In this document: positions 1 to 50,244 of the stretch, piece by piece
Numbering within the stretch: the stretch's first letter is position 1
Layout of the letters: each line of letters starts with the position of its first letter
Assembly (NCBI GenBank): GCA_002731275.1
Contig: PCBK01000091.1
Location: 1 to 50,244 of the forward strand
Origin: Deltaproteobacteria bacterium
GTDB lineage: Bacteria > Myxococcota_C > UBA6777
Direction of reading: 5' to 3'
DNA length: 50,244 nt
The notes under the pieces: generated by a model
The model's input: the letters and a program-made list of their open reading frames with translations, nothing else
Told to the model about the DNA's origin: nothing
Database searches by the model: none
Translations under genes and position numbers: made by a program

Positions 1-420
1 CGAGTATATCCCCTTCAGTTTTTACTCACAACCCCCCTTCTTTTCGGTGACTTCACGTGATAGACTTGTTCCCTTTCAAGAAACCCCCTGAACGGTTACG
101 ACCCTTTTTCCCCTGCTTGTTTTCGCTGGGATACACTCTCTGAAGGCCAGTATTCCACGCTCTGCAGTGATATCCGCTAAGCCGCCCCCACACACGCTCC
201 ACACAAAATTCATCAAAAATTCACAATTCTCTCCAACCTATTTTCAATGAATTGGATACCTTGTGCCAAAATCTTGCGATCTTTATCCGCATTTCGTAAG
301 ATGCCCAGACCCTCGAAAGACCTGGAGGTCAAGGTCTCCCGGTACATTGTGTGTCATATCATGCAACCGATATGCGACACCGGTTCACACAACCCTTGAC
401 ATTGACGAGATATAACGACG
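1..420. other. Intergenic region upstream of PBP1A
   Basis: No credible reading frame on either strand. The stretch is T- and C-rich in its first half. Two small symmetric elements are visible near its right end: GACCTGGAGGTC at 319-330, with a further AGGTCT half at 332-337, and a CATATC/GATATG inverted repeat described separately. No convincing sigma70 pair was found: the TTGACA near 395 is only 9 bp from the TATAAC before the gene. Confidence 0.6.
352..379. promoter_or_regulatory. Inverted repeat upstream of PBP1A
   Basis: CATATC at 355-360 and GATATG at 369-374 form a perfect 6-bp inverted repeat with an 8-bp spacer. Outer arms TGTC and GACA extend it, with a two-base offset. It lies about 42 bp before the PBP1A start, so it could be an operator or a 5' UTR hairpin. 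No regulator is known; the call rests on symmetry alone. Confidence 0.3.
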
Positions 421-3400
421 ATGAGCCGTACGAAAGAAACGCTTCACATCCCCGATCACCTCAGGGGAAATGACAAACAAAAAGTTCCAGCTTACATCGA
501 AAATTCACGCCCAAAGAGCATTTTGCGGCTGTTGTTTCGATTGACTGTCTTCTTTGGAATGACTGGGTTTGTCATGGGGTCTTGTGGTGGCATGGCGATT
601 TTCGCTCGCTATGCGACAGGAATTCCCCATCTCAATAGCCTTAACCAGTATCGTCCACCCCTCCCGACTGTTGTTTACTCCCATGGCGAAGATGTCATCG
701 GCGAGTTTTCCGCAGAGCGGCGGGTCTTGGTCCCTCTCGAAAAGATCCCCAAAAAACTTCTGTATGCGTTTGTTGCTGCTGAAGATGATCGCTTCTTCAA
801 GCATGGTGGTGTCGATCCCCTTGGGATTATGCGCGCTGTCGTGAAGAACTTGAAAGCCGGACGGATCAAAGCAGGTGGTTCGACTCTGACACAGCAGGTC
901 GCCAAGACCTTTCTGCTTGATCGACTCGTGATCAAAATGCGCGATGGTCTCTGTCGAAGTGATAAGCAATGTGGTTGGCGCCAGCGATGTAAGACTCGTG
1001 CAGGTCGTCCATATGGCCGGTGTGTCAAACGATCATTTCGTGCTTGCTCCAAGCAAGTGACGGTCATCTACCAAGGGAAACCCACAAAAGTCTACAGAGG
1101 ATACACCACCATGTGTGATCCTCATGAGGTCTGTCGACCACAATGTAAAGATAAGGTCGAAAACCAAGCCGGACTCTGTCCCCAGTGGATGTGTGTGCCT
1201 GCTGCGCCCAAACCCACTTGTCAAACGAGCCAAAGCTGTCGTTTTGGTGAACGTTGTACGGATGGTGAATGTAAGCCGAGTTTTCAGGCGCAAATTGCTG
1301 ACATTTTGGATAAGCTCGCGCAAAAAGGTGCTGAGGTCCATCGCGTCAAAGCCCCCGAAAAGATCTTGTCTGAGCTGCGAGGCGACTTCAAACGCAAGAC
1401 GCAAAAATACGTCGAGATCAACGCAAGACAAGCCGCGCGTATCAACAAACAAAAAATTGAACGACTCCCTGGCGTTCGCGTTGTCTACCGATTTGCTGAG
1501 AAGAGCTTTAAGCGGAAAATTCGCGAAGCTATCCTCGCCACACAGCTCGAACGCAAGTTTACAAAAGGACAGATCTTGTGGTTGTACCTGAACCACATCT
1601 ACCTCGGACACCATGCCCACGGTGTACAGGCTGCCGCGCAAAACTACTTTGGTAAAAATGTTTGGGAGCTGACGCTCGCAGAGTGTGCGCTCCTCGCTGG
1701 ACTCCCCAAGAAGCCAAGCAGGGCCGATCCATACCGTTATCCCGATCGTGCTCGAACTCGTATGACTTATGTTCTCAAGCGTATGCACGAGATGGGGTAC
1801 ATCTCCAAAGCGGAAAGAGAACAAGCGCTCAACGAGCCCATCAAGACAAAAGCCATCCCCAACCTGTTTTTTGAAAAGACACCTTACTTTACCGAAGAAG
1901 TCCGCAAGCAATTGCTCTCGACATACGGAAAAGAAGGTTTGCTCAAAGGTGGGATGGAGGTCTACACATCGATCGATACAGAGAAGCAAATGCTCGGACG
2001 TCGCGCGCTTCGAAAGGGGCTGAAGAACCTCGACATCCGCCAAGGGTATCGTGGCCCACTTGGTGTGATCCCCAAACAACATTGGAGCAAAGCGCTCGAC
2101 AAAGCAGCGAAATTCTATGGACCCGGTCCCCTCAAACCCAAAATGATTTATGCAGGCCTCGTGACACGCATCAATCGACGCAAACAACAAGTGACTGTGA
2201 AGGTTGGACATCACATCGGTATTCTTCCTCTTGCGGGGATGCGATGGGCACGTAAACCCAACCCGTACAGAAGTTACAAAGGAAACATGATCCGTCGCAT
2301 CGGAAAGACCTTGCGTCCTGGCTATTGGATTCTTGTCGAACCTGTAAAGAGTTGGAAAGATCTTCGTACACGTTCAAGAGTCTATGATCGGACGATTCCT
2401 CGCCGTGGTCTGTTGTTCCGCCTGCGTCAGCATCCAAAAGTAGAAGGGGCGTTGGTTTCGATCGATCCACACAGCGGCTACATCGAGACATTGATCGGTG
2501 GGTATGCTTACAAAAGAAGCCAGTTTAACCGCGCTTTGTATGCTTGTCGTCAACCTGGATCATCGTTTAAGCCAATCGTCTACACAACAGCGCTTGAGAA
2601 TGGATACACGCGCAAGGTGAGAGGGAAAGATGTCCATGAGCCGATCACACCCGGTTCTATCTTGCAAGATACACCTCTCGTATACGACTCGGGAACGGAT
2701 CCAACCGCAGCTCGATACAAACCTAGCAACTATTCAGGTCGGTATGAAGGGGATATGTTGCTACGTACTGCGTTGATGAAGTCCAAAAACATCCCCTCTA
2801 TCCGTTTGATGATGAAGGTGACGATGGACAAGGTGATCGAGTACGCTCGCAAATTTGGGTTGACGACAGAGCTGCGCAAAGAGCTTGGGCTTGCCCTCGG
2901 TCAATCTTGTGCCAAACCCTGGGAGATGGCGATGTTTTACGCGATGCTGGCGCGTGGCGGACTCAAAGTCAATCCCGTCTTTATCAAGATGGTCATCAAC
3001 AGAGATGGCGAGGTGGTCGAAGATCAGCGTTCATACGATGATCCTTCACTGAGTCCAGAGTCCCAAATTAACCGCTTTGAGGATGCGTTGTTGCGTGAGG
3101 AGAAGCGTCTCATCAGCCGTCAAACTGCGTATCTGATCACGACGATCCTTCGACAAGTTGTGCTGTATGGTACTGGTGTAGCGGTACGTAAGCTCAAAAA
3201 ACCTGCAGCAGGGAAAACGGGGACCACCAACGATTCGTTTGACGTCTGGTTTACTGGTTTTACACCCCTCCATGCGACAGTCGCTTGGCTTGGGTTCGAT
3301 AAAAACGAGAGCCCACTTGGGAGTTGGGAGACGGGTGGGCAGACTGCCGCGCCTGTTTGGGTCGAGTACATGAAGGGTGCCACAAAAGGTCTCAAATGGA

Positions 3401-3579
3401 AGGAGTTTCAGGCGCCTCCTGGGATCGTCTGGAGGCGGATTGATCCGAAGACAGGAAAACTCGCAAACGTCGATACTTCTGGTGCGATTAGGTTGCCGTT
3501 TAAGGCTGGAACGGAGCCCAAAGATCGCGTCAATAAACGTGGTCAAGTGAAGGCCGACGATTTCTACAAAGAGATGTAG
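421..3579 (+). CDS. pbp1A: Class A penicillin-binding protein (PBP1A-like) with Cys-rich insertion
   Basis: Bifunctional peptidoglycan synthase, anchored in the inner membrane by a segment at about residues 35-62. The GT51 glycosyltransferase motifs are EDDRFF (121-126, catalytic Glu121), GGSTLTQQ (152-159) and ATQLERKFTK (373-382). The transpeptidase has SSFK (714-717, nucleophile Ser714), SKN (788-790) and KTG (932-934). An OB-like segment at about 570-660 lies between them, as in PBP1A proteins. At 1052 residues it is longer than usual. Most of the excess is an insertion of roughly 195 residues (about 167-362) between GT51 motifs 2 and 3. This carries 14 cysteines (178-284) and then a charged linker. 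The motif at 267-284, CQTSQSCRFGERCTDGEC, has the C-x5-C-x5-C-x4-C spacing of the lipoproteins at 28389-32774. A weak CTACA/TGTAG stem overlaps the stop and is followed by eight T (3584-3591), possibly a terminator. Confidence 0.93.
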   Translation: MSRTKETLHIPDHLRGNDKQKVPAYIENSRPKSILRLLFRLTVFFGMTGFVMGSCGGMAIFARYATGIPHLNSLNQYRPPLPTVVYSHGEDVIGEFSAERRVLVPLEKIPKKLLYAFVAAEDDRFFKHGGVDPLGIMRAVVKNLKAGRIKAGGSTLTQQVAKTFLLDRLVIKMRDGLCRSDKQCGWRQRCKTRAGRPYGRCVKRSFRACSKQVTVIYQGKPTKVYRGYTTMCDPHEVCRPQCKDKVENQAGLCPQWMCVPAAPKPTCQTSQSCRFGERCTDGECKPSFQAQIADILDKLAQKGAEVHRVKAPEKILSELRGDFKRKTQKYVEINARQAARINKQKIERLPGVRVVYRFAEKSFKRKIREAILATQLERKFTKGQILWLYLNHIYLGHHAHGVQAAAQNYFGKNVWELTLAECALLAGLPKKPSRADPYRYPDRARTRMTYVLKRMHEMGYISKAEREQALNEPIKTKAIPNLFFEKTPYFTEEVRKQLLSTYGKEGLLKGGMEVYTSIDTEKQMLGRRALRKGLKNLDIRQGYRGPLGVIPKQHWSKALDKAAKFYGPGPLKPKMIYAGLVTRINRRKQQVTVKVGHHIGILPLAGMRWARKPNPYRSYKGNMIRRIGKTLRPGYWILVEPVKSWKDLRTRSRVYDRTIPRRGLLFRLRQHPKVEGALVSIDPHSGYIETLIGGYAYKRSQFNRALYACRQPGSSFKPIVYTTALENGYTRKVRGKDVHEPITPGSILQDTPLVYDSGTDPTAARYKPSNYSGRYEGDMLLRTALMKSKNIPSIRLMMKVTMDKVIEYARKFGLTTELRKELGLALGQSCAKPWEMAMFYAMLARGGLKVNPVFIKMVINRDGEVVEDQRSYDDPSLSPESQINRFEDALLREEKRLISRQTAYLITTILRQVVLYGTGVAVRKLKKPAAGKTGTTNDSFDVWFTGFTPLHATVAWLGFDKNESPLGSWETGGQTAAPVWVEYMKGATKGLKWKEFQAPPGIVWRRIDPKTGKLANVDTSGAIRLPFKAGTEPKDRVNKRGQVKADDFYKEM

Positions 3580-3745
3580 TGCGTTTTTTTTCCACACGAA
3601 CCCTCCTATCTGACCGCATGTAGGCTCCAACTCTCCTTCCCTGCAAACGATTTTCGGTTGATTTTTCCAGTCACATTGTATATCTCCATGTGGTTTCTCT
3701 ATCCTGGCCACAAGGAACGTTGCCTGACCAAACACGGAGTTGAGC

Positions 3746-4543
3746 TTGAATACCCACGACGCAAATGAAGCAGATGAGTTGGAACAGGTAGGACAACTAC
3801 ATAGCCTACGCCTCGCGCTAAAAGAGAAGGAAGAGGAGTGCAGTGATCTGCAACGTGAACTTGCTGCATTCGCACACTCTGTTTCCCACGATCTCCGCGC
3901 TCCCCTCAATCACATTGTTGGATTTGTCTCTCTGCTCAAGGACTCTTTGGGAGATTCTCTCGGTGAAGAGGAGGCCTCGTACATCGACACGATCCTTGAG
4001 TCTTCTGATCAGTTGCGTTCCCAGATTCAAGCGCTCCTCGAATATTCGCGGCTCAACCAGGCGGAGATGTATCACATCGAGATTGAGTTTGACATCTTGG
4101 TGAAAGAGGCGATCGAGCAAGTCGAGCGGAGTCGCCCTCATTGTCAGGTTGACTGGCATATTGACGCGATGCCTCTCGTGTTTGGAGATCCCACAATGCT
4201 GAGGCAGTTGTTACTGTGTTTATTCGATAATGCCGTGAAATATACGCGTTCTGCCGAACAACCCAGAGTGGATATGGTGCGTTTATCTTGTGAAGAGCCG
4301 GGCTTTGCACTGTTCGCAGTGAAAGACAATGGAATTGGCTTTGCACCTGCACAAGAGAAACAAATCTTTTATGTTTTCCAAAGACTCCATCACATCGAAG
4401 AGAAGGATGGATTGGGGATGGGGTTGGCGAAGGTGCAAAGATATGTTCATCGTCATGGTGGACGCATTTGGGCACATGGAGAGCCCGAAGAAGGGGCCAG
4501 TTTTTACTTCACCTTGCCGCTTTATCAGGGAGAGGATGGATAA
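3746..4543 (+). CDS. Orphan sensor histidine kinase
   Basis: Cytoplasmic histidine kinase of about 265 residues without membrane segments. Numbering is from a TTG at 3740; a TTG at 3746 is preferred because GGAG (3736-3739) then lies 6 bp away. A short coiled coil (about 15-45) leads into a HisKA dimerisation helix with SHDLRAPL (phospho-acceptor His50). The HATPase_c domain has an N box (LFDNAVKYT, Asn164), a G1 box (DNGIGF, 196-201) and a G2 box (GLGMGLA, 224-230). The arrangement resembles phytochrome-type kinase cores, but no PAS, GAF or other sensor domain is present. Input therefore probably comes from a partner protein. No response regulator gene lies nearby. Confidence 0.88.
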   Translation: MNTHDANEADELEQVGQLHSLRLALKEKEEECSDLQRELAAFAHSVSHDLRAPLNHIVGFVSLLKDSLGDSLGEEEASYIDTILESSDQLRSQIQALLEYSRLNQAEMYHIEIEFDILVKEAIEQVERSRPHCQVDWHIDAMPLVFGDPTMLRQLLLCLFDNAVKYTRSAEQPRVDMVRLSCEEPGFALFAVKDNGIGFAPAQEKQIFYVFQRLHHIEEKDGLGMGLAKVQRYVHRHGGRIWAHGEPEEGASFYFTLPLYQGEDG

Positions 4544-4563
4544 GAGGTCGATGTCTTGGGGGC

Positions 4564-5952
4564 TTAAGCGGGGCGGCGCATGTGCCACGCTTTGGGTTTG
4601 AGGAAGGTGGTGATGCCGATGTGGGAGAGGGTGGAGCCCATGCCGGAGTGATTTCTTCCGGTCCACGGCAACCGTGGGCTGACTCTGTCACAGCAATTCC
4701 AATACACACTTCCTGTATCCATTTCTGCGAGGATGGCTTCGGCTCGTTGCATGTCTTGGGTGAATACGCCTGCGGTGAGGCCGTACTCAGTATCACACAT
4801 CTTCTCGATCGCTTCGGCGTCATTCTCGACAGCCTGAATGCCGATCACAGGACCAAACGTCTCGTCTTTCATGAGCAACATATCGTGGTTGACATCACGG
4901 AAGACCGTCGGCGCGAAGAAGTGTCCTTTTCCTTCGAGTGGGGTTCCACCAAGGAGGCAAGTGGCCCCTTTGGCTTGGGCGTCGTCTATTTGTTGTTGTA
5001 AGACTTCGAACTGTGCGCCTCGTGCGAGCGGCCCGATAAAGGTCCCTTCTTCCATAGGGTCGCCAACTTTGTAGTCCTTGACTGCTTCTACAAAGGCTTC
5101 AACAAACGGTTCGTAGATGTCTTTGTGGACGTATATACGTTCGATGGCGCAGCAGCTCTGTCCCGCGTTGTAAAAAGCACCTTCTGCTGCGGAGATGGCT
5201 GTTTGTTGGACATCGACGTCGTCACAAATGTAGACAGGGTCTTTGCCACCAAGTTCGAGTTGGACTTTCATCATCTGTTGAGCAGCCGCAGAGAGGATTT
5301 TTTTCCCCGTAGCATATGAGCCCGTAAAGAAGACCCCATCGAGTGGTTGGTTGAGTAGTGCGGCACCAACGTCGCCACCGCCAACAACTGCGATACAGAC
5401 ATCTTTTGGGATCCCTGCGTTGTGCAAGCGTTCGACAATCGCGAGTCCTGTCAGAGTGGTAAACTCGGAGGGTTTGTAGAGGACCGCGTTGCCTGTAAGC
5501 AGGGCGGGAATAAAGACATTGCTGCCGACAAAATAGGGATAGTTCCAGGCGGATATATTGGCGACAACACCGAGTGGGTCGTAGGATATGACTTCACGCA
5601 TCGCTGGTAAGTCTTCGGTGTCCTCTGTTGGGAGGACTTGTTCTTGTCGGAGGAATTGCTCTGTGTGCGCGAGGAAGAAGTCGATACGAGCACGAGTCCC
5701 TCTGATTTCACCGAGCGCCTGTCCGAGTGGCTTGCCCATCTCTTGTGTGAGGAGTCGTGCGAGTTCGTCTTCGTCGGCTGCGAGGGCGTCGCGGAATGAT
5801 GAGATCGCAGCAGCTCGTTCTTGGTAGGGCCGCTTGCGCCACTCTTTTTGTGCGCGTTTTGCACGAAGGAAGGCGTCCTTGATGCTATCTGGTGTGTCAG
5901 TCTCTATATCCTTGATATGACTTTCATCTGTGGGGTTTTCGATGTGGAGCAT
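4564..5952 (-). CDS. NAD(P)-dependent aldehyde dehydrogenase
   Basis: Member of the aldehyde dehydrogenase superfamily (462 residues, slightly short, as in succinate-semialdehyde-type enzymes). It oxidises an aldehyde to the carboxylate. Visible motifs are SAWNYP with Asn137, KPSE (160-163) for cofactor binding, FTGSYATG (209-216), ELGGKDP with general base Glu233, and GQSCC with nucleophile Cys267. It is the last gene of a three-gene minus-strand operon, 28 bp after the amidotransferase-like gene. That context suggests it oxidises the aldehyde made by the operon's alcohol dehydrogenase, possibly a gamma-glutamyl amino-aldehyde (PuuC-like role). Substrate is inferred, not seen. It converges with the histidine kinase gene, 20 bp apart. 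Confidence 0.92.
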   Translation of the reverse strand: MLHIENPTDESHIKDIETDTPDSIKDAFLRAKRAQKEWRKRPYQERAAAISSFRDALAADEDELARLLTQEMGKPLGQALGEIRGTRARIDFFLAHTEQFLRQEQVLPTEDTEDLPAMREVISYDPLGVVANISAWNYPYFVGSNVFIPALLTGNAVLYKPSEFTTLTGLAIVERLHNAGIPKDVCIAVVGGGDVGAALLNQPLDGVFFTGSYATGKKILSAAAQQMMKVQLELGGKDPVYICDDVDVQQTAISAAEGAFYNAGQSCCAIERIYVHKDIYEPFVEAFVEAVKDYKVGDPMEEGTFIGPLARGAQFEVLQQQIDDAQAKGATCLLGGTPLEGKGHFFAPTVFRDVNHDMLLMKDETFGPVIGIQAVENDAEAIEKMCDTEYGLTAGVFTQDMQRAEAILAEMDTGSVYWNCCDRVSPRLPWTGRNHSGMGSTLSHIGITTFLKPKAWHMRRPA

Positions 5953-5980
5953 GATTCATTCTTTCGTGTGTATGGAGGGC

Positions 5981-6763
5981 TTATGATTGTCGGGCTCGTG
6001 CAGCCTCAAACAGCGCATCCATGAGAGGTTTTCTTGGGAGTAAATTGGGATCGTTATCTTCGATGAACTCGGGGTGCCATTGCACACCAACGGCGAAAGG
6101 TTTGCTTGGATCTTCGCCCCCTTTGAGTACAAACGCCTCGATGATGTCGTCATCTTTTGAGAGGCATCCGATTTCAAGACCTGGTGCGAGATCTTTCACG
6201 GCTTGGTGGTGGATGGAGTTGATCGTACAAATATCGCTGGATGAAGGGTAGAGCTTCGCGAAGTCACTCCCCTCGATGAGAGTCGCTTTGTGGTGACATC
6301 CATCGTACAAATCCTGATCCTTATGGTCTGTTTCGCTTGGATTTTGTATATCGAGATCTTGATAGAGGGTCCCACCGAGGGCGACGTTCAAAATCTGGAA
6401 TCCTCGACAAAGTGCGAGGATGGGAACATTCTTTTCGATGCACTTATTGATCAAAGCGATATCGTACTCGTCGCGGATTGGGTCGCCGGGCCAACGTTCT
6501 GAGATGGGTTGTTCATTGTAGCTCTGTGGAGCAACGTCCGAACCTCCCTGTAGTACGAGTGCATCGATCTGGTCGACTAACATGTCCAGATCAAATGCTC
6601 CCCAGGGGCGTGGCAGGAAGATTGGAAAGCCACCTGCACCCATGACCCAACGAAGTGTTGACTCCTCGGCGTAGAGGAGTGTCTTGGTGTAAAAGTAAGG
6701 TCGCTCTGAATCAGGGTAGAGAAAACAAGCAGAGATGCCGATGCGAAGAGGTTTTTGACTCAT
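5981..6763 (-). CDS. Class I glutamine amidotransferase-like hydrolase (peptidase C26, PuuD-like)
   Basis: Probable gamma-glutamyl-amide hydrolase. The triad is visible: Cys119 in LALCRGFQILN, His230 and Glu232 in VQWHPEF. GGTLYQDL (130-137) and LQGGSDV (71-77) are typical of PuuD, which releases glutamate from gamma-glutamyl-GABA. The ATG at 6763 is preferred over an upstream start that would overlap the preceding gene, because AAGGAA lies at a good distance before it; the product is then 260 residues. The gap to the upstream dehydrogenase gene is 23 bp. A gamma-glutamyl ligase (glutamine synthetase family) that would make the substrate is absent from the window. Confidence 0.87.
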   Translation of the reverse strand: MSQKPLRIGISACFLYPDSERPYFYTKTLLYAEESTLRWVMGAGGFPIFLPRPWGAFDLDMLVDQIDALVLQGGSDVAPQSYNEQPISERWPGDPIRDEYDIALINKCIEKNVPILALCRGFQILNVALGGTLYQDLDIQNPSETDHKDQDLYDGCHHKATLIEGSDFAKLYPSSSDICTINSIHHQAVKDLAPGLEIGCLSKDDDIIEAFVLKGGEDPSKPFAVGVQWHPEFIEDNDPNLLPRKPLMDALFEAARARQS

Positions 6764-6786
6764 GAAATTCCTTGATGGTGATAGGA

Positions 6787-7989
6787 CTAAAGTGTGCCGT
6801 TGATGGCGCTTTGGAAGAGGGTGTGAAAGTCCTCTTGTGAGACAGGGCGTGGATTGAGCTGATGGCATCCATCGGCCAAGGCGTATTGTACGAGCGCATC
6901 GATTCGCTCTTCATCGACGTGGACCTCTGAGAGTTGTGAGGGGATACTCATCGCTTGTTGAAGCTCTCGGAGATAGTTGACAAAGCCTTCCACGCTGTGC
7001 TCGGTTGCGCCAACAGCACGAGCCATGTCCGCGAGGCGTTCGGGGACAGCTTCACCGTTAAAGGTCATGGTGTAGGGGAGGAGGATGCCGTTGGCGAGTC
7101 CGTGGTGAAGATCGTGGACTGTGGAGAGTGAGTGCGCCATGGAGTGAGTGACACCAAGTCCCTTTTGGAAAGCCGTCGCGCCCATGAGCGACGCCATGAG
7201 CATTTTTCCTCTCATGTCGAGTTGGTGTGCCAGCGTCTCTTCGTCGAATGTTTTCGTGTGTACACGTTCCATCGCGATGTGGTAGCAAGGAAGCAGACTC
7301 CCTGCGATCAGTCGAAGACCTTCAAGCGCGATGCCATCACACAAGGGAGAAAAGCCTGGGGCGACATACGCTTCGATCAAGTGAGACATCGCGTCCAGTC
7401 CGGTGGAAGCTGTGATATGTGCAGGAAGATCCAGCGTCAACTCCGGGTCCATCAGCGCTGCAACGGGCAACAAGCTGGGATCGAAGATGATGCGCTTCTT
7501 CCGGGTCTCATCGTCTGAGATCACTGCGCTGCGGCCTACTTCGCTTCCTGTCCCTGCTGTTGTTGGGATGGCTACCATGTAGGGAATCTTTGAGGCATCA
7601 ACGGGGCGCGCGTTTTCCAAACCATCTTCATAGTCGAAGAGATCTCCTTCGTGATCGACCATCAGCGCGATGGCTTTCGCGACGTCGAGCGCTGCGCCTC
7701 CACCGAGCGCTATGATCGCGTCATTACTATGCGCTTTGTAATGCTCGACTCCTGCGATGACATGGGAGTGTAGGGGGTTGCCTTGAAAGTCGGAAAAGAC
7801 AGTAAATGCGATGTCTTCCTTTGATAAAGAGTCTGTCACTTGTGCAAGCAGCGGTAAAGCTGCGATGCCACTATCCGTTACAACGAGTGGTTTGTGTTGG
7901 TCGTTTGATTGCGTGAGAGAGGAGAGCAAGTGTCTCGCGCCCGGACCGTAAGAGATCGCTGTTGGAAAGTGGAAGCGTTGAATGGTCAT
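6787..7989 (-). CDS. Iron-containing alcohol dehydrogenase
   Basis: Group III (Fe-type) NAD(P)-dependent alcohol dehydrogenase, 400 residues, the family's usual length. The cofactor loop ALGGGAALD (94-102) and TTAGTGSEV (143-151) are present. The four metal ligands can be placed as Asp199 and His203 (LDAMSH), His282 (THSMAHS) and His296 (DLHHG), with the family's 14-residue spacing between the last two. It is first in the operon ADH - hydrolase - aldehyde dehydrogenase, behind a good promoter at 8030-8057. The set suggests oxidation of an alcohol to an acid via an aldehyde, followed or preceded by cleavage of a glutamyl conjugate. Real substrate unknown. Confidence 0.92.
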   Translation of the reverse strand: MTIQRFHFPTAISYGPGARHLLSSLTQSNDQHKPLVVTDSGIAALPLLAQVTDSLSKEDIAFTVFSDFQGNPLHSHVIAGVEHYKAHSNDAIIALGGGAALDVAKAIALMVDHEGDLFDYEDGLENARPVDASKIPYMVAIPTTAGTGSEVGRSAVISDDETRKKRIIFDPSLLPVAALMDPELTLDLPAHITASTGLDAMSHLIEAYVAPGFSPLCDGIALEGLRLIAGSLLPCYHIAMERVHTKTFDEETLAHQLDMRGKMLMASLMGATAFQKGLGVTHSMAHSLSTVHDLHHGLANGILLPYTMTFNGEAVPERLADMARAVGATEHSVEGFVNYLRELQQAMSIPSQLSEVHVDEERIDALVQYALADGCHQLNPRPVSQEDFHTLFQSAINGTL

Positions 7990-8029
7990 CTATCTCAAAC
8001 CCTTTCTTGTTCCTTGAAGAAAAGCACAC

Positions 8030-8057
8030 ATTATACCTCGAAGGATTGGAAAGCCAA
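8030..8057 (-). promoter_or_regulatory. Sigma70-type promoter of the ADH operon
   Basis: On the minus strand, TTGGCT (8057-8052), a 16-bp spacer and a perfect TATAAT (8035-8030). The implied transcript starts about 35 nt before the ATG at 7989. Confidence 0.6.
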
Positions 8058-8169
8058 GTGTTCGCACATCGCTCCCTTTGTGTGAGGATTTTGACTTCTA
8101 TGGTGGTTCGATGCACATTAAATATCGGTGAGTTTGTTATGATCGTCCTACAACACAGAAGAGCGCAGG

Positions 8170-9609
8170 ATGTCAGTGAGCTGGGAGAAGAAAGCAGGCA
8201 CCGAGGGTGATCTGTTACAACAAAGTATCTTGAGTGATCTTCTTGTGCATCTGTGCCCTGAAGATGGGAATTTTTGGTTCCTCGATGGTTGTGTTCAAGC
8301 CGGAAAGACTCGACCTCATGAGACTGCCCGTTCGTTGTTTGTCAAAATGGACGAGGATCCATTATCGCAAGAGGTCGAACCTTTGCCTTTGTGGCACTTT
8401 CAAAAGGAGACCTTTGAAGAGGGGGAATTTCTCAGCACCTCGTTACTTGCACTTCACGTGTTGTGGAAACAGTGCCTTCATCGAGTCTCATTGCGGATGA
8501 TGTTTTGTCACGACGCGTTTGCTGCGTCCAACGATTTCTCCGAGCAACTGTTTCACCACACACGACAACTCAGCGAAGATACACAATGGTCGACACATCG
8601 CCATCAATTCTACCAAGTCGTCGGCCGACCCACTGAGATATTTCAGGAGAATGTATATCTTGGTGTGGCGAGAGCACCGGGGGTCGCAGTTCTTGAGCCT
8701 CCTGACATTCATGAAGAATGTGCGCCGTTTTTGTTGCTATTGGAGACATTGCTGAATCGTCGATTTTGGGTCGTGTTGGCGTTCCCTACACACGATAAGA
8801 GCGGGAAAAAAAGATACATTTCCAACGCCATTCGCGAGACCCTTTACCAGGGGGTCCGCAAACTTGAGGTCAATGGTGTTACGTTTCAGTTGGACTCCTT
8901 TTTGGATGTCAATGGTCGCAATGTGACTGGTGAGCTTTGGGTGCTGACGGGGGAAGATGAGATGACACCGTGGATTGACCAGAGCCTTGGCCATCTACGT
9001 CAACTCTTGGGAGGGTTGGGACGTGAGGTCAGTGTGGATGGTGACGTTGATGGTCTTCGCGTGAATCGTTTGCCTCGCAAAACAGAAGGAAAAGTGTCCT
9101 CCTTTTTTCGCCAGCTACCCGCTGAGATCACGACCTCTGTTGCTGTTGATTTGGCAGACGAGGACGACCTTGAGGACGTGATTCGGCTGTGGGAACGTTT
9201 GATGGATGAACACGCTGCGATCGATCCGCACTTTCAACGTCGACCGTTGGCGCGGTTGTATCTACGTCGCAATCTGCGTACACAAATCGCTCAGCCTGAT
9301 TTTATTTTGCTCGTTGCGCGATGGCGGCATCGTGTCATCGCGTTTCTTTCCGCACAAATTCTGCGCGCACCGCTCTTCCAAGAGACGCGTTTTGGTCAAA
9401 TCGTCGATGTGTACATTCTTCCTGAGTGGAGGAAACAAAAAATAGGCTCTACCCTCGTACAGCAAGCGTATTTGTGGTTTCGGTCTCTAGGGTTGACACA
9501 TGTGGATCTCAACATCGCGGTGGAGAATATGCGCGCGGAGCAATTTTGGAAGAAGCAAGGTTTCAAACCTTACCTGTACGTATCGTCGAGGAATATCGAG
9601 GAAGAGTGA
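8170..9609 (+). CDS. GNAT-domain protein with long N-terminal region of unknown function
   Basis: A 479-residue protein. Residues about 322-475 form a GNAT N-acetyltransferase domain. The acetyl-CoA loop is RKQKIGSTL (421-429), preceded by the strand IVDVYILPEW, and the end AEQFWKKQGFKPY (457-469) is typical. Residues 1-320 match nothing I recognise; they contain no signal peptide or membrane segment and look like a mixed alpha/beta cytoplasmic domain. The ATG at 8170 is only just preceded by AGGA; a GTG at 8176 is better spaced from it and may be the true start. It converges with the permease gene, ending 6 bp from it. Acceptor substrate unknown. Confidence 0.78.
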   Translation: MSVSWEKKAGTEGDLLQQSILSDLLVHLCPEDGNFWFLDGCVQAGKTRPHETARSLFVKMDEDPLSQEVEPLPLWHFQKETFEEGEFLSTSLLALHVLWKQCLHRVSLRMMFCHDAFAASNDFSEQLFHHTRQLSEDTQWSTHRHQFYQVVGRPTEIFQENVYLGVARAPGVAVLEPPDIHEECAPFLLLLETLLNRRFWVVLAFPTHDKSGKKRYISNAIRETLYQGVRKLEVNGVTFQLDSFLDVNGRNVTGELWVLTGEDEMTPWIDQSLGHLRQLLGGLGREVSVDGDVDGLRVNRLPRKTEGKVSSFFRQLPAEITTSVAVDLADEDDLEDVIRLWERLMDEHAAIDPHFQRRPLARLYLRRNLRTQIAQPDFILLVARWRHRVIAFLSAQILRAPLFQETRFGQIVDVYILPEWRKQKIGSTLVQQAYLWFRSLGLTHVDLNIAVENMRAEQFWKKQGFKPYLYVSSRNIEEE

Positions 9610-9615
9610 AGAGGG

Positions 9616-10854
9616 TTATTCGTACCGAAGGACTTCAACAGGGCGCTGCCTTGCTGCTTGTAAGGCTGGGTAGATCGTCGCGAGGAAGCTTATGAGCAGC
9701 GAGCTGATGGCGACAACGACGAGCTCCATAGGGTGGATACGCACGGGGAGATGGGAGATGAAGTACACCGAAGCGTCCAGCTTAAAGTCTACGTACGTCG
9801 CGACCTGACAGAGCAGCAACCCCAGAACTAAACCTGCCATCGTTCCGAGTGAGCTGATATACAAGCCATACGTCATGAAAATTCTGATCACGCTCTGTTT
9901 TGATGAACCCATTGTCCTAAGAATCGCGATATCTTTGGACTTTTCCAAGACCATCAGGATGAGTGTCCCCGCGATGTTTAACGAGGCAACGAGGATGATG
10001 AAGAGGAGGATCAGCCCAAGCGCGAGTTTATTTTGTTGTATCGCCTTGAATAAGTTCTGATTCATCTGTCGCCAATCCTGAATGCGATAGGGCCATCCAC
10101 CCAGTGTTTTGTTCAGATGGGCTTTCGCGAAGTCGATGCGGTGTAGATCATCGACGAAGAACTCTAGCCCTGTCACAGAGCGCTTTAACTTGAAGAATGA
10201 CTGGGCTTGTTTGAGCGAGATAAAGCAAAACTTACTGTCATATTGGTTCATCCCAAACTGGAAGATGTAGGCGACTTTGAATGAGCGGTGTGACGCTTGT
10301 GTGCGGTTGGACAATCCAAAGAGCGTGATGGGAGATATCATATTGACGACATCACCTTGTTTGACCTGAAGTTTTTCGGCGAGAGCTTTACCAATCGCGA
10401 TGCCAGGTAGAGCGCCCTTGTGGGGAGCGATGAGTCGCTGAAGTGAGCCTTTTTTTCCGACCTTATTGCGTTTGAGAGCTTGCAAATGTATCGGGTGTTT
10501 GAGGGAGATACCTTTGAGCCCGACGCCGATCATTTTTTCGCCAGCTGAGAGCATGACTTCACCGAGTACGATTGGAGAGGCGCTTGTGATCCCTGGCGTT
10601 GCGACGACCTTTTTTCGTACCTCTTCGTGATCGCTAAAGTCGACCCCGTACCGAAAGAGGATGGCGTGTGAGTTGGCACCGATCACTTTGTTGATCAGTT
10701 CGTGTTGAAAGCCATTCATGACAGAGAGGACCACGCTGAGAGTCGCCACGCCAAGTGTGACGCCGAGGATACTGATCAGAGTAATCACGGAGATAAATGT
10801 CGTTCGTTTTCTGGCTTTTAGGTATCGAAGGCCAATGAACGTTTCGAACATCAT
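9616..10854 (-). CDS. lolC: LolC/LolE-type lipoprotein-releasing ABC permease
   Basis: Inner-membrane subunit of the Lol system, which releases lipoproteins to the periplasmic carrier LolA. The product begins MMFETFIGLRYLKARKR, typical of the family, at the ATG at 10854, with AGGA 7 bp upstream; a longer frame would run into the preceding gene. Membrane segments are visible near the start (FISVITLISILGVTLGVA) and as three in the last third, with a large periplasmic domain between. The end PALQAARQRPVEVLRYE is the usual MacB/LolC-family ending. No LolD ATPase gene is adjacent. LolC, LolE and fused LolF cannot be told apart here. Confidence 0.88.
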   Translation of the reverse strand: MMFETFIGLRYLKARKRTTFISVITLISILGVTLGVATLSVVLSVMNGFQHELINKVIGANSHAILFRYGVDFSDHEEVRKKVVATPGITSASPIVLGEVMLSAGEKMIGVGLKGISLKHPIHLQALKRNKVGKKGSLQRLIAPHKGALPGIAIGKALAEKLQVKQGDVVNMISPITLFGLSNRTQASHRSFKVAYIFQFGMNQYDSKFCFISLKQAQSFFKLKRSVTGLEFFVDDLHRIDFAKAHLNKTLGGWPYRIQDWRQMNQNLFKAIQQNKLALGLILLFIILVASLNIAGTLILMVLEKSKDIAILRTMGSSKQSVIRIFMTYGLYISSLGTMAGLVLGLLLCQVATYVDFKLDASVYFISHLPVRIHPMELVVVAISSLLISFLATIYPALQAARQRPVEVLRYE

Positions 10855-10891
10855 GTTGGTATCCTGAAGTGTGTGTCCTGGAAGAGAGAGC

Positions 10892-11500
10892 CTACAGAAA
10901 AGCGTCTGGGTCGCCTTGCCCCACACGTAAAACCTCGGCATTTTCGCTTGTCATGTCGATCACGGTGGAGGGGTTCTCTGGGATGATTCCCCCATCAATA
11001 ACCGCCCCAAGCTGTTTACCGAGCATGCGTTCGATGTCGTGAGGGTCGCCAAGGTAGGAGCCGAGTGAGTCGCGCGCTGTGACGTTGAGCAAGGGCATCC
11101 CAAGATGCTCTAAGAGAGCGATGACGACGGGGTGGTCTGGCATCCTTGCGCCAACCTCTCGGCGTTTGCCGTGGAGTTTGCGGGCGACCTGCTTGCCTGC
11201 TTGAAGGATTAATGTGTAGGGGCCTGGCAAGGCATGCTTGGCTGCTCGAAATCCTTGATTCCCAATGTGTGCGTATTGAGCGAGCTGTTTGAAGTCAGCA
11301 AACAGCAGCGACGCAGGTTTCTTTTTCGGGCGGTTTCTCAAGCGAAACAATCGCTCGACAGATTTGAGCTGGTGAGGATCGCAGCCGAGTCCATATCCTG
11401 TATCTGTCGGATAGCAGAGGATCTCACCTTTGCGGATCAGCTCAGCGGCTTTCGCGATTTTGTGGGGTTGTGGATGGTCTATATTTAATACCAATAACAT
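10892..11500 (-). CDS. yciO: YciO/YrdC/Sua5-family protein
   Basis: A 202-residue YrdC-fold protein. It resembles E. coli YciO more than TsaC: CYPTDTGYGLGCDP near the start, GPYTLIL in the middle, and VIDGGIIPENPSTVIDMT followed by VLRVGQGD at the end. TsaC/Sua5 make threonylcarbamoyl-adenylate for tRNA t6A; the role of YciO is less certain. A GAGAGAAG sequence precedes the ATG. The gap to the permease gene is 37 bp, so the two may be cotranscribed. Confidence 0.85.
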   Translation of the reverse strand: MLLVLNIDHPQPHKIAKAAELIRKGEILCYPTDTGYGLGCDPHQLKSVERLFRLRNRPKKKPASLLFADFKQLAQYAHIGNQGFRAAKHALPGPYTLILQAGKQVARKLHGKRREVGARMPDHPVVIALLEHLGMPLLNVTARDSLGSYLGDPHDIERMLGKQLGAVIDGGIIPENPSTVIDMTSENAEVLRVGQGDPDAFL

Positions 11501-11691
11501 AATCTTCTCTCATCAATGGTTCTTGATGTCATTGTTTCTGTGTTGCGACCGCAAACAAGAACGCGCAAGAAGGTGGCATTTCCCAGGTGGAGTGTCAAGC
11601 AAAATGCATGGATGGTCTTGCGAAGGGGTGAACGTGCTGGGGGGAATGTCCTTTTGTTCTCGGTGGATAGGTGTCTTGGGTGGCGTCGGTG

Positions 11692-12138
11692 TTAGTATTC
11701 CTCGTCATCGAAGTAGGCTTCGTCGGTGTCCGAATCGTCATCACTTGAACTCTCCTCAGGAAATCCAAGATAGAGGCTACACTCTGGACATTCTCCATCA
11801 GCCGTGACTTCGTCGATGACACTTTGGCAACCTGGGCAGACGATGCTGTCACTCGAAAGATCGACGATCGCTTCGTCGACGTCGAGGCCTTCTAGATCAA
11901 GAGTCTCTTGCCAGACTTCTTCGAAGATTTCGACAACATCTTCCATGTCTTCGCGTCGGACTTGCAGTGTCAGGACAGGTGGACCATATTCAGAGATCAT
12001 GCCTTCAACATCGCCCGCGATAAGAGATGGGATGTTTTCGTCCGCGAGGATGGCGAGCCGTTCTCTGCAGTTGTGCAAATCACCGACAAATACAGTGACA
12101 ACATCATCCTCTTCTGGATCGATTTCATCGTAATTCAT
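11692..12138 (-). CDS. Small acidic zinc-ribbon protein, DUF2007-like
   Basis: About 148 residues, from an ATG at 12138 with AAGGAG nine bp upstream. The N-terminal half resembles DUF2007: a ferredoxin-like fold with VFVGDLHNCRERLAILAD and IPSLIAGDVEG. It is followed by CPGC and CPEC pairs that can form a zinc ribbon. The C-terminal tail is almost entirely Ser, Asp and Glu. DUF2007 is often described as a putative signal-transducing domain, with no firm function. Cytoplasmic; no operon partner within 270 bp upstream. Confidence 0.68.
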   Translation of the reverse strand: MNYDEIDPEEDDVVTVFVGDLHNCRERLAILADENIPSLIAGDVEGMISEYGPPVLTLQVRREDMEDVVEIFEEVWQETLDLEGLDVDEAIVDLSSDSIVCPGCQSVIDEVTADGECPECSLYLGFPEESSSDDDSDTDEAYFDDEEY

Positions 12139-12414
12139 ATCGACACGCTCCTTTGTGCTGAAAGTCACGCTTATAAACAGACGTGAATATCTGTGTTTGG
12201 GAGCGTGAGCTGCAGCGTCATGAGTGCAAAAGTGAGAATTGTTTGGTTGGTCGGAGCTGGGATTCGCGGTGTGATATGGAACCCTACCGTCTTGACCATT
12301 GAAGTATATACAAGACGGATCTCGAAAAAGCAACACAATCTTTTGTCGTGCGGTTTGTTTGTGTAGGTGCTTGAAATATATTGATTTGTTGTCTTGTGGA
12401 GGGGGCGGTGGGGG

Positions 12415-12927
12415 TTACGCTTCTCGGATGGAGACGTTCATTGTGATGGGTACTTCTGGGCGGTCGCCAGGACCTGTCGCTGTGTTTGCGATGGCGTTGA
12501 CGACTTCCATACCGGAGGATACTTGGCCAAAGACAGAGTGTTTTCCGTCGAGCCAGGGTGTGGCGGCGTGGGTGATGAAGAATTGTCCACCGTTGGTGTT
12601 GGGACCGCTGTTTGCCATGCTGAGGATCCCTGGGCCGGTGTGTTTCAGCTCTGGGTGAAATTCATCTTCGAATTTGTAGCCTGGTCCACCTGTCCCACGA
12701 CCGAGAGGGCAACCTCCTTGGATCATGAAACCTTTGATGATGCGGTGGAAAGTCAAGCCGTTGTAATAGGGGGTATCGTTTTTGACTTCACCTGTTTGTG
12801 GGTGTCTCCACTGTTTTGTACCTGTGGCGAGACCTACGAAGTTTGCGACTGTTTTGGGAGCGCGTTGGTCGAAGAGTTGAATGGTGAAGTTACCCATGCT
12901 TGTTTGGAAGTCAGCGTAAATTGCCAT
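12415..12927 (-). CDS. Cytoplasmic cyclophilin-type peptidyl-prolyl isomerase
   Basis: A minimal cyclophilin of 170 residues without a signal peptide. The active-site residues are complete: [13 protein letters not shown] (catalytic Arg62, Phe67, Gln70), QFFIT (115-119), Trp125 and His130. It lacks the cysteine insertion of its two neighbours; here [12 protein letters not shown] is uninterrupted. AGGA lies 8 bp before the ATG. It is the last of three tandem paralogues read on the minus strand, 31 bp after the middle one, which suggests local duplication followed by loss or retention of export signals. Confidence 0.94.
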
Positions 12928-12958
12928 GATATTTCCTCATTTTCTATGTAGGTGAAAG

Positions 12959-13801
12959 TTATTCTGCGGTTTTGGGCAGTCGAAGCCATTTGCGCTTCCA
13001 ACGTTTTGCCCGGCGGATATGGACGCGTTGAAGCGTGACAGGTTGAATGGGGGTGCCGCTTGATGTGACCGGCAACTCAGAGATAGTCTCCAACACCTTC
13101 ATGCCATAAATGACTTTGCCGAAGACTGTATGTCCTCGTTGTATCACACGTGTTTTGCATGTGGGGGAGCCTTGTGACCCTTTGGGGTATTGTTTTGCAA
13201 AGCGTCGACAATCTTTGTTGGATCTGCACTTGATGGGGAGAGTGAAGTTTTGACAGTAAGTGCCTTTGAGCGTTTTTGCGTTGAGCCAGGGAGTGGGGCG
13301 CAGGGTGATAAAGAATTGACTGCTGTTTGTGTGTGGCCCTGCGTTTGCCATGCTCACCATCCCCTTTTGGTTGTGGTTGAGTGAGGGGTGGAATTCATCT
13401 TTGATTTGGTAGCCTGAACCATGTGTCCCGCGATTTTTTGGACATCCCATCTTGAGCAGGTAGGTTGGGACGATCTTGAATATCTGCAAGCCATCGTAAA
13501 AAGCGCGGTTTGTCTTCTTTTTGGTTTTGGGGTCCACGGTCGCTTTGTCGCCTGTCGCGAGGCCGACAAAGTGCCTCACTGTACGAGGTACCTTGTCCTC
13601 GAAGAGTTGGATGACAAAGGTGCCTTTGTTGGTCATCACGATGGCCCACGGTTGTTGTGAGGTATCGTATCCCTCAGCTTGTTTCTCTTCTGCGTGGAGG
13701 TGGGCTGGTGCGAGGATGGCAAAGAACAACAAAGTGAGCCATATCTTCGAGTATCCTGGATGTTTTGTGACAGGAGCTGGACGGAGTAAGGCTAGATTCA
13801 T
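12959..13801 (-). CDS. Exported cyclophilin-like protein with Cys insertion and altered active site
   Basis: About 280 residues from the ATG at 13801 (AAAGGAC 7 bp upstream). A hydrophobic signal at about 20-37 ends near HLHA, so the protein is periplasmic or secreted. The cyclophilin domain covers about 51-265. The catalytic segment reads LQIFKIVPTYLLKM (105-118) where active paralogues have [13 protein letters not shown]. The catalytic Arg is thus Lys109 and the Gln is Lys117, so isomerase activity is doubtful. An insertion at about 176-222 lies between the Trp and His of the active site. Its four cysteines are 183, 192, 198 and 215 (x8, x5 and x16 between them). It may act as a chaperone or binding protein instead. 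Confidence 0.87.
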   Translation of the reverse strand: MNLALLRPAPVTKHPGYSKIWLTLLFFAILAPAHLHAEEKQAEGYDTSQQPWAIVMTNKGTFVIQLFEDKVPRTVRHFVGLATGDKATVDPKTKKKTNRAFYDGLQIFKIVPTYLLKMGCPKNRGTHGSGYQIKDEFHPSLNHNQKGMVSMANAGPHTNSSQFFITLRPTPWLNAKTLKGTYCQNFTLPIKCRSNKDCRRFAKQYPKGSQGSPTCKTRVIQRGHTVFGKVIYGMKVLETISELPVTSSGTPIQPVTLQRVHIRRAKRWKRKWLRLPKTAE

Positions 13802-13838
13802 GATATGTCCTTTTTGCAAAAGCGTGTGACACAAGGTC

Positions 13839-14651
13839 TCATCGTAAGGGTTGTCGCCAAGAAGGTGCCCAGCGGACAGCTCGTTTGATGAGCAAGGATT
13901 TGATCACGATAGGTTTGATGGGTTTTGAGCCTTTTTTGGGGACAAGAGCCATCGCGCTTACGACGTTCATCCCCGACACGACTTTGCCGAAGACGGCGTG
14001 CCCTTTTTGTTTTTTGATCGTACATCGAAAGGGCGCTTTGGTCGTAAATTGTGGATAACGTCTGGCGATGATGTCGCATTGAAAGTGTGTACGACAGCGC
14101 ACTGAACGCTTAAATCCTGTGCAGTATTTGACGATCTTGGCGTTGAGCCAGGATGTTGTTTTGTAGGTGATGAAGAATTGGCTGCCGTTGGTGTTTGGGC
14201 CGCTGTTTGCCATGCTGAGGATACCGGGGCCGGTGTGTTTCAGCGCTGGGTGAAATTCATCTTCGAATTTGTAGCCTGGTCCACCCGTTCCTGTGCCAAG
14301 TGGGCAACCTCCTTGCACCATAAAACCTTTGATCACGCGGTGGAAGGTCAGGCCATTATAAAAGGGCTTGCCTTTTTGCCATGTCTTCGTTTTGGGATCT
14401 CTCCAGGCCTTTGTGCCTGTGGCGAGGCCGATGAAGTTCGCGACTGTTTTTGGCGCTCGTTTTTCATAGAGCTTTGCGATGATTGTGCCCATGCTTGTGT
14501 AAAAGATGGCCCAAGGCTGCAAGCGTTGTGGCTTTTTGAAGGTAGAAGGTGGGATGGGTGTGTAGTTGAGTGGGGCTGCGATGGTGTTGAGTGAAAAACC
14601 CCATATCAACAGAACAATCACAAACATGCTCCGAAATGTATGGTGTCTCAA
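13839..14651 (-). CDS. Exported cyclophilin-type peptidyl-prolyl isomerase with Cys insertion
   Basis: A 270-residue exported cyclophilin. It starts at a TTG (14651) with GGGAGG five bp upstream; the next ATG has no room for a binding site. A signal peptide of about 26 residues ends at TIAA. The active site is intact: [13 protein letters not shown] (103-115, Arg105), SQFFIT (157-162). An insertion at about 172-216 carries cysteines 177, 186, 192 and 210 (x8, x5 and x17), the same place and nearly the same spacing as in the downstream paralogue. The cysteines should form disulfides in the periplasm next to the substrate groove. First of the three-gene set. Confidence 0.9.
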
Positions 14652-14976
14652 TCAAGCCTCCCCTGTTTGAAATCAATGGAGTTGTGTTGGAAAACGATGT
14701 CAGAATTTCTTGCGATTTTCTTGTAGCACAAGGCCATATTTCGATCAAGTGCTCTCTCAACTTTGTCCGGCAATGTGGGGGGAATGTTCTCTCTTCTTGT
14801 TGATTTCAGGAACGTTCTTTTTTCTTGTAAGCCGCTTGACATCGTGTTCCTAGTCTTGGTACAAATAAACGATGATTTTGTTGGAAAGAACGTACAACTC
14901 TTTGTCGAAAGTGAGTTGCCACCAATTGGCCCCGAAACAACAAGAGGCCTCATACCTGTAAGGAGGTTTGATCTCG
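14652..14976. other. Divergent intergenic region, cyclophilin set / Ig-like lipoprotein
   Basis: No gene in these 325 bp. It holds a plausible plus-strand promoter at 14835-14864. A weak minus-strand one is also possible: TTGATC at 14748-14743, 17-bp spacer, TACAAG at 14725-14720, for the cyclophilin genes. A strong AGGAGG (14961-14966) precedes the lipoprotein start. Confidence 0.55.
14835..14864 (+). promoter_or_regulatory. Candidate promoter of the Ig-like lipoprotein gene
   Basis: TTGACA (14835-14840), 18-bp spacer, TACAAA (14859-14864). The transcript would have a leader of about 105 nt before the ATG at 14977. Confidence 0.45.
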
Positions 14977-17568
14977 ATGACTTGGCAACGTGGAAAGTAT
15001 TCAATCGTATTTGTTTTAGGGTTTTTATCCCTGCTGTTTGTGGGGAGTCAGCTTACGGGCTGTTCTGATCCACCAGAAGACGCCAGCGTCAGTATCCAAG
15101 TCGCACCAGCTCTCGTGTATGTCGGAGGTAAGGCGACAATACTGATCCAGGCCACCAAGAAAGGTGGGGAAAATCTGGACGATGGTTCCGAGATTAAAGT
15201 CACCGTTAATCTCGGTAGTCTGGAAGAGACTGGTGCCGTGACTGAAAAAACTGTGACGACGACAAACGGTCGTGCGCGACTCGAGTGGTGGCCTGGAGAT
15301 CAAGAAGGGACCGTCAACATCGTCGCAAAAAGCAGCGTCGCAGAAAAGCAAATTATCTTTCGTGTGTTCGCCAAACCTGAGTTTGGTCCCGAGCCCGCAG
15401 AAGAAGTGGTGGCAGAGGAAGACAGTGGTTCTGCTCCCGAGCCTGACGTCACTATCGACGAAGAGATTATCCAACAGACCATTCAAGTCGAGTTGACAGC
15501 TGTCAAAAAATCCATCCAGGCCGATGGAAACGATATGACAGAGCTGACTCTGAAGGTTATCTCACCTGTTCCGACAAACATCCAACAAAAAATGCTCTTC
15601 GAGTTCAAAACCACTTTGGGTAAATTTCTCGATTATAAAACCAAGAAGGCGCTTACACCGAAACAAGGTACAACAGATACGTATCTTGTGGGATACTATA
15701 ACGGTGCCTTCCGTGTCTTTTTACAGGCTGATACAGTCGCAGGAACAGCGAGCGTTGATGCCTCTTTGGATACGCCTTCTTTCCGCGCTGTTGCAGAAAC
15801 AAAGGTCGATATTGTCGAGATTGGTTTTATCGAGTTTGTTTCAACTGCTCCCCAAATCATTGGTACAAAAGGCTCTGGTCGTGAGGTTTCGACCGTAACC
15901 TTCAAAGTCCTCGACACAAACAGACAACCTTTCCCTGCATCTACTGTTGTGCGTTTCAACATTTCACAAGCCATTGGTGGTGCGAGCATCACACGCTCGG
16001 AGATGTTGTCCGAAAAAGACGGCTCTGCAAGTACACAGGTGAAAAGTGGTAACTCCGCAGCAACAGTGACGGTCACCGCACGTGTCACCATCCCAGCGAC
16101 TGGCGCACAATGTCCTGTTGCATGTACTGCTGACGCTGACTGCGATCCATGTGGAACAGGGATCAAATGCGTACAGAAAAAATGTGCGAAGGTCTTGGAA
16201 GCCACCTCTTCTGCGATCGCAATCGTTGGTGGACGCGCAAGTCACCGTTCGATGACCTTCACTTGTGAGCGATATAACATCGGCGCGATGTACAACATCC
16301 TTGGCTCCAACATCCAAACCCGACTCAACACAAAATGCTCTGTGCAGCTCGCAGACCGTTTTAGCAACAAAGTTGGTTTCCAAACACAAGTTCTTTTCAT
16401 GGTCGAAGCAGGGTCTATTGACCCCTCCTCTGCAACGATACCTTATAGCTCTGCTACAAACACGGAAGACGTGGGGATTGCTGATGCGAAGATGCGCTCC
16501 CAAAACCCTCCTCCCGTCGATGTTTTGCCGATGTCCGTACCTAACAAGAAGAACTGCGGTAACCCAAACTGTACAATTCCCGATGCAACAGTATACGATC
16601 CAGACAAAGAGCCATTTGCCTGGAAAGGATACGATTGTACGCAGGTCTCACAAGACTCGCGTCTGTTTGTCGAACCATTTTACCAAGATCCTGTCAACAC
16701 AACGAGGCTGCGCAACCCACGTGACGGTCTGGTCACTGTTGTTGCTTACACCAACGGTGAAGAAGAGTTTACAGATACAAACAGTAATGGTGAGTATGAT
16801 CAGGGCGAACCCTTCGTCGACTTGGGAGAGCCGTACATCGACGCCAATGACAATGGTAAATGGGACAAAACATTGCCCGGTAAAGCCAGCGGTGAACCAT
16901 TTGTCGACATCCCATGTACGCAAGATGAAGTGGACAACAAACAAAATGGTTGCACACAAGTCGGCGTCGGAAACGGATTGCGTGACGGACCTAACGGCAA
17001 ATGGGACTCCGATACTTTGATCTGGAAGAAGACTTGGATCGTGTGGTCGAACTCTGCGACGGTACTTCCTGCAAACGTTCAAATCCAGCCGGCGGTCGAT
17101 ATCAAACCAAACAACCAATGTAAGGCTTTGACCATTCGCAGTGGTATCTATCCCCGACGTACGTTCAAAATTGAACCTGGAAACTCAGCGACGTACGACA
17201 TTACTTTGCACGACTTTAACCTCAACCCATTGACTCCCAATTCCAGCGTGACGTACGGTGTTCCCAGCGTCAAGTTGGTACAGAGTCCCAAGTCGAATGG
17301 TGCAGGCGCGCCAAACCTCGGATTTGGTGTGTTCTCACAAAAAATCCCACTCTCATTTGGCGCTTTCCAAGTCAAAACGCACATCCTCCCAGCAACGTTC
17401 TGGGGGCTGAGTGCTGTCAACCACCGTTTGATTTTGGAAGACGGAGATGGACTCAAAGCAGATACATCCACTCCCACTCGTTTGGAGGTCTCTGTCAGCT
17501 CGGTCTCTGGTGTTCCTGGAGCAAAACCTGACTCTTTGTTCTTGACTGTTCAAGGCGAAACCTTCTGA
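14977..17568 (+). CDS. Large lipoprotein with Ig-like domains, a Cys module and Ca-binding-like repeats
   Basis: About 863 residues. The ATG at 14977 is preferred, 10 bp after AGGAGG; an in-frame TTG at 14968 is too close. The signal peptide ends in the lipobox LTGC (Cys29). At least two invasin/Big1-like Ig domains follow: one at about 35-130, and one starting near 165 with the typical IQADGNDMTELTLKV. A cysteine module at about 379-405 contains CTADADCDPC and CVQKKC, the C-x5-C and C-x4-C signature of the neighbouring lipoproteins. Around 592-700 repeated DTNSNGEYDQGEP and DANDNGKWD strings resemble dockerin/EF-hand calcium loops. Likely on the cell surface, perhaps in adhesion. It precedes a small lipoprotein by 51 bp. 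Confidence 0.82.
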   Translation: MTWQRGKYSIVFVLGFLSLLFVGSQLTGCSDPPEDASVSIQVAPALVYVGGKATILIQATKKGGENLDDGSEIKVTVNLGSLEETGAVTEKTVTTTNGRARLEWWPGDQEGTVNIVAKSSVAEKQIIFRVFAKPEFGPEPAEEVVAEEDSGSAPEPDVTIDEEIIQQTIQVELTAVKKSIQADGNDMTELTLKVISPVPTNIQQKMLFEFKTTLGKFLDYKTKKALTPKQGTTDTYLVGYYNGAFRVFLQADTVAGTASVDASLDTPSFRAVAETKVDIVEIGFIEFVSTAPQIIGTKGSGREVSTVTFKVLDTNRQPFPASTVVRFNISQAIGGASITRSEMLSEKDGSASTQVKSGNSAATVTVTARVTIPATGAQCPVACTADADCDPCGTGIKCVQKKCAKVLEATSSAIAIVGGRASHRSMTFTCERYNIGAMYNILGSNIQTRLNTKCSVQLADRFSNKVGFQTQVLFMVEAGSIDPSSATIPYSSATNTEDVGIADAKMRSQNPPPVDVLPMSVPNKKNCGNPNCTIPDATVYDPDKEPFAWKGYDCTQVSQDSRLFVEPFYQDPVNTTRLRNPRDGLVTVVAYTNGEEEFTDTNSNGEYDQGEPFVDLGEPYIDANDNGKWDKTLPGKASGEPFVDIPCTQDEVDNKQNGCTQVGVGNGLRDGPNGKWDSDTLIWKKTWIVWSNSATVLPANVQIQPAVDIKPNNQCKALTIRSGIYPRRTFKIEPGNSATYDITLHDFNLNPLTPNSSVTYGVPSVKLVQSPKSNGAGAPNLGFGVFSQKIPLSFGAFQVKTHILPATFWGLSAVNHRLILEDGDGLKADTSTPTRLEVSVSSVSGVPGAKPDSLFLTVQGETF

Positions 17569-17619
17569 TATAACCTTCTTTCCCCACCTTCCCCATTTCT
17601 TCAGGAGATTCATTTCATT

Positions 17620-18024
17620 ATGCGTCGTATCCTTTGTTGGAGTTCCTTGTTCTTGTTGTTGTTCATGGGCAGTGCTTGTGTGATTGTAGGAAACGACGAT
17701 CCCACAAATTGTGATGGAAACGGCGATCTTGCCGTTGACTGGATTTTTGGCGGTGACGATCGTTGTCCTGCTGATGCAGAGAATATGTACGTCGAAGTCT
17801 ACGATCTCAACGGTGACCCCATCCATACAGAAACGGATGGTGAAGTCGCCTCATGTCTGGATGGAGGCATTACATTCCGTGCGCTCGCATGTGGACCCTT
17901 TGCTATACGCGTTCATGGTGTTGATAGCAGCGGGTTTCTCTCGTGGGAGTCTGCCGAAGTCAATGTTGTCGTTAGAGAAGGTCGTTTAAACGCCTTCACC
18001 GTGAACTTGCTCCCCACACCCTAA
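17620..18024 (+). CDS. Small lipoprotein of unknown function
   Basis: A 134-residue protein with a short signal peptide and lipobox GSAC (Cys20). The mature part has three more cysteines plus one near the start, and reads like a single beta-sandwich: YVEVYDLNGDPIHTE, then FAIRVHGVDSSG, then a final strand. This resembles carboxypeptidase-regulatory or Big-type domains, but I do not recognise a family. AGGAG lies 13 bp before the ATG. Position just after the Ig-like lipoprotein suggests shared expression. Confidence 0.72.
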   Translation: MRRILCWSSLFLLLFMGSACVIVGNDDPTNCDGNGDLAVDWIFGGDDRCPADAENMYVEVYDLNGDPIHTETDGEVASCLDGGITFRALACGPFAIRVHGVDSSGFLSWESAEVNVVVREGRLNAFTVNLLPTP

Positions 18025-18044
18025 CCGAGCTTGAGAGGTGATTT

Positions 18045-18971
18045 GTGAGGGATACCAACAAACTGATCACAGGTTACAACCACAACATCATGCATAACAA
18101 GCGTGTGTACCACATCCAAACAGAGGATAGTGGTACCCGCTACTCGCATATCATCACCCACCTCTTTGTCGGTGGGAATATCATCGGTTCGAAGAAATCC
18201 TCTTACGCGCAGCTTTTGGAGGCTGAACCCGGCGAAGATGAGCTCGAAAAAGAAGTCCGCAAGTTGATGCAGCAACAACACAAGGAGATGCTGAAAGACT
18301 TAAAGGCTGGAAAATTCGATCACATTGGAGAACGGAAGGAAGGTGGTGGTGAGTTGTTAACACCGGGCTTGATCGAAAAGTCCGAGAACCCCTCACAAAC
18401 TTCCGAGCCTGAGACAAAAGATACTATCCACGATATGGCTGCCTTCGTCCCTGAGATCGAACCTCCTCCTGGAGATCTGCTCGAAGGGATTGAGTTGCCA
18501 GAGGCTCCTGAACTTCCAGAGGTTCCTGAACTTCCTGAAGTTCCAGAGGCGCCGGCGCTCGTTGAAGAGGTTGAGAAGAAGCCAGTGAGTGGACGTGCGA
18601 AACCCTCAAGGCCTGCGTTTCGTGGAAAACGACCTCCAAAACCCAAGCCGCTGCAGGAGTCATCGGATGATTTGGCGCTTGGTGAAGCCTCCCGTCGGGG
18701 GCTTGGAGATCGTCGGAATCGACCGATGCTTGAGCTTCGCAAGACACCACCGAAGTCTCCTCCTCCATCGACTCGAAAGTCAGGTGCACCACAACACGAA
18801 AAGCTACGTCGAATGGCTGGAGAGGTTCTCTCCGGTCCCTCTGTTTCCTCTGCACATGGAGGCTCTGTGTACCGGGAGTCCTACGAGTGGTCAACCCGCT
18901 CCAGCGCGTTTACACCCCCAGCCAAGCTTGCCACAGTAAAAGGTCAACTTTTGGCCGATAACTCCAAATGA
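18045..18971 (+). CDS. Conserved-looking protein of unknown function upstream of ftsE
   Basis: A 308-residue cytoplasmic protein starting at GTG (18045), with GAGAGGTGA upstream. The first 90 residues look globular and conserved: GYNHNIMHNKRVYHIQTEDS, THLFVGGNIIGSKKSSYA, then a helix with VRKLMQQQHKEMLKDLKAG. I have an impression of similar N-termini in myxobacterial proteins but cannot name a family. The rest is low-complexity: a PEAPELPEVPELPEVPEAP stretch near 145-165, then a Lys/Arg/Pro-rich tail. Its TGA overlaps the ATG of ftsE (ATGA), so translation is coupled and a link with FtsEX is likely. Confidence 0.72.
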   Translation: MRDTNKLITGYNHNIMHNKRVYHIQTEDSGTRYSHIITHLFVGGNIIGSKKSSYAQLLEAEPGEDELEKEVRKLMQQQHKEMLKDLKAGKFDHIGERKEGGGELLTPGLIEKSENPSQTSEPETKDTIHDMAAFVPEIEPPPGDLLEGIELPEAPELPEVPELPEVPEAPALVEEVEKKPVSGRAKPSRPAFRGKRPPKPKPLQESSDDLALGEASRRGLGDRRNRPMLELRKTPPKSPPPSTRKSGAPQHEKLRRMAGEVLSGPSVSSAHGGSVYRESYEWSTRSSAFTPPAKLATVKGQLLADNSK

Positions 18972-19690
18972 TTCGACTCTCCCAGCTTACAAAAGAGTAT
19001 CAGGACGGGTTGCCCATCCTTTTCCAAATCGATCTTCATATCCGTCGAGGAGAATTTGTATATCTGACTGGTCGCTCTGGCGCCGGAAAGAGTACTCTCC
19101 TCAAGTTGCTCTTTGCCCAGGAGAAGCCCACGTCAGGTGAGCTTGTTGTCGGAGGTATGGAGCTTCATTCGATGAAGCGGGCCGAGTTGCCTTATTTTCG
19201 GCGCAAGATAGGTGTCGTTTATCAGGACTTCAAACTCTTGCCACGTCGTTCTGTCTACGAAAATGTCGCATTTGCCCTCGAAGTGATCGGCCGTCCTCCT
19301 CGTGAAATCAAGCAGAAAGTGGGCAAGATCTTACGTGAGGTCAACTTGTTGCATTGCTCCGAGCAACTCCCTGAGCTACTCTCCGGTGGTGAAAAGCAAC
19401 GTGTTGCGATCGCAAGAGCCTTGGTCCATGAGCCATGGTTGTTGCTCGCTGATGAACCGACAGGTAATCTCGATCCTGCGCTTGCACGCGAGATCATGGA
19501 ACTGTTTGATCGTGCGAACAAAGGTGGGACGACGATCTTGCTCGCTACGCATGATCTGGACTTGCTTCAGTATGGCGGTCGCTCTCGGCGTATCTTGGAG
19601 GTCAAAGCTGGCAGCGTTTGCGAATTCAAAGATGATCACGATAATTTGTTCCCCACGCCTCCTTTGGAATCAATTGATGATACGGAGTAG
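18968..19690 (+). CDS. ftsE: Cell division ABC ATPase FtsE
   Basis: ATPase of the FtsEX complex, which couples ATP hydrolysis at the division site to activation of cell-wall hydrolases. All ABC motifs are present: Walker A GRSGAGKST (35-43), Q-loop Gln86, signature LSGGEKQ (138-144), Walker B LLLADEP with Glu163, and switch His195. The segment VVYQDFKLLPRRSVYENVAF (83-102) is characteristic of FtsE. Length 240 is normal, with a short acidic tail. Assignment is firm because ftsX and an envC-like gene follow. Confidence 0.95.
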   Translation: MIRLSQLTKEYQDGLPILFQIDLHIRRGEFVYLTGRSGAGKSTLLKLLFAQEKPTSGELVVGGMELHSMKRAELPYFRRKIGVVYQDFKLLPRRSVYENVAFALEVIGRPPREIKQKVGKILREVNLLHCSEQLPELLSGGEKQRVAIARALVHEPWLLLADEPTGNLDPALAREIMELFDRANKGGTTILLATHDLDLLQYGGRSRRILEVKAGSVCEFKDDHDNLFPTPPLESIDDTE

Positions 19691-19762
19691 TGTTGGCTCC
19701 AATCTGTGTCTATCCCAAGTGTAGGTGGATATCTCGCTCCATCTTTTTACAAATAAGGTGTC

Positions 19763-20653
19763 ATGTTGTATTTCGTCCGACAAACGTGGAGAAACATCAA
19801 AGAGAGTTGGGGGTTGGTGTTCCAGACATTGTTGATGATGTCTGTGTGTTTACTTATTCTCGGGGTCTTTGGACTCACTGCACTCCAAATCGAGGAGGTT
19901 TTGCGACACTGGGAAGGGGAGGCTCCCTTGCTCGTGTACACAGAACCACAGCTCTCCAAACAATCTTCCGGAGAACTGCAAGCTAGGCTCATGTTGCTTT
20001 CTGAGGTGTCTGCTGTGCGTTTTGTGTCCCAAAAAGAAGCAATGGGGCGCTTACGAGAGAGCCTTGGCAAACAAAAGGAACTCTTGAAGGGACTGGATGC
20101 TCCTCTATTTCCACCATCCTTTGAGTTGCAATTGCGCGCCGAAGCTCGTGGCACAAAGCAAGTGGTTGCGTTGAGTCGCAAGATCCGCAGATGGGAGGGA
20201 GTGCAAGAAGTCGATGCTGGAAAGGATTGGGTCGCACCATTGTGGAAGTTGGCGCGGTGGATGCGTGCGGTTTTTTGGGGAGGGGGAGCGTTATTGTTGT
20301 TGTGTACGAGTCTGATGGCCGCAGGTACCATCCGGTTGACTTTTTACATGCACCAAGATGAGATCGAGATCATGCGTTTGGTTGGAGCGACTGAGCGGTT
20401 TATTCGGGCTCCTTTTTATCTGGAGGGTGTCTTCGAAGGATTTTTTGCGGCCTCTCTCTCTCTCTGTTTGTTGTTTGGTATGTTCCTTTTCTTGCAGGCA
20501 CAGTATGGAGCTGCGTTTGTATCTTTCACCACCCGATCTCTTCGCTTCTTCTCGTTTTTCCAGTTGCTCTCATTTCTCGCCGTAGGGATGCTCGCGGGCT
20601 TATTTGGTTCGTGGCTGGCGTTGTTCACGGGACAGCTCTCAAAAAGGAGATGA
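19763..20653 (+). CDS. ftsX: Cell division permease-like protein FtsX
   Basis: Membrane partner of FtsE, 296 residues. It has the FtsX layout: a first membrane segment (about 20-43), a periplasmic domain of about 120 residues, and three further segments (about 172-192, 222-245 and 265-287). The cytoplasmic loop DEIEIMRLVGAT (204-215) is the usual FtsX/MacB signature that contacts the ATPase. The periplasmic part should bind the EnvC-like protein encoded next. A 72-bp gap separates it from ftsE, and AAGGTG precedes the ATG. Confidence 0.94.
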   Translation: MLYFVRQTWRNIKESWGLVFQTLLMMSVCLLILGVFGLTALQIEEVLRHWEGEAPLLVYTEPQLSKQSSGELQARLMLLSEVSAVRFVSQKEAMGRLRESLGKQKELLKGLDAPLFPPSFELQLRAEARGTKQVVALSRKIRRWEGVQEVDAGKDWVAPLWKLARWMRAVFWGGGALLLLCTSLMAAGTIRLTFYMHQDEIEIMRLVGATERFIRAPFYLEGVFEGFFAASLSLCLLFGMFLFLQAQYGAAFVSFTTRSLRFFSFFQLLSFLAVGMLAGLFGSWLALFTGQLSKRR

Positions 20654-20657
20654 AGTG

Positions 20658-21887
20658 ATGTTAGCCACCTCTCGTGCTTGTTTTTGCCTCGCGATGTTAC
20701 TTTTGCTTGGGCTTGGTACAACCAGTCAGCCCGTGTTCCGAGAAGCCCACGCGCGGAAAAAGCGAAGGCGGTCTTCCCGTTATTGGCGCAAAAGGCGGAG
20801 AGAGTGGAAGCAGATTGTTCGACTGCAGAAGTTGAGCCGTAAAGAAGGGGATATACTCGATGCTTTAGAGGCTCTCGATCGCAAACGTCTCGCCGTCATG
20901 GCAAAATTACAAACTCTACAACGCAGAGTGAACAAGCAACGCAAGGAGCTCAAGGCAAAGCAGCGACAGGCACGCCTGCAACAGGAGCTTTGTGCAAAAA
21001 TGATGAAGCAGCTCCAGCCCCGTCTGCGGTTGTTTTATCGTATCTCACGCCTTGGTCATGCTCGCTGGCTCTCAGGGACACGTTCTCTCAAGGAGATGGC
21101 GTTAAGGTGGAGCGCTGTGAGATTGATGACGACTCGTGATATTCGATACTTAAAGCGGTACCAGGCAGCACGCCATGTCGCACTCAAGCAGTTGAAAGAA
21201 GTCAAAGAACGTCAGCGGGCCCTCAACGCGTTGATCTCTCGCCACGAAAGTCAGCGGGACACATTGCACACAATGAGGAAGGAGAAGAAGCTGGCGTTAT
21301 CAGTTATTTATAAAGAAGCTCGGTTGTACAAAAGAATCCTTCGGCAGGTACGCGGAAGCGGAAGAAAAATCAATCGGATGTTTAGTGGGTTGCGCTCCGT
21401 CAAAGGCTTGCGTGTGTTGGACAAACTCAAAGGCAAGTTACCCTGGCCAATTATGGGATTTTCTCCATACTGTCATCGATATCGACTGAAGTGGGTCGGT
21501 TCCTTTGCGTCGCTGTCTTGTCAACAGCTCGAAGTCAAGCAACGCTCTTTACGTGGTCCGCTTGGGAGAACAGGCGTGACGTTGGTGGTACCCGAAGGTG
21601 CGCCAGTGATCGCTGTCGCGGATGGAAAAATTGTACACCAAGGTTGGATGCGTGGATACGGCAAGCTGATCTTGATCAACCACGGCCATCGTTTTTACTC
21701 GTTGTATGCCCATCTTTCGAGATTTGCTCTGAAGAAGGGAGAACGTGTACGAATGGGGCAGGCGCTTGGGTTGACAGGCTCGACAGGTCGGCTTGGAGGA
21801 CCAGCATTGTATTTTGAAATTCGTCACATGGCGCGATCTGTCCGTCCTGAAGAGTGGCTTCGTCCTGTGAGGGCTCCACGTAAGTGA
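20658..21887 (+). CDS. envC: EnvC-like murein hydrolase activator (degenerate LytM)
   Basis: About 409 residues from the ATG at 20658, 8 bp after AAGGAGA, 4 bp past the ftsX stop. A signal peptide ends near REAHA (32), followed by a very basic stretch. Long coiled coils cover about 55-125 and 165-225, and a LytM/M23 domain about 260-400. The zinc ligands are missing. The HxxxD motif position reads GRTGVTLVV (303-311), and the usual HLHFE reads ALYFE (383-387). Such a non-catalytic LytM domain is exactly what EnvC uses to activate amidases under FtsEX control. The role follows from synteny and domain state. Confidence 0.9.
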   Translation: MLATSRACFCLAMLLLLGLGTTSQPVFREAHARKKRRRSSRYWRKRRREWKQIVRLQKLSRKEGDILDALEALDRKRLAVMAKLQTLQRRVNKQRKELKAKQRQARLQQELCAKMMKQLQPRLRLFYRISRLGHARWLSGTRSLKEMALRWSAVRLMTTRDIRYLKRYQAARHVALKQLKEVKERQRALNALISRHESQRDTLHTMRKEKKLALSVIYKEARLYKRILRQVRGSGRKINRMFSGLRSVKGLRVLDKLKGKLPWPIMGFSPYCHRYRLKWVGSFASLSCQQLEVKQRSLRGPLGRTGVTLVVPEGAPVIAVADGKIVHQGWMRGYGKLILINHGHRFYSLYAHLSRFALKKGERVRMGQALGLTGSTGRLGGPALYFEIRHMARSVRPEEWLRPVRAPRK

Positions 21888-21983
21888 GCCCGTCGTTTTT
21901 CTCCGTGCCATTGCTATCTGACCTGGGAAGGTGTATGTTTTTGGGGCAAAATGGCATATTTGTAACGAACTGGGGATGGTTTG

Positions 21984-23186
21984 ATGAAGAAACGCGATGT
22001 GATAATGTTTGTAGGTGGTTTTCTTTGTGGTCTCATGTGTTTGAGTGTGGCTATTGGGAAAGGCAAGACCGTTTCGATCTACCAATCCAAGTACAAAAAA
22101 CTCGACCTGTTTGCTTCTGTCTTGCGGTACGTTGAAAATGACTACGTCGAGCACGTTCAACCTACCAAACTCGTGTATGGCGCGATACATGGGATGCTTA
22201 GACAACTCGACCCTTACACGATTTTTATCCCCCCTCAACAATACAAAGAGATGAAGTCCGAAACGTCAGGAGAGTACGGCGGACCAGGGCTGGAGATCAC
22301 GAGAAAGGGAAAGTATATCAAGATTCTTACCCCTTTGATTGGGTCGCCTGCGATGAGGGCTGGGTTGCAGGCGGGGGACTGGATTATGCGGGTTGGAAGT
22401 GTCAACGTTGGCAAAAAAAATCTTCTCGAAGTCAGGCGGTTGTTGAGAGGGCGTCCAGGGACACGGCTCGTATTGTTGATCTATCGAAAAGGATGGAAGC
22501 GCTCTCGCTATATCTCCTTGATTCGCGAACAAATTCGTCTCAGAAGTATACGTGTGAAGACCTTGAAGAAGGGGTTTCATGTCATCAAGATCAAGAGTTT
22601 CCAGGATCGGACGGAGCGACACCTGAAAGAAGCGCTCAATGTTCTCAAAAAGAAGGGCGCGATCAAAGGCCTCGTCTTGGATCTGCGCAACAATCCGGGG
22701 GGGTTGTTTGATCAATCCGTGCGCATTGCTGATATGTTCATCAAAAAGGGGCTGATCGTGTCGGCACGAGGCCGCAATCCCAAGAAAGTAGAACGGGAAT
22801 TTGCTCACAAGAAGCATACCTACAACTCTTTCCCCATCACAGTCTTGGTCAATCGAGGGACAGCTTCGGCTGCGGAGATTCTCGCGGGTGCACTTCAAGA
22901 TCACCGAAGGGGCTTATTGTTAGGCAGCTTGACCTTTGGGAAAGGTTCTGTGCAAACCATCATCGACTTATCTGGTGGTGCCGGGCTCAAGATGACGATC
23001 GCGAGGTACTACACACCACTTGGCCGATTGATTCACAAGAAGGGTATGCAGCCCGATGTGCATATCAAATCACGTCGAAGTGCCCGCCTATACAAAGCTG
23101 CAATGTACTATCTGACACACAAAAAACAATACAAGCGCTTGCTTGGACAAGGCCTGCCAAAAAACCTGAGAAACAAAACACTTTAG
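21984..23186 (+). CDS. ctpA: Carboxyl-terminal processing protease (S41, CtpA-like)
   Basis: Periplasmic Ser/Lys protease of 400 residues. An N-terminal hydrophobic anchor or signal lies at about 6-24. A PDZ domain covers about 90-170, with GPGLEI and GSPAMRAGLQAGDWIM. The S41 core carries the nucleophile Ser295 in RGTASAAEIL and the general base Lys320 in FGKGSVQ, 25 residues apart as expected; LDLRNNPGG (232-240) is typical. The ATG at 21984 has GGGGA upstream; an in-frame TTG sits just before it. The gene follows envC by 96 bp, an order common in proteobacteria. Probable targets are envelope proteins or hydrolase regulators. Confidence 0.94.
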   Translation: MKKRDVIMFVGGFLCGLMCLSVAIGKGKTVSIYQSKYKKLDLFASVLRYVENDYVEHVQPTKLVYGAIHGMLRQLDPYTIFIPPQQYKEMKSETSGEYGGPGLEITRKGKYIKILTPLIGSPAMRAGLQAGDWIMRVGSVNVGKKNLLEVRRLLRGRPGTRLVLLIYRKGWKRSRYISLIREQIRLRSIRVKTLKKGFHVIKIKSFQDRTERHLKEALNVLKKKGAIKGLVLDLRNNPGGLFDQSVRIADMFIKKGLIVSARGRNPKKVEREFAHKKHTYNSFPITVLVNRGTASAAEILAGALQDHRRGLLLGSLTFGKGSVQTIIDLSGGAGLKMTIARYYTPLGRLIHKKGMQPDVHIKSRRSARLYKAAMYYLTHKKQYKRLLGQGLPKNLRNKTL

Positions 23187-23198
23187 GAGAACATGCCT

Positions 23199-23825
23199 AT
23201 GCTGACTTGCTACGGTTCGAAGAATTCTCGCTCTTTACGTGTTGTTTGGGCGCTTGAGGAAGCACAAGCACCTTATGAATACAAGTACGTTGCCTTGATG
23301 AAGGGGGAAGGTCGTAGCCCTGCTTTTTTGGCGATCAATCCGGGAGGGAAGGTTCCTGCTTTACAAGACGGCGAGTTTATTCTGACTGAATCTGCGGCGA
23401 TTTGTAACTATATCGGTGCGTTGTATCCTGACGCGATGTTGGTTCCCACAGAGGCAAAAGCGAGGGCCCTTTATGACAAGTGGTGCTTTTTTGCGATGAG
23501 TGAGTTGGAGCAGCCGCTCTGGACATTCGCCAAACACACCTTTGCGATCCCCGAAAAATATCGTGTCCCGGAAGTGAAGGAGACTGCGAAGTGGGAGTTT
23601 CGGGTCGCTTGCAAGGTGCTTGAGGCGGGCTTGCAAGACAAACCCTTCATCCTCGGAGAGCAATTCAGTATGGCTGATATTCTACTCTCTCATAGTCTCG
23701 CGTGGGCGACTTTTTCACAGCTTGAGTTGCCCGAGACGCTCGCTGCGTATGCTGCGCGGATGAGTGAGCGGCCGGCGTTCCAGCGCGCATTTCAAAAGGA
23801 GTCGGAGGCTGCGAAGCTCTCTTAG
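23199..23825 (+). CDS. Glutathione S-transferase family protein
   Basis: About 208 residues with the two-domain GST fold. The thioredoxin-like N-terminal domain has CYGSKNSRSLRVVWALEE, the cis-Pro turn KVPALQDG and the glutathione-contacting ESAAIC (ESxAI motif). The helical C-terminal domain includes FILGEQFSMADILLSHSLAW, the usual GST capping motif. An ATG at 23193 is only 2 bp from AGGAGA, so the ATG at 23199 is preferred. It follows ctpA by 12 bp and could be cotranscribed. Substrate unknown; a link with the persulfide chemistry of the 44-50 kb region is possible but not shown. Confidence 0.9.
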   Translation: MLTCYGSKNSRSLRVVWALEEAQAPYEYKYVALMKGEGRSPAFLAINPGGKVPALQDGEFILTESAAICNYIGALYPDAMLVPTEAKARALYDKWCFFAMSELEQPLWTFAKHTFAIPEKYRVPEVKETAKWEFRVACKVLEAGLQDKPFILGEQFSMADILLSHSLAWATFSQLELPETLAAYAARMSERPAFQRAFQKESEAAKLS

Positions 23826-23922
23826 GTGCTTGGATGCAAAAAGACTCGTAAAATGGGACGTATGTCGTGGAGGACTGTTGGATGGGGATGCGAGAATTGT
23901 GATTGTGAGGGAGGGGGAATTC

Positions 23923-25083
23923 TTATGCGGGTTCTGCGACGCTTGGAGCGACTTGTTCGGCGTTCTTTCCTAATCTAACCAACCAATTGTAGTGTGAACG
24001 CAAACTACCCCAGAAGGTCGCGTGGCAATGGTATTGGATACCGTAGTCGTTGCAAGTTTCTTCCACGATTTTTGCGAGCGCCGGGTAATGGATGTGTGAG
24101 ACTTTGGGGAAGAGGTGGTGCTCTACCTGGAAGTTCAGTCCACCAACATACCAACTCAGCAACTTGTTGTTGGGAGCAAAGTCTGCGGTTGTGTGAAGCT
24201 GATGAATCAAGAAATCGTCGTCGATTTTGTTGTATTCATTGGGCATGGGGAAGTCTGCTTCTTCCAAACAGTGTGCGAGTTGGAAGACGACAGCGAGTAA
24301 GACGCCCTCGATAAACGTGGCGAAGAGGTAAAAGGCACATACGACCCAAAATGAGTAAAACATGGAGGGGATGACAAAAGCCCATGTGAAAAACAGGATT
24401 TTCCCGCTGAAAAAGACAAACAAATCCCATCCTTTTGGTCTGGGGAAGCTGTTGACACCCATACGGCCTGTGTAGAGCTTCTCGAAGTCATCAAACAAAT
24501 GCCATTTGGCAGGAAGAAGACCATACAAAAACCACAGGTAGATGTGTTGGTACTGGTGGAACTTGTAGTGGGTTTGCTCAGGAGCCAGGCGTCCAAACAC
24601 ACCGACATTGAGATCGTCGTCGTGATCGACGATGTTGGGGTATGTGTGGTGGAAGACGTTGTGTTTCCAGTTCCAGATGTACGAGCTGGCACCGAGCATA
24701 TCCAGACTGAAAAAGGCAATCCTGTTGATCCAATTCTTTGTGGAGTAGGAGCGGTGTCCACCATCATGCATGATGCTGAATCCTACTCCGGCCATGGCGG
24801 CTCCCAATGAAGCTGCCATGAGAAATTTAAACCAAACAATGGCAGGTCCAAACAACAAAAGTGCGTAGGAAGCGAGTGTCCAACTGAGGATGATGACTGT
24901 CTTCAGATACATCTTGGGTTGGTCTCGTGGGGACAAGTTCTGTTCTTGGAAATACGCATCAACACGTCGTTTGAGCTCTTTGGAGAAGGGGCTCTTTTTG
25001 GTGAATTGTATTTTTTTTGTCATTTTCTTAGATGGTGTACTTGACTTGGTTAAAGTTGCGGGTGTGGTGGGAGATTCTGCCAT
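23923..25083 (-). CDS. Membrane fatty acid desaturase
   Basis: Di-iron fatty acid (acyl-CoA or acyl-lipid) desaturase, 386 residues. The three histidine boxes are HDGGH (106-110), HNVFHH (141-146) and QVEHH (319-323). The Gln-initiated third box is the front-end desaturase type (delta-5/delta-6), but no fused cytochrome b5 domain is present. About four membrane segments are visible, in pairs between the boxes. A good promoter lies upstream, with a leader of about 170 nt. It diverges from the ferredoxin-thioesterase gene; both concern acyl chains, and the ferredoxin-like part could in principle supply electrons. Confidence 0.93.
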   Translation of the reverse strand: MAESPTTPATLTKSSTPSKKMTKKIQFTKKSPFSKELKRRVDAYFQEQNLSPRDQPKMYLKTVIILSWTLASYALLLFGPAIVWFKFLMAASLGAAMAGVGFSIMHDGGHRSYSTKNWINRIAFFSLDMLGASSYIWNWKHNVFHHTYPNIVDHDDDLNVGVFGRLAPEQTHYKFHQYQHIYLWFLYGLLPAKWHLFDDFEKLYTGRMGVNSFPRPKGWDLFVFFSGKILFFTWAFVIPSMFYSFWVVCAFYLFATFIEGVLLAVVFQLAHCLEEADFPMPNEYNKIDDDFLIHQLHTTADFAPNNKLLSWYVGGLNFQVEHHLFPKVSHIHYPALAKIVEETCNDYGIQYHCHATFWGSLRSHYNWLVRLGKNAEQVAPSVAEPA

Positions 25084-25262
25084 TGGTTCTAGCTTCCTTC
25101 ATGTTACACATGTCACCGAGGGTCGAACAGGGGGTTTGAGTCTCACATGGGAGGGGAGCATGCAGCTCCGTCAAGAAATAAGTTAACCAATTCCGGGAGG
25201 AAGACTCGGTGATTCGACCTGTGGGAATGAGTGAATCTATTTCACACCCAAGTGATATGTGG

Positions 25263-25291
25263 ATCTTATGTGGATGTCTTTCGGATGTCAA
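25263..25291 (-). promoter_or_regulatory. Desaturase promoter
   Basis: On the minus strand, TTGACA (25291-25286), a 17-bp spacer and TAAGAT (25268-25263). The -35 is a perfect consensus; the -10 is four of six. Confidence 0.6.
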
Positions 25292-25497
25292 GGAAACAAT
25301 CAACCTATTTTGAATGAGCGTTCAGTGACTGTGATAAATGATGTATATGTTGGATGTTTATGTATTTCAGTGTGTTATGTCTTATTTTTATGCATGTCTT
25401 GTTGTTTATAGTGCGCAAAATGATTGATTTGTTGTATTCTCAGTCAAGATTTCCTAACGAGTTTCTTTTTTGAACAATTGTATCCGCCCGGAAAGTG

Positions 25498-25580
25498 TGA
25501 CGAAGCCGTCATTTTTTTGGTCATCACAATGATGACGTTTTCGTCATGATATGAGAGTTTTATTTGTGACGATTTCGTCA
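25498..25580. promoter_or_regulatory. Three TGACG-N4-CGTCA operators
   Basis: Perfect palindromes TGACGaagcCGTCA (25498-25511), TGACGttttCGTCA (25533-25546) and TGACGatttCGTCA (25567-25580). The arms are identical, the middle four bases differ, and the centres are 35 and 34 bp apart. The third site ends 10 bp before TATATT, so it covers the -35 region of the presumed rightward promoter. This is the pattern of a dimeric regulator bound at three sites. The regulator is not encoded in the window. Confidence 0.75.
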
Positions 25581-25828
25581 CTCTTTCTGATATATTTCTT
25601 GAATCAACAATCAAATTATCATCAGTGTAATGGGTTGGGAGGTGTACCACAAAGTGAATGCTTTCGTAAAGACAAATTTAGATGTTTTTTTGAGTGTGCG
25701 AAAGAGAGGTTGATGTTGCTTCTGGCCAATCCAGAGAGGGATCATTGTTTCGTGCGAAAAAGTCTGCTATAAGCTCTTTTGTTCAATGGATGATTGTCCA
25801 TTTTCTTCAATGTGCAGTGAAAGGAGTT

Positions 25829-26689
25829 ATGGTGGATAAGCTCGATAAGATCGTTGAATCACTTGGTATCGCGGATATTCAAAGACATGTGTTTTTGTGT
25901 GTCCCCAGAAAGGATAAGTGTTGTGCTGCGGAAGATTGTGCTGATGCATGGTCGTATCTAAAAACACGCTTAAAGGAACTTGGACTCGATAAAAAAGGAG
26001 TGAACCGAAGTAAAGTGGACTGTTTACGCATTTGTGCGCAGGGTCCCATCATGGTTGTCTACCCAGAGGGGACTTGGTATCACTCTTGTTCACCCGATGT
26101 TTTGGAGCGTATCATTCAAGAACACTTGATCGGTGGTCGGGTTTACACTCCCAATGTCTTTGTCGAGCATCAACAAGCAGCTCTACAGCAGCGTCTCTCA
26201 GCTTCCGGTTCTGGTAGAAGTCTCGTGGGGTCTTCATTGGCTTCTGAAGGGATAGAAAATCCGTGGCCTCGTCGCAAAAGATTTCCAGTTGAGCAGGCGC
26301 ATGCTTACGAAACGAGAGTTCGCTTTGTGGAGACGGACTTGATGGGTGTTGTTCACCACGCAACATCCTACACTTGGTTTGAAGAGGGACGCATAGACCT
26401 GATGCGGACTGAGGGGCTTTTGGCTTCTTTTGAGGAAGGGTTGCAGTTGCCAGTGATTGGGAGCGCTGCGAGGTATCACAAGGCCATTCGTTTTAATGAC
26501 GAAATCATCGTCTACACGTGGGTGACTGAGCTGTTGTCCAAGACCATTCAGTTCGTGTATGAGGTGGTCTCGAAAGAGCATGGTCAGCTGTTGGTGTCTG
26601 GTACCACAAGGCATGCCTGTTTGGATGCGCAAGGAGGTTTACGTTCTTTTCCTGACAGTTGGAGCGAAGCGCTCACGCTCGCTGGGTGA
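25829..26689 (+). CDS. Fusion of thioredoxin-like [2Fe-2S] ferredoxin and 4HBT thioesterase
   Basis: About 286 residues. AAGGAG is 2 bp from the ATG at 25829 and 5 bp from a GTG at 25832, so either may start the protein. Residues 1-105 are a thioredoxin-like [2Fe-2S] ferredoxin. Likely ligands are Cys24, Cys31 or Cys32, and Cys65 and Cys69 in [21 protein letters not shown] (76-84) is typical. A linker of about 50 residues leads to a hot-dog acyl-CoA thioesterase (about 158-280) with [15 protein letters not shown], the YbgC-type active-site segment (Asp170). Both domains are clear; the fusion is one I do not recall as standard. It may tie acyl-CoA hydrolysis to redox state. Confidence 0.85.
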
Positions 26690-26692
26690 GCG
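26670..26692. other. Hairpin at the end of the ferredoxin-thioesterase gene
   Basis: CGCTCAC (26670-26676) and GTGAGCG (26686-26692) form a perfect 7-bp stem with a 9-nt loop that includes the stop codon. No T run follows directly, so it may be a transcript-end stabiliser rather than a full terminator. Confidence 0.35.
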
Positions 26693-26857
26693 TATCACGT
26701 GTGGGAGGGAGATTCCTTTTTGGCTTGACTTTTGTTTGGATTCGAGAAAGATAAAGTCACACAAATCCAAATTGATGCTTTGCAAAGGACGACTCTCTTC
26801 ATCACAAGCAGGTGAGTGGAGAATGTTGGGCCAATGCGATTCTCCAAGGAGTCCCGA

Positions 26858-28234
26858 ATGCGAAAAGTTGTCGCTGTGTGCCTGGTGATGTTCTGCTCTC
26901 TCCTATATAGTGTGGCTGTTTATGCAAAGGACAGCGCGCCAAAAAAGAAGTCCCCAACAAAGAAATCCTTTGTCTCGAAAGCCCTATACGATCATCTCTC
27001 GTCATTGGCCAAAGAAGAAAGTACGACGTTTGCCAAGCTGCGAGAGGGTGGAAAGAAGTTGTCCTTTGCTGGGGCAAAGGAGTCTTCGTTTGTCGGGAAC
27101 TTAAGGCTTCTGTCGGGGCGTGTTGGGGAGCTGTATCTCATCAGAGAAGTGACTGGAAAAGTCTATTTGTTGTCTCTTCCGGAGAAAGCATCGGCGTTGC
27201 AAAAAGGAGCCAAAGGTCCATATGCAAACTTGCGTGCAAAGATCAAACACAAGATGACCTTCTTTGTAAAGACCAAGAAGACGACCATTGCAGGGTTAGA
27301 GGTTATGTTTGCGAAGCTGACAAAGCCACCCAAACGCGAGCTTCTGGATCGGTTGTTTTTCATCGCGATCATTTTGCTGTTGTTTTTGACGATGGTTGGA
27401 ATGGGGATGACCCTGACTGGAAACGACTTCGCACAAATTTTGCGCAACCCAAAAGGGATGATTGTAGGCCCCATCTGTCAATTTGGACTGCTGCCTCTCA
27501 TCGCGGTTGGTATCGGGTATCTCTTCGGATTTTATAAGTCCTATCCTTTCATCTTCGTCGGGATGATCCTCGTGTGTGCGAGTCCTGGAGGTGTGACCTC
27601 GAACTTGATGACGTACTTTGCGAAAGGCGATGTCGCCCTCTCTGTCTCACTTACGGCCTTATCGACGATCCTTTCTTTGGTCCTCACACCCTTGTTGTTG
27701 ACGTTGTACGCTTCCAACGTGCCCTCTGTGAGTATCCCTGTTGGGACGGTCTTTACGCAGATTCTTGTGTTGGTCATCGTCCCATTGTTTGTCGGTATGC
27801 TCGTACGCAATCGTGCTGAGGCTTTTGCTTTGCGCACTGAGAAGATCTTTGCGGGGATTGGTGTCTTTGCCTTGTTCTTCTTGATTGTCGTGGGGGTCTT
27901 GGGGAACCTCGATAAATTCGCTGACACAAGCCGTTACGGCCTCAAGTTCTATCTCGCGATTTTTATTATGACATTGTGTGGAATGTTCTTTGGTGCACTG
28001 TTCGCCAAACTCTTGCAGTTACCCAACCAACAAGTTCGGGCGATTTCTTTGGAGACTGGACTGCAAAACTCCTCTCTTGCGATGACGATTGCGCTTTTGC
28101 TGCAGGATAGAATGGGAGATTTCTACAGCTCCATGTTTTTTACCTCTGGAATCTTTGGTTTATGGATGTATATCGCAGGTTTTCTCTCGATCTTTGTCTA
28201 CCGCTCACTGTTGCCTGTTTCTGACGAAGGTTGA
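26858..28234 (+). CDS. Bile acid:sodium symporter (BASS) family protein with extra exported N-terminal domain
   Basis: About 458 residues from the ATG at 26858, 6 bp after AAGGAG. A signal peptide ends at SVAVYA (23). A Lys-rich soluble domain of about 135 residues follows (24-160), of no recognised family. From about 165 the protein is a BASS/SBF-type transporter with roughly nine to ten membrane segments. Typical motifs are LVCASPGGVTSNLMTYFAKG and, later, LETGLQNSSLAMTIALLL. These proteins move organic anions such as bile acids, pyruvate or pantothenate precursors with sodium. The N-terminal domain would lie in the periplasm and could bind substrate. Substrate unknown. Confidence 0.87.
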   Translation: MRKVVAVCLVMFCSLLYSVAVYAKDSAPKKKSPTKKSFVSKALYDHLSSLAKEESTTFAKLREGGKKLSFAGAKESSFVGNLRLLSGRVGELYLIREVTGKVYLLSLPEKASALQKGAKGPYANLRAKIKHKMTFFVKTKKTTIAGLEVMFAKLTKPPKRELLDRLFFIAIILLLFLTMVGMGMTLTGNDFAQILRNPKGMIVGPICQFGLLPLIAVGIGYLFGFYKSYPFIFVGMILVCASPGGVTSNLMTYFAKGDVALSVSLTALSTILSLVLTPLLLTLYASNVPSVSIPVGTVFTQILVLVIVPLFVGMLVRNRAEAFALRTEKIFAGIGVFALFFLIVVGVLGNLDKFADTSRYGLKFYLAIFIMTLCGMFFGALFAKLLQLPNQQVRAISLETGLQNSSLAMTIALLLQDRMGDFYSSMFFTSGIFGLWMYIAGFLSIFVYRSLLPVSDEG

Positions 28235-28388
28235 GGTTTTTTTATGGGGGAGCACTTGAGAAGACATCGGACTTCGTAGAGGTCCGGTTCAAAGGGGGAT
28301 GGAAGTTTTTGTCGAGGACTTGCGATGACCTCCCACACAAGGTAGATTACTACGATGAATGTGTTGTTTTCAACGTTGTGAGGTTGTT

Positions 28389-30242
28389 ATGTTTTTTCGC
28401 CTTTTGACTGTCCATATCATGGCTACTTTGATAGGTATTTTGGCAGTCGCTTGTGGTGGGGAAGTGATCCCATGCAAGTCGACAACTGAATGTCCCGAAG
28501 GGCTCGTTTGTTTAAATGAAGTGTGTGAGTACAAGCGCTGTGTTGTCGATGAACAGTGCGGTGTTGGAGCTGTTTGCGACACCAAAACCAAGCTGTGTAA
28601 GAAGAACCCTCGACCCGCTTGGAGCTGTTCTGCTGATGGTGACTGTCGCAGTGGCGAGCAGTGCTTGGATGGTCGTTGTGAAGCTGTGTCGAAGGAGGTC
28701 TGCAATCCTCCCTGTCGCGATGGGTTTGTATGTCAAAATCGCGACTGTGTTGAAGAGACGAAACCATGTGAACCAGAGTGTCGGGTTGGATACGCGTGTG
28801 AAAATGGCACGTGTGTAGAGGTCATTGAAGAAAAAAAATGCACCTCTGATGTCGACTGTTCCGACGGGACGAAGTGTAATTTACTGGCCTCTTTGTGCCA
28901 AAAAACCTGCACTGACGATTCTTCCTGTGAAAGCGGCACAACGTGCCAGGATGGCTGGTGCCAAAAGCCTACGACGGGATGTTCCGATACCAATCCGTGT
29001 GCGTCGCCCAAAGTCTGTGTCGAAGGAAGCTGTGTCGAACCCGAATGTCACAGCACCAAGCCTTGTCAGGCTCCAAAAACATGCAAAGAGAACAAGTGTG
29101 TCGATATTTCATGTAGCGCTTCTGAGCCATGTCCTTCCGGATATATCTGTGATACAGGGCGTTGTGTGGAGCCTGAGTGCAGCGCACAAAAAGCCTGCCC
29201 TTCACCCAAAGTGTGCAAGGATAACAAGTGCACCGAGCCACCAACGACGTGTAGTGCTTCTTCCCCTTGCCCCTCTGGCAAGCGCTGTGTCGCCGGAGTC
29301 TGTGTCGATCAAAACTACTGCGCCAAACGAGAAGACTGTAGTAACAACCAACCTTGTATTCAAAATCTCTGTCAACCCTGCACAAAAGACGGAGACTGCT
29401 ATAGTTTTGAGAAGTGTACACAAGGGCAGTGTACCTTTACAGAGAAACAGCTCGGCGAACAGTGCAACAACACTTCCGAGTGCAAACACGGCTTGTCCTG
29501 TGTAGGAGATGGCTCTGGAAAGCAGTACTGTCGGGAGCTTTGTGATCCTATCGCTTCACCGACTGGTTGCTCGGCTGGCGCAGGATGTTCTCTGTTGAGC
29601 GACAAGCGAAATGGTGTATGCCTCCCATTGCGTGGTAGTTCGGCAAAGAAGCCCGGAGATGTCTGTGATCCAGCACAAGATCAGTGCGAGGTCGATCTTG
29701 TGTGCGTCAATGATGGAGGGCGCAACATCTGTATGTCATTGTGTGATCGTCGAAAGGGTGTCTGCACAAGTGGGAAAAAGTGCATCTCTGTCAATCTTGA
29801 TCCTGTCGGGGTATGTGAAGAAGCTGGCTCAAGTACAGGGAAGGGAGAGGGGCAGGCTTGTGCTTCGAAGTCCGAGTGTCAGGCCGGCATGTTTTGTTTG
29901 GGGGTCGCTGGCAACGGAGTGTGTACACCTGCATGTGATCCCTACGCTCCCGTTTGTAGCACAGGCAAGGTCTGTGACCTACTCATCGACTACACGACCA
30001 AAGTGGCTGAAGCTGTTTGTGGACCTGTTATCACAGGACTCGGTGAAGGAAAACTCTGTCGATATCAGGCGGGCTCCTCGAACTGCCAGTCCAATCTCTT
30101 TTGCTTTGTCAACCTGTCCAATCCTGGAACAGGTCTATGTTCACGTCCATGTAACCCCAACAATCCACAGTGTCCTGCAGGGATGCAGTGCTTGATCTCG
30201 CCCCTCATCTACAAAGGTAGCAATCTACACGGTTGTATTTAA
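28389..30242 (+). CDS. Cys-rich repeat lipoprotein
   Basis: About 617 residues from the ATG at 28389, with GAGG 5 bp upstream. The lipobox is AVAC (Cys25). The first 330 or so mature residues are cysteine modules of about 20 residues, many with the spacing C-x5-C-x5-C-x4-C, for example CKSTTECPEGLVCLNEVC and CSADGDCRSGEQCLDGRC. They resemble EGF or Dickkopf-N-like disulfide modules. The last 270 or so residues form a different Cys-rich region, shared with the next gene: DKRNGVCLP, SVNLDPVGVCE, a CGPVITGLGEGKLC block and a final Gly-Cys-Ile. Probably on the outer membrane surface. No enzymatic domain is visible. Confidence 0.85.
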   Translation: MFFRLLTVHIMATLIGILAVACGGEVIPCKSTTECPEGLVCLNEVCEYKRCVVDEQCGVGAVCDTKTKLCKKNPRPAWSCSADGDCRSGEQCLDGRCEAVSKEVCNPPCRDGFVCQNRDCVEETKPCEPECRVGYACENGTCVEVIEEKKCTSDVDCSDGTKCNLLASLCQKTCTDDSSCESGTTCQDGWCQKPTTGCSDTNPCASPKVCVEGSCVEPECHSTKPCQAPKTCKENKCVDISCSASEPCPSGYICDTGRCVEPECSAQKACPSPKVCKDNKCTEPPTTCSASSPCPSGKRCVAGVCVDQNYCAKREDCSNNQPCIQNLCQPCTKDGDCYSFEKCTQGQCTFTEKQLGEQCNNTSECKHGLSCVGDGSGKQYCRELCDPIASPTGCSAGAGCSLLSDKRNGVCLPLRGSSAKKPGDVCDPAQDQCEVDLVCVNDGGRNICMSLCDRRKGVCTSGKKCISVNLDPVGVCEEAGSSTGKGEGQACASKSECQAGMFCLGVAGNGVCTPACDPYAPVCSTGKVCDLLIDYTTKVAEAVCGPVITGLGEGKLCRYQAGSSNCQSNLFCFVNLSNPGTGLCSRPCNPNNPQCPAGMQCLISPLIYKGSNLHGCI

Positions 30243-30317
30243 TGACTGTTTCCTCATTCACATGGTCGATGAATGGGAGTCTGTAACGGATTGTCGGAAA
30301 AAAAGGACGATTTTCCA

Positions 30318-32774
30318 ATGAGGTGCTTCTTCCTGTCTTCTCTCAAACAACGCACACAAAAAGGCTGGCTGCGATTTGTTCTCTGCATGTTATGCGTAGG
30401 GTTGTTGCTTTTTGTTGAGGTTGGCTGTGGTGGAGAGGTCACACCAACAGGACCATGTCGCGATTGTCCTGAGAGGTGTGTGCAAAGTGAAGATGGTTCT
30501 TTTCGCTGTGTTGAGTGCTTGAAAAATGCGCACTGTCATGAGCCCGAACGTCCAACTCGCGAGTGTACGCAAGCGTATCGTTGTCAGTGCGGTAGTGATG
30601 CTGATTGTGCCAACGGCCGAAAGTGTAGCAAAAGTGGGGCGTGTGTAGAGTGTCTTCGTAGCGCGGATTGCACCAATCCCTTACAACCCATTTGCTTGGA
30701 TGGCTATTGTCTCGCATGTGAACCCAATAAGGAACGTGCTTGTGCGCCAGAGAATGTGGTGATCTGCGCGATGGGGATCCAACGTTGTGAGGCTGGAACT
30801 TGGGGGCGTTGTCGTGATGCAAAGGTCTGTAGCGCCAAAGAGAGCTGTCGTGAGGGGGCATGTGAGTGTATTGCGCCGCGCGTTAGGTGTGGAAGTGAGT
30901 GTGTCCTTTTGGAAGCATCTACGACAGATTGTGGTGGATGTGGGAATGCCTGCAAAACAGGTGAGTTTTGCGCGAGTGGGCGATGTGTTCGTGACTGTCC
31001 TCCTGTGACTCCTGAGCGATGTGGTGATGTTTGTGTCCGACTGCAATCCTCTGAAGCTCATTGTGGCCGCTGTGGGAATGCTTGTGAAGGCGGGCAATAT
31101 TGCGCTGATGGTGTATGCCGTTGTCCCCATGGACAGCAGCTCTGTGCTGGACGTTGCGTGTGGGTTGAGACGGAGCGATCGCACTGTGGAGCGTGCGGGA
31201 AGATGTGTCAGGATGGTCAGGTGTGTGCTGCAGGTCGGTGTGTGACTTCTTGTCCGTCCAAGACGCCTGATGTTTGTTATGGTGGCTGTTTTGACACGCA
31301 AAATCATCCCGGCCATTGTGGTCGGTGTGGGGATGCTTGTGCACCGGGACAGGTGTGCCTCCAAGGGAGCTGTCATTGCCCACAAGGCCAACTCTTTTGT
31401 CAGGGCAAGTGTGTTGATGTTGCGCTTCACCCGGAGCATTGCGGTGCGTGCGGAAAGACATGTCAGGATGGTCAGCAGTGTGCAGCGGGCCAATGTGTAG
31501 CTTCTTGCCCGTCCAAGACACCTGATGTTTGTTATGGTGGCTGTGTTTCGTTACAAACACATTCTCAACATTGCGGAAAGTGTGGGCATGTTTGCAAAGA
31601 ACAGGAGAGCTGTCTTGCTGGTGTATGCCGTACTTCGCAGACGACGTGTGGTGTTGGGCGGCCTTGTGCTGGTGCGTTACTTTGCGTCAATGGAGTATGT
31701 GTTCCTCCTGAGTGTGATGCAGCCAATCCGTGTCCAACTGGAAAAGAATGTCAGTCGGGCCGTTGTGTCGAAAAAACACCGACATGTGATGTGGCGAATC
31801 CATGTCCGACAGGCCAAACATGTGTTGCCGGAGAATGTGTCGTACAGGGAGGTTGTCAGAGTCGAGCTGATTGTGTTTCTGGGCAGGTTTGTCAGGGGGG
31901 ACGTTGTCGGGCGTGTGTTGATGATGGCGAGTGTCGTTCCGATGAGCGTTGCCTCTCGGGGGCGTGTCGCCTCGCAAAGGCTACAGGAGAGACCTGTCTG
32001 CAAGATGTTGAGTGTCAGGTTGGGTTGTCTTGTATTGCGGATTTGACGAGGAAGAAAGCTTGTTGGAAGCCATGTGATCCTATCAAGTCATCGACTGGAT
32101 GTATCGCGCCTCTCGTGTGTGGTTTGTCCCAAGATAAACGAAATGGCGGGTGTATGCCACAGCGAAGTGGTGGACTCTCCGCTGGAGCTTCGTGTCAACC
32201 TGGACTTTCACAGTGTCGAACGGAGCTGTTGTGTACGGATCTTGGAAAGGGGTTGGGGAACCGTTGCTATCAACTATGTGACGAGCGTGCCTTGACCTGT
32301 GCTGGCGGGGCGAGTTGTCTCTCTGTCAACCATCATCCTGTTGGCGTTTGTGAGATCAAGTCCGCCAAAAAAGGTGTTGGGGAATCTTGTACAGCCCAAT
32401 CACAATGTCAGAGCGGCTTGTATTGCGCAGGGACGCCTGGAAGTGCGAAGTGTGTTCAACCTTGTGATCCGCTGCAATCTGTTTGTCAGGCGCCAGAGGT
32501 CTGCGACATCATCGTTGATTACGGGAACAAAGTGTTCCAAGCGTCCTTTTGTGGACCTCTTATCTCTGGATTAAGCGAAGGGGCGAAGTGTACTTATACA
32601 AGCTCCACATCCAACTGCAATACCGATTTGTTTTGCTTTCCTGACCTGCAACAGCCCCCTTATGGGATTTGTGCCAGGGTCTGCGAACCAGGGGGCGCGC
32701 CGTGTCCTGGTGGAAAAGTTTGTATTCTTTCACCCATCACCAAAAATGGTAAGTATATCTATGGGTGTATCTAA
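30318..32774 (+). CDS. Cys-rich lipoprotein with Stig1-like repeats, paralogue of the preceding gene
   Basis: About 818 residues from the ATG at 30318 (AAGGA upstream). The lipobox is EVGC. The centre has six units of about 40 residues with HCGxCG, for example HCGACGKMCQDGQVCAAGRC. This pattern resembles Stig1-type repeats seen in myxobacterial proteins. Flanking modules keep the C-x5-C-x5-C-x4-C style. The C-terminal 270 residues match the end of the preceding lipoprotein closely: DKRNGGCMPQRSG, SVNHHPVGVCE, CGPLISGLSEGAKC, ending Gly-Cys-Ile. The pair is therefore a tandem duplication whose N-terminal parts diverged or were exchanged. Surface or secreted role likely. Confidence 0.85.
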   Translation: MRCFFLSSLKQRTQKGWLRFVLCMLCVGLLLFVEVGCGGEVTPTGPCRDCPERCVQSEDGSFRCVECLKNAHCHEPERPTRECTQAYRCQCGSDADCANGRKCSKSGACVECLRSADCTNPLQPICLDGYCLACEPNKERACAPENVVICAMGIQRCEAGTWGRCRDAKVCSAKESCREGACECIAPRVRCGSECVLLEASTTDCGGCGNACKTGEFCASGRCVRDCPPVTPERCGDVCVRLQSSEAHCGRCGNACEGGQYCADGVCRCPHGQQLCAGRCVWVETERSHCGACGKMCQDGQVCAAGRCVTSCPSKTPDVCYGGCFDTQNHPGHCGRCGDACAPGQVCLQGSCHCPQGQLFCQGKCVDVALHPEHCGACGKTCQDGQQCAAGQCVASCPSKTPDVCYGGCVSLQTHSQHCGKCGHVCKEQESCLAGVCRTSQTTCGVGRPCAGALLCVNGVCVPPECDAANPCPTGKECQSGRCVEKTPTCDVANPCPTGQTCVAGECVVQGGCQSRADCVSGQVCQGGRCRACVDDGECRSDERCLSGACRLAKATGETCLQDVECQVGLSCIADLTRKKACWKPCDPIKSSTGCIAPLVCGLSQDKRNGGCMPQRSGGLSAGASCQPGLSQCRTELLCTDLGKGLGNRCYQLCDERALTCAGGASCLSVNHHPVGVCEIKSAKKGVGESCTAQSQCQSGLYCAGTPGSAKCVQPCDPLQSVCQAPEVCDIIVDYGNKVFQASFCGPLISGLSEGAKCTYTSSTSNCNTDLFCFPDLQQPPYGICARVCEPGGAPCPGGKVCILSPITKNGKYIYGCI
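31206..31550. repeat. Internal 255-bp repeat in the Stig1-like gene
   Basis: TGTCAGGATGGTCAG occurs at 31206 and again at 31461. It is followed in both copies by almost the same 85 bp, coding for CPSKTPDVCYGGC. The period is 255 bp (85 codons), so repeat units were duplicated in phase and recently. Confidence 0.8.
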
Positions 32775-32971
32775 CATCTTTGGAGATCATTGCTACCTCC
32801 TTCGTTGAATCCATCCATGATCTGTAGTATACATCTTCTGCAATTTTTCTCATTGTGCCTCAGAGTTGCACGTGTTATATCCGAGAGGGGAGTTGTCAGG
32901 CTGCTTGGGTTTTTGTGTTGGTGGTCTGGTCCTTTCTGTGAGCGCTTCATCAAGGGAAAAGGAAGAAGTCA

Positions 32972-35900
32972 ATGCAAGATAGGCTCATTGGCAAAGTATT
33001 GGGTCAATATCGTATCGAAACGCTGCTTGGAACGGGGACGTTTGGTAATGTCTACCATGCTAGGCATCTGAGGTTAGGTCGAGCGTTTGCGATCAAGGTA
33101 CCTCATCCCCATCACCAATTTCGGGAAGAGTACATCACCCGCTTTACAAGGGAAGCGAAGTCCCTTGCGGCGTTACATCATCCCAATATTGTCCAAATGG
33201 TCGACTTTGTTGAATCCCCCGAAGAAGGGGCCTATATGGTCATGGAGTGGGTTGAGGGAGAGACCCTGAGCGACTACATCAAACGCAAAGGTTCTCTGTC
33301 GCCCGACGTGACGCTGCGCATTTTCGAACAGCTTCTAGACGCGCTCTCCCAAGCACATGAGCTTGGGATCGTTCACCGCGACATCAAACCCGGTAACATC
33401 TTTGTTCTCGAAGTCGGAGAGCACCCCGTTGTAAAGATCTTGGACTTTGGTATCGCTTTGCTCGATGAGGGAGACGAAGAACGTCATACCAAACAAGGGA
33501 CGATCCTTGGCAGCATCCGTTACATGGCCCCCGAGCAAGTCCGAGGAGATATTACAGAGGTCGATGCGCGTAGTGATTTGTATGCTTGTGCCCTCATCCT
33601 TGCAGAATGCCTTACAGGTCAAGTGGTTTACCAAGGACGCTCAACGGCTGTTGTCGTCGACAAACTTCACGAACCTCTACCAACTCTCTCTTCTCTATCG
33701 ACATTTCACGCCTCTCCTGCCTTGGAGGCATTTTTCGCAAAGGGCGCAGCACGTGACTCGTCCCAACGATATAACTCTGCCGTGGAGTTTCTCCAAGCAC
33801 TCAAACCTGTCCTTGGTGAGGGGGAGGGCCAAAAAACATCTGCGAAGGTTGATTTTATTGAAGAGATTGACCTTTTCGATGACTCCGATGACTCTCCCAC
33901 GCGTCTCGACGGCGAGGGGCTTGATGATGACATCGTGCAATCATCTGAATACTACGACGAAGCATCTGGGGGATTCAAACATGCCTTTGAGGAAAGGCCT
34001 TCTTATTCGTCTATCCCTGTTGCCTCGCACTCTTCAGCGTCTATCCCTGTTGCCTCATCGTCTTCAGCATCTATTCCTGCGGCTTCACCATCCTCTGTGA
34101 GCCTTCCTTCTGCCAAGGAGGTCCTGGCACAGATGGTCGATGCCAAAAAGAAGGAGCTTGGCTACCAGGATACTGTAGGGATGTCTGAGGCAAGAGAGGC
34201 GCCAAGGCCTCGGCCGCAAAGCAGAGAGCGCAAGCAGGGAAGCGGAGATTCTATGGCGTCTGTCGCTGATCAGCTGATCAGCCAGAACTTCGGTGGCAAA
34301 GTGGCTCCTGATCGCTCGGACTATAAAGCTGTTCTTCCCCAATTTGGCGATAGTTTTACGGTCCCCAAAAGAGAGGCTGAACCCAAAAAAGGGGCAAAAC
34401 AGCAAGGTGCTAGCGCGATTGGCCGCTGGGCAGCTGGAGGCGTCGTAGGGATCATCTTGTTGTTCGCGTTCTCATACGGGGTGTATAAGTTGGTACTTGG
34501 CGGGCAAAAGGACAATGGGCAGCAACAAGGTCCAGGTATACTCAAGCCAGACGATCGAGATAAACGTTTTACCAATATCCGATTGATCCCACTCCACAAA
34601 AAGGGCATCGTGACCTCTGAGACGGGACTCGTCCTTTCTGGTGTGGCCCCAGAAGGTTTCGGTAAGCCTCTTGTCTCGGCATTTGGAGCGAGTGGAGGGT
34701 ATTTTGCTGTGGGCTTTTGCAAAGGCATGCAATCTTGGGATAAGAAGCGCCTCGACTGTGGTGAAGGAGCGCTGTATGGGTTCCAAATTAAGCCGAGACT
34801 TGGCGGGATTACATGGCTTCGAATCTTGAGAAAGTGGGACACCACAAAGTGGCCACCGTTGATGCAAGACCTGCTCAAAATAGGAATCGCACCCTCCGGA
34901 GGGTTTTTGCTGTACGGTATGGAGTCCGTGAAAAAAGAAGGCAAAAAAGAATCTTTTCAATGGTTTGTGCAGCGTTTTGATGAAAAGGGGGTTCGTGTCT
35001 GGAAGAAGCGTTTTGGCAGGTTTCGTGCTTCGATCTTGTCTTGGAGAGGAAAGTCGTACAGGACCTCAACCCCTGCAGCCTCAAGAGTGGAGCTTTCACC
35101 GATACAGCTCGTGATTGGAGAAAGTGGAAAGATTTACATACTCGGACGCTTTCGCGATGCATTTACCTTTCAGGGGAATACCTTTGCTGCGCAGGGAAAA
35201 CGTCACTCCGATCTCTTCGTGCTCTCTCTTGCCTCCGATGGGACGGATCTGTGGGCCAAGACGTATGGTGGCGCGCACAGAGAGATTCCAGCTGTTATAG
35301 AGCTTGGGAAGCGTGGGCAGGTATACATCGCAGGGACATTTCGCCGTCGTGCGCGCTTTGGTGAGCATTCACTGAAAGCTCGTGGACGTGGGAGTCTCTT
35401 TCTAGCGGAGCTTTCGCCTGGAGGTGCTGGAAAGGTGTTATGGGCTCGTTCATATCGAGCACAGATTGTCACTCGTCATGCCCACCCTGTGCTTGTCATA
35501 CGCTCATTGGTGGGTGGTGATCTTCTTCTTGCGGGCGGATTTCGTAAGCGATTGCAATTTGGAACCAAGAAACTCGAAGTCTCCACAGGCACAAAGAGTT
35601 TTGTCGCCCGTTTCAACCGCCTCGGATACGTGCGTTGGTTACTTGGAGGTGCCGGTAATTTCGACACCATTTCTTTGCTACAGATCTACTCAAAGCGTTC
35701 CTTTTTTGTCGCAGGCACGTTCTATGGTCACGCGAGGTTCGGGAAGACGGATATGGCTTCTTGGGGAGAGAAGGCATTTTTTGTGGCGCGCGTCAAAGAT
35801 TTGGAAGATCACGCTCGTTGGGAATGGGTGCAGATGGCAGGTGCCTTTCGAGGTCATCACCTCAGCGACATGTGGGCTTCAGAAAAAGGAAAGCTCTGGG

Positions 35901-36337
35901 TGGCTGGAGAATACAGTGGGCAGGGGTACTTCGCAAAAGATCTCTTGAGTGGAAGCAAGAAAGCACCAAGGCTCTTTTTGTGGGATCTTGGTCACTCCTT
36001 TCCATTCCAAGATCAAAAGCAACTTTTGCGTGCCCCACTTGTCGAGAACGATGGGGTTTTGTGTCCTCGGCATGGGACCTTTGCTCGTGTCTTTCCCTAC
36101 TACCCCAAGCAGCTACACATCTACTCGGAGTTTGGTGAGCTTCCACACCGGCCTGTTGGATTTTGTATCCCTGCTGCGGCAAAGAAAATCCGTATTCGCC
36201 AAAGGGGGTTTTTGGGTTGCACATTCCGACACACGATGAAGAGCGACGAGATGCAAGTCTTTTTACGGCACCGGAACGCCAAAATTGCTTTTGGGACCAA
36301 GTCGTCTTGTCACGTCATAAATGGAAACGGAAACTGA
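32972..36337 (+). CDS. Receptor-like Ser/Thr protein kinase with propeller-like extracytoplasmic domain
   Basis: A 1121-residue PknB-type kinase. The kinase domain covers about 13-280: glycine loop GTGTFGNVY (20-28), Lys42, catalytic HRDIKPGN (135-142), DFG (158-160) and APE (186-188). A low-complexity juxtamembrane region includes an ASIPVASSSS repeat (about 346-378). One membrane segment lies at about 487-510. The outer part (about 530-1040) repeats strings such as VYIAGTFRRRARFGEHSL and LLAGGFRKRLQFGTKKLE, a beta-propeller-like pattern common in myxobacterial surface proteins. The final 80 residues carry several cysteines. It could sense an outside ligand through the propeller. GAAGAAG precedes the ATG. 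Confidence 0.9.
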   Translation: MQDRLIGKVLGQYRIETLLGTGTFGNVYHARHLRLGRAFAIKVPHPHHQFREEYITRFTREAKSLAALHHPNIVQMVDFVESPEEGAYMVMEWVEGETLSDYIKRKGSLSPDVTLRIFEQLLDALSQAHELGIVHRDIKPGNIFVLEVGEHPVVKILDFGIALLDEGDEERHTKQGTILGSIRYMAPEQVRGDITEVDARSDLYACALILAECLTGQVVYQGRSTAVVVDKLHEPLPTLSSLSTFHASPALEAFFAKGAARDSSQRYNSAVEFLQALKPVLGEGEGQKTSAKVDFIEEIDLFDDSDDSPTRLDGEGLDDDIVQSSEYYDEASGGFKHAFEERPSYSSIPVASHSSASIPVASSSSASIPAASPSSVSLPSAKEVLAQMVDAKKKELGYQDTVGMSEAREAPRPRPQSRERKQGSGDSMASVADQLISQNFGGKVAPDRSDYKAVLPQFGDSFTVPKREAEPKKGAKQQGASAIGRWAAGGVVGIILLFAFSYGVYKLVLGGQKDNGQQQGPGILKPDDRDKRFTNIRLIPLHKKGIVTSETGLVLSGVAPEGFGKPLVSAFGASGGYFAVGFCKGMQSWDKKRLDCGEGALYGFQIKPRLGGITWLRILRKWDTTKWPPLMQDLLKIGIAPSGGFLLYGMESVKKEGKKESFQWFVQRFDEKGVRVWKKRFGRFRASILSWRGKSYRTSTPAASRVELSPIQLVIGESGKIYILGRFRDAFTFQGNTFAAQGKRHSDLFVLSLASDGTDLWAKTYGGAHREIPAVIELGKRGQVYIAGTFRRRARFGEHSLKARGRGSLFLAELSPGGAGKVLWARSYRAQIVTRHAHPVLVIRSLVGGDLLLAGGFRKRLQFGTKKLEVSTGTKSFVARFNRLGYVRWLLGGAGNFDTISLLQIYSKRSFFVAGTFYGHARFGKTDMASWGEKAFFVARVKDLEDHARWEWVQMAGAFRGHHLSDMWASEKGKLWVAGEYSGQGYFAKDLLSGSKKAPRLFLWDLGHSFPFQDQKQLLRAPLVENDGVLCPRHGTFARVFPYYPKQLHIYSEFGELPHRPVGFCIPAAAKKIRIRQRGFLGCTFRHTMKSDEMQVFLRHRNAKIAFGTKSSCHVINGNGN
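34010..34099. repeat. Three 30-bp tandem repeats in the kinase gene
   Basis: Units start at 34010, 34040 and 34070, each beginning TCTATCCCTGT or TCTATTCCTGC. They encode repeated SIPVAS-type decapeptides in the linker before the membrane segment; copy number may vary between strains. Confidence 0.85.
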
Positions 36338-36511
36338 GTAGGCTCAAAAATCCGACGTCGGTCTTCTCTGGCGTATCAGATTTTTGTCTGTTTCCAGGTG
36401 AATATATCCTGATTTTTTCATTTCTTCCTTTGTTTTTCAGGTGTCTACCTTCTTGGTACAAAATCTGCTAGCTGACAACGTGAGTGATACTATGTTTTTG
36501 GAGGTATGATC

Positions 36512-36982
36512 ATGTTGAGAAAAATGCTGCTTGTCGTTTGTTTGTGTGTATGTGGGGGGTCATTTGTTGCATGTGGTGGACCAGAGGACGATCCTGAGAC
36601 AGTGAAACAGGCGGTTGGCCCCACCAATGAGCGTCCTTGGCATGATATGACGTGGTGGGAAAAAAATCACTTCATGGAAAAAGGGTTTATGCCGACAATT
36701 CGCGATGTCTTCGCAAAATACGATGCGAAATACAAAAGCGAGGACGAATTGCATTGCCAAACCTGTCATGGTGAGGCTGATAAAACAAAAGCTGTGTTCA
36801 AATCACAAGGGACCGAGCTCTTTCCGCTTGACCCAGATAATCTGCCGACTGCAGATGACAAAGACCCCAAGATCGCAGCTGCCACAAAATTTATGGAAGA
36901 TAAGGTTATGCCCGCGATGAAGGCCCTTTTGAAGAGGGATGATTTGACCTGTTTCACTTGCCACGCCAAAAAAGAGAAGTAA
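36512..36982 (+). CDS. Small diheme cytochrome c lipoprotein
   Basis: About 156 residues from the ATG at 36512, 7 bp after GGAGG; an ATG at 36506 is too close. The lipobox is FVAC (Cys21), so it is membrane-anchored outside the cytoplasm. Two CxxCH heme motifs are visible: CQTCH (82-86) and CFTCH (147-151). The spacing and size suggest a small diheme c-type protein rather than a domain of a known oxidase. A conserved-looking MTWWEKNHFMEKGFMPTIRD precedes the first heme. Electron partner unknown; no cytochrome maturation or terminal oxidase genes lie nearby. Confidence 0.85.
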   Translation: MLRKMLLVVCLCVCGGSFVACGGPEDDPETVKQAVGPTNERPWHDMTWWEKNHFMEKGFMPTIRDVFAKYDAKYKSEDELHCQTCHGEADKTKAVFKSQGTELFPLDPDNLPTADDKDPKIAAATKFMEDKVMPAMKALLKRDDLTCFTCHAKKEK

Positions 36983-37179
36983 ACCTATCCAGCTCCGATC
37001 TCTTCGAGTTGTTGTCTTTTTCCTTCCACACGCTCCTCCATTTTGCATACATCGATTGACAACCCTCGCCATGTTTTGTAATGTCTCGGACCATCATGCA
37101 GAGAACATCTTCCTTTTCACGTGATCTATCCGATGATTATGGTGTTTTGGAGATGTGTAGCCCGAGAGGAGTGTCTACG

Positions 37180-39156
37180 ATGGGTCGGTATCTTGTTTGG
37201 TTGTTGTGTTCTTGTATGTTGTTTGCTTGCTCAGCTGAACCCCACGATCAATTCGGCGTTTTAGGGCAGGAGGTGATTGGGGATTGTCAGGTCACTGCGT
37301 CTATTGCGCCTTCGACAACACAGGCTGTTGGTTCGATTGTGACGCTGTCTGGAGTTGCTACGTGTGTATCAGGTTCGCCTGAGTACAAATTTTACGTACG
37401 TACACCCAACGGAGTGTGGAATTTATTACGGGACTGGGGGGCATCAACGTTCTCATGGGACAGCACAGGTGCTTGGTCTGGTGATTACTTGCTGCAAGTT
37501 TGGGTGCGACGACAAGGTGAGAGCATCGTATACGAAGGTGCTTCACAGAGTCTTCCTTTTACTCTCCAAGGTGGCAAAGGTCTCTGTACCGGTGTTCAAT
37601 TTTCCATGGACAAAACAAGCCCTCAGGCCGCAGGGACTGCTGTGACGTTATCGATGACACCTTCCTGTCAGGGGAGCGCTGCCGCTGAGTACAAAGTATA
37701 CCGCCGAACACCTTTGGGAGTCTGGGTTATCGAGAGTGATTGGAACAAGAACACATCTTTTACATGGTCAACCGCGGCTGTTGCTTCTGGGACACATTTT
37801 TTTCAGGTGTGGGTACGCGCACAAGGAAGTAACACCGTGTACGACGGCGCGTCAGTTGTGCAATCGTTCGATGTCACAGGTTCAACCCGTTGTACAAGTG
37901 TGACGTTTGCAACAAACCCTATCAGCCCTCAACCTGTCGGAACAAGCGTTACTTTCGTCGCAACAGGGCTGTGCAATGCTGGTGTCGTACCGGAGTTTAA
38001 GTTTTGGCATCGTGCGCCCTCTGGGGCGTGGTCTGTGTTGCGTGATTGGGGTACCCAGTCGAGTGCAACTTGGAACACTGCTGGTCTTGCGAAAGGCGTG
38101 CATATCCACCAAGTTTGGGTCCGGAAGCAAGGGAGCACAGAGGTTTACGAAGCGATCTCAGTCAGCGCAGCGTTTACACTTCAGAGTTGGCAAGTGTCGA
38201 CATTTGCAGGGAGTGGGATTCCTGCTTACATCAATGGTTCTGCGCCGCTGGCGAGCTTCCACACTCCTGTGGGGGTCACTGTTGATGAGCAAGGGAACGT
38301 ATATGTCGTCGATGACGGAAATGCGAGAGTCCGTAAGGTCACTCCTGGAGGGCAGATCAGTCTCCTCGCTGGATCTGGGACAAGTGGATACAAAGATGGC
38401 GTGGGTGCGCAAGCTGCGTTTCGCAATGCGTCAGGGATTGTTGTGGATGGGAATGGGACCCTTTACGTTGCCGATACGGACAACCATGTCATCCGAAAGA
38501 TCACACCCACAGGCGTTGTGACGACTTTCGCAGGAAGTGGTGTGGCCGGATACCAAGATGGGGCAGGTACACAAGCACAATTTGATCAGCCCATGGGTAT
38601 TGCGATCGATGTTGGTGGTGTGTTGTACGTTTCAGATGTGGGCAATTTGAGAATTCGAAAGATCACGTCAGCAGGTGTCGTTTCGACGTTTGCAGGGAGC
38701 GGATTGTTAGGAGCGAAAGATGGCGCGGCGTTGAGCGCATCTTTTGGGTATCCAAATGGCATCGCTGTGACACCCCAAGGCGCTGTGATTGTAGTGGATA
38801 TGATCAACAACAAGATCCGAAAGATCTCTTCGGGAGTCGTTTCTACGATCGCAGGGACAGGAGCACCTGGCTATAAAGACGGTGCAGGCGCAGCCGCTTT
38901 GTTTCACTCTCCCTGGGGAGCTGCTGTGGATGCGCGTGGCAATATCTATGTCTCGGAGTTGTTAAGCGGTCGTCTCAGGAAGATCAACATCTTCGGTGTC
39001 GTGTCTACGTTTGCAGGGACGGGGGTTCCTGGGTTCAAGAATGGTCTCGCGACAGATGCGCAATTTTTCAACCCAATGCACATCGCGATCAACGAGAGTG
39101 GACATCTCTTTGTTGCGGATAGTTTCAACCATCGCATCCGTAAGATCGCGCCATAG
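37180..39156 (+). CDS. NHL-repeat lipoprotein with three Ig-like repeats
   Basis: About 658 residues from the ATG at 37180 (GAGGAG upstream); an earlier in-frame ATG lacks a signal at its front. The lipobox is LFAC (Cys17). Three repeats of about 95 residues follow, each with a pattern like YKFYVRTPNGVW, RDWG and QVWVRRQG, probably beta-sandwich domains. The C-terminal half has six NHL units such as VSTFAGSG and GNVYVVDDGNARVRKV, enough for one closed six-bladed propeller. Such proteins bind peptides, glycans or lipids on the cell surface; no catalytic site is visible. It converges with the kinase gene, 36 bp apart. Confidence 0.88.
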   Translation: MGRYLVWLLCSCMLFACSAEPHDQFGVLGQEVIGDCQVTASIAPSTTQAVGSIVTLSGVATCVSGSPEYKFYVRTPNGVWNLLRDWGASTFSWDSTGAWSGDYLLQVWVRRQGESIVYEGASQSLPFTLQGGKGLCTGVQFSMDKTSPQAAGTAVTLSMTPSCQGSAAAEYKVYRRTPLGVWVIESDWNKNTSFTWSTAAVASGTHFFQVWVRAQGSNTVYDGASVVQSFDVTGSTRCTSVTFATNPISPQPVGTSVTFVATGLCNAGVVPEFKFWHRAPSGAWSVLRDWGTQSSATWNTAGLAKGVHIHQVWVRKQGSTEVYEAISVSAAFTLQSWQVSTFAGSGIPAYINGSAPLASFHTPVGVTVDEQGNVYVVDDGNARVRKVTPGGQISLLAGSGTSGYKDGVGAQAAFRNASGIVVDGNGTLYVADTDNHVIRKITPTGVVTTFAGSGVAGYQDGAGTQAQFDQPMGIAIDVGGVLYVSDVGNLRIRKITSAGVVSTFAGSGLLGAKDGAALSASFGYPNGIAVTPQGAVIVVDMINNKIRKISSGVVSTIAGTGAPGYKDGAGAAALFHSPWGAAVDARGNIYVSELLSGRLRKINIFGVVSTFAGTGVPGFKNGLATDAQFFNPMHIAINESGHLFVADSFNHRIRKIAP

Positions 39157-39192
39157 CTTTGTTTAATCTAGGGGTTATTGGGATAGATGGGG

Positions 39193-41613
39193 TTATTTTC
39201 TGAGGAGGATATGGATTGAGGAGGTACGTTTGGAGTTGATCTTGACGTAAAGTTCTTGTGACTTGTACCCTTTTTTGGAGATGACGAGGTGATGAAGCCC
39301 TTTGGGGAGCAGCAACAGGCTGGTTGGGCACAGTACGCGGGTCTTACTGCCTATCAACACACGTGCATTTTTCGGAAGACATGAGATGTTGAGATAGCCA
39401 ATATCTTTGAGGTTCTTTGGCTGGGTTGTCGTTTTCGTTTTGGGGATGGAGGACAAAGGCCTTTGGGGGGCGGTGCGCTTCTTTTTGGGTTGGCTGATCG
39501 CGAACACGATCAAAAAGAGTAACAGCCCAATGATCCCAAACAGAATAAACTGAAGTCGATTAAGCGATTGTTCGCCGGGCGTTTCACGTGGGGCTGGGAG
39601 CGTTTGAAGTGCTGTGCGAGAACGCTTTGAGGGGTCTTGGAAGACGAGGTTGGAGCCTGTGGTTCTGTGTGTTGGTTGGAAGACTTGGTGTTTTTCGCTG
39701 TGGGAAAATGGTGCAAAAGGGAGATGGTTCTCGAGACTGTTGGGGGGACGTGATGTCGCCGTCGCAAAGTGTGTGTGTTGGTAGCTCTTTGGGTCGTCTG
39801 TTTGGAGACGTGCGAGCATTCTTTTCTCATTGGCAGGGCGACGAACGACCTCTTGTTTTCTGAGTTGATCTTCTCGGATGGATGGAAGTTGTAGAAAGGG
39901 AGAATCTGGATCATCGTCGTGCAATGAGAGGTCGACCGCGTTGGATTCTTGTGCTGGAGGCTGCATGTTGATCTCATCGGGATCTGGAAGCGCCTGGATT
40001 GCGACGAGCTGTTGGGTAATTTGGCGGGGAGATATTTTGTCGTTTTCGTGGTCTTTTGAAAATTGTTCTTTGAGGCTGCTTGGTTTGTGTTCGGGCGCCA
40101 CAAAGTTATGGCTCAGGAAGGGGATGTCGTCATCCTCTGCGTTTTCAGAGAGCTCGTTGAGGGCTTCTGTGAGATAGACTTGCACTTCGAGCATTGTGCT
40201 AGGACGTTCATCGGCCTGCTTGGCGAGTCCGACTTCCATGAGTTTGAGCAGGGCGCTGGGGTAGTGGATGTCGGGTCGGACGTCCGTCAGTTTTGGAGGG
40301 GGAGAGTAGACATGTCTCATCGCGTATTGGTAGGGGCTGTCGGCGCGAAAGACGCTTTTACCTGTGAGGGACTCAAAGAGGAGGATACACAGAGAGTAGA
40401 TATCCGAACGGGGATCGAGAGGGAAGCCCATCGCTTGTTCGGGAGATAGGTAACGTGGTGTACCCATCGTCATACCGACTTTTGTGATCTTGGAGGGTTC
40501 CTTTTGGTCTTTGGCGATCCCAAAATCGAGGACTTTGATACCATCGACCTGTCCTGGACCTCCGAGGATAAAGATGTTATCGGGTTTGAGATCCCTGTGG
40601 ATAATGCCTTCTTCGTGGGCGTGGTGCATGGCTTCACATACGACGACAAAGAGACGGCATATCGTCGGCAGAATGGAGCCTCTCTCGTATTTTGAGAGGA
40701 AGGTGTCGAGATCACACCCGCTGAGCAGCTCCATGATCAGGTAAAAGCCAAAGGGCAACTCAAAACCAAATTTGTATACATCGATGATGTTAGGGTGTTT
40801 GAGCCTACGTAAGATTTGGGCTTCGTGGTAGAAGCGTTGGACTGTCTCCTCATTGAGCATGGTTTGGGCGCGGAGGAGTTTGATCGCGATAGGCTCATCA
40901 TTTGGGACATGAAGACCTTCGTAAACAAGCCCCATCCCACCCTCACCGAGTCGTTTGATCAACTTCCACTGGTTATCGATCAGCTTTCCTGCGAGGGGGT
41001 CATTTGAGGGTTTGTTGAGCAGGTAATCACAGTGGGAACAGACGATCGCTTCAGGAGGCCGGGGATACCCACAGCTTGGACAAAAACCTTCTCTGTGTAG
41101 ATCGATTTGTTGTTTGGCATCAGAGAGTTCTTGTGCTTGGGAAGGCGAGTACTTGGAGGTGCGTAGGTAGCGGCCGTAGTGGTAGCGGATCGCTTGAACG
41201 AGGGCGTCACGGTGTGTAAGGCTGACGACAAGTCCTTCACATTGTGTTTGGAAAATGATTTGGTTTTCGAGCTCTTCGGAGAGCATGTCCAGGCTCACGA
41301 CCTCGACTTTTTTTCCTGCGTCGACTCTCCGAATGGGAAGGAGGGTGCGGTTGAGCGCGACTTGGTAGGGGATACCCAAGAATAGATCTTCTTGGGTTTC
41401 CATGGACATTAATTGCTTGAGATCGTAATATGTCAGCGCGTTGAATGCAGCGTATTGTCGTTGATATTGCTCCTCTGAGAGGGCGCCAAGCCCGATGAGA
41501 ATATCACCAAGGTGTCCGCCATTTTCTTCGCGGATTTCTTCTGCTTTTTGCAGGTCTTTTGGGCTGATGAGACCTTCTTCAAGAAGGTTTTGTTCGATAG
41601 AGCCTGAAGTCAT
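39193..41613 (-). CDS. Ser/Thr protein kinase with MshEN-like, zinc-ribbon and PEGA-like domains
   Basis: About 806 residues; an in-frame GTG sits one codon before the chosen ATG, and neither has a strong binding site. Numbering counts that GTG as 1. Residues 5-155 resemble the N-terminal domain of type II secretion ATPases (GspE_N/MshEN): LLEEGLISPKDLQKAEEI, GGHLGDILIGLGALSEEQY. MshEN domains in other proteins bind cyclic di-GMP. Cys179, 182, 193 and 196 form a zinc ribbon. The kinase domain (about 216-480) has GEGGMGLVY, Lys246, HRDLKPDN (340-347) and DFG (364-366). A membrane segment lies near 686-708, and the C-terminal PEGA-like domain (about 740-807) would be periplasmic. Cyclic di-GMP control is an inference. 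Confidence 0.88.
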   Translation of the reverse strand: MTSGSIEQNLLEEGLISPKDLQKAEEIREENGGHLGDILIGLGALSEEQYQRQYAAFNALTYYDLKQLMSMETQEDLFLGIPYQVALNRTLLPIRRVDAGKKVEVVSLDMLSEELENQIIFQTQCEGLVVSLTHRDALVQAIRYHYGRYLRTSKYSPSQAQELSDAKQQIDLHREGFCPSCGYPRPPEAIVCSHCDYLLNKPSNDPLAGKLIDNQWKLIKRLGEGGMGLVYEGLHVPNDEPIAIKLLRAQTMLNEETVQRFYHEAQILRRLKHPNIIDVYKFGFELPFGFYLIMELLSGCDLDTFLSKYERGSILPTICRLFVVVCEAMHHAHEEGIIHRDLKPDNIFILGGPGQVDGIKVLDFGIAKDQKEPSKITKVGMTMGTPRYLSPEQAMGFPLDPRSDIYSLCILLFESLTGKSVFRADSPYQYAMRHVYSPPPKLTDVRPDIHYPSALLKLMEVGLAKQADERPSTMLEVQVYLTEALNELSENAEDDDIPFLSHNFVAPEHKPSSLKEQFSKDHENDKISPRQITQQLVAIQALPDPDEINMQPPAQESNAVDLSLHDDDPDSPFLQLPSIREDQLRKQEVVRRPANEKRMLARLQTDDPKSYQHTHFATATSRPPNSLENHLPFAPFSHSEKHQVFQPTHRTTGSNLVFQDPSKRSRTALQTLPAPRETPGEQSLNRLQFILFGIIGLLLFLIVFAISQPKKKRTAPQRPLSSIPKTKTTTQPKNLKDIGYLNISCLPKNARVLIGSKTRVLCPTSLLLLPKGLHHLVISKKGYKSQELYVKINSKRTSSIHILLRK

Positions 41614-41684
41614 CACTGCTATCTTGCCATCCAGTAGCTATCAAAATGATCAATCATGGTTTGTTCCATGAGTGGGAACATTAT

Positions 41685-42323
41685 TCACAACGCAAAAGAC
41701 AGGGTCGTGTCTTCAGGGCAGTCCGAGGATGCAGGGTTATGAAGCGCTGCTTGCCATGCATCTGGAGACTGATCGAGTTTGGAGAGCCACCATGTGAAAC
41801 GTCTGGCTTGCCATTCGTATTCCTTTGGGCTTTGTTCGGGTGCGAGGAGAACAAAGACGTTGTGTGACTTGGATGAAACCTTTGACGTGAGTAAGTGGGG
41901 TTGTTGGGCCTGACAGACGAAACAAACGGCGAGGGCGGCTTCTGTTTCAGCGCGTTGTTGCCTTCCTTCGTCTCGCGTCTCGGGGTCTTCGAGCAGGCTC
42001 TCGCCACCTGCGAGCCACCATGCAATTTGTTTGTTGTGTTCGTAACGGTAGGCGATGCTGTAGGCGTCTGCTCTGTCTTTTTCAGAGGCTTTTTCAACAA
42101 CCCATGCGCGTTTGGTTTCGATGTGTTCGAGTTGTGAGGCTGGCTGCTCTCGGCCTGAGGCGTTGAGCTTGAGAATCGCTCTTTCCGCAAGGTCACAAGC
42201 GAGCATGTGCCATAGCTCATCCGGTATTTCCTGAAGGATCTCGAGTTTACAGTGTCTTGAGAGAATCTCCTGGATGGGCTGAGTTTGCGAGCGCAATGCC
42301 TCAATCAAATCCTGAACGTTCAT
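41685..42323 (-). CDS. Protein of unknown function
   Basis: About 212 residues, from an ATG at 42323 with GGAGG 8 bp upstream. No signal peptide or membrane segment. It is mainly helical and acidic, with a Trp-rich C-terminal part (RRFTWWLSKLDQSPDAWQAA). Cysteines are few. No family recognised. It lies 71 bp before the kinase gene on the same strand and may be a cytoplasmic partner or substrate of it, but this is only positional. Confidence 0.6.
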   Translation of the reverse strand: MNVQDLIEALRSQTQPIQEILSRHCKLEILQEIPDELWHMLACDLAERAILKLNASGREQPASQLEHIETKRAWVVEKASEKDRADAYSIAYRYEHNKQIAWWLAGGESLLEDPETRDEGRQQRAETEAALAVCFVCQAQQPHLLTSKVSSKSHNVFVLLAPEQSPKEYEWQARRFTWWLSKLDQSPDAWQAALHNPASSDCPEDTTLSFAL

Positions 42324-42437
42324 CGAAAAAGCCTCCGTGAGTGGGGGGGAGATGCCATCATGTGACATCTACGCTAACCGACCAAATGAGTGTCGTCACC
42401 TGATGCGTGATGGCATCTGGCGGGATGGACCATTCGA

Positions 42438-43490
42438 TCATTTTGGCACATGTGCAACACATCGACAACGTTTTTGCCGAAAGTATTTGGTACATGTCCC
42501 TTGCAAGGTGCGATGCAAACACCGGCGAGAGCAGAGTTTTCTTGTCCCTGGAGGGCATGTTATTCTTTTCTGCCTTGTGCGCTTGGCTTGTGGCCTTGCT
42601 CGCTTACGCAGTTGCAATGTTTGCATCACGAGTTGCATATCGTGGCTGTGGGTGGGATAGCGTATTGTGCGGAATTTTTGTTCAACACAACTCCTTAACA
42701 CCCTACTACTTGTTTGGTTTTCAATCATCCTGACGGCGCTGGGGTTGCCTGTTGCGTCGATAAACCAGCGAATGATCATGTGGCCTTGTTTGGGGCGTGG
42801 CCAAGCTTTTTTGGCGAGCTTGATGCACGTTTTTAAGCGCGGGAGTGTGTTGCGTATGAGTGCCTGAATACCAGATGTCAATGTTTGTTTTTCAATCGCA
42901 GTGAGCTTTCCTTTGACATGTGTGGGGCCACTGGCGAGTGTGAATGTGTATCGTTGTCTGAGGCGGACGCATCGGCAAATTCTGTTTTCTGCGCGTCGTA
43001 AACATCTTTTTTGGGGAGTGCGTTTGAGGCATCTGCGATAGCAGAGAAAGCGCAGCCCTTGTGGGCATTGTGTCCCTCTTCGTGTTGGCTGTGTTCCAGC
43101 TCTTGAAAGAGGTCGGAGTCTTTTTGCCGGAGAGACTGGAGGGATATTCGTTCTTTTATGGGGAGGAGCTTGTTTTTTTCTTACGACAGGGGCTGGTTGG
43201 AGGGGGCGTGGTGCTGCTGTCTGATGAATCGTCGGTGTCGGCTGCGTCGATGTGTGCGATGCCTGCTGCCAAAACTGCAACAGGACACAAGCGAGCAACG
43301 CGCCTGTCATCAAACGCCCAAACAGGATCTCGTGCCGAGCCGATTGGAGCTTTTGAGTCAGGCCTTGTTCGCGCTCTTGTGATTGTGTTGCGACAAGTTC
43401 GGCTTCTCTTAACAGGTGGGCCAGCCGCCCTTGTTCTCGTAGAGCACGATCTCGTTCTTCTTGAAGTGATGGGGAGGATTCTGTGTCCAT
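42438..43490 (-). CDS. Membrane protein with AgmX/PglI-type domain flanked by twin Cys motifs
   Basis: About 350 residues. The ATG at 43490 has GGGA 6 bp upstream; an earlier ATG at 43550 has no site. A coiled coil (about 8-52) precedes one membrane segment (about 57-76), then a Pro-rich linker. Residues about 200-290 resemble the AgmX/PglI C-terminal domain: paired cysteines 222 and 268 around a core with FIDATGNPSAV. Two six-cysteine motifs flank it, at 142-174 and 312-344. Both have the exact spacing C-x7-C-x3-C-x8-C-x8-C-x-C and share CxRRCLxRT. The domain family is linked to myxobacterial gliding (AgmX), but no motility genes are adjacent. Function unknown. Confidence 0.75.
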   Translation of the reverse strand: MDTESSPSLQEERDRALREQGRLAHLLREAELVATQSQEREQGLTQKLQSARHEILFGRLMTGALLACVLLQFWQQASHTSTQPTPTIHQTAAPRPLQPAPVVRKKQAPPHKRTNIPPVSPAKRLRPLSRAGTQPTRRGTQCPQGLRFLCYRRCLKRTPQKRCLRRAENRICRCVRLRQRYTFTLASGPTHVKGKLTAIEKQTLTSGIQALIRNTLPRLKTCIKLAKKAWPRPKQGHMIIRWFIDATGNPSAVRMIENQTSSRVLRSCVEQKFRTIRYPTHSHDMQLVMQTLQLRKRARPQAKRTRQKRITCPPGTRKLCSRRCLHRTLQGTCTKYFRQKRCRCVAHVPK

Positions 43491-43632
43491 ATGTATCCCG
43501 TGCGTTATGAGTTGAGGCGCACCGACCCCTTTCGACAGAGCAATCAACATATATAATGTTCGAGAATAGCCAACCTCTCACCAGACGTCAAGAAACAGCG
43601 ACGCTGTAAGTTCTTTGCCCAGAGTGAGGGGG

Positions 43633-43683
43633 GATGTTGCATCTGTTGCATTGTGTCGTAAAATGTCTTGATGTTGCATCTGT
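43633..43683. repeat. Direct repeat GATGTTGCATCTGT
   Basis: Two identical 14-bp copies at 43633-43646 and 43670-43683, 37 bp apart. Each contains the palindrome GATG-N3-CATC. The TTGCATC core also occurs twice upstream of the sulP gene (48129-48145). Confidence 0.5.
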
Positions 43684-43927
43684 GTTGTGATCTCGACTTT
43701 GTGGAGGGGAGGGGGGAGGAGTCGTTGTAATCTTTATGATTCTTATGGTTTTTTGCATTTTTGTGATTGTGGAACAAAAACTGCTCATAGGAGAGCTTGA
43801 TGGAATGGGAAAGCCATCATGGGTCTATACAGAGCGCGATTTTTTTTTGCACACTCTGTAAGGCATGTTGTCTCTTATGGTTGAACCATGACGAGATGAG
43901 AATGCTATGAAGTCAATTGGACACTCT

Positions 43928-44006
43928 TTGCGCCGGTAGGTGCCGTGTTTTGGTGGTAAACGGTTTGTACATACAATCGGTAAACGGGAGAAGCTTACCG
44001 GCGCAA
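43928..44006 (+). promoter_or_regulatory. Control region of the sulfur cluster
   Basis: TTGCGCCGGTA (43928-43938) and TACCGGCGCAA (43996-44006) form a perfect 11-bp inverted repeat 57 bp apart. Between them a direct repeat GGTAAACGG (43955-43963 and 43979-43987, 24 bp period) brackets TACAAT (43972-43977), a good -10 candidate without a clear -35. This fits repression or activation at the promoter by a sulfur-responsive regulator, or a hairpin in a leader. No regulator gene is nearby. Confidence 0.5.
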
Positions 44007-44055
44007 TTGGTGTGTTTTTGTTGATGAGCGAGTTAACAAACGAAAGGGAAAAGTC

Positions 44056-44484
44056 ATGACAATGGAACAAATTCTACCTCCTTTGGTTGGAGGCATATTG
44101 ATCGGCTTGGCATCGCTGGGCATGATGTTTTTCAATGGACGTATTGCAGGTATCAGCGGCATTTTCAGGGGAGGTTTGCTTCCAGAGGCAGGCGAAACGT
44201 TGTGGCGTTGGGTCTTTGTTGGGGGATTGGTTGCAGGTGGAGTGGTGATGATGTTTGTGAAGCCCACCGTGTTTCCAACAACATTTGTTTCCAAGTGGCC
44301 TGTGTATGTCGTCGCTGGATTGTTGGTTGGATTTGGGACCCGTTTGGGGAGTGGTTGTACGAGTGGCCACGGCATTTGCGGGATCAGTCGTTTCTCTGCA
44401 CGCTCTATCGTCGCGACTCTCACATTTATCACAACAGGTGCCATTACTGTGTTCTTGATGAAAATGATCGGAGGTGCATCATGA
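44056..44484 (+). CDS. YeeE/YedE-family half-transporter 1
   Basis: 142 residues, about four membrane segments. The conserved motif GSGCTSGHGICGISR (98-112) contains Cys101 and Cys108. YeeE/YedE proteins take up sulfur compounds, and YeeE (TsuA) imports thiosulfate through conserved cysteines. Here the fold is split into two proteins of about 140 residues, as in PmpA/PmpB-type pairs. GAAAGGG precedes the ATG. Its TGA overlaps the ATG of the second half. First gene of the sulfur cluster. Confidence 0.9.
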   Translation: MTMEQILPPLVGGILIGLASLGMMFFNGRIAGISGIFRGGLLPEAGETLWRWVFVGGLVAGGVVMMFVKPTVFPTTFVSKWPVYVVAGLLVGFGTRLGSGCTSGHGICGISRFSARSIVATLTFITTGAITVFLMKMIGGAS

Positions 44485-44900
44485 AATACGTGGCAACATT
44501 TCTCATGGGTCTTTTGTTTGCAGTGGGGTTGACGATCTCTGGTATGACCCTCCCTTCCAAGGTGATCGGATTCCTCGACTTTACTGGTAAGTGGGATCCT
44601 GCCTTAATCTTCGTAATGGTCGGTGGTATCCTTACTTATGGCATTGGTCTGCCCTTGATCACAAAACGCAGCGGACCCATCTTCGACAAGAAGTTTTCGA
44701 TCCCGACGAGAAAAGACCTGACTCCAAACTTGGTCATTGGTGCGGGTCTGTTTGGGATTGGTTGGGGGTTGGGCGGATTTTGTCCCGGACCTGGGTTGAC
44801 CTCTCTTACGACTTTGGCGGGACCAGTGCTGATCTTTGTAGGAGCCATGGCTGCTGGCATGTATCTATACACTGGCTACGAGAAACTGACCTCCAAATAA
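44481..44900 (+). CDS. YeeE/YedE-family half-transporter 2
   Basis: 139 residues from the ATG at 44481, with GGAGG 6 bp upstream; a much longer frame upstream only shadows the preceding gene. About four membrane segments. The conserved motif GWGLGGFCPGPGLT (94-107) has Cys101. It overlaps the first half by 4 bp (ATGA), so the two are translated together and probably form a heterodimer. A hairpin with a T run follows, before the hydrolase gene. Confidence 0.9.
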   Translation: MKYVATFLMGLLFAVGLTISGMTLPSKVIGFLDFTGKWDPALIFVMVGGILTYGIGLPLITKRSGPIFDKKFSIPTRKDLTPNLVIGAGLFGIGWGLGGFCPGPGLTSLTTLAGPVLIFVGAMAAGMYLYTGYEKLTSK

Positions 44901-44928
44901 CCCGACCAGACACCTCTTTTGATACAGA

Positions 44929-44957
44929 ACCTGCCGTGCTTCCACCCGGCGGGTTTT
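44929..44957 (+). terminator. Hairpin between the transporter genes and the dioxygenase gene
   Basis: ACCTGCCG (44929-44936) pairs with CGGCGGGT (44947-44954), with one G-U pair and a 10-nt loop, then further T residues (44955-44957). The T run is short, so it may attenuate rather than stop transcription. Confidence 0.45.
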
Positions 44958-45001
44958 GTCGTGTGTGGTCGTTTTCTTTTCTATAGAGCAGGGAGTCCAT
45001 T

Positions 45002-45901
45002 ATGAATATCCAGACATTTTTTGATGATCGTACTTTTACCCTCACTTACGTCGTGTATGATCCTTCGACTTTGGACGCCGTCGTGATCGATCCTGTGCTT
45101 GACTATGAACCCTCTTCTTCGAAGGTATGGGAAGAGTCTGTTGAGGAAGTGATCGCCTTCTTGAAGGACAAAGAGCTCAACCTCCACTACGTTCTTGAGA
45201 CACACGCGCACGCTGACCACCTCTCAGGTGCGCAAAAAATCAAAGCAGTATTCCCTCACGCAAAGCTCGGTATCGGCGCGAATATCACGATCGTTCAGGA
45301 GACCTTCAAAAATATCTTTGATTTGCCCGAAGATTTTCCAACAGATGGGCGCCAATTTGATGTATTATTCAACGAAGGACAAACTGTGCAGGCTGGCAGC
45401 TTGTCATTTGAGATCATCTTTACCCCCGGTCATACACCCGCTTGTGCGACATATCGCTTTGAGGATGCAATCTTCACAGGCGACGCGATCTTCATGCCTG
45501 ACCAAGGCACCGGTCGTTGTGACTTTCCTGCTGGGAGTGCCGAAGATCTCTACCAGTCCATCACAGAGAAAATGTATACTCTCCCTGATGATACAAGAGT
45601 TTTTGTTGGCCACGACTACCAACCCGGTGGGCGTGAACTGAAATTCCAAAGTACCATTGCCGAACAAAAGGCCGAGAATGTGCAATTGCCCGCGAATCGT
45701 TCGAAAGAAGAATTTATCAAATTCCGAACAGAACGAGACGCGACGCTCGCTGCTCCCAGGCTTTTGTTCCACAGCGTGCAAGTCAATGTGGATGCTGGCC
45801 AGCTCCCCAAACCACATCCAAATGAAGTGCGCTACCTGAAGATCCCCCTCAATGTCTTTCGGCCTGAAGAAGACGGTGATCTTGAATTGAGAAAAGTATG
45901 A
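45002..45901 (+). CDS. Persulfide dioxygenase-like metallo-beta-lactamase fold protein
   Basis: 299 residues. The metal site is THAHADH (67-73), with His144 in TPGHTP and Asp161 in TGDAIF; GHDY (203-206) closes the site. The sequence GTGRCDFPAGSAEDLYQSI is characteristic of ETHE1/Blh-type persulfide dioxygenases, which use oxygen and one iron to turn glutathione persulfide into sulfite. The insertion between 90 and 120 resembles the Blh type. No rhodanese domain is fused. GGGAG lies 6 bp before the ATG. Between sulfur transporters and the sulfide:quinone oxidoreductase, its role is to oxidise the persulfide that enzyme makes. Confidence 0.9.
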   Translation: MNIQTFFDDRTFTLTYVVYDPSTLDAVVIDPVLDYEPSSSKVWEESVEEVIAFLKDKELNLHYVLETHAHADHLSGAQKIKAVFPHAKLGIGANITIVQETFKNIFDLPEDFPTDGRQFDVLFNEGQTVQAGSLSFEIIFTPGHTPACATYRFEDAIFTGDAIFMPDQGTGRCDFPAGSAEDLYQSITEKMYTLPDDTRVFVGHDYQPGGRELKFQSTIAEQKAENVQLPANRSKEEFIKFRTERDATLAAPRLLFHSVQVNVDAGQLPKPHPNEVRYLKIPLNVFRPEEDGDLELRKV

Positions 45902-45961
45902 TAGATGCTCTGCCATACCAGAGACAACCTCATCATGCCCTTTGCCCCATAGGAGACCTCA

Positions 45962-46690
45962 ATGTCTGATATTGTAAACCAGACGGATTCCTCACTCGAT
46001 GCACGCTTGCAACAACCCGAAGTGCAAGACCGTCTCGTTCGACTTCTCGACCGCCTCGACAGTATTGAGCGCTCGCTCGACACCATTGAGATGGTCGCTG
46101 CACAAGCCCCTGCATTTGCTGCAATGACAGGTGACATGGTTGATGAAGTCGTCAATCGTGCTGCTGAACGTGGTGTGATGCTTGAAGAGCGCCTCAAAAA
46201 TATGCTTGAGTTGCTCGAAAAAGCCTCTTCAAACGAAGCAACACATGCTCTCTCCTCACTGCTGAACAACACCGAACAACTCGAACAACTCGCGATGCTC
46301 GTCGATCAAGGCCCTGCGCTCTTTTCGATGATGACGGACTCCGTGGACGATCTCATGGGACGCTTCCATGACCATGGTATCGATGTGCACGAGTTCTTCA
46401 AACTCGGCTTTGACTTTCTCCATAAAGTCAGCGAGCTCAACCGAACAGGTGCGATCGAACAGCTCATTAACTCCGGCGCATTTAACCCTGGACACGTTCA
46501 CGGCTTGCGTCACTTCGCAGAGGCTTTCTGCAAGAGCGTTAGTAACGATACTGGTCAGGTCGGGCTCTTTGGTCTGCTTGGAGCATTTGGAGATGAAGAC
46601 GTTCAACGCGCTGTTGGCTTCTTCATCCGACTTGCGAAAGAGTTCGGAGGCCGCCTGAAAGATTCACCTGCAAGAAAGCAATTGCCCTAA
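45962..46690 (+). CDS. DUF1641 protein
   Basis: 242 residues, entirely helical in appearance, with no signal peptide. The central pattern of acidic helices and ALFSMMTDSVDDLMGRFHDH is typical of DUF1641, a family often encoded beside FAD-dependent sulfide:quinone oxidoreductases or formate dehydrogenases. It lies 20 bp before the oxidoreductase and is probably a partner or membrane adaptor for it. That role is inferred from context. AGGAG precedes the ATG. Confidence 0.83.
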   Translation: MSDIVNQTDSSLDARLQQPEVQDRLVRLLDRLDSIERSLDTIEMVAAQAPAFAAMTGDMVDEVVNRAAERGVMLEERLKNMLELLEKASSNEATHALSSLLNNTEQLEQLAMLVDQGPALFSMMTDSVDDLMGRFHDHGIDVHEFFKLGFDFLHKVSELNRTGAIEQLINSGAFNPGHVHGLRHFAEAFCKSVSNDTGQVGLFGLLGAFGDEDVQRAVGFFIRLAKEFGGRLKDSPARKQLP

Positions 46691-46710
46691 TTTTGGAGAA
46701 GGAGAGACTC

Positions 46711-47910
46711 ATGAAGAAACATTATCAGGTATTGATCGTTGGTGGCGGTTCGGCTGGCATCACTGTTGCTGCTCATTTGCTCAATCAGGATGCATCTCTT
46801 GATGTTGGTATCGTCGAGCCCTCAGAGAAACATTACTATCAACCACTCTGGACTCTCGTCGGTGGTGGTGTCTTCGCAAAGGAAGAGACAGAACGCAACG
46901 AAGCTGACTATATCCCCCGTGGGGCAACCTGGATCAAAGATGCTGTTGACACTTTCGATCCAGAAAACAACGCCATCAAAACCAGCTCTGGAGATGAGCT
47001 TACCTATGACGCGCTCGTCGTCACTGCAGGTATCCAGATCAACTGGGGCGGTATCAAAGGCCTCGAAGGTAACGTCGGGAAACACGGCATTTGCAGTAAC
47101 TACTCTTATGATACCTGTGAGTCCACATTCGAAAACATTCGCAATCTCAAAAAAGGGACCGCGATCTTCACGCAACCACACACCCCAATCAAATGTGGTG
47201 GGGCTCCTCAGAAGATCTGTTACATCGCCGAAGATTACTTCCGCAACCACGGTGTTCGCGATGACATCAAGGTTGTCTTCGCCTCCGCAAAAGGTGGCAT
47301 CTTCCCTGTACCCAAATACAAAGCAAGCCTCGAACGCGTCATCGAACGAAAGCAAATCGAGACCAAGTTTTGCCATACACTGATTGAGCTTCGTCCCGAA
47401 AAAAGAGAGGCCGTCTTCGCGATCATGAAAGATGAGCAGCTTTCCGATGAGACTGTCACCATGAAGTACGACATGATCCACGTCACGCCGATGATGGGAC
47501 CCCCCGACTTCATCAAAAACAGCCCCATCTCCGACGAAGTTGGTTGGGTCTCTGTTGACATGTACACAACACAACACACCAAATTCCCCAACATCTTTTC
47601 GCTCGGTGATTGTAGCAATTTGCCCACCTCCAAAACAGGCGCTGCGATCCGCAAGCAAGCACCTGTCACTGTGGCAAACCTTCGGTCTTTCCTCGCTGAC
47701 AAGTCGCTCACTGCGAAGTATGATGGATACACATCATGTCCTCTCGTCACAGGGTACGGTAGCCTCATCCTCGCTGAGTTTGACTACGACAAAAATCCAG
47801 CCGAGACCTTCCCCTTCGATCAGTCCGAAGAACGCTACAGCATGTATGCTCTGAAAGCCTATGGACTCCCCCGTATGTATTGGCATGGTATGCTTCGCGG
47901 TCGCGCCTAA
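46711..47910 (+). CDS. sqr: Sulfide:quinone oxidoreductase (SQR)
   Basis: 399 residues from the ATG at 46711 (AAGGAGA 6 bp upstream); an earlier TTG lacks a site. FAD binds at VGGGSAG (10-16). HYYQPLWTLVGGG (41-53) and KCGGAPQK (161-168, Cys162) are SQR signatures. GDCSNLPTSKTGAA (299-312) is the second FAD motif, and YTSCPLVTGYG (340-350, Cys343) gives the likely redox partner of Cys162. Type II SQR enzymes pass electrons from sulfide to quinone and load sulfur on a thiol acceptor. The C-terminus fits peripheral attachment to the inner membrane. With the dioxygenase it forms a full sulfide-to-sulfite route. Confidence 0.92.
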   Translation: MKKHYQVLIVGGGSAGITVAAHLLNQDASLDVGIVEPSEKHYYQPLWTLVGGGVFAKEETERNEADYIPRGATWIKDAVDTFDPENNAIKTSSGDELTYDALVVTAGIQINWGGIKGLEGNVGKHGICSNYSYDTCESTFENIRNLKKGTAIFTQPHTPIKCGGAPQKICYIAEDYFRNHGVRDDIKVVFASAKGGIFPVPKYKASLERVIERKQIETKFCHTLIELRPEKREAVFAIMKDEQLSDETVTMKYDMIHVTPMMGPPDFIKNSPISDEVGWVSVDMYTTQHTKFPNIFSLGDCSNLPTSKTGAAIRKQAPVTVANLRSFLADKSLTAKYDGYTSCPLVTGYGSLILAEFDYDKNPAETFPFDQSEERYSMYALKAYGLPRMYWHGMLRGRA

Positions 47911-48323
47911 ACTCCTCTCTTTCTCTCCCCTTACGCTCTCTTCCAATCCTGCCCATGTTCCCCAAATCTCATCCATCCATTTGGCATGTTTGTGCGTCGT
48001 TTTTTGATGCACGACGCTCACCCAAGTGCCATTGTGCTCCGTCTCTTTGCCTATTGCATATGTTCGGTGTCACTCGTGGGCACTTTTCTTGTCAGCAGTC
48101 TCATTGGGGATATAGAGGTCTCTTATTGTTGCATCGTTTTGCATCGTTTTTTGCCTTTTGTTTCAATGTCCTGCTGTAGGTCGAACGATGAAGGCGGATT
48201 TTTGTGTGTATGTGTTTAATTTTACTTTGTAAAGTTGTGTTGTTTTGTCTTTGGCTTGGTGTTTGCTTAGAGAGGAGGACGATATGATATGAAGAGTGAG
48301 CACCAGAAACAACGGAGGCGATA
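47911..48323. other. Intergenic region upstream of sulP
   Basis: 413 bp with no credible gene. It has two close TTGCATCG copies (about 48129-48146), the same core as the repeat at 43633-43683, and an inverted repeat TTTAC-N3-GTAAA (48221-48233). No convincing sigma70 pair was found. GGAGG precedes the sulP start. Confidence 0.55.
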
Positions 48324-50006
48324 ATGGGAAATTTATCCAAGTACATACCAGTGCTGCACTGGCTCCCAAATTACAATAAAGAAGATTTAAGTGGCGACTT
48401 GATCGCGGGCTTTACTGTTGCGGTGATGTTGATCCCGCAAGGTATGGCGTACGCGATGCTTGCTGGTTTGCCTCCTGAAATTGGTTTGTATTCATCTATT
48501 CTACCTTTGATGGTGTACGCGCTATTTGGTACATCACGTCAGCTTGCAGTTGGTCCTGTCGCGATGGTGTCACTGCTTGTGGCGTCAGGTATTCGTGACC
48601 TTGGGCAGTTTGATGTCCCGACATACATTGCATACGCGGTGATGTTGTCGATGATGATTGGTTTGATTCAGTTTGCGATGGGGGCGTTTCGGCTCGGATT
48701 CCTCGTGAACTTTTTGTCTCACCCTGTTATCAGTGGCTTCACCTCAGCGGCTGCGATTATCATCGGTTTGAGCCAGCTCAAGCACTTGCTAGGTGTCAAT
48801 CTGAAGAGAAGTCACCACTTACACGAAATTATTATACAAGCATCTTCTAGAATTGGTGAAACCAAACTGCTTACGTTTGCGATAGGTTTGGGCGGAATTC
48901 TCTTGATCCTTGCGCTAAAACGATGGGCACCGAAAGTTCCGAGTGCATTGGTCGCTGTGGCGATCAGTACGTTGTTGGTCTACTTTTTCCGTCTCGATAA
49001 AATGGGCGTCGCGATTGTAAAAGACGTACCAGGTGGAAGCATTCCACTGCAGGTTCCTTCCCTTGATATGGGAGTGATGCAAAAACTCATCCCAACAGCC
49101 CTTGCGATATCACTTGTCGGTTTCATGGAATCCATCGCTGTCGCTAAAAACTTCGCGACCAAAAATCGCTACAAGGTGGACGCCAACCAAGAGTTGATCG
49201 GCCTTGGACTTGCCAATATCATGGGTGCGTTTGCCAAAGCATACCCAGTCACTGGTGGATTCTCACGAACCGCTGTCAACGCACAAGCAGGCGCACGAAC
49301 AGGACTCGCTTCGCTCATCACTGCTGTGTTGATTGGGATCACGTTGTTCTTCTTGACTGGTTTGTTTTACTTCCTCCCCAAGGCTATCCTGGCATCGATC
49401 ATTTTTGTTGCAGTGTTTGGTCTGATCGACTTCCAAGAGGTTAAGCACTTGTGGCAGGTGAAAAAAGTCGACGCCATCGTATTGCTTGTCACTTTTGTCA
49501 TCACTCTGTTTGTCGGTATCAAGCAAGGTATTGGTGTTGGTGTTGTCCTCTCATTGGTCATGATCATCTACAGAAGCACCCAACCTCACACAACAGAGCT
49601 TGGTTGTCTTGAAGATACCCACGTGTACCGCAATCCCAAGCACTTCCCCGAAGTTGAGATGCATCCCAATACCCTGATCATGCGAATGGATGCTTCCTTG
49701 TACTTTGCCAACACTTCATTCTTCAAGGATCGAGTTGATGAGCTGCTTGCTGACGCAGAAGAGCGCGACATCAAACACTTTATCCTTGACGCGAGCAGCA
49801 TCAACGACGTCGACTCTGCAGGTGTGACCGCGCTTGAAGAGGTACGTCGGGAGCTTGAAGATATGGGCATTGACATGTACATCGCCTCTGCAAAGGGACC
49901 TGTTCGTGAGGTCTTCAAAAATGCACACTTCGAAGAACATCTCCCCGCTGAGAATTTCACACTAACCATCGACGAAGCCGTCTCTGTCGCGCTTGGAAAA
50001 GCGTAA
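48324..50006 (+). CDS. SulP-family anion permease
   Basis: 560 residues: a membrane part of about 400 residues with 10 to 14 segments, and a C-terminal STAS domain (about 435-550). The N-terminal LIPQGMAYAMLAGLPPEIGL (36-55) is the SLC26/SulP signature, and GGFSRTAVN lies in the middle. The STAS domain has LDASSINDVDSAGV, including the Ser often phosphorylated in anti-sigma antagonists. Family members carry sulfate, bicarbonate or other anions; after a sulfide oxidation cluster, export of sulfite or sulfate or uptake of sulfate is plausible. GGAGG lies 6 bp before the ATG. A separate promoter is likely given the 413-bp gap. Confidence 0.93.
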   Translation: MGNLSKYIPVLHWLPNYNKEDLSGDLIAGFTVAVMLIPQGMAYAMLAGLPPEIGLYSSILPLMVYALFGTSRQLAVGPVAMVSLLVASGIRDLGQFDVPTYIAYAVMLSMMIGLIQFAMGAFRLGFLVNFLSHPVISGFTSAAAIIIGLSQLKHLLGVNLKRSHHLHEIIIQASSRIGETKLLTFAIGLGGILLILALKRWAPKVPSALVAVAISTLLVYFFRLDKMGVAIVKDVPGGSIPLQVPSLDMGVMQKLIPTALAISLVGFMESIAVAKNFATKNRYKVDANQELIGLGLANIMGAFAKAYPVTGGFSRTAVNAQAGARTGLASLITAVLIGITLFFLTGLFYFLPKAILASIIFVAVFGLIDFQEVKHLWQVKKVDAIVLLVTFVITLFVGIKQGIGVGVVLSLVMIIYRSTQPHTTELGCLEDTHVYRNPKHFPEVEMHPNTLIMRMDASLYFANTSFFKDRVDELLADAEERDIKHFILDASSINDVDSAGVTALEEVRRELEDMGIDMYIASAKGPVREVFKNAHFEEHLPAENFTLTIDEAVSVALGKA

Positions 50007-50016
50007 AGAGACAAAG

Positions 50017-50062
50017 CTGATCCGCTAGATGTTGCACTTGCAACATACGCTTCAACAAACTC
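50017..50062. repeat. Dispersed repeat, short copy
   Basis: 46 bp beginning CTGATCCG and ending CAACAAACTC. It contains the palindrome GTTGC-N4-GCAAC. The same ends recur in the long copy at 50152-50244, which has about 47 bp more in the middle. Confidence 0.75.
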
Positions 50063-50151
50063 TCCACCCTGAGCCTCCGGCTCTTCCCTCCTCTCAAGCC
50101 TTTGGATAAAAGGGTAGACTTAACCAAGATATGCGATATTTAGCTTGAGTT

Positions 50152-50244
50152 CTGATCCGGCGGACGTTGCACTTGCGTCCAAAGCAAAGCGTCCTATGAG
50201 GACGTTTGCTCCGTGCGCTTTGCAACATACGCCTCAACAAACTC
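50152..50244. repeat. Dispersed repeat, long copy with hairpin, cut by window end
   Basis: Starts CTGATCCGGCGGACGTTGC and ends CGCCTCAACAAACTC at the window edge. The middle carries a strong imperfect hairpin around 50182-50211: AGCAAAGCGTCCT against AGGACGTTTGCT, one bulged base. The repeat may continue beyond the window. No reading frame. Confidence 0.75.

Follow-up and report, generated by a model that had tools for sequence, protein, structure and literature searches.

Why a class A PBP should carry a cysteine-rich module inside its glycosyltransferase (GT51) domain was the question raised by the gene that opened the window, the whole stretch of 50,244 nucleotides analysed here, which formed part of the 10.75 Mb assembly G000. 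The frame of this gene (421-3579, +) was free of stops and frameshifts. In the 1052-residue product, Pfam matched Transgly twice, in separate stretches, and also PCB_OB and Transpeptidase; the NCBIfam model PBP_1a_fam (TIGR02074) gave a score of 564.6 bits against a cut-off of 508.75. A contiguous GT51 domain, which is usual but is not a curated requirement of TIGR02074, was lacking, yet the score still passed, and by this curated score the protein was a complete class A PBP of the PBP1A type. As in the PBP1A proteins of TIGR02074, GT51, PCB_OB, and transpeptidase stood in the usual order with all of their motifs. A preliminary description of the DNA had claimed that the motifs of both enzymes were kept, and the sequence and alignments confirmed this: GT51 motifs I-IV and the SSFK and KTGT motifs were all intact.

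Position of the insert in the GT51 domain

The insert, of about 195 residues, followed motif II of GT51 and preceded motif III (Table 1). At this place, class A PBPs usually have a short turn, as illustrated by the paralog at G000:C136 (KTFLL-SPQQTY-KRKIREAIL), and the aligned TIGR02074 relatives also had a short turn, whereas the window PBP had the additional residues. Fourteen cysteines were found in the 196 residues of the insert, compared with four in the other 856 residues (18 in total). The frame and the five orthologs described below bore out the earlier claim of about 195 residues and 14 cysteines between the GT51 motifs; the stretch that had been taken for motif 3 (ATQLERKFTK), on the other hand, was misplaced, beginning inside the true motif III, RKIREAIL, and running past it. 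The GC content was 0.505 in the insert and 0.509 in the remaining gene, so the insert bore no mark of recent foreign origin.

Table 1. Features of the PBP gene and its insert (positions in the window)
Feature	Position	Strand	Basis
Class A PBP gene (PBP1A type), 1052 aa, carrying the insert	421..3579	+	Pfam and NCBIfam matches
N-terminal transmembrane segment (putative, approximate limits)	520..612	+	hydrophobic stretch in the sequence
GT51 motif I, EDDRFFKH, with catalytic Glu	781..804	+	sequence; alignment, largely invariant
GT51 motif II, GGSTLTQQ	874..897	+	sequence; alignment
Inserted module, aa 167-362	919..1506	+	five-ortholog alignment; splits the PF00912 match
Four-Cys repeat A, C178-C201, C-x5-C-x5-C-x10-C, insert residues 12-35	952..1023	+	alignment; weak similarity to Cys repeats of the genome and to TIGR04201
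Unique six-Cys segment, C209-C258	1045..1194	+	alignment; no Cys-repeat match
Four-Cys repeat B, C267-C284, C-x5-C-x5-C-x4-C, insert residues 101-118	1219..1272	+	alignment; hhalign 95%; weak DUF7107
Basic segment, probably alpha/beta, between the Cys part and motif III	1273..1506	+	conservation in five orthologs; low-confidence helix-strand-helix
GT51 motif III, RKIRE	1513..1527	+	sequence; alignment
GT51 motif IV, KGQILWLYLN	1564..1593	+	sequence; alignment
PCB_OB domain	2047..2442	+	Pfam
Transpeptidase domain, motifs SSFK and KTGT	2446..3267	+	Pfam; alignment

Conservation and distribution of the insert

The phylum was sampled with five genomes from one family and three genera, all independently assembled. 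The insert was found in every one of them, at the same site and in a single open frame. The ortholog inserts were 50-57% identical to the window copy, and their lengths agreed within three residues. All 14 cysteines were invariant in the five orthologs, and about 60 columns of the insert were invariant across the three genera. In G001 and G004, the PBP gene was cut by the contig end, with the insert complete in both. In the close pair G002/G004, the cysteine part of the insert and the GT part after it each had a dN/dS of about 0.02; the value for the second segment of the insert was 0.13. In this pair, purifying selection on the cysteine part was as strong as that on the catalytic core. In every other ortholog pair, the synonymous sites were at or close to saturation, and therefore no dN/dS claim was made from them. 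No conserved gene neighbor of the insert-bearing PBP was found in the available flanks.

A profile built from the five orthologous inserts was searched against 386 genomes from across the domain, in most cases one genome or a few from each family; 381 of the genomes lay outside the phylum. Full-length matches were confined to the five members of the phylum, and the sole further match, in G001, covered a single cysteine repeat. Outside the clade, the PBP matched the PBP1A of G032 best. The insert profile was also run on 195 genomes from the same phylum as G032; the single weak match (G435, L093) covered the cysteine repeats only. This match lay in a small lipoprotein-like reading frame (L093:1272-1940), in which cysteine repeats preceded what looked by eye like an OmpA/Pal-like end; here, too, such repeats were close to a part that may bind peptidoglycan. 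Searches of viral contigs and plasmids revealed no relatives of the insert, and the other class A PBPs of G000 were without it.

A survey of PF00912 in 56 genomes gave 127 matches, of which ten came from the five orthologs, each split into two halves by the insert; a split of this kind was shown for no other protein surveyed. The domain was whole in nearly all of the other proteins, and the few other partial matches were in short frames or degenerate paralogs. A half-GT51 in a long frame at G047:C87 was not a case of insertion and adjoined a run of N. Among the matches listed from 48 genomes of the G032 phylum, roughly 150, GT51 was contiguous in every case. These results showed that common PBP1A proteins do not have the insert as a loop; the earlier statement that no standard PBP1A with such an insertion was known held among the genomes examined, by both the GT51 survey and the profile searches. 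Among the titles and abstracts that searches of an open-access library retrieved on GT51, insertions, and class A PBPs, none described a GT51 domain with an insert rich in cysteine. The insert belonged to no family tested. Two of the closest relatives outside the clade, the PBP1A of G032 (L013) and that of the Myxococcota MAG L044, had 7-8 more residues in their loop (ISAEGY..TAK), precisely where the insert stands. The loop between motifs II and III thus tolerates growth, and this longer loop was possibly a stepping stone to the insert.

Cysteine repeats and predicted structure

The cysteine part of the insert consisted of two four-cysteine repeats on either side of a segment with six cysteines (C43, C66, C72, C76, C87, and C92 in insert numbering). 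The two C-x5-C-x5-C-xn-C units resembled in style those of Myxo_Cys_RPT (TIGR04201) and DUF7107 (PF23416), but the insert fell below the curated cut-offs of both: TIGR04201 matched the window PBP with 13.5 bits (E 0.062; cut-off 25 bits), and DUF7107 matched the window copy with 14.7 bits (cut-off 24.6 bits). The weak DUF7107 match was present in all five orthologs, with a best E of 0.0099. Cysteine repeats were abundant in G000, with over 20 TIGR04201 matches above the cut-off and more than a hundred weaker ones, and were located in secreted-looking proteins. When a profile of 92 of these repeats was compared with the insert by hhalign, the probability was 95% for repeat B and 63% for repeat A; the middle six-cysteine segment matched nothing, this profile included. 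With the cysteine-repeat HMM, the orthologs scored 7.5-12.1 bits, which overlapped the high end of the scores of fixed-cysteine shuffles (99th percentile, 10.1 bits), so an origin of the insert from local cysteine repeats is suggestive only.

The second half of the insert likewise matched nothing. Its last 78 residues were basic and showed 38-45% identity between genera. They had been described as a charged linker; the charge was confirmed, but the degree of conservation across genera implied that the segment was probably structured and not a mere linker. AlphaFold predicted helix-strand-helix elements there at low confidence. An Inhibitor_I9/ferredoxin-like second half, which had been suspected by eye from 'LPGVR-VYRF', was not supported by any match to the I9 profile. 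The match of the second half to DAHP_snth_FXD (E 0.032) was at chance level, as were the local matches of the insert to Ty1 Gag and ribosomal S6.

The insert modeled alone with AlphaFold had a mean pLDDT of 57.6, with values of 70-80 on the two four-cysteine repeats. When 29 ordinary PBP1A proteins were aligned with the protein, the GT core was mostly at 80-98, and most of the insert scored under 50, with higher values only around repeat B. A Foldseek search of the PDB with the single-sequence model of the insert gave no reliable match. VKOR, an enzyme of extracytoplasmic disulfide formation, was encoded in all five genomes of the phylum. Together with the even number of cysteines, this favors cysteines that are held as disulfides in the insert.

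Other cysteine-rich proteins were also noted in the genome. The window itself encoded a second protein in the cysteine-repeat style of the insert (30273-32771, +); it matched DUF7107 weakly and contained five STIG1-like stretches. Three genes for secreted cysteine-rich proteins (L094:7270-12363, G000:C136) adjoined the second PBP1A gene, which had no insert; by eye, these proteins seemed to have SH3-like parts, and one of them a peptidase-like part.

Possible roles of the insert at the GT51 jaw

The jaw of GT51 enzymes is made up of motifs I-III and the flap; it is conformationally mobile and contacts the membrane, with its base in the membrane (PMC6053601). By the numbering of S. aureus MGT, the flap, the most mobile part, comes after motif I and before motif II (PMC6053601). 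The preliminary description had placed the insertion in a flexible region facing the membrane. The insert does belong to the jaw subdomain, but it occupies the turn between motifs II and III and not the flexible flap loop. The jaw changes shape upon the binding of moenomycin, and in pneumococcal PBP2a, substitutions at the interface between the jaw and the transmembrane segment activate polymerization, a route that has also been proposed for other aPBPs (PMC10746261). The activators of E. coli aPBPs bind accessory domains that are mutually unrelated, OB/ODD and UB2H (PMC10746261).

The insert can be compared with these systems. Like UB2H of E. coli PBP1B and OB/ODD of PBP1A, which act with LpoB and LpoA, respectively, it appeared by analogy to be an extra non-catalytic domain of an aPBP in the periplasm. 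UB2H and OB/ODD are near the interdomain linker (PMC10746261), whereas the insert is inside the GT51 jaw. Also in contrast to the Lpo systems, the window PBP had no UB2H match in Pfam at E up to 1, and canonical LpoA was not found in four of the five genomes of the phylum and was marginal in the fifth. MacP controls polymerization by PBP2a through the jaw and the transmembrane interface (PMC10746261), and a similar control may be proposed for the insert; MacP, however, is a separate membrane protein, whereas the insert is covalently within the jaw. With the mobility and control of the jaw, the activators that use accessory domains, the scarcity of LpoA, and the attachment of the domain at both ends, control or docking is the simplest reading. 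From the sequence comparisons, we infer that the insert could be a built-in regulatory or docking domain of the GT51 jaw, a tentative reading that is the likeliest of those considered, with chances that we put slightly below even. In its favor are the 14 cysteines and about 60 columns that do not vary across three genera, the purifying selection in G002/G004, the split GT51 match of all five orthologs, the absence of the profile elsewhere in the genomes searched, and VKOR in all five genomes.

The PBP1A ortholog of the phylum would have acquired, in the turn that links motifs II and III, a periplasmic domain of about 195 residues, probably assembled in part from the cysteine-repeat modules of secreted proteins in the lineage. 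The domain would stay in the mature enzyme, probably held by disulfides from the VKOR pathway, and would project from the jaw at the membrane surface. A partner, either a protein or a polymer of the envelope, would bind it, and because the domain is anchored at one end to motif II and at the other to motif III, this binding would shift the jaw and thereby change the rate or processivity of glycan polymerization. The preliminary description had likewise suggested that a disulfide module here could dock a surface or periplasmic partner and steer polymerization. A broader proposal, that a disulfide module in the jaw takes a partner from the envelope or surface and gates polymerization independently of Lpo as a third kind of aPBP control, is possible but doubtful. 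Several points count against the regulatory or docking reading. The conservation may reflect only the needs of folding, the model was poor (pLDDT of 70-80 on the repeats and below 50 in much of the rest) and had no confident PDB match, and neither a partner nor a conserved neighbor was found in the available flanks.

The two main rival readings are a jaw extension with binding of its own and a tolerated decoration. Basic surfaces of the jaw have been proposed to gather lipid II (PMC6053601), and the net charge of the insert was +9 to +24 in all five orthologs. The module may extend the jaw and itself bind the membrane, lipid II, or the anionic glycan as it emerges, and in this way determine substrate capture or processivity with no protein partner. 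We regard this as rather unlikely, as the charge differed almost threefold between genera and no known lipid- or glycan-binding family matched the insert. It is unlikely, too, that the insert is decorative, a surface cysteine module in a permissive loop that is kept because its removal harms folding. G000 was full of such repeats and the loop accepts changes in length, as in G032 and L044, in agreement with decoration; the near-equal length and the invariant cysteines in three genera, and a constraint like that of the catalytic core in the sole measurable pair, argue against it. In addition, an in-frame deletion would be simple, yet a clean loss was seen in none of the five genomes. A third alternative is a thiol or metal switch, in which some of the cysteines and invariant His/Glu residues bind metal or sense redox and gate the polymerase. 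The invariant residues C66, H69, E70, C72, and C76 (C-x2-HE-x-C-x3-C) would suit it, but the even number of cysteines, VKOR in every genome, and the likeness to secreted cysteine repeats fit structural disulfides better, and no metal family was above the cut-off on the insert, which makes such a switch very improbable. Finally, an artefact (a frameshift or misassembly) or a removable element (an intein or an intron) might be suspected because a large insert within a catalytic domain is unusual, and the preliminary description had named a frameshift or assembly error joining unrelated frames around 919-1506 as grounds for refutation. This was refuted by the same in-frame insert at the same point in five independent assemblies and by its coding-type constraint, with no Hint splicing domain in the insert (Pfam, E up to 10) and no intron in an Rfam scan.

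It is an open question how class A PBPs are activated, and control is suspected to act at the jaw. A conserved domain wired between two catalytic motifs of the jaw would make control through the jaw testable. The GT51 fold accommodated a large insert near the active site, and such inserts could potentially be used for trapping states of the jaw.

Very large divergent GT51 proteins, with frames of about 1000-1550 residues, were also observed in all five genomes of the phylum. Two of them were read, at G000:C58:9288-9680 (L108:2242-6474) and G000:C173:31045-31422 (L107:163-4713). Both had several apparent membrane segments, an altered motif II (GGSTPALQ), a weak or unrecognized transpeptidase part, and a long basic tail, and they look like degenerate paralogs of class A PBPs. 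Elsewhere in the window, two large eukaryotic-type Ser/Thr kinases were encoded at 32942-36334 (+) and 39196-41637 (-), one of which showed weak matches to MshEN and PEGA.
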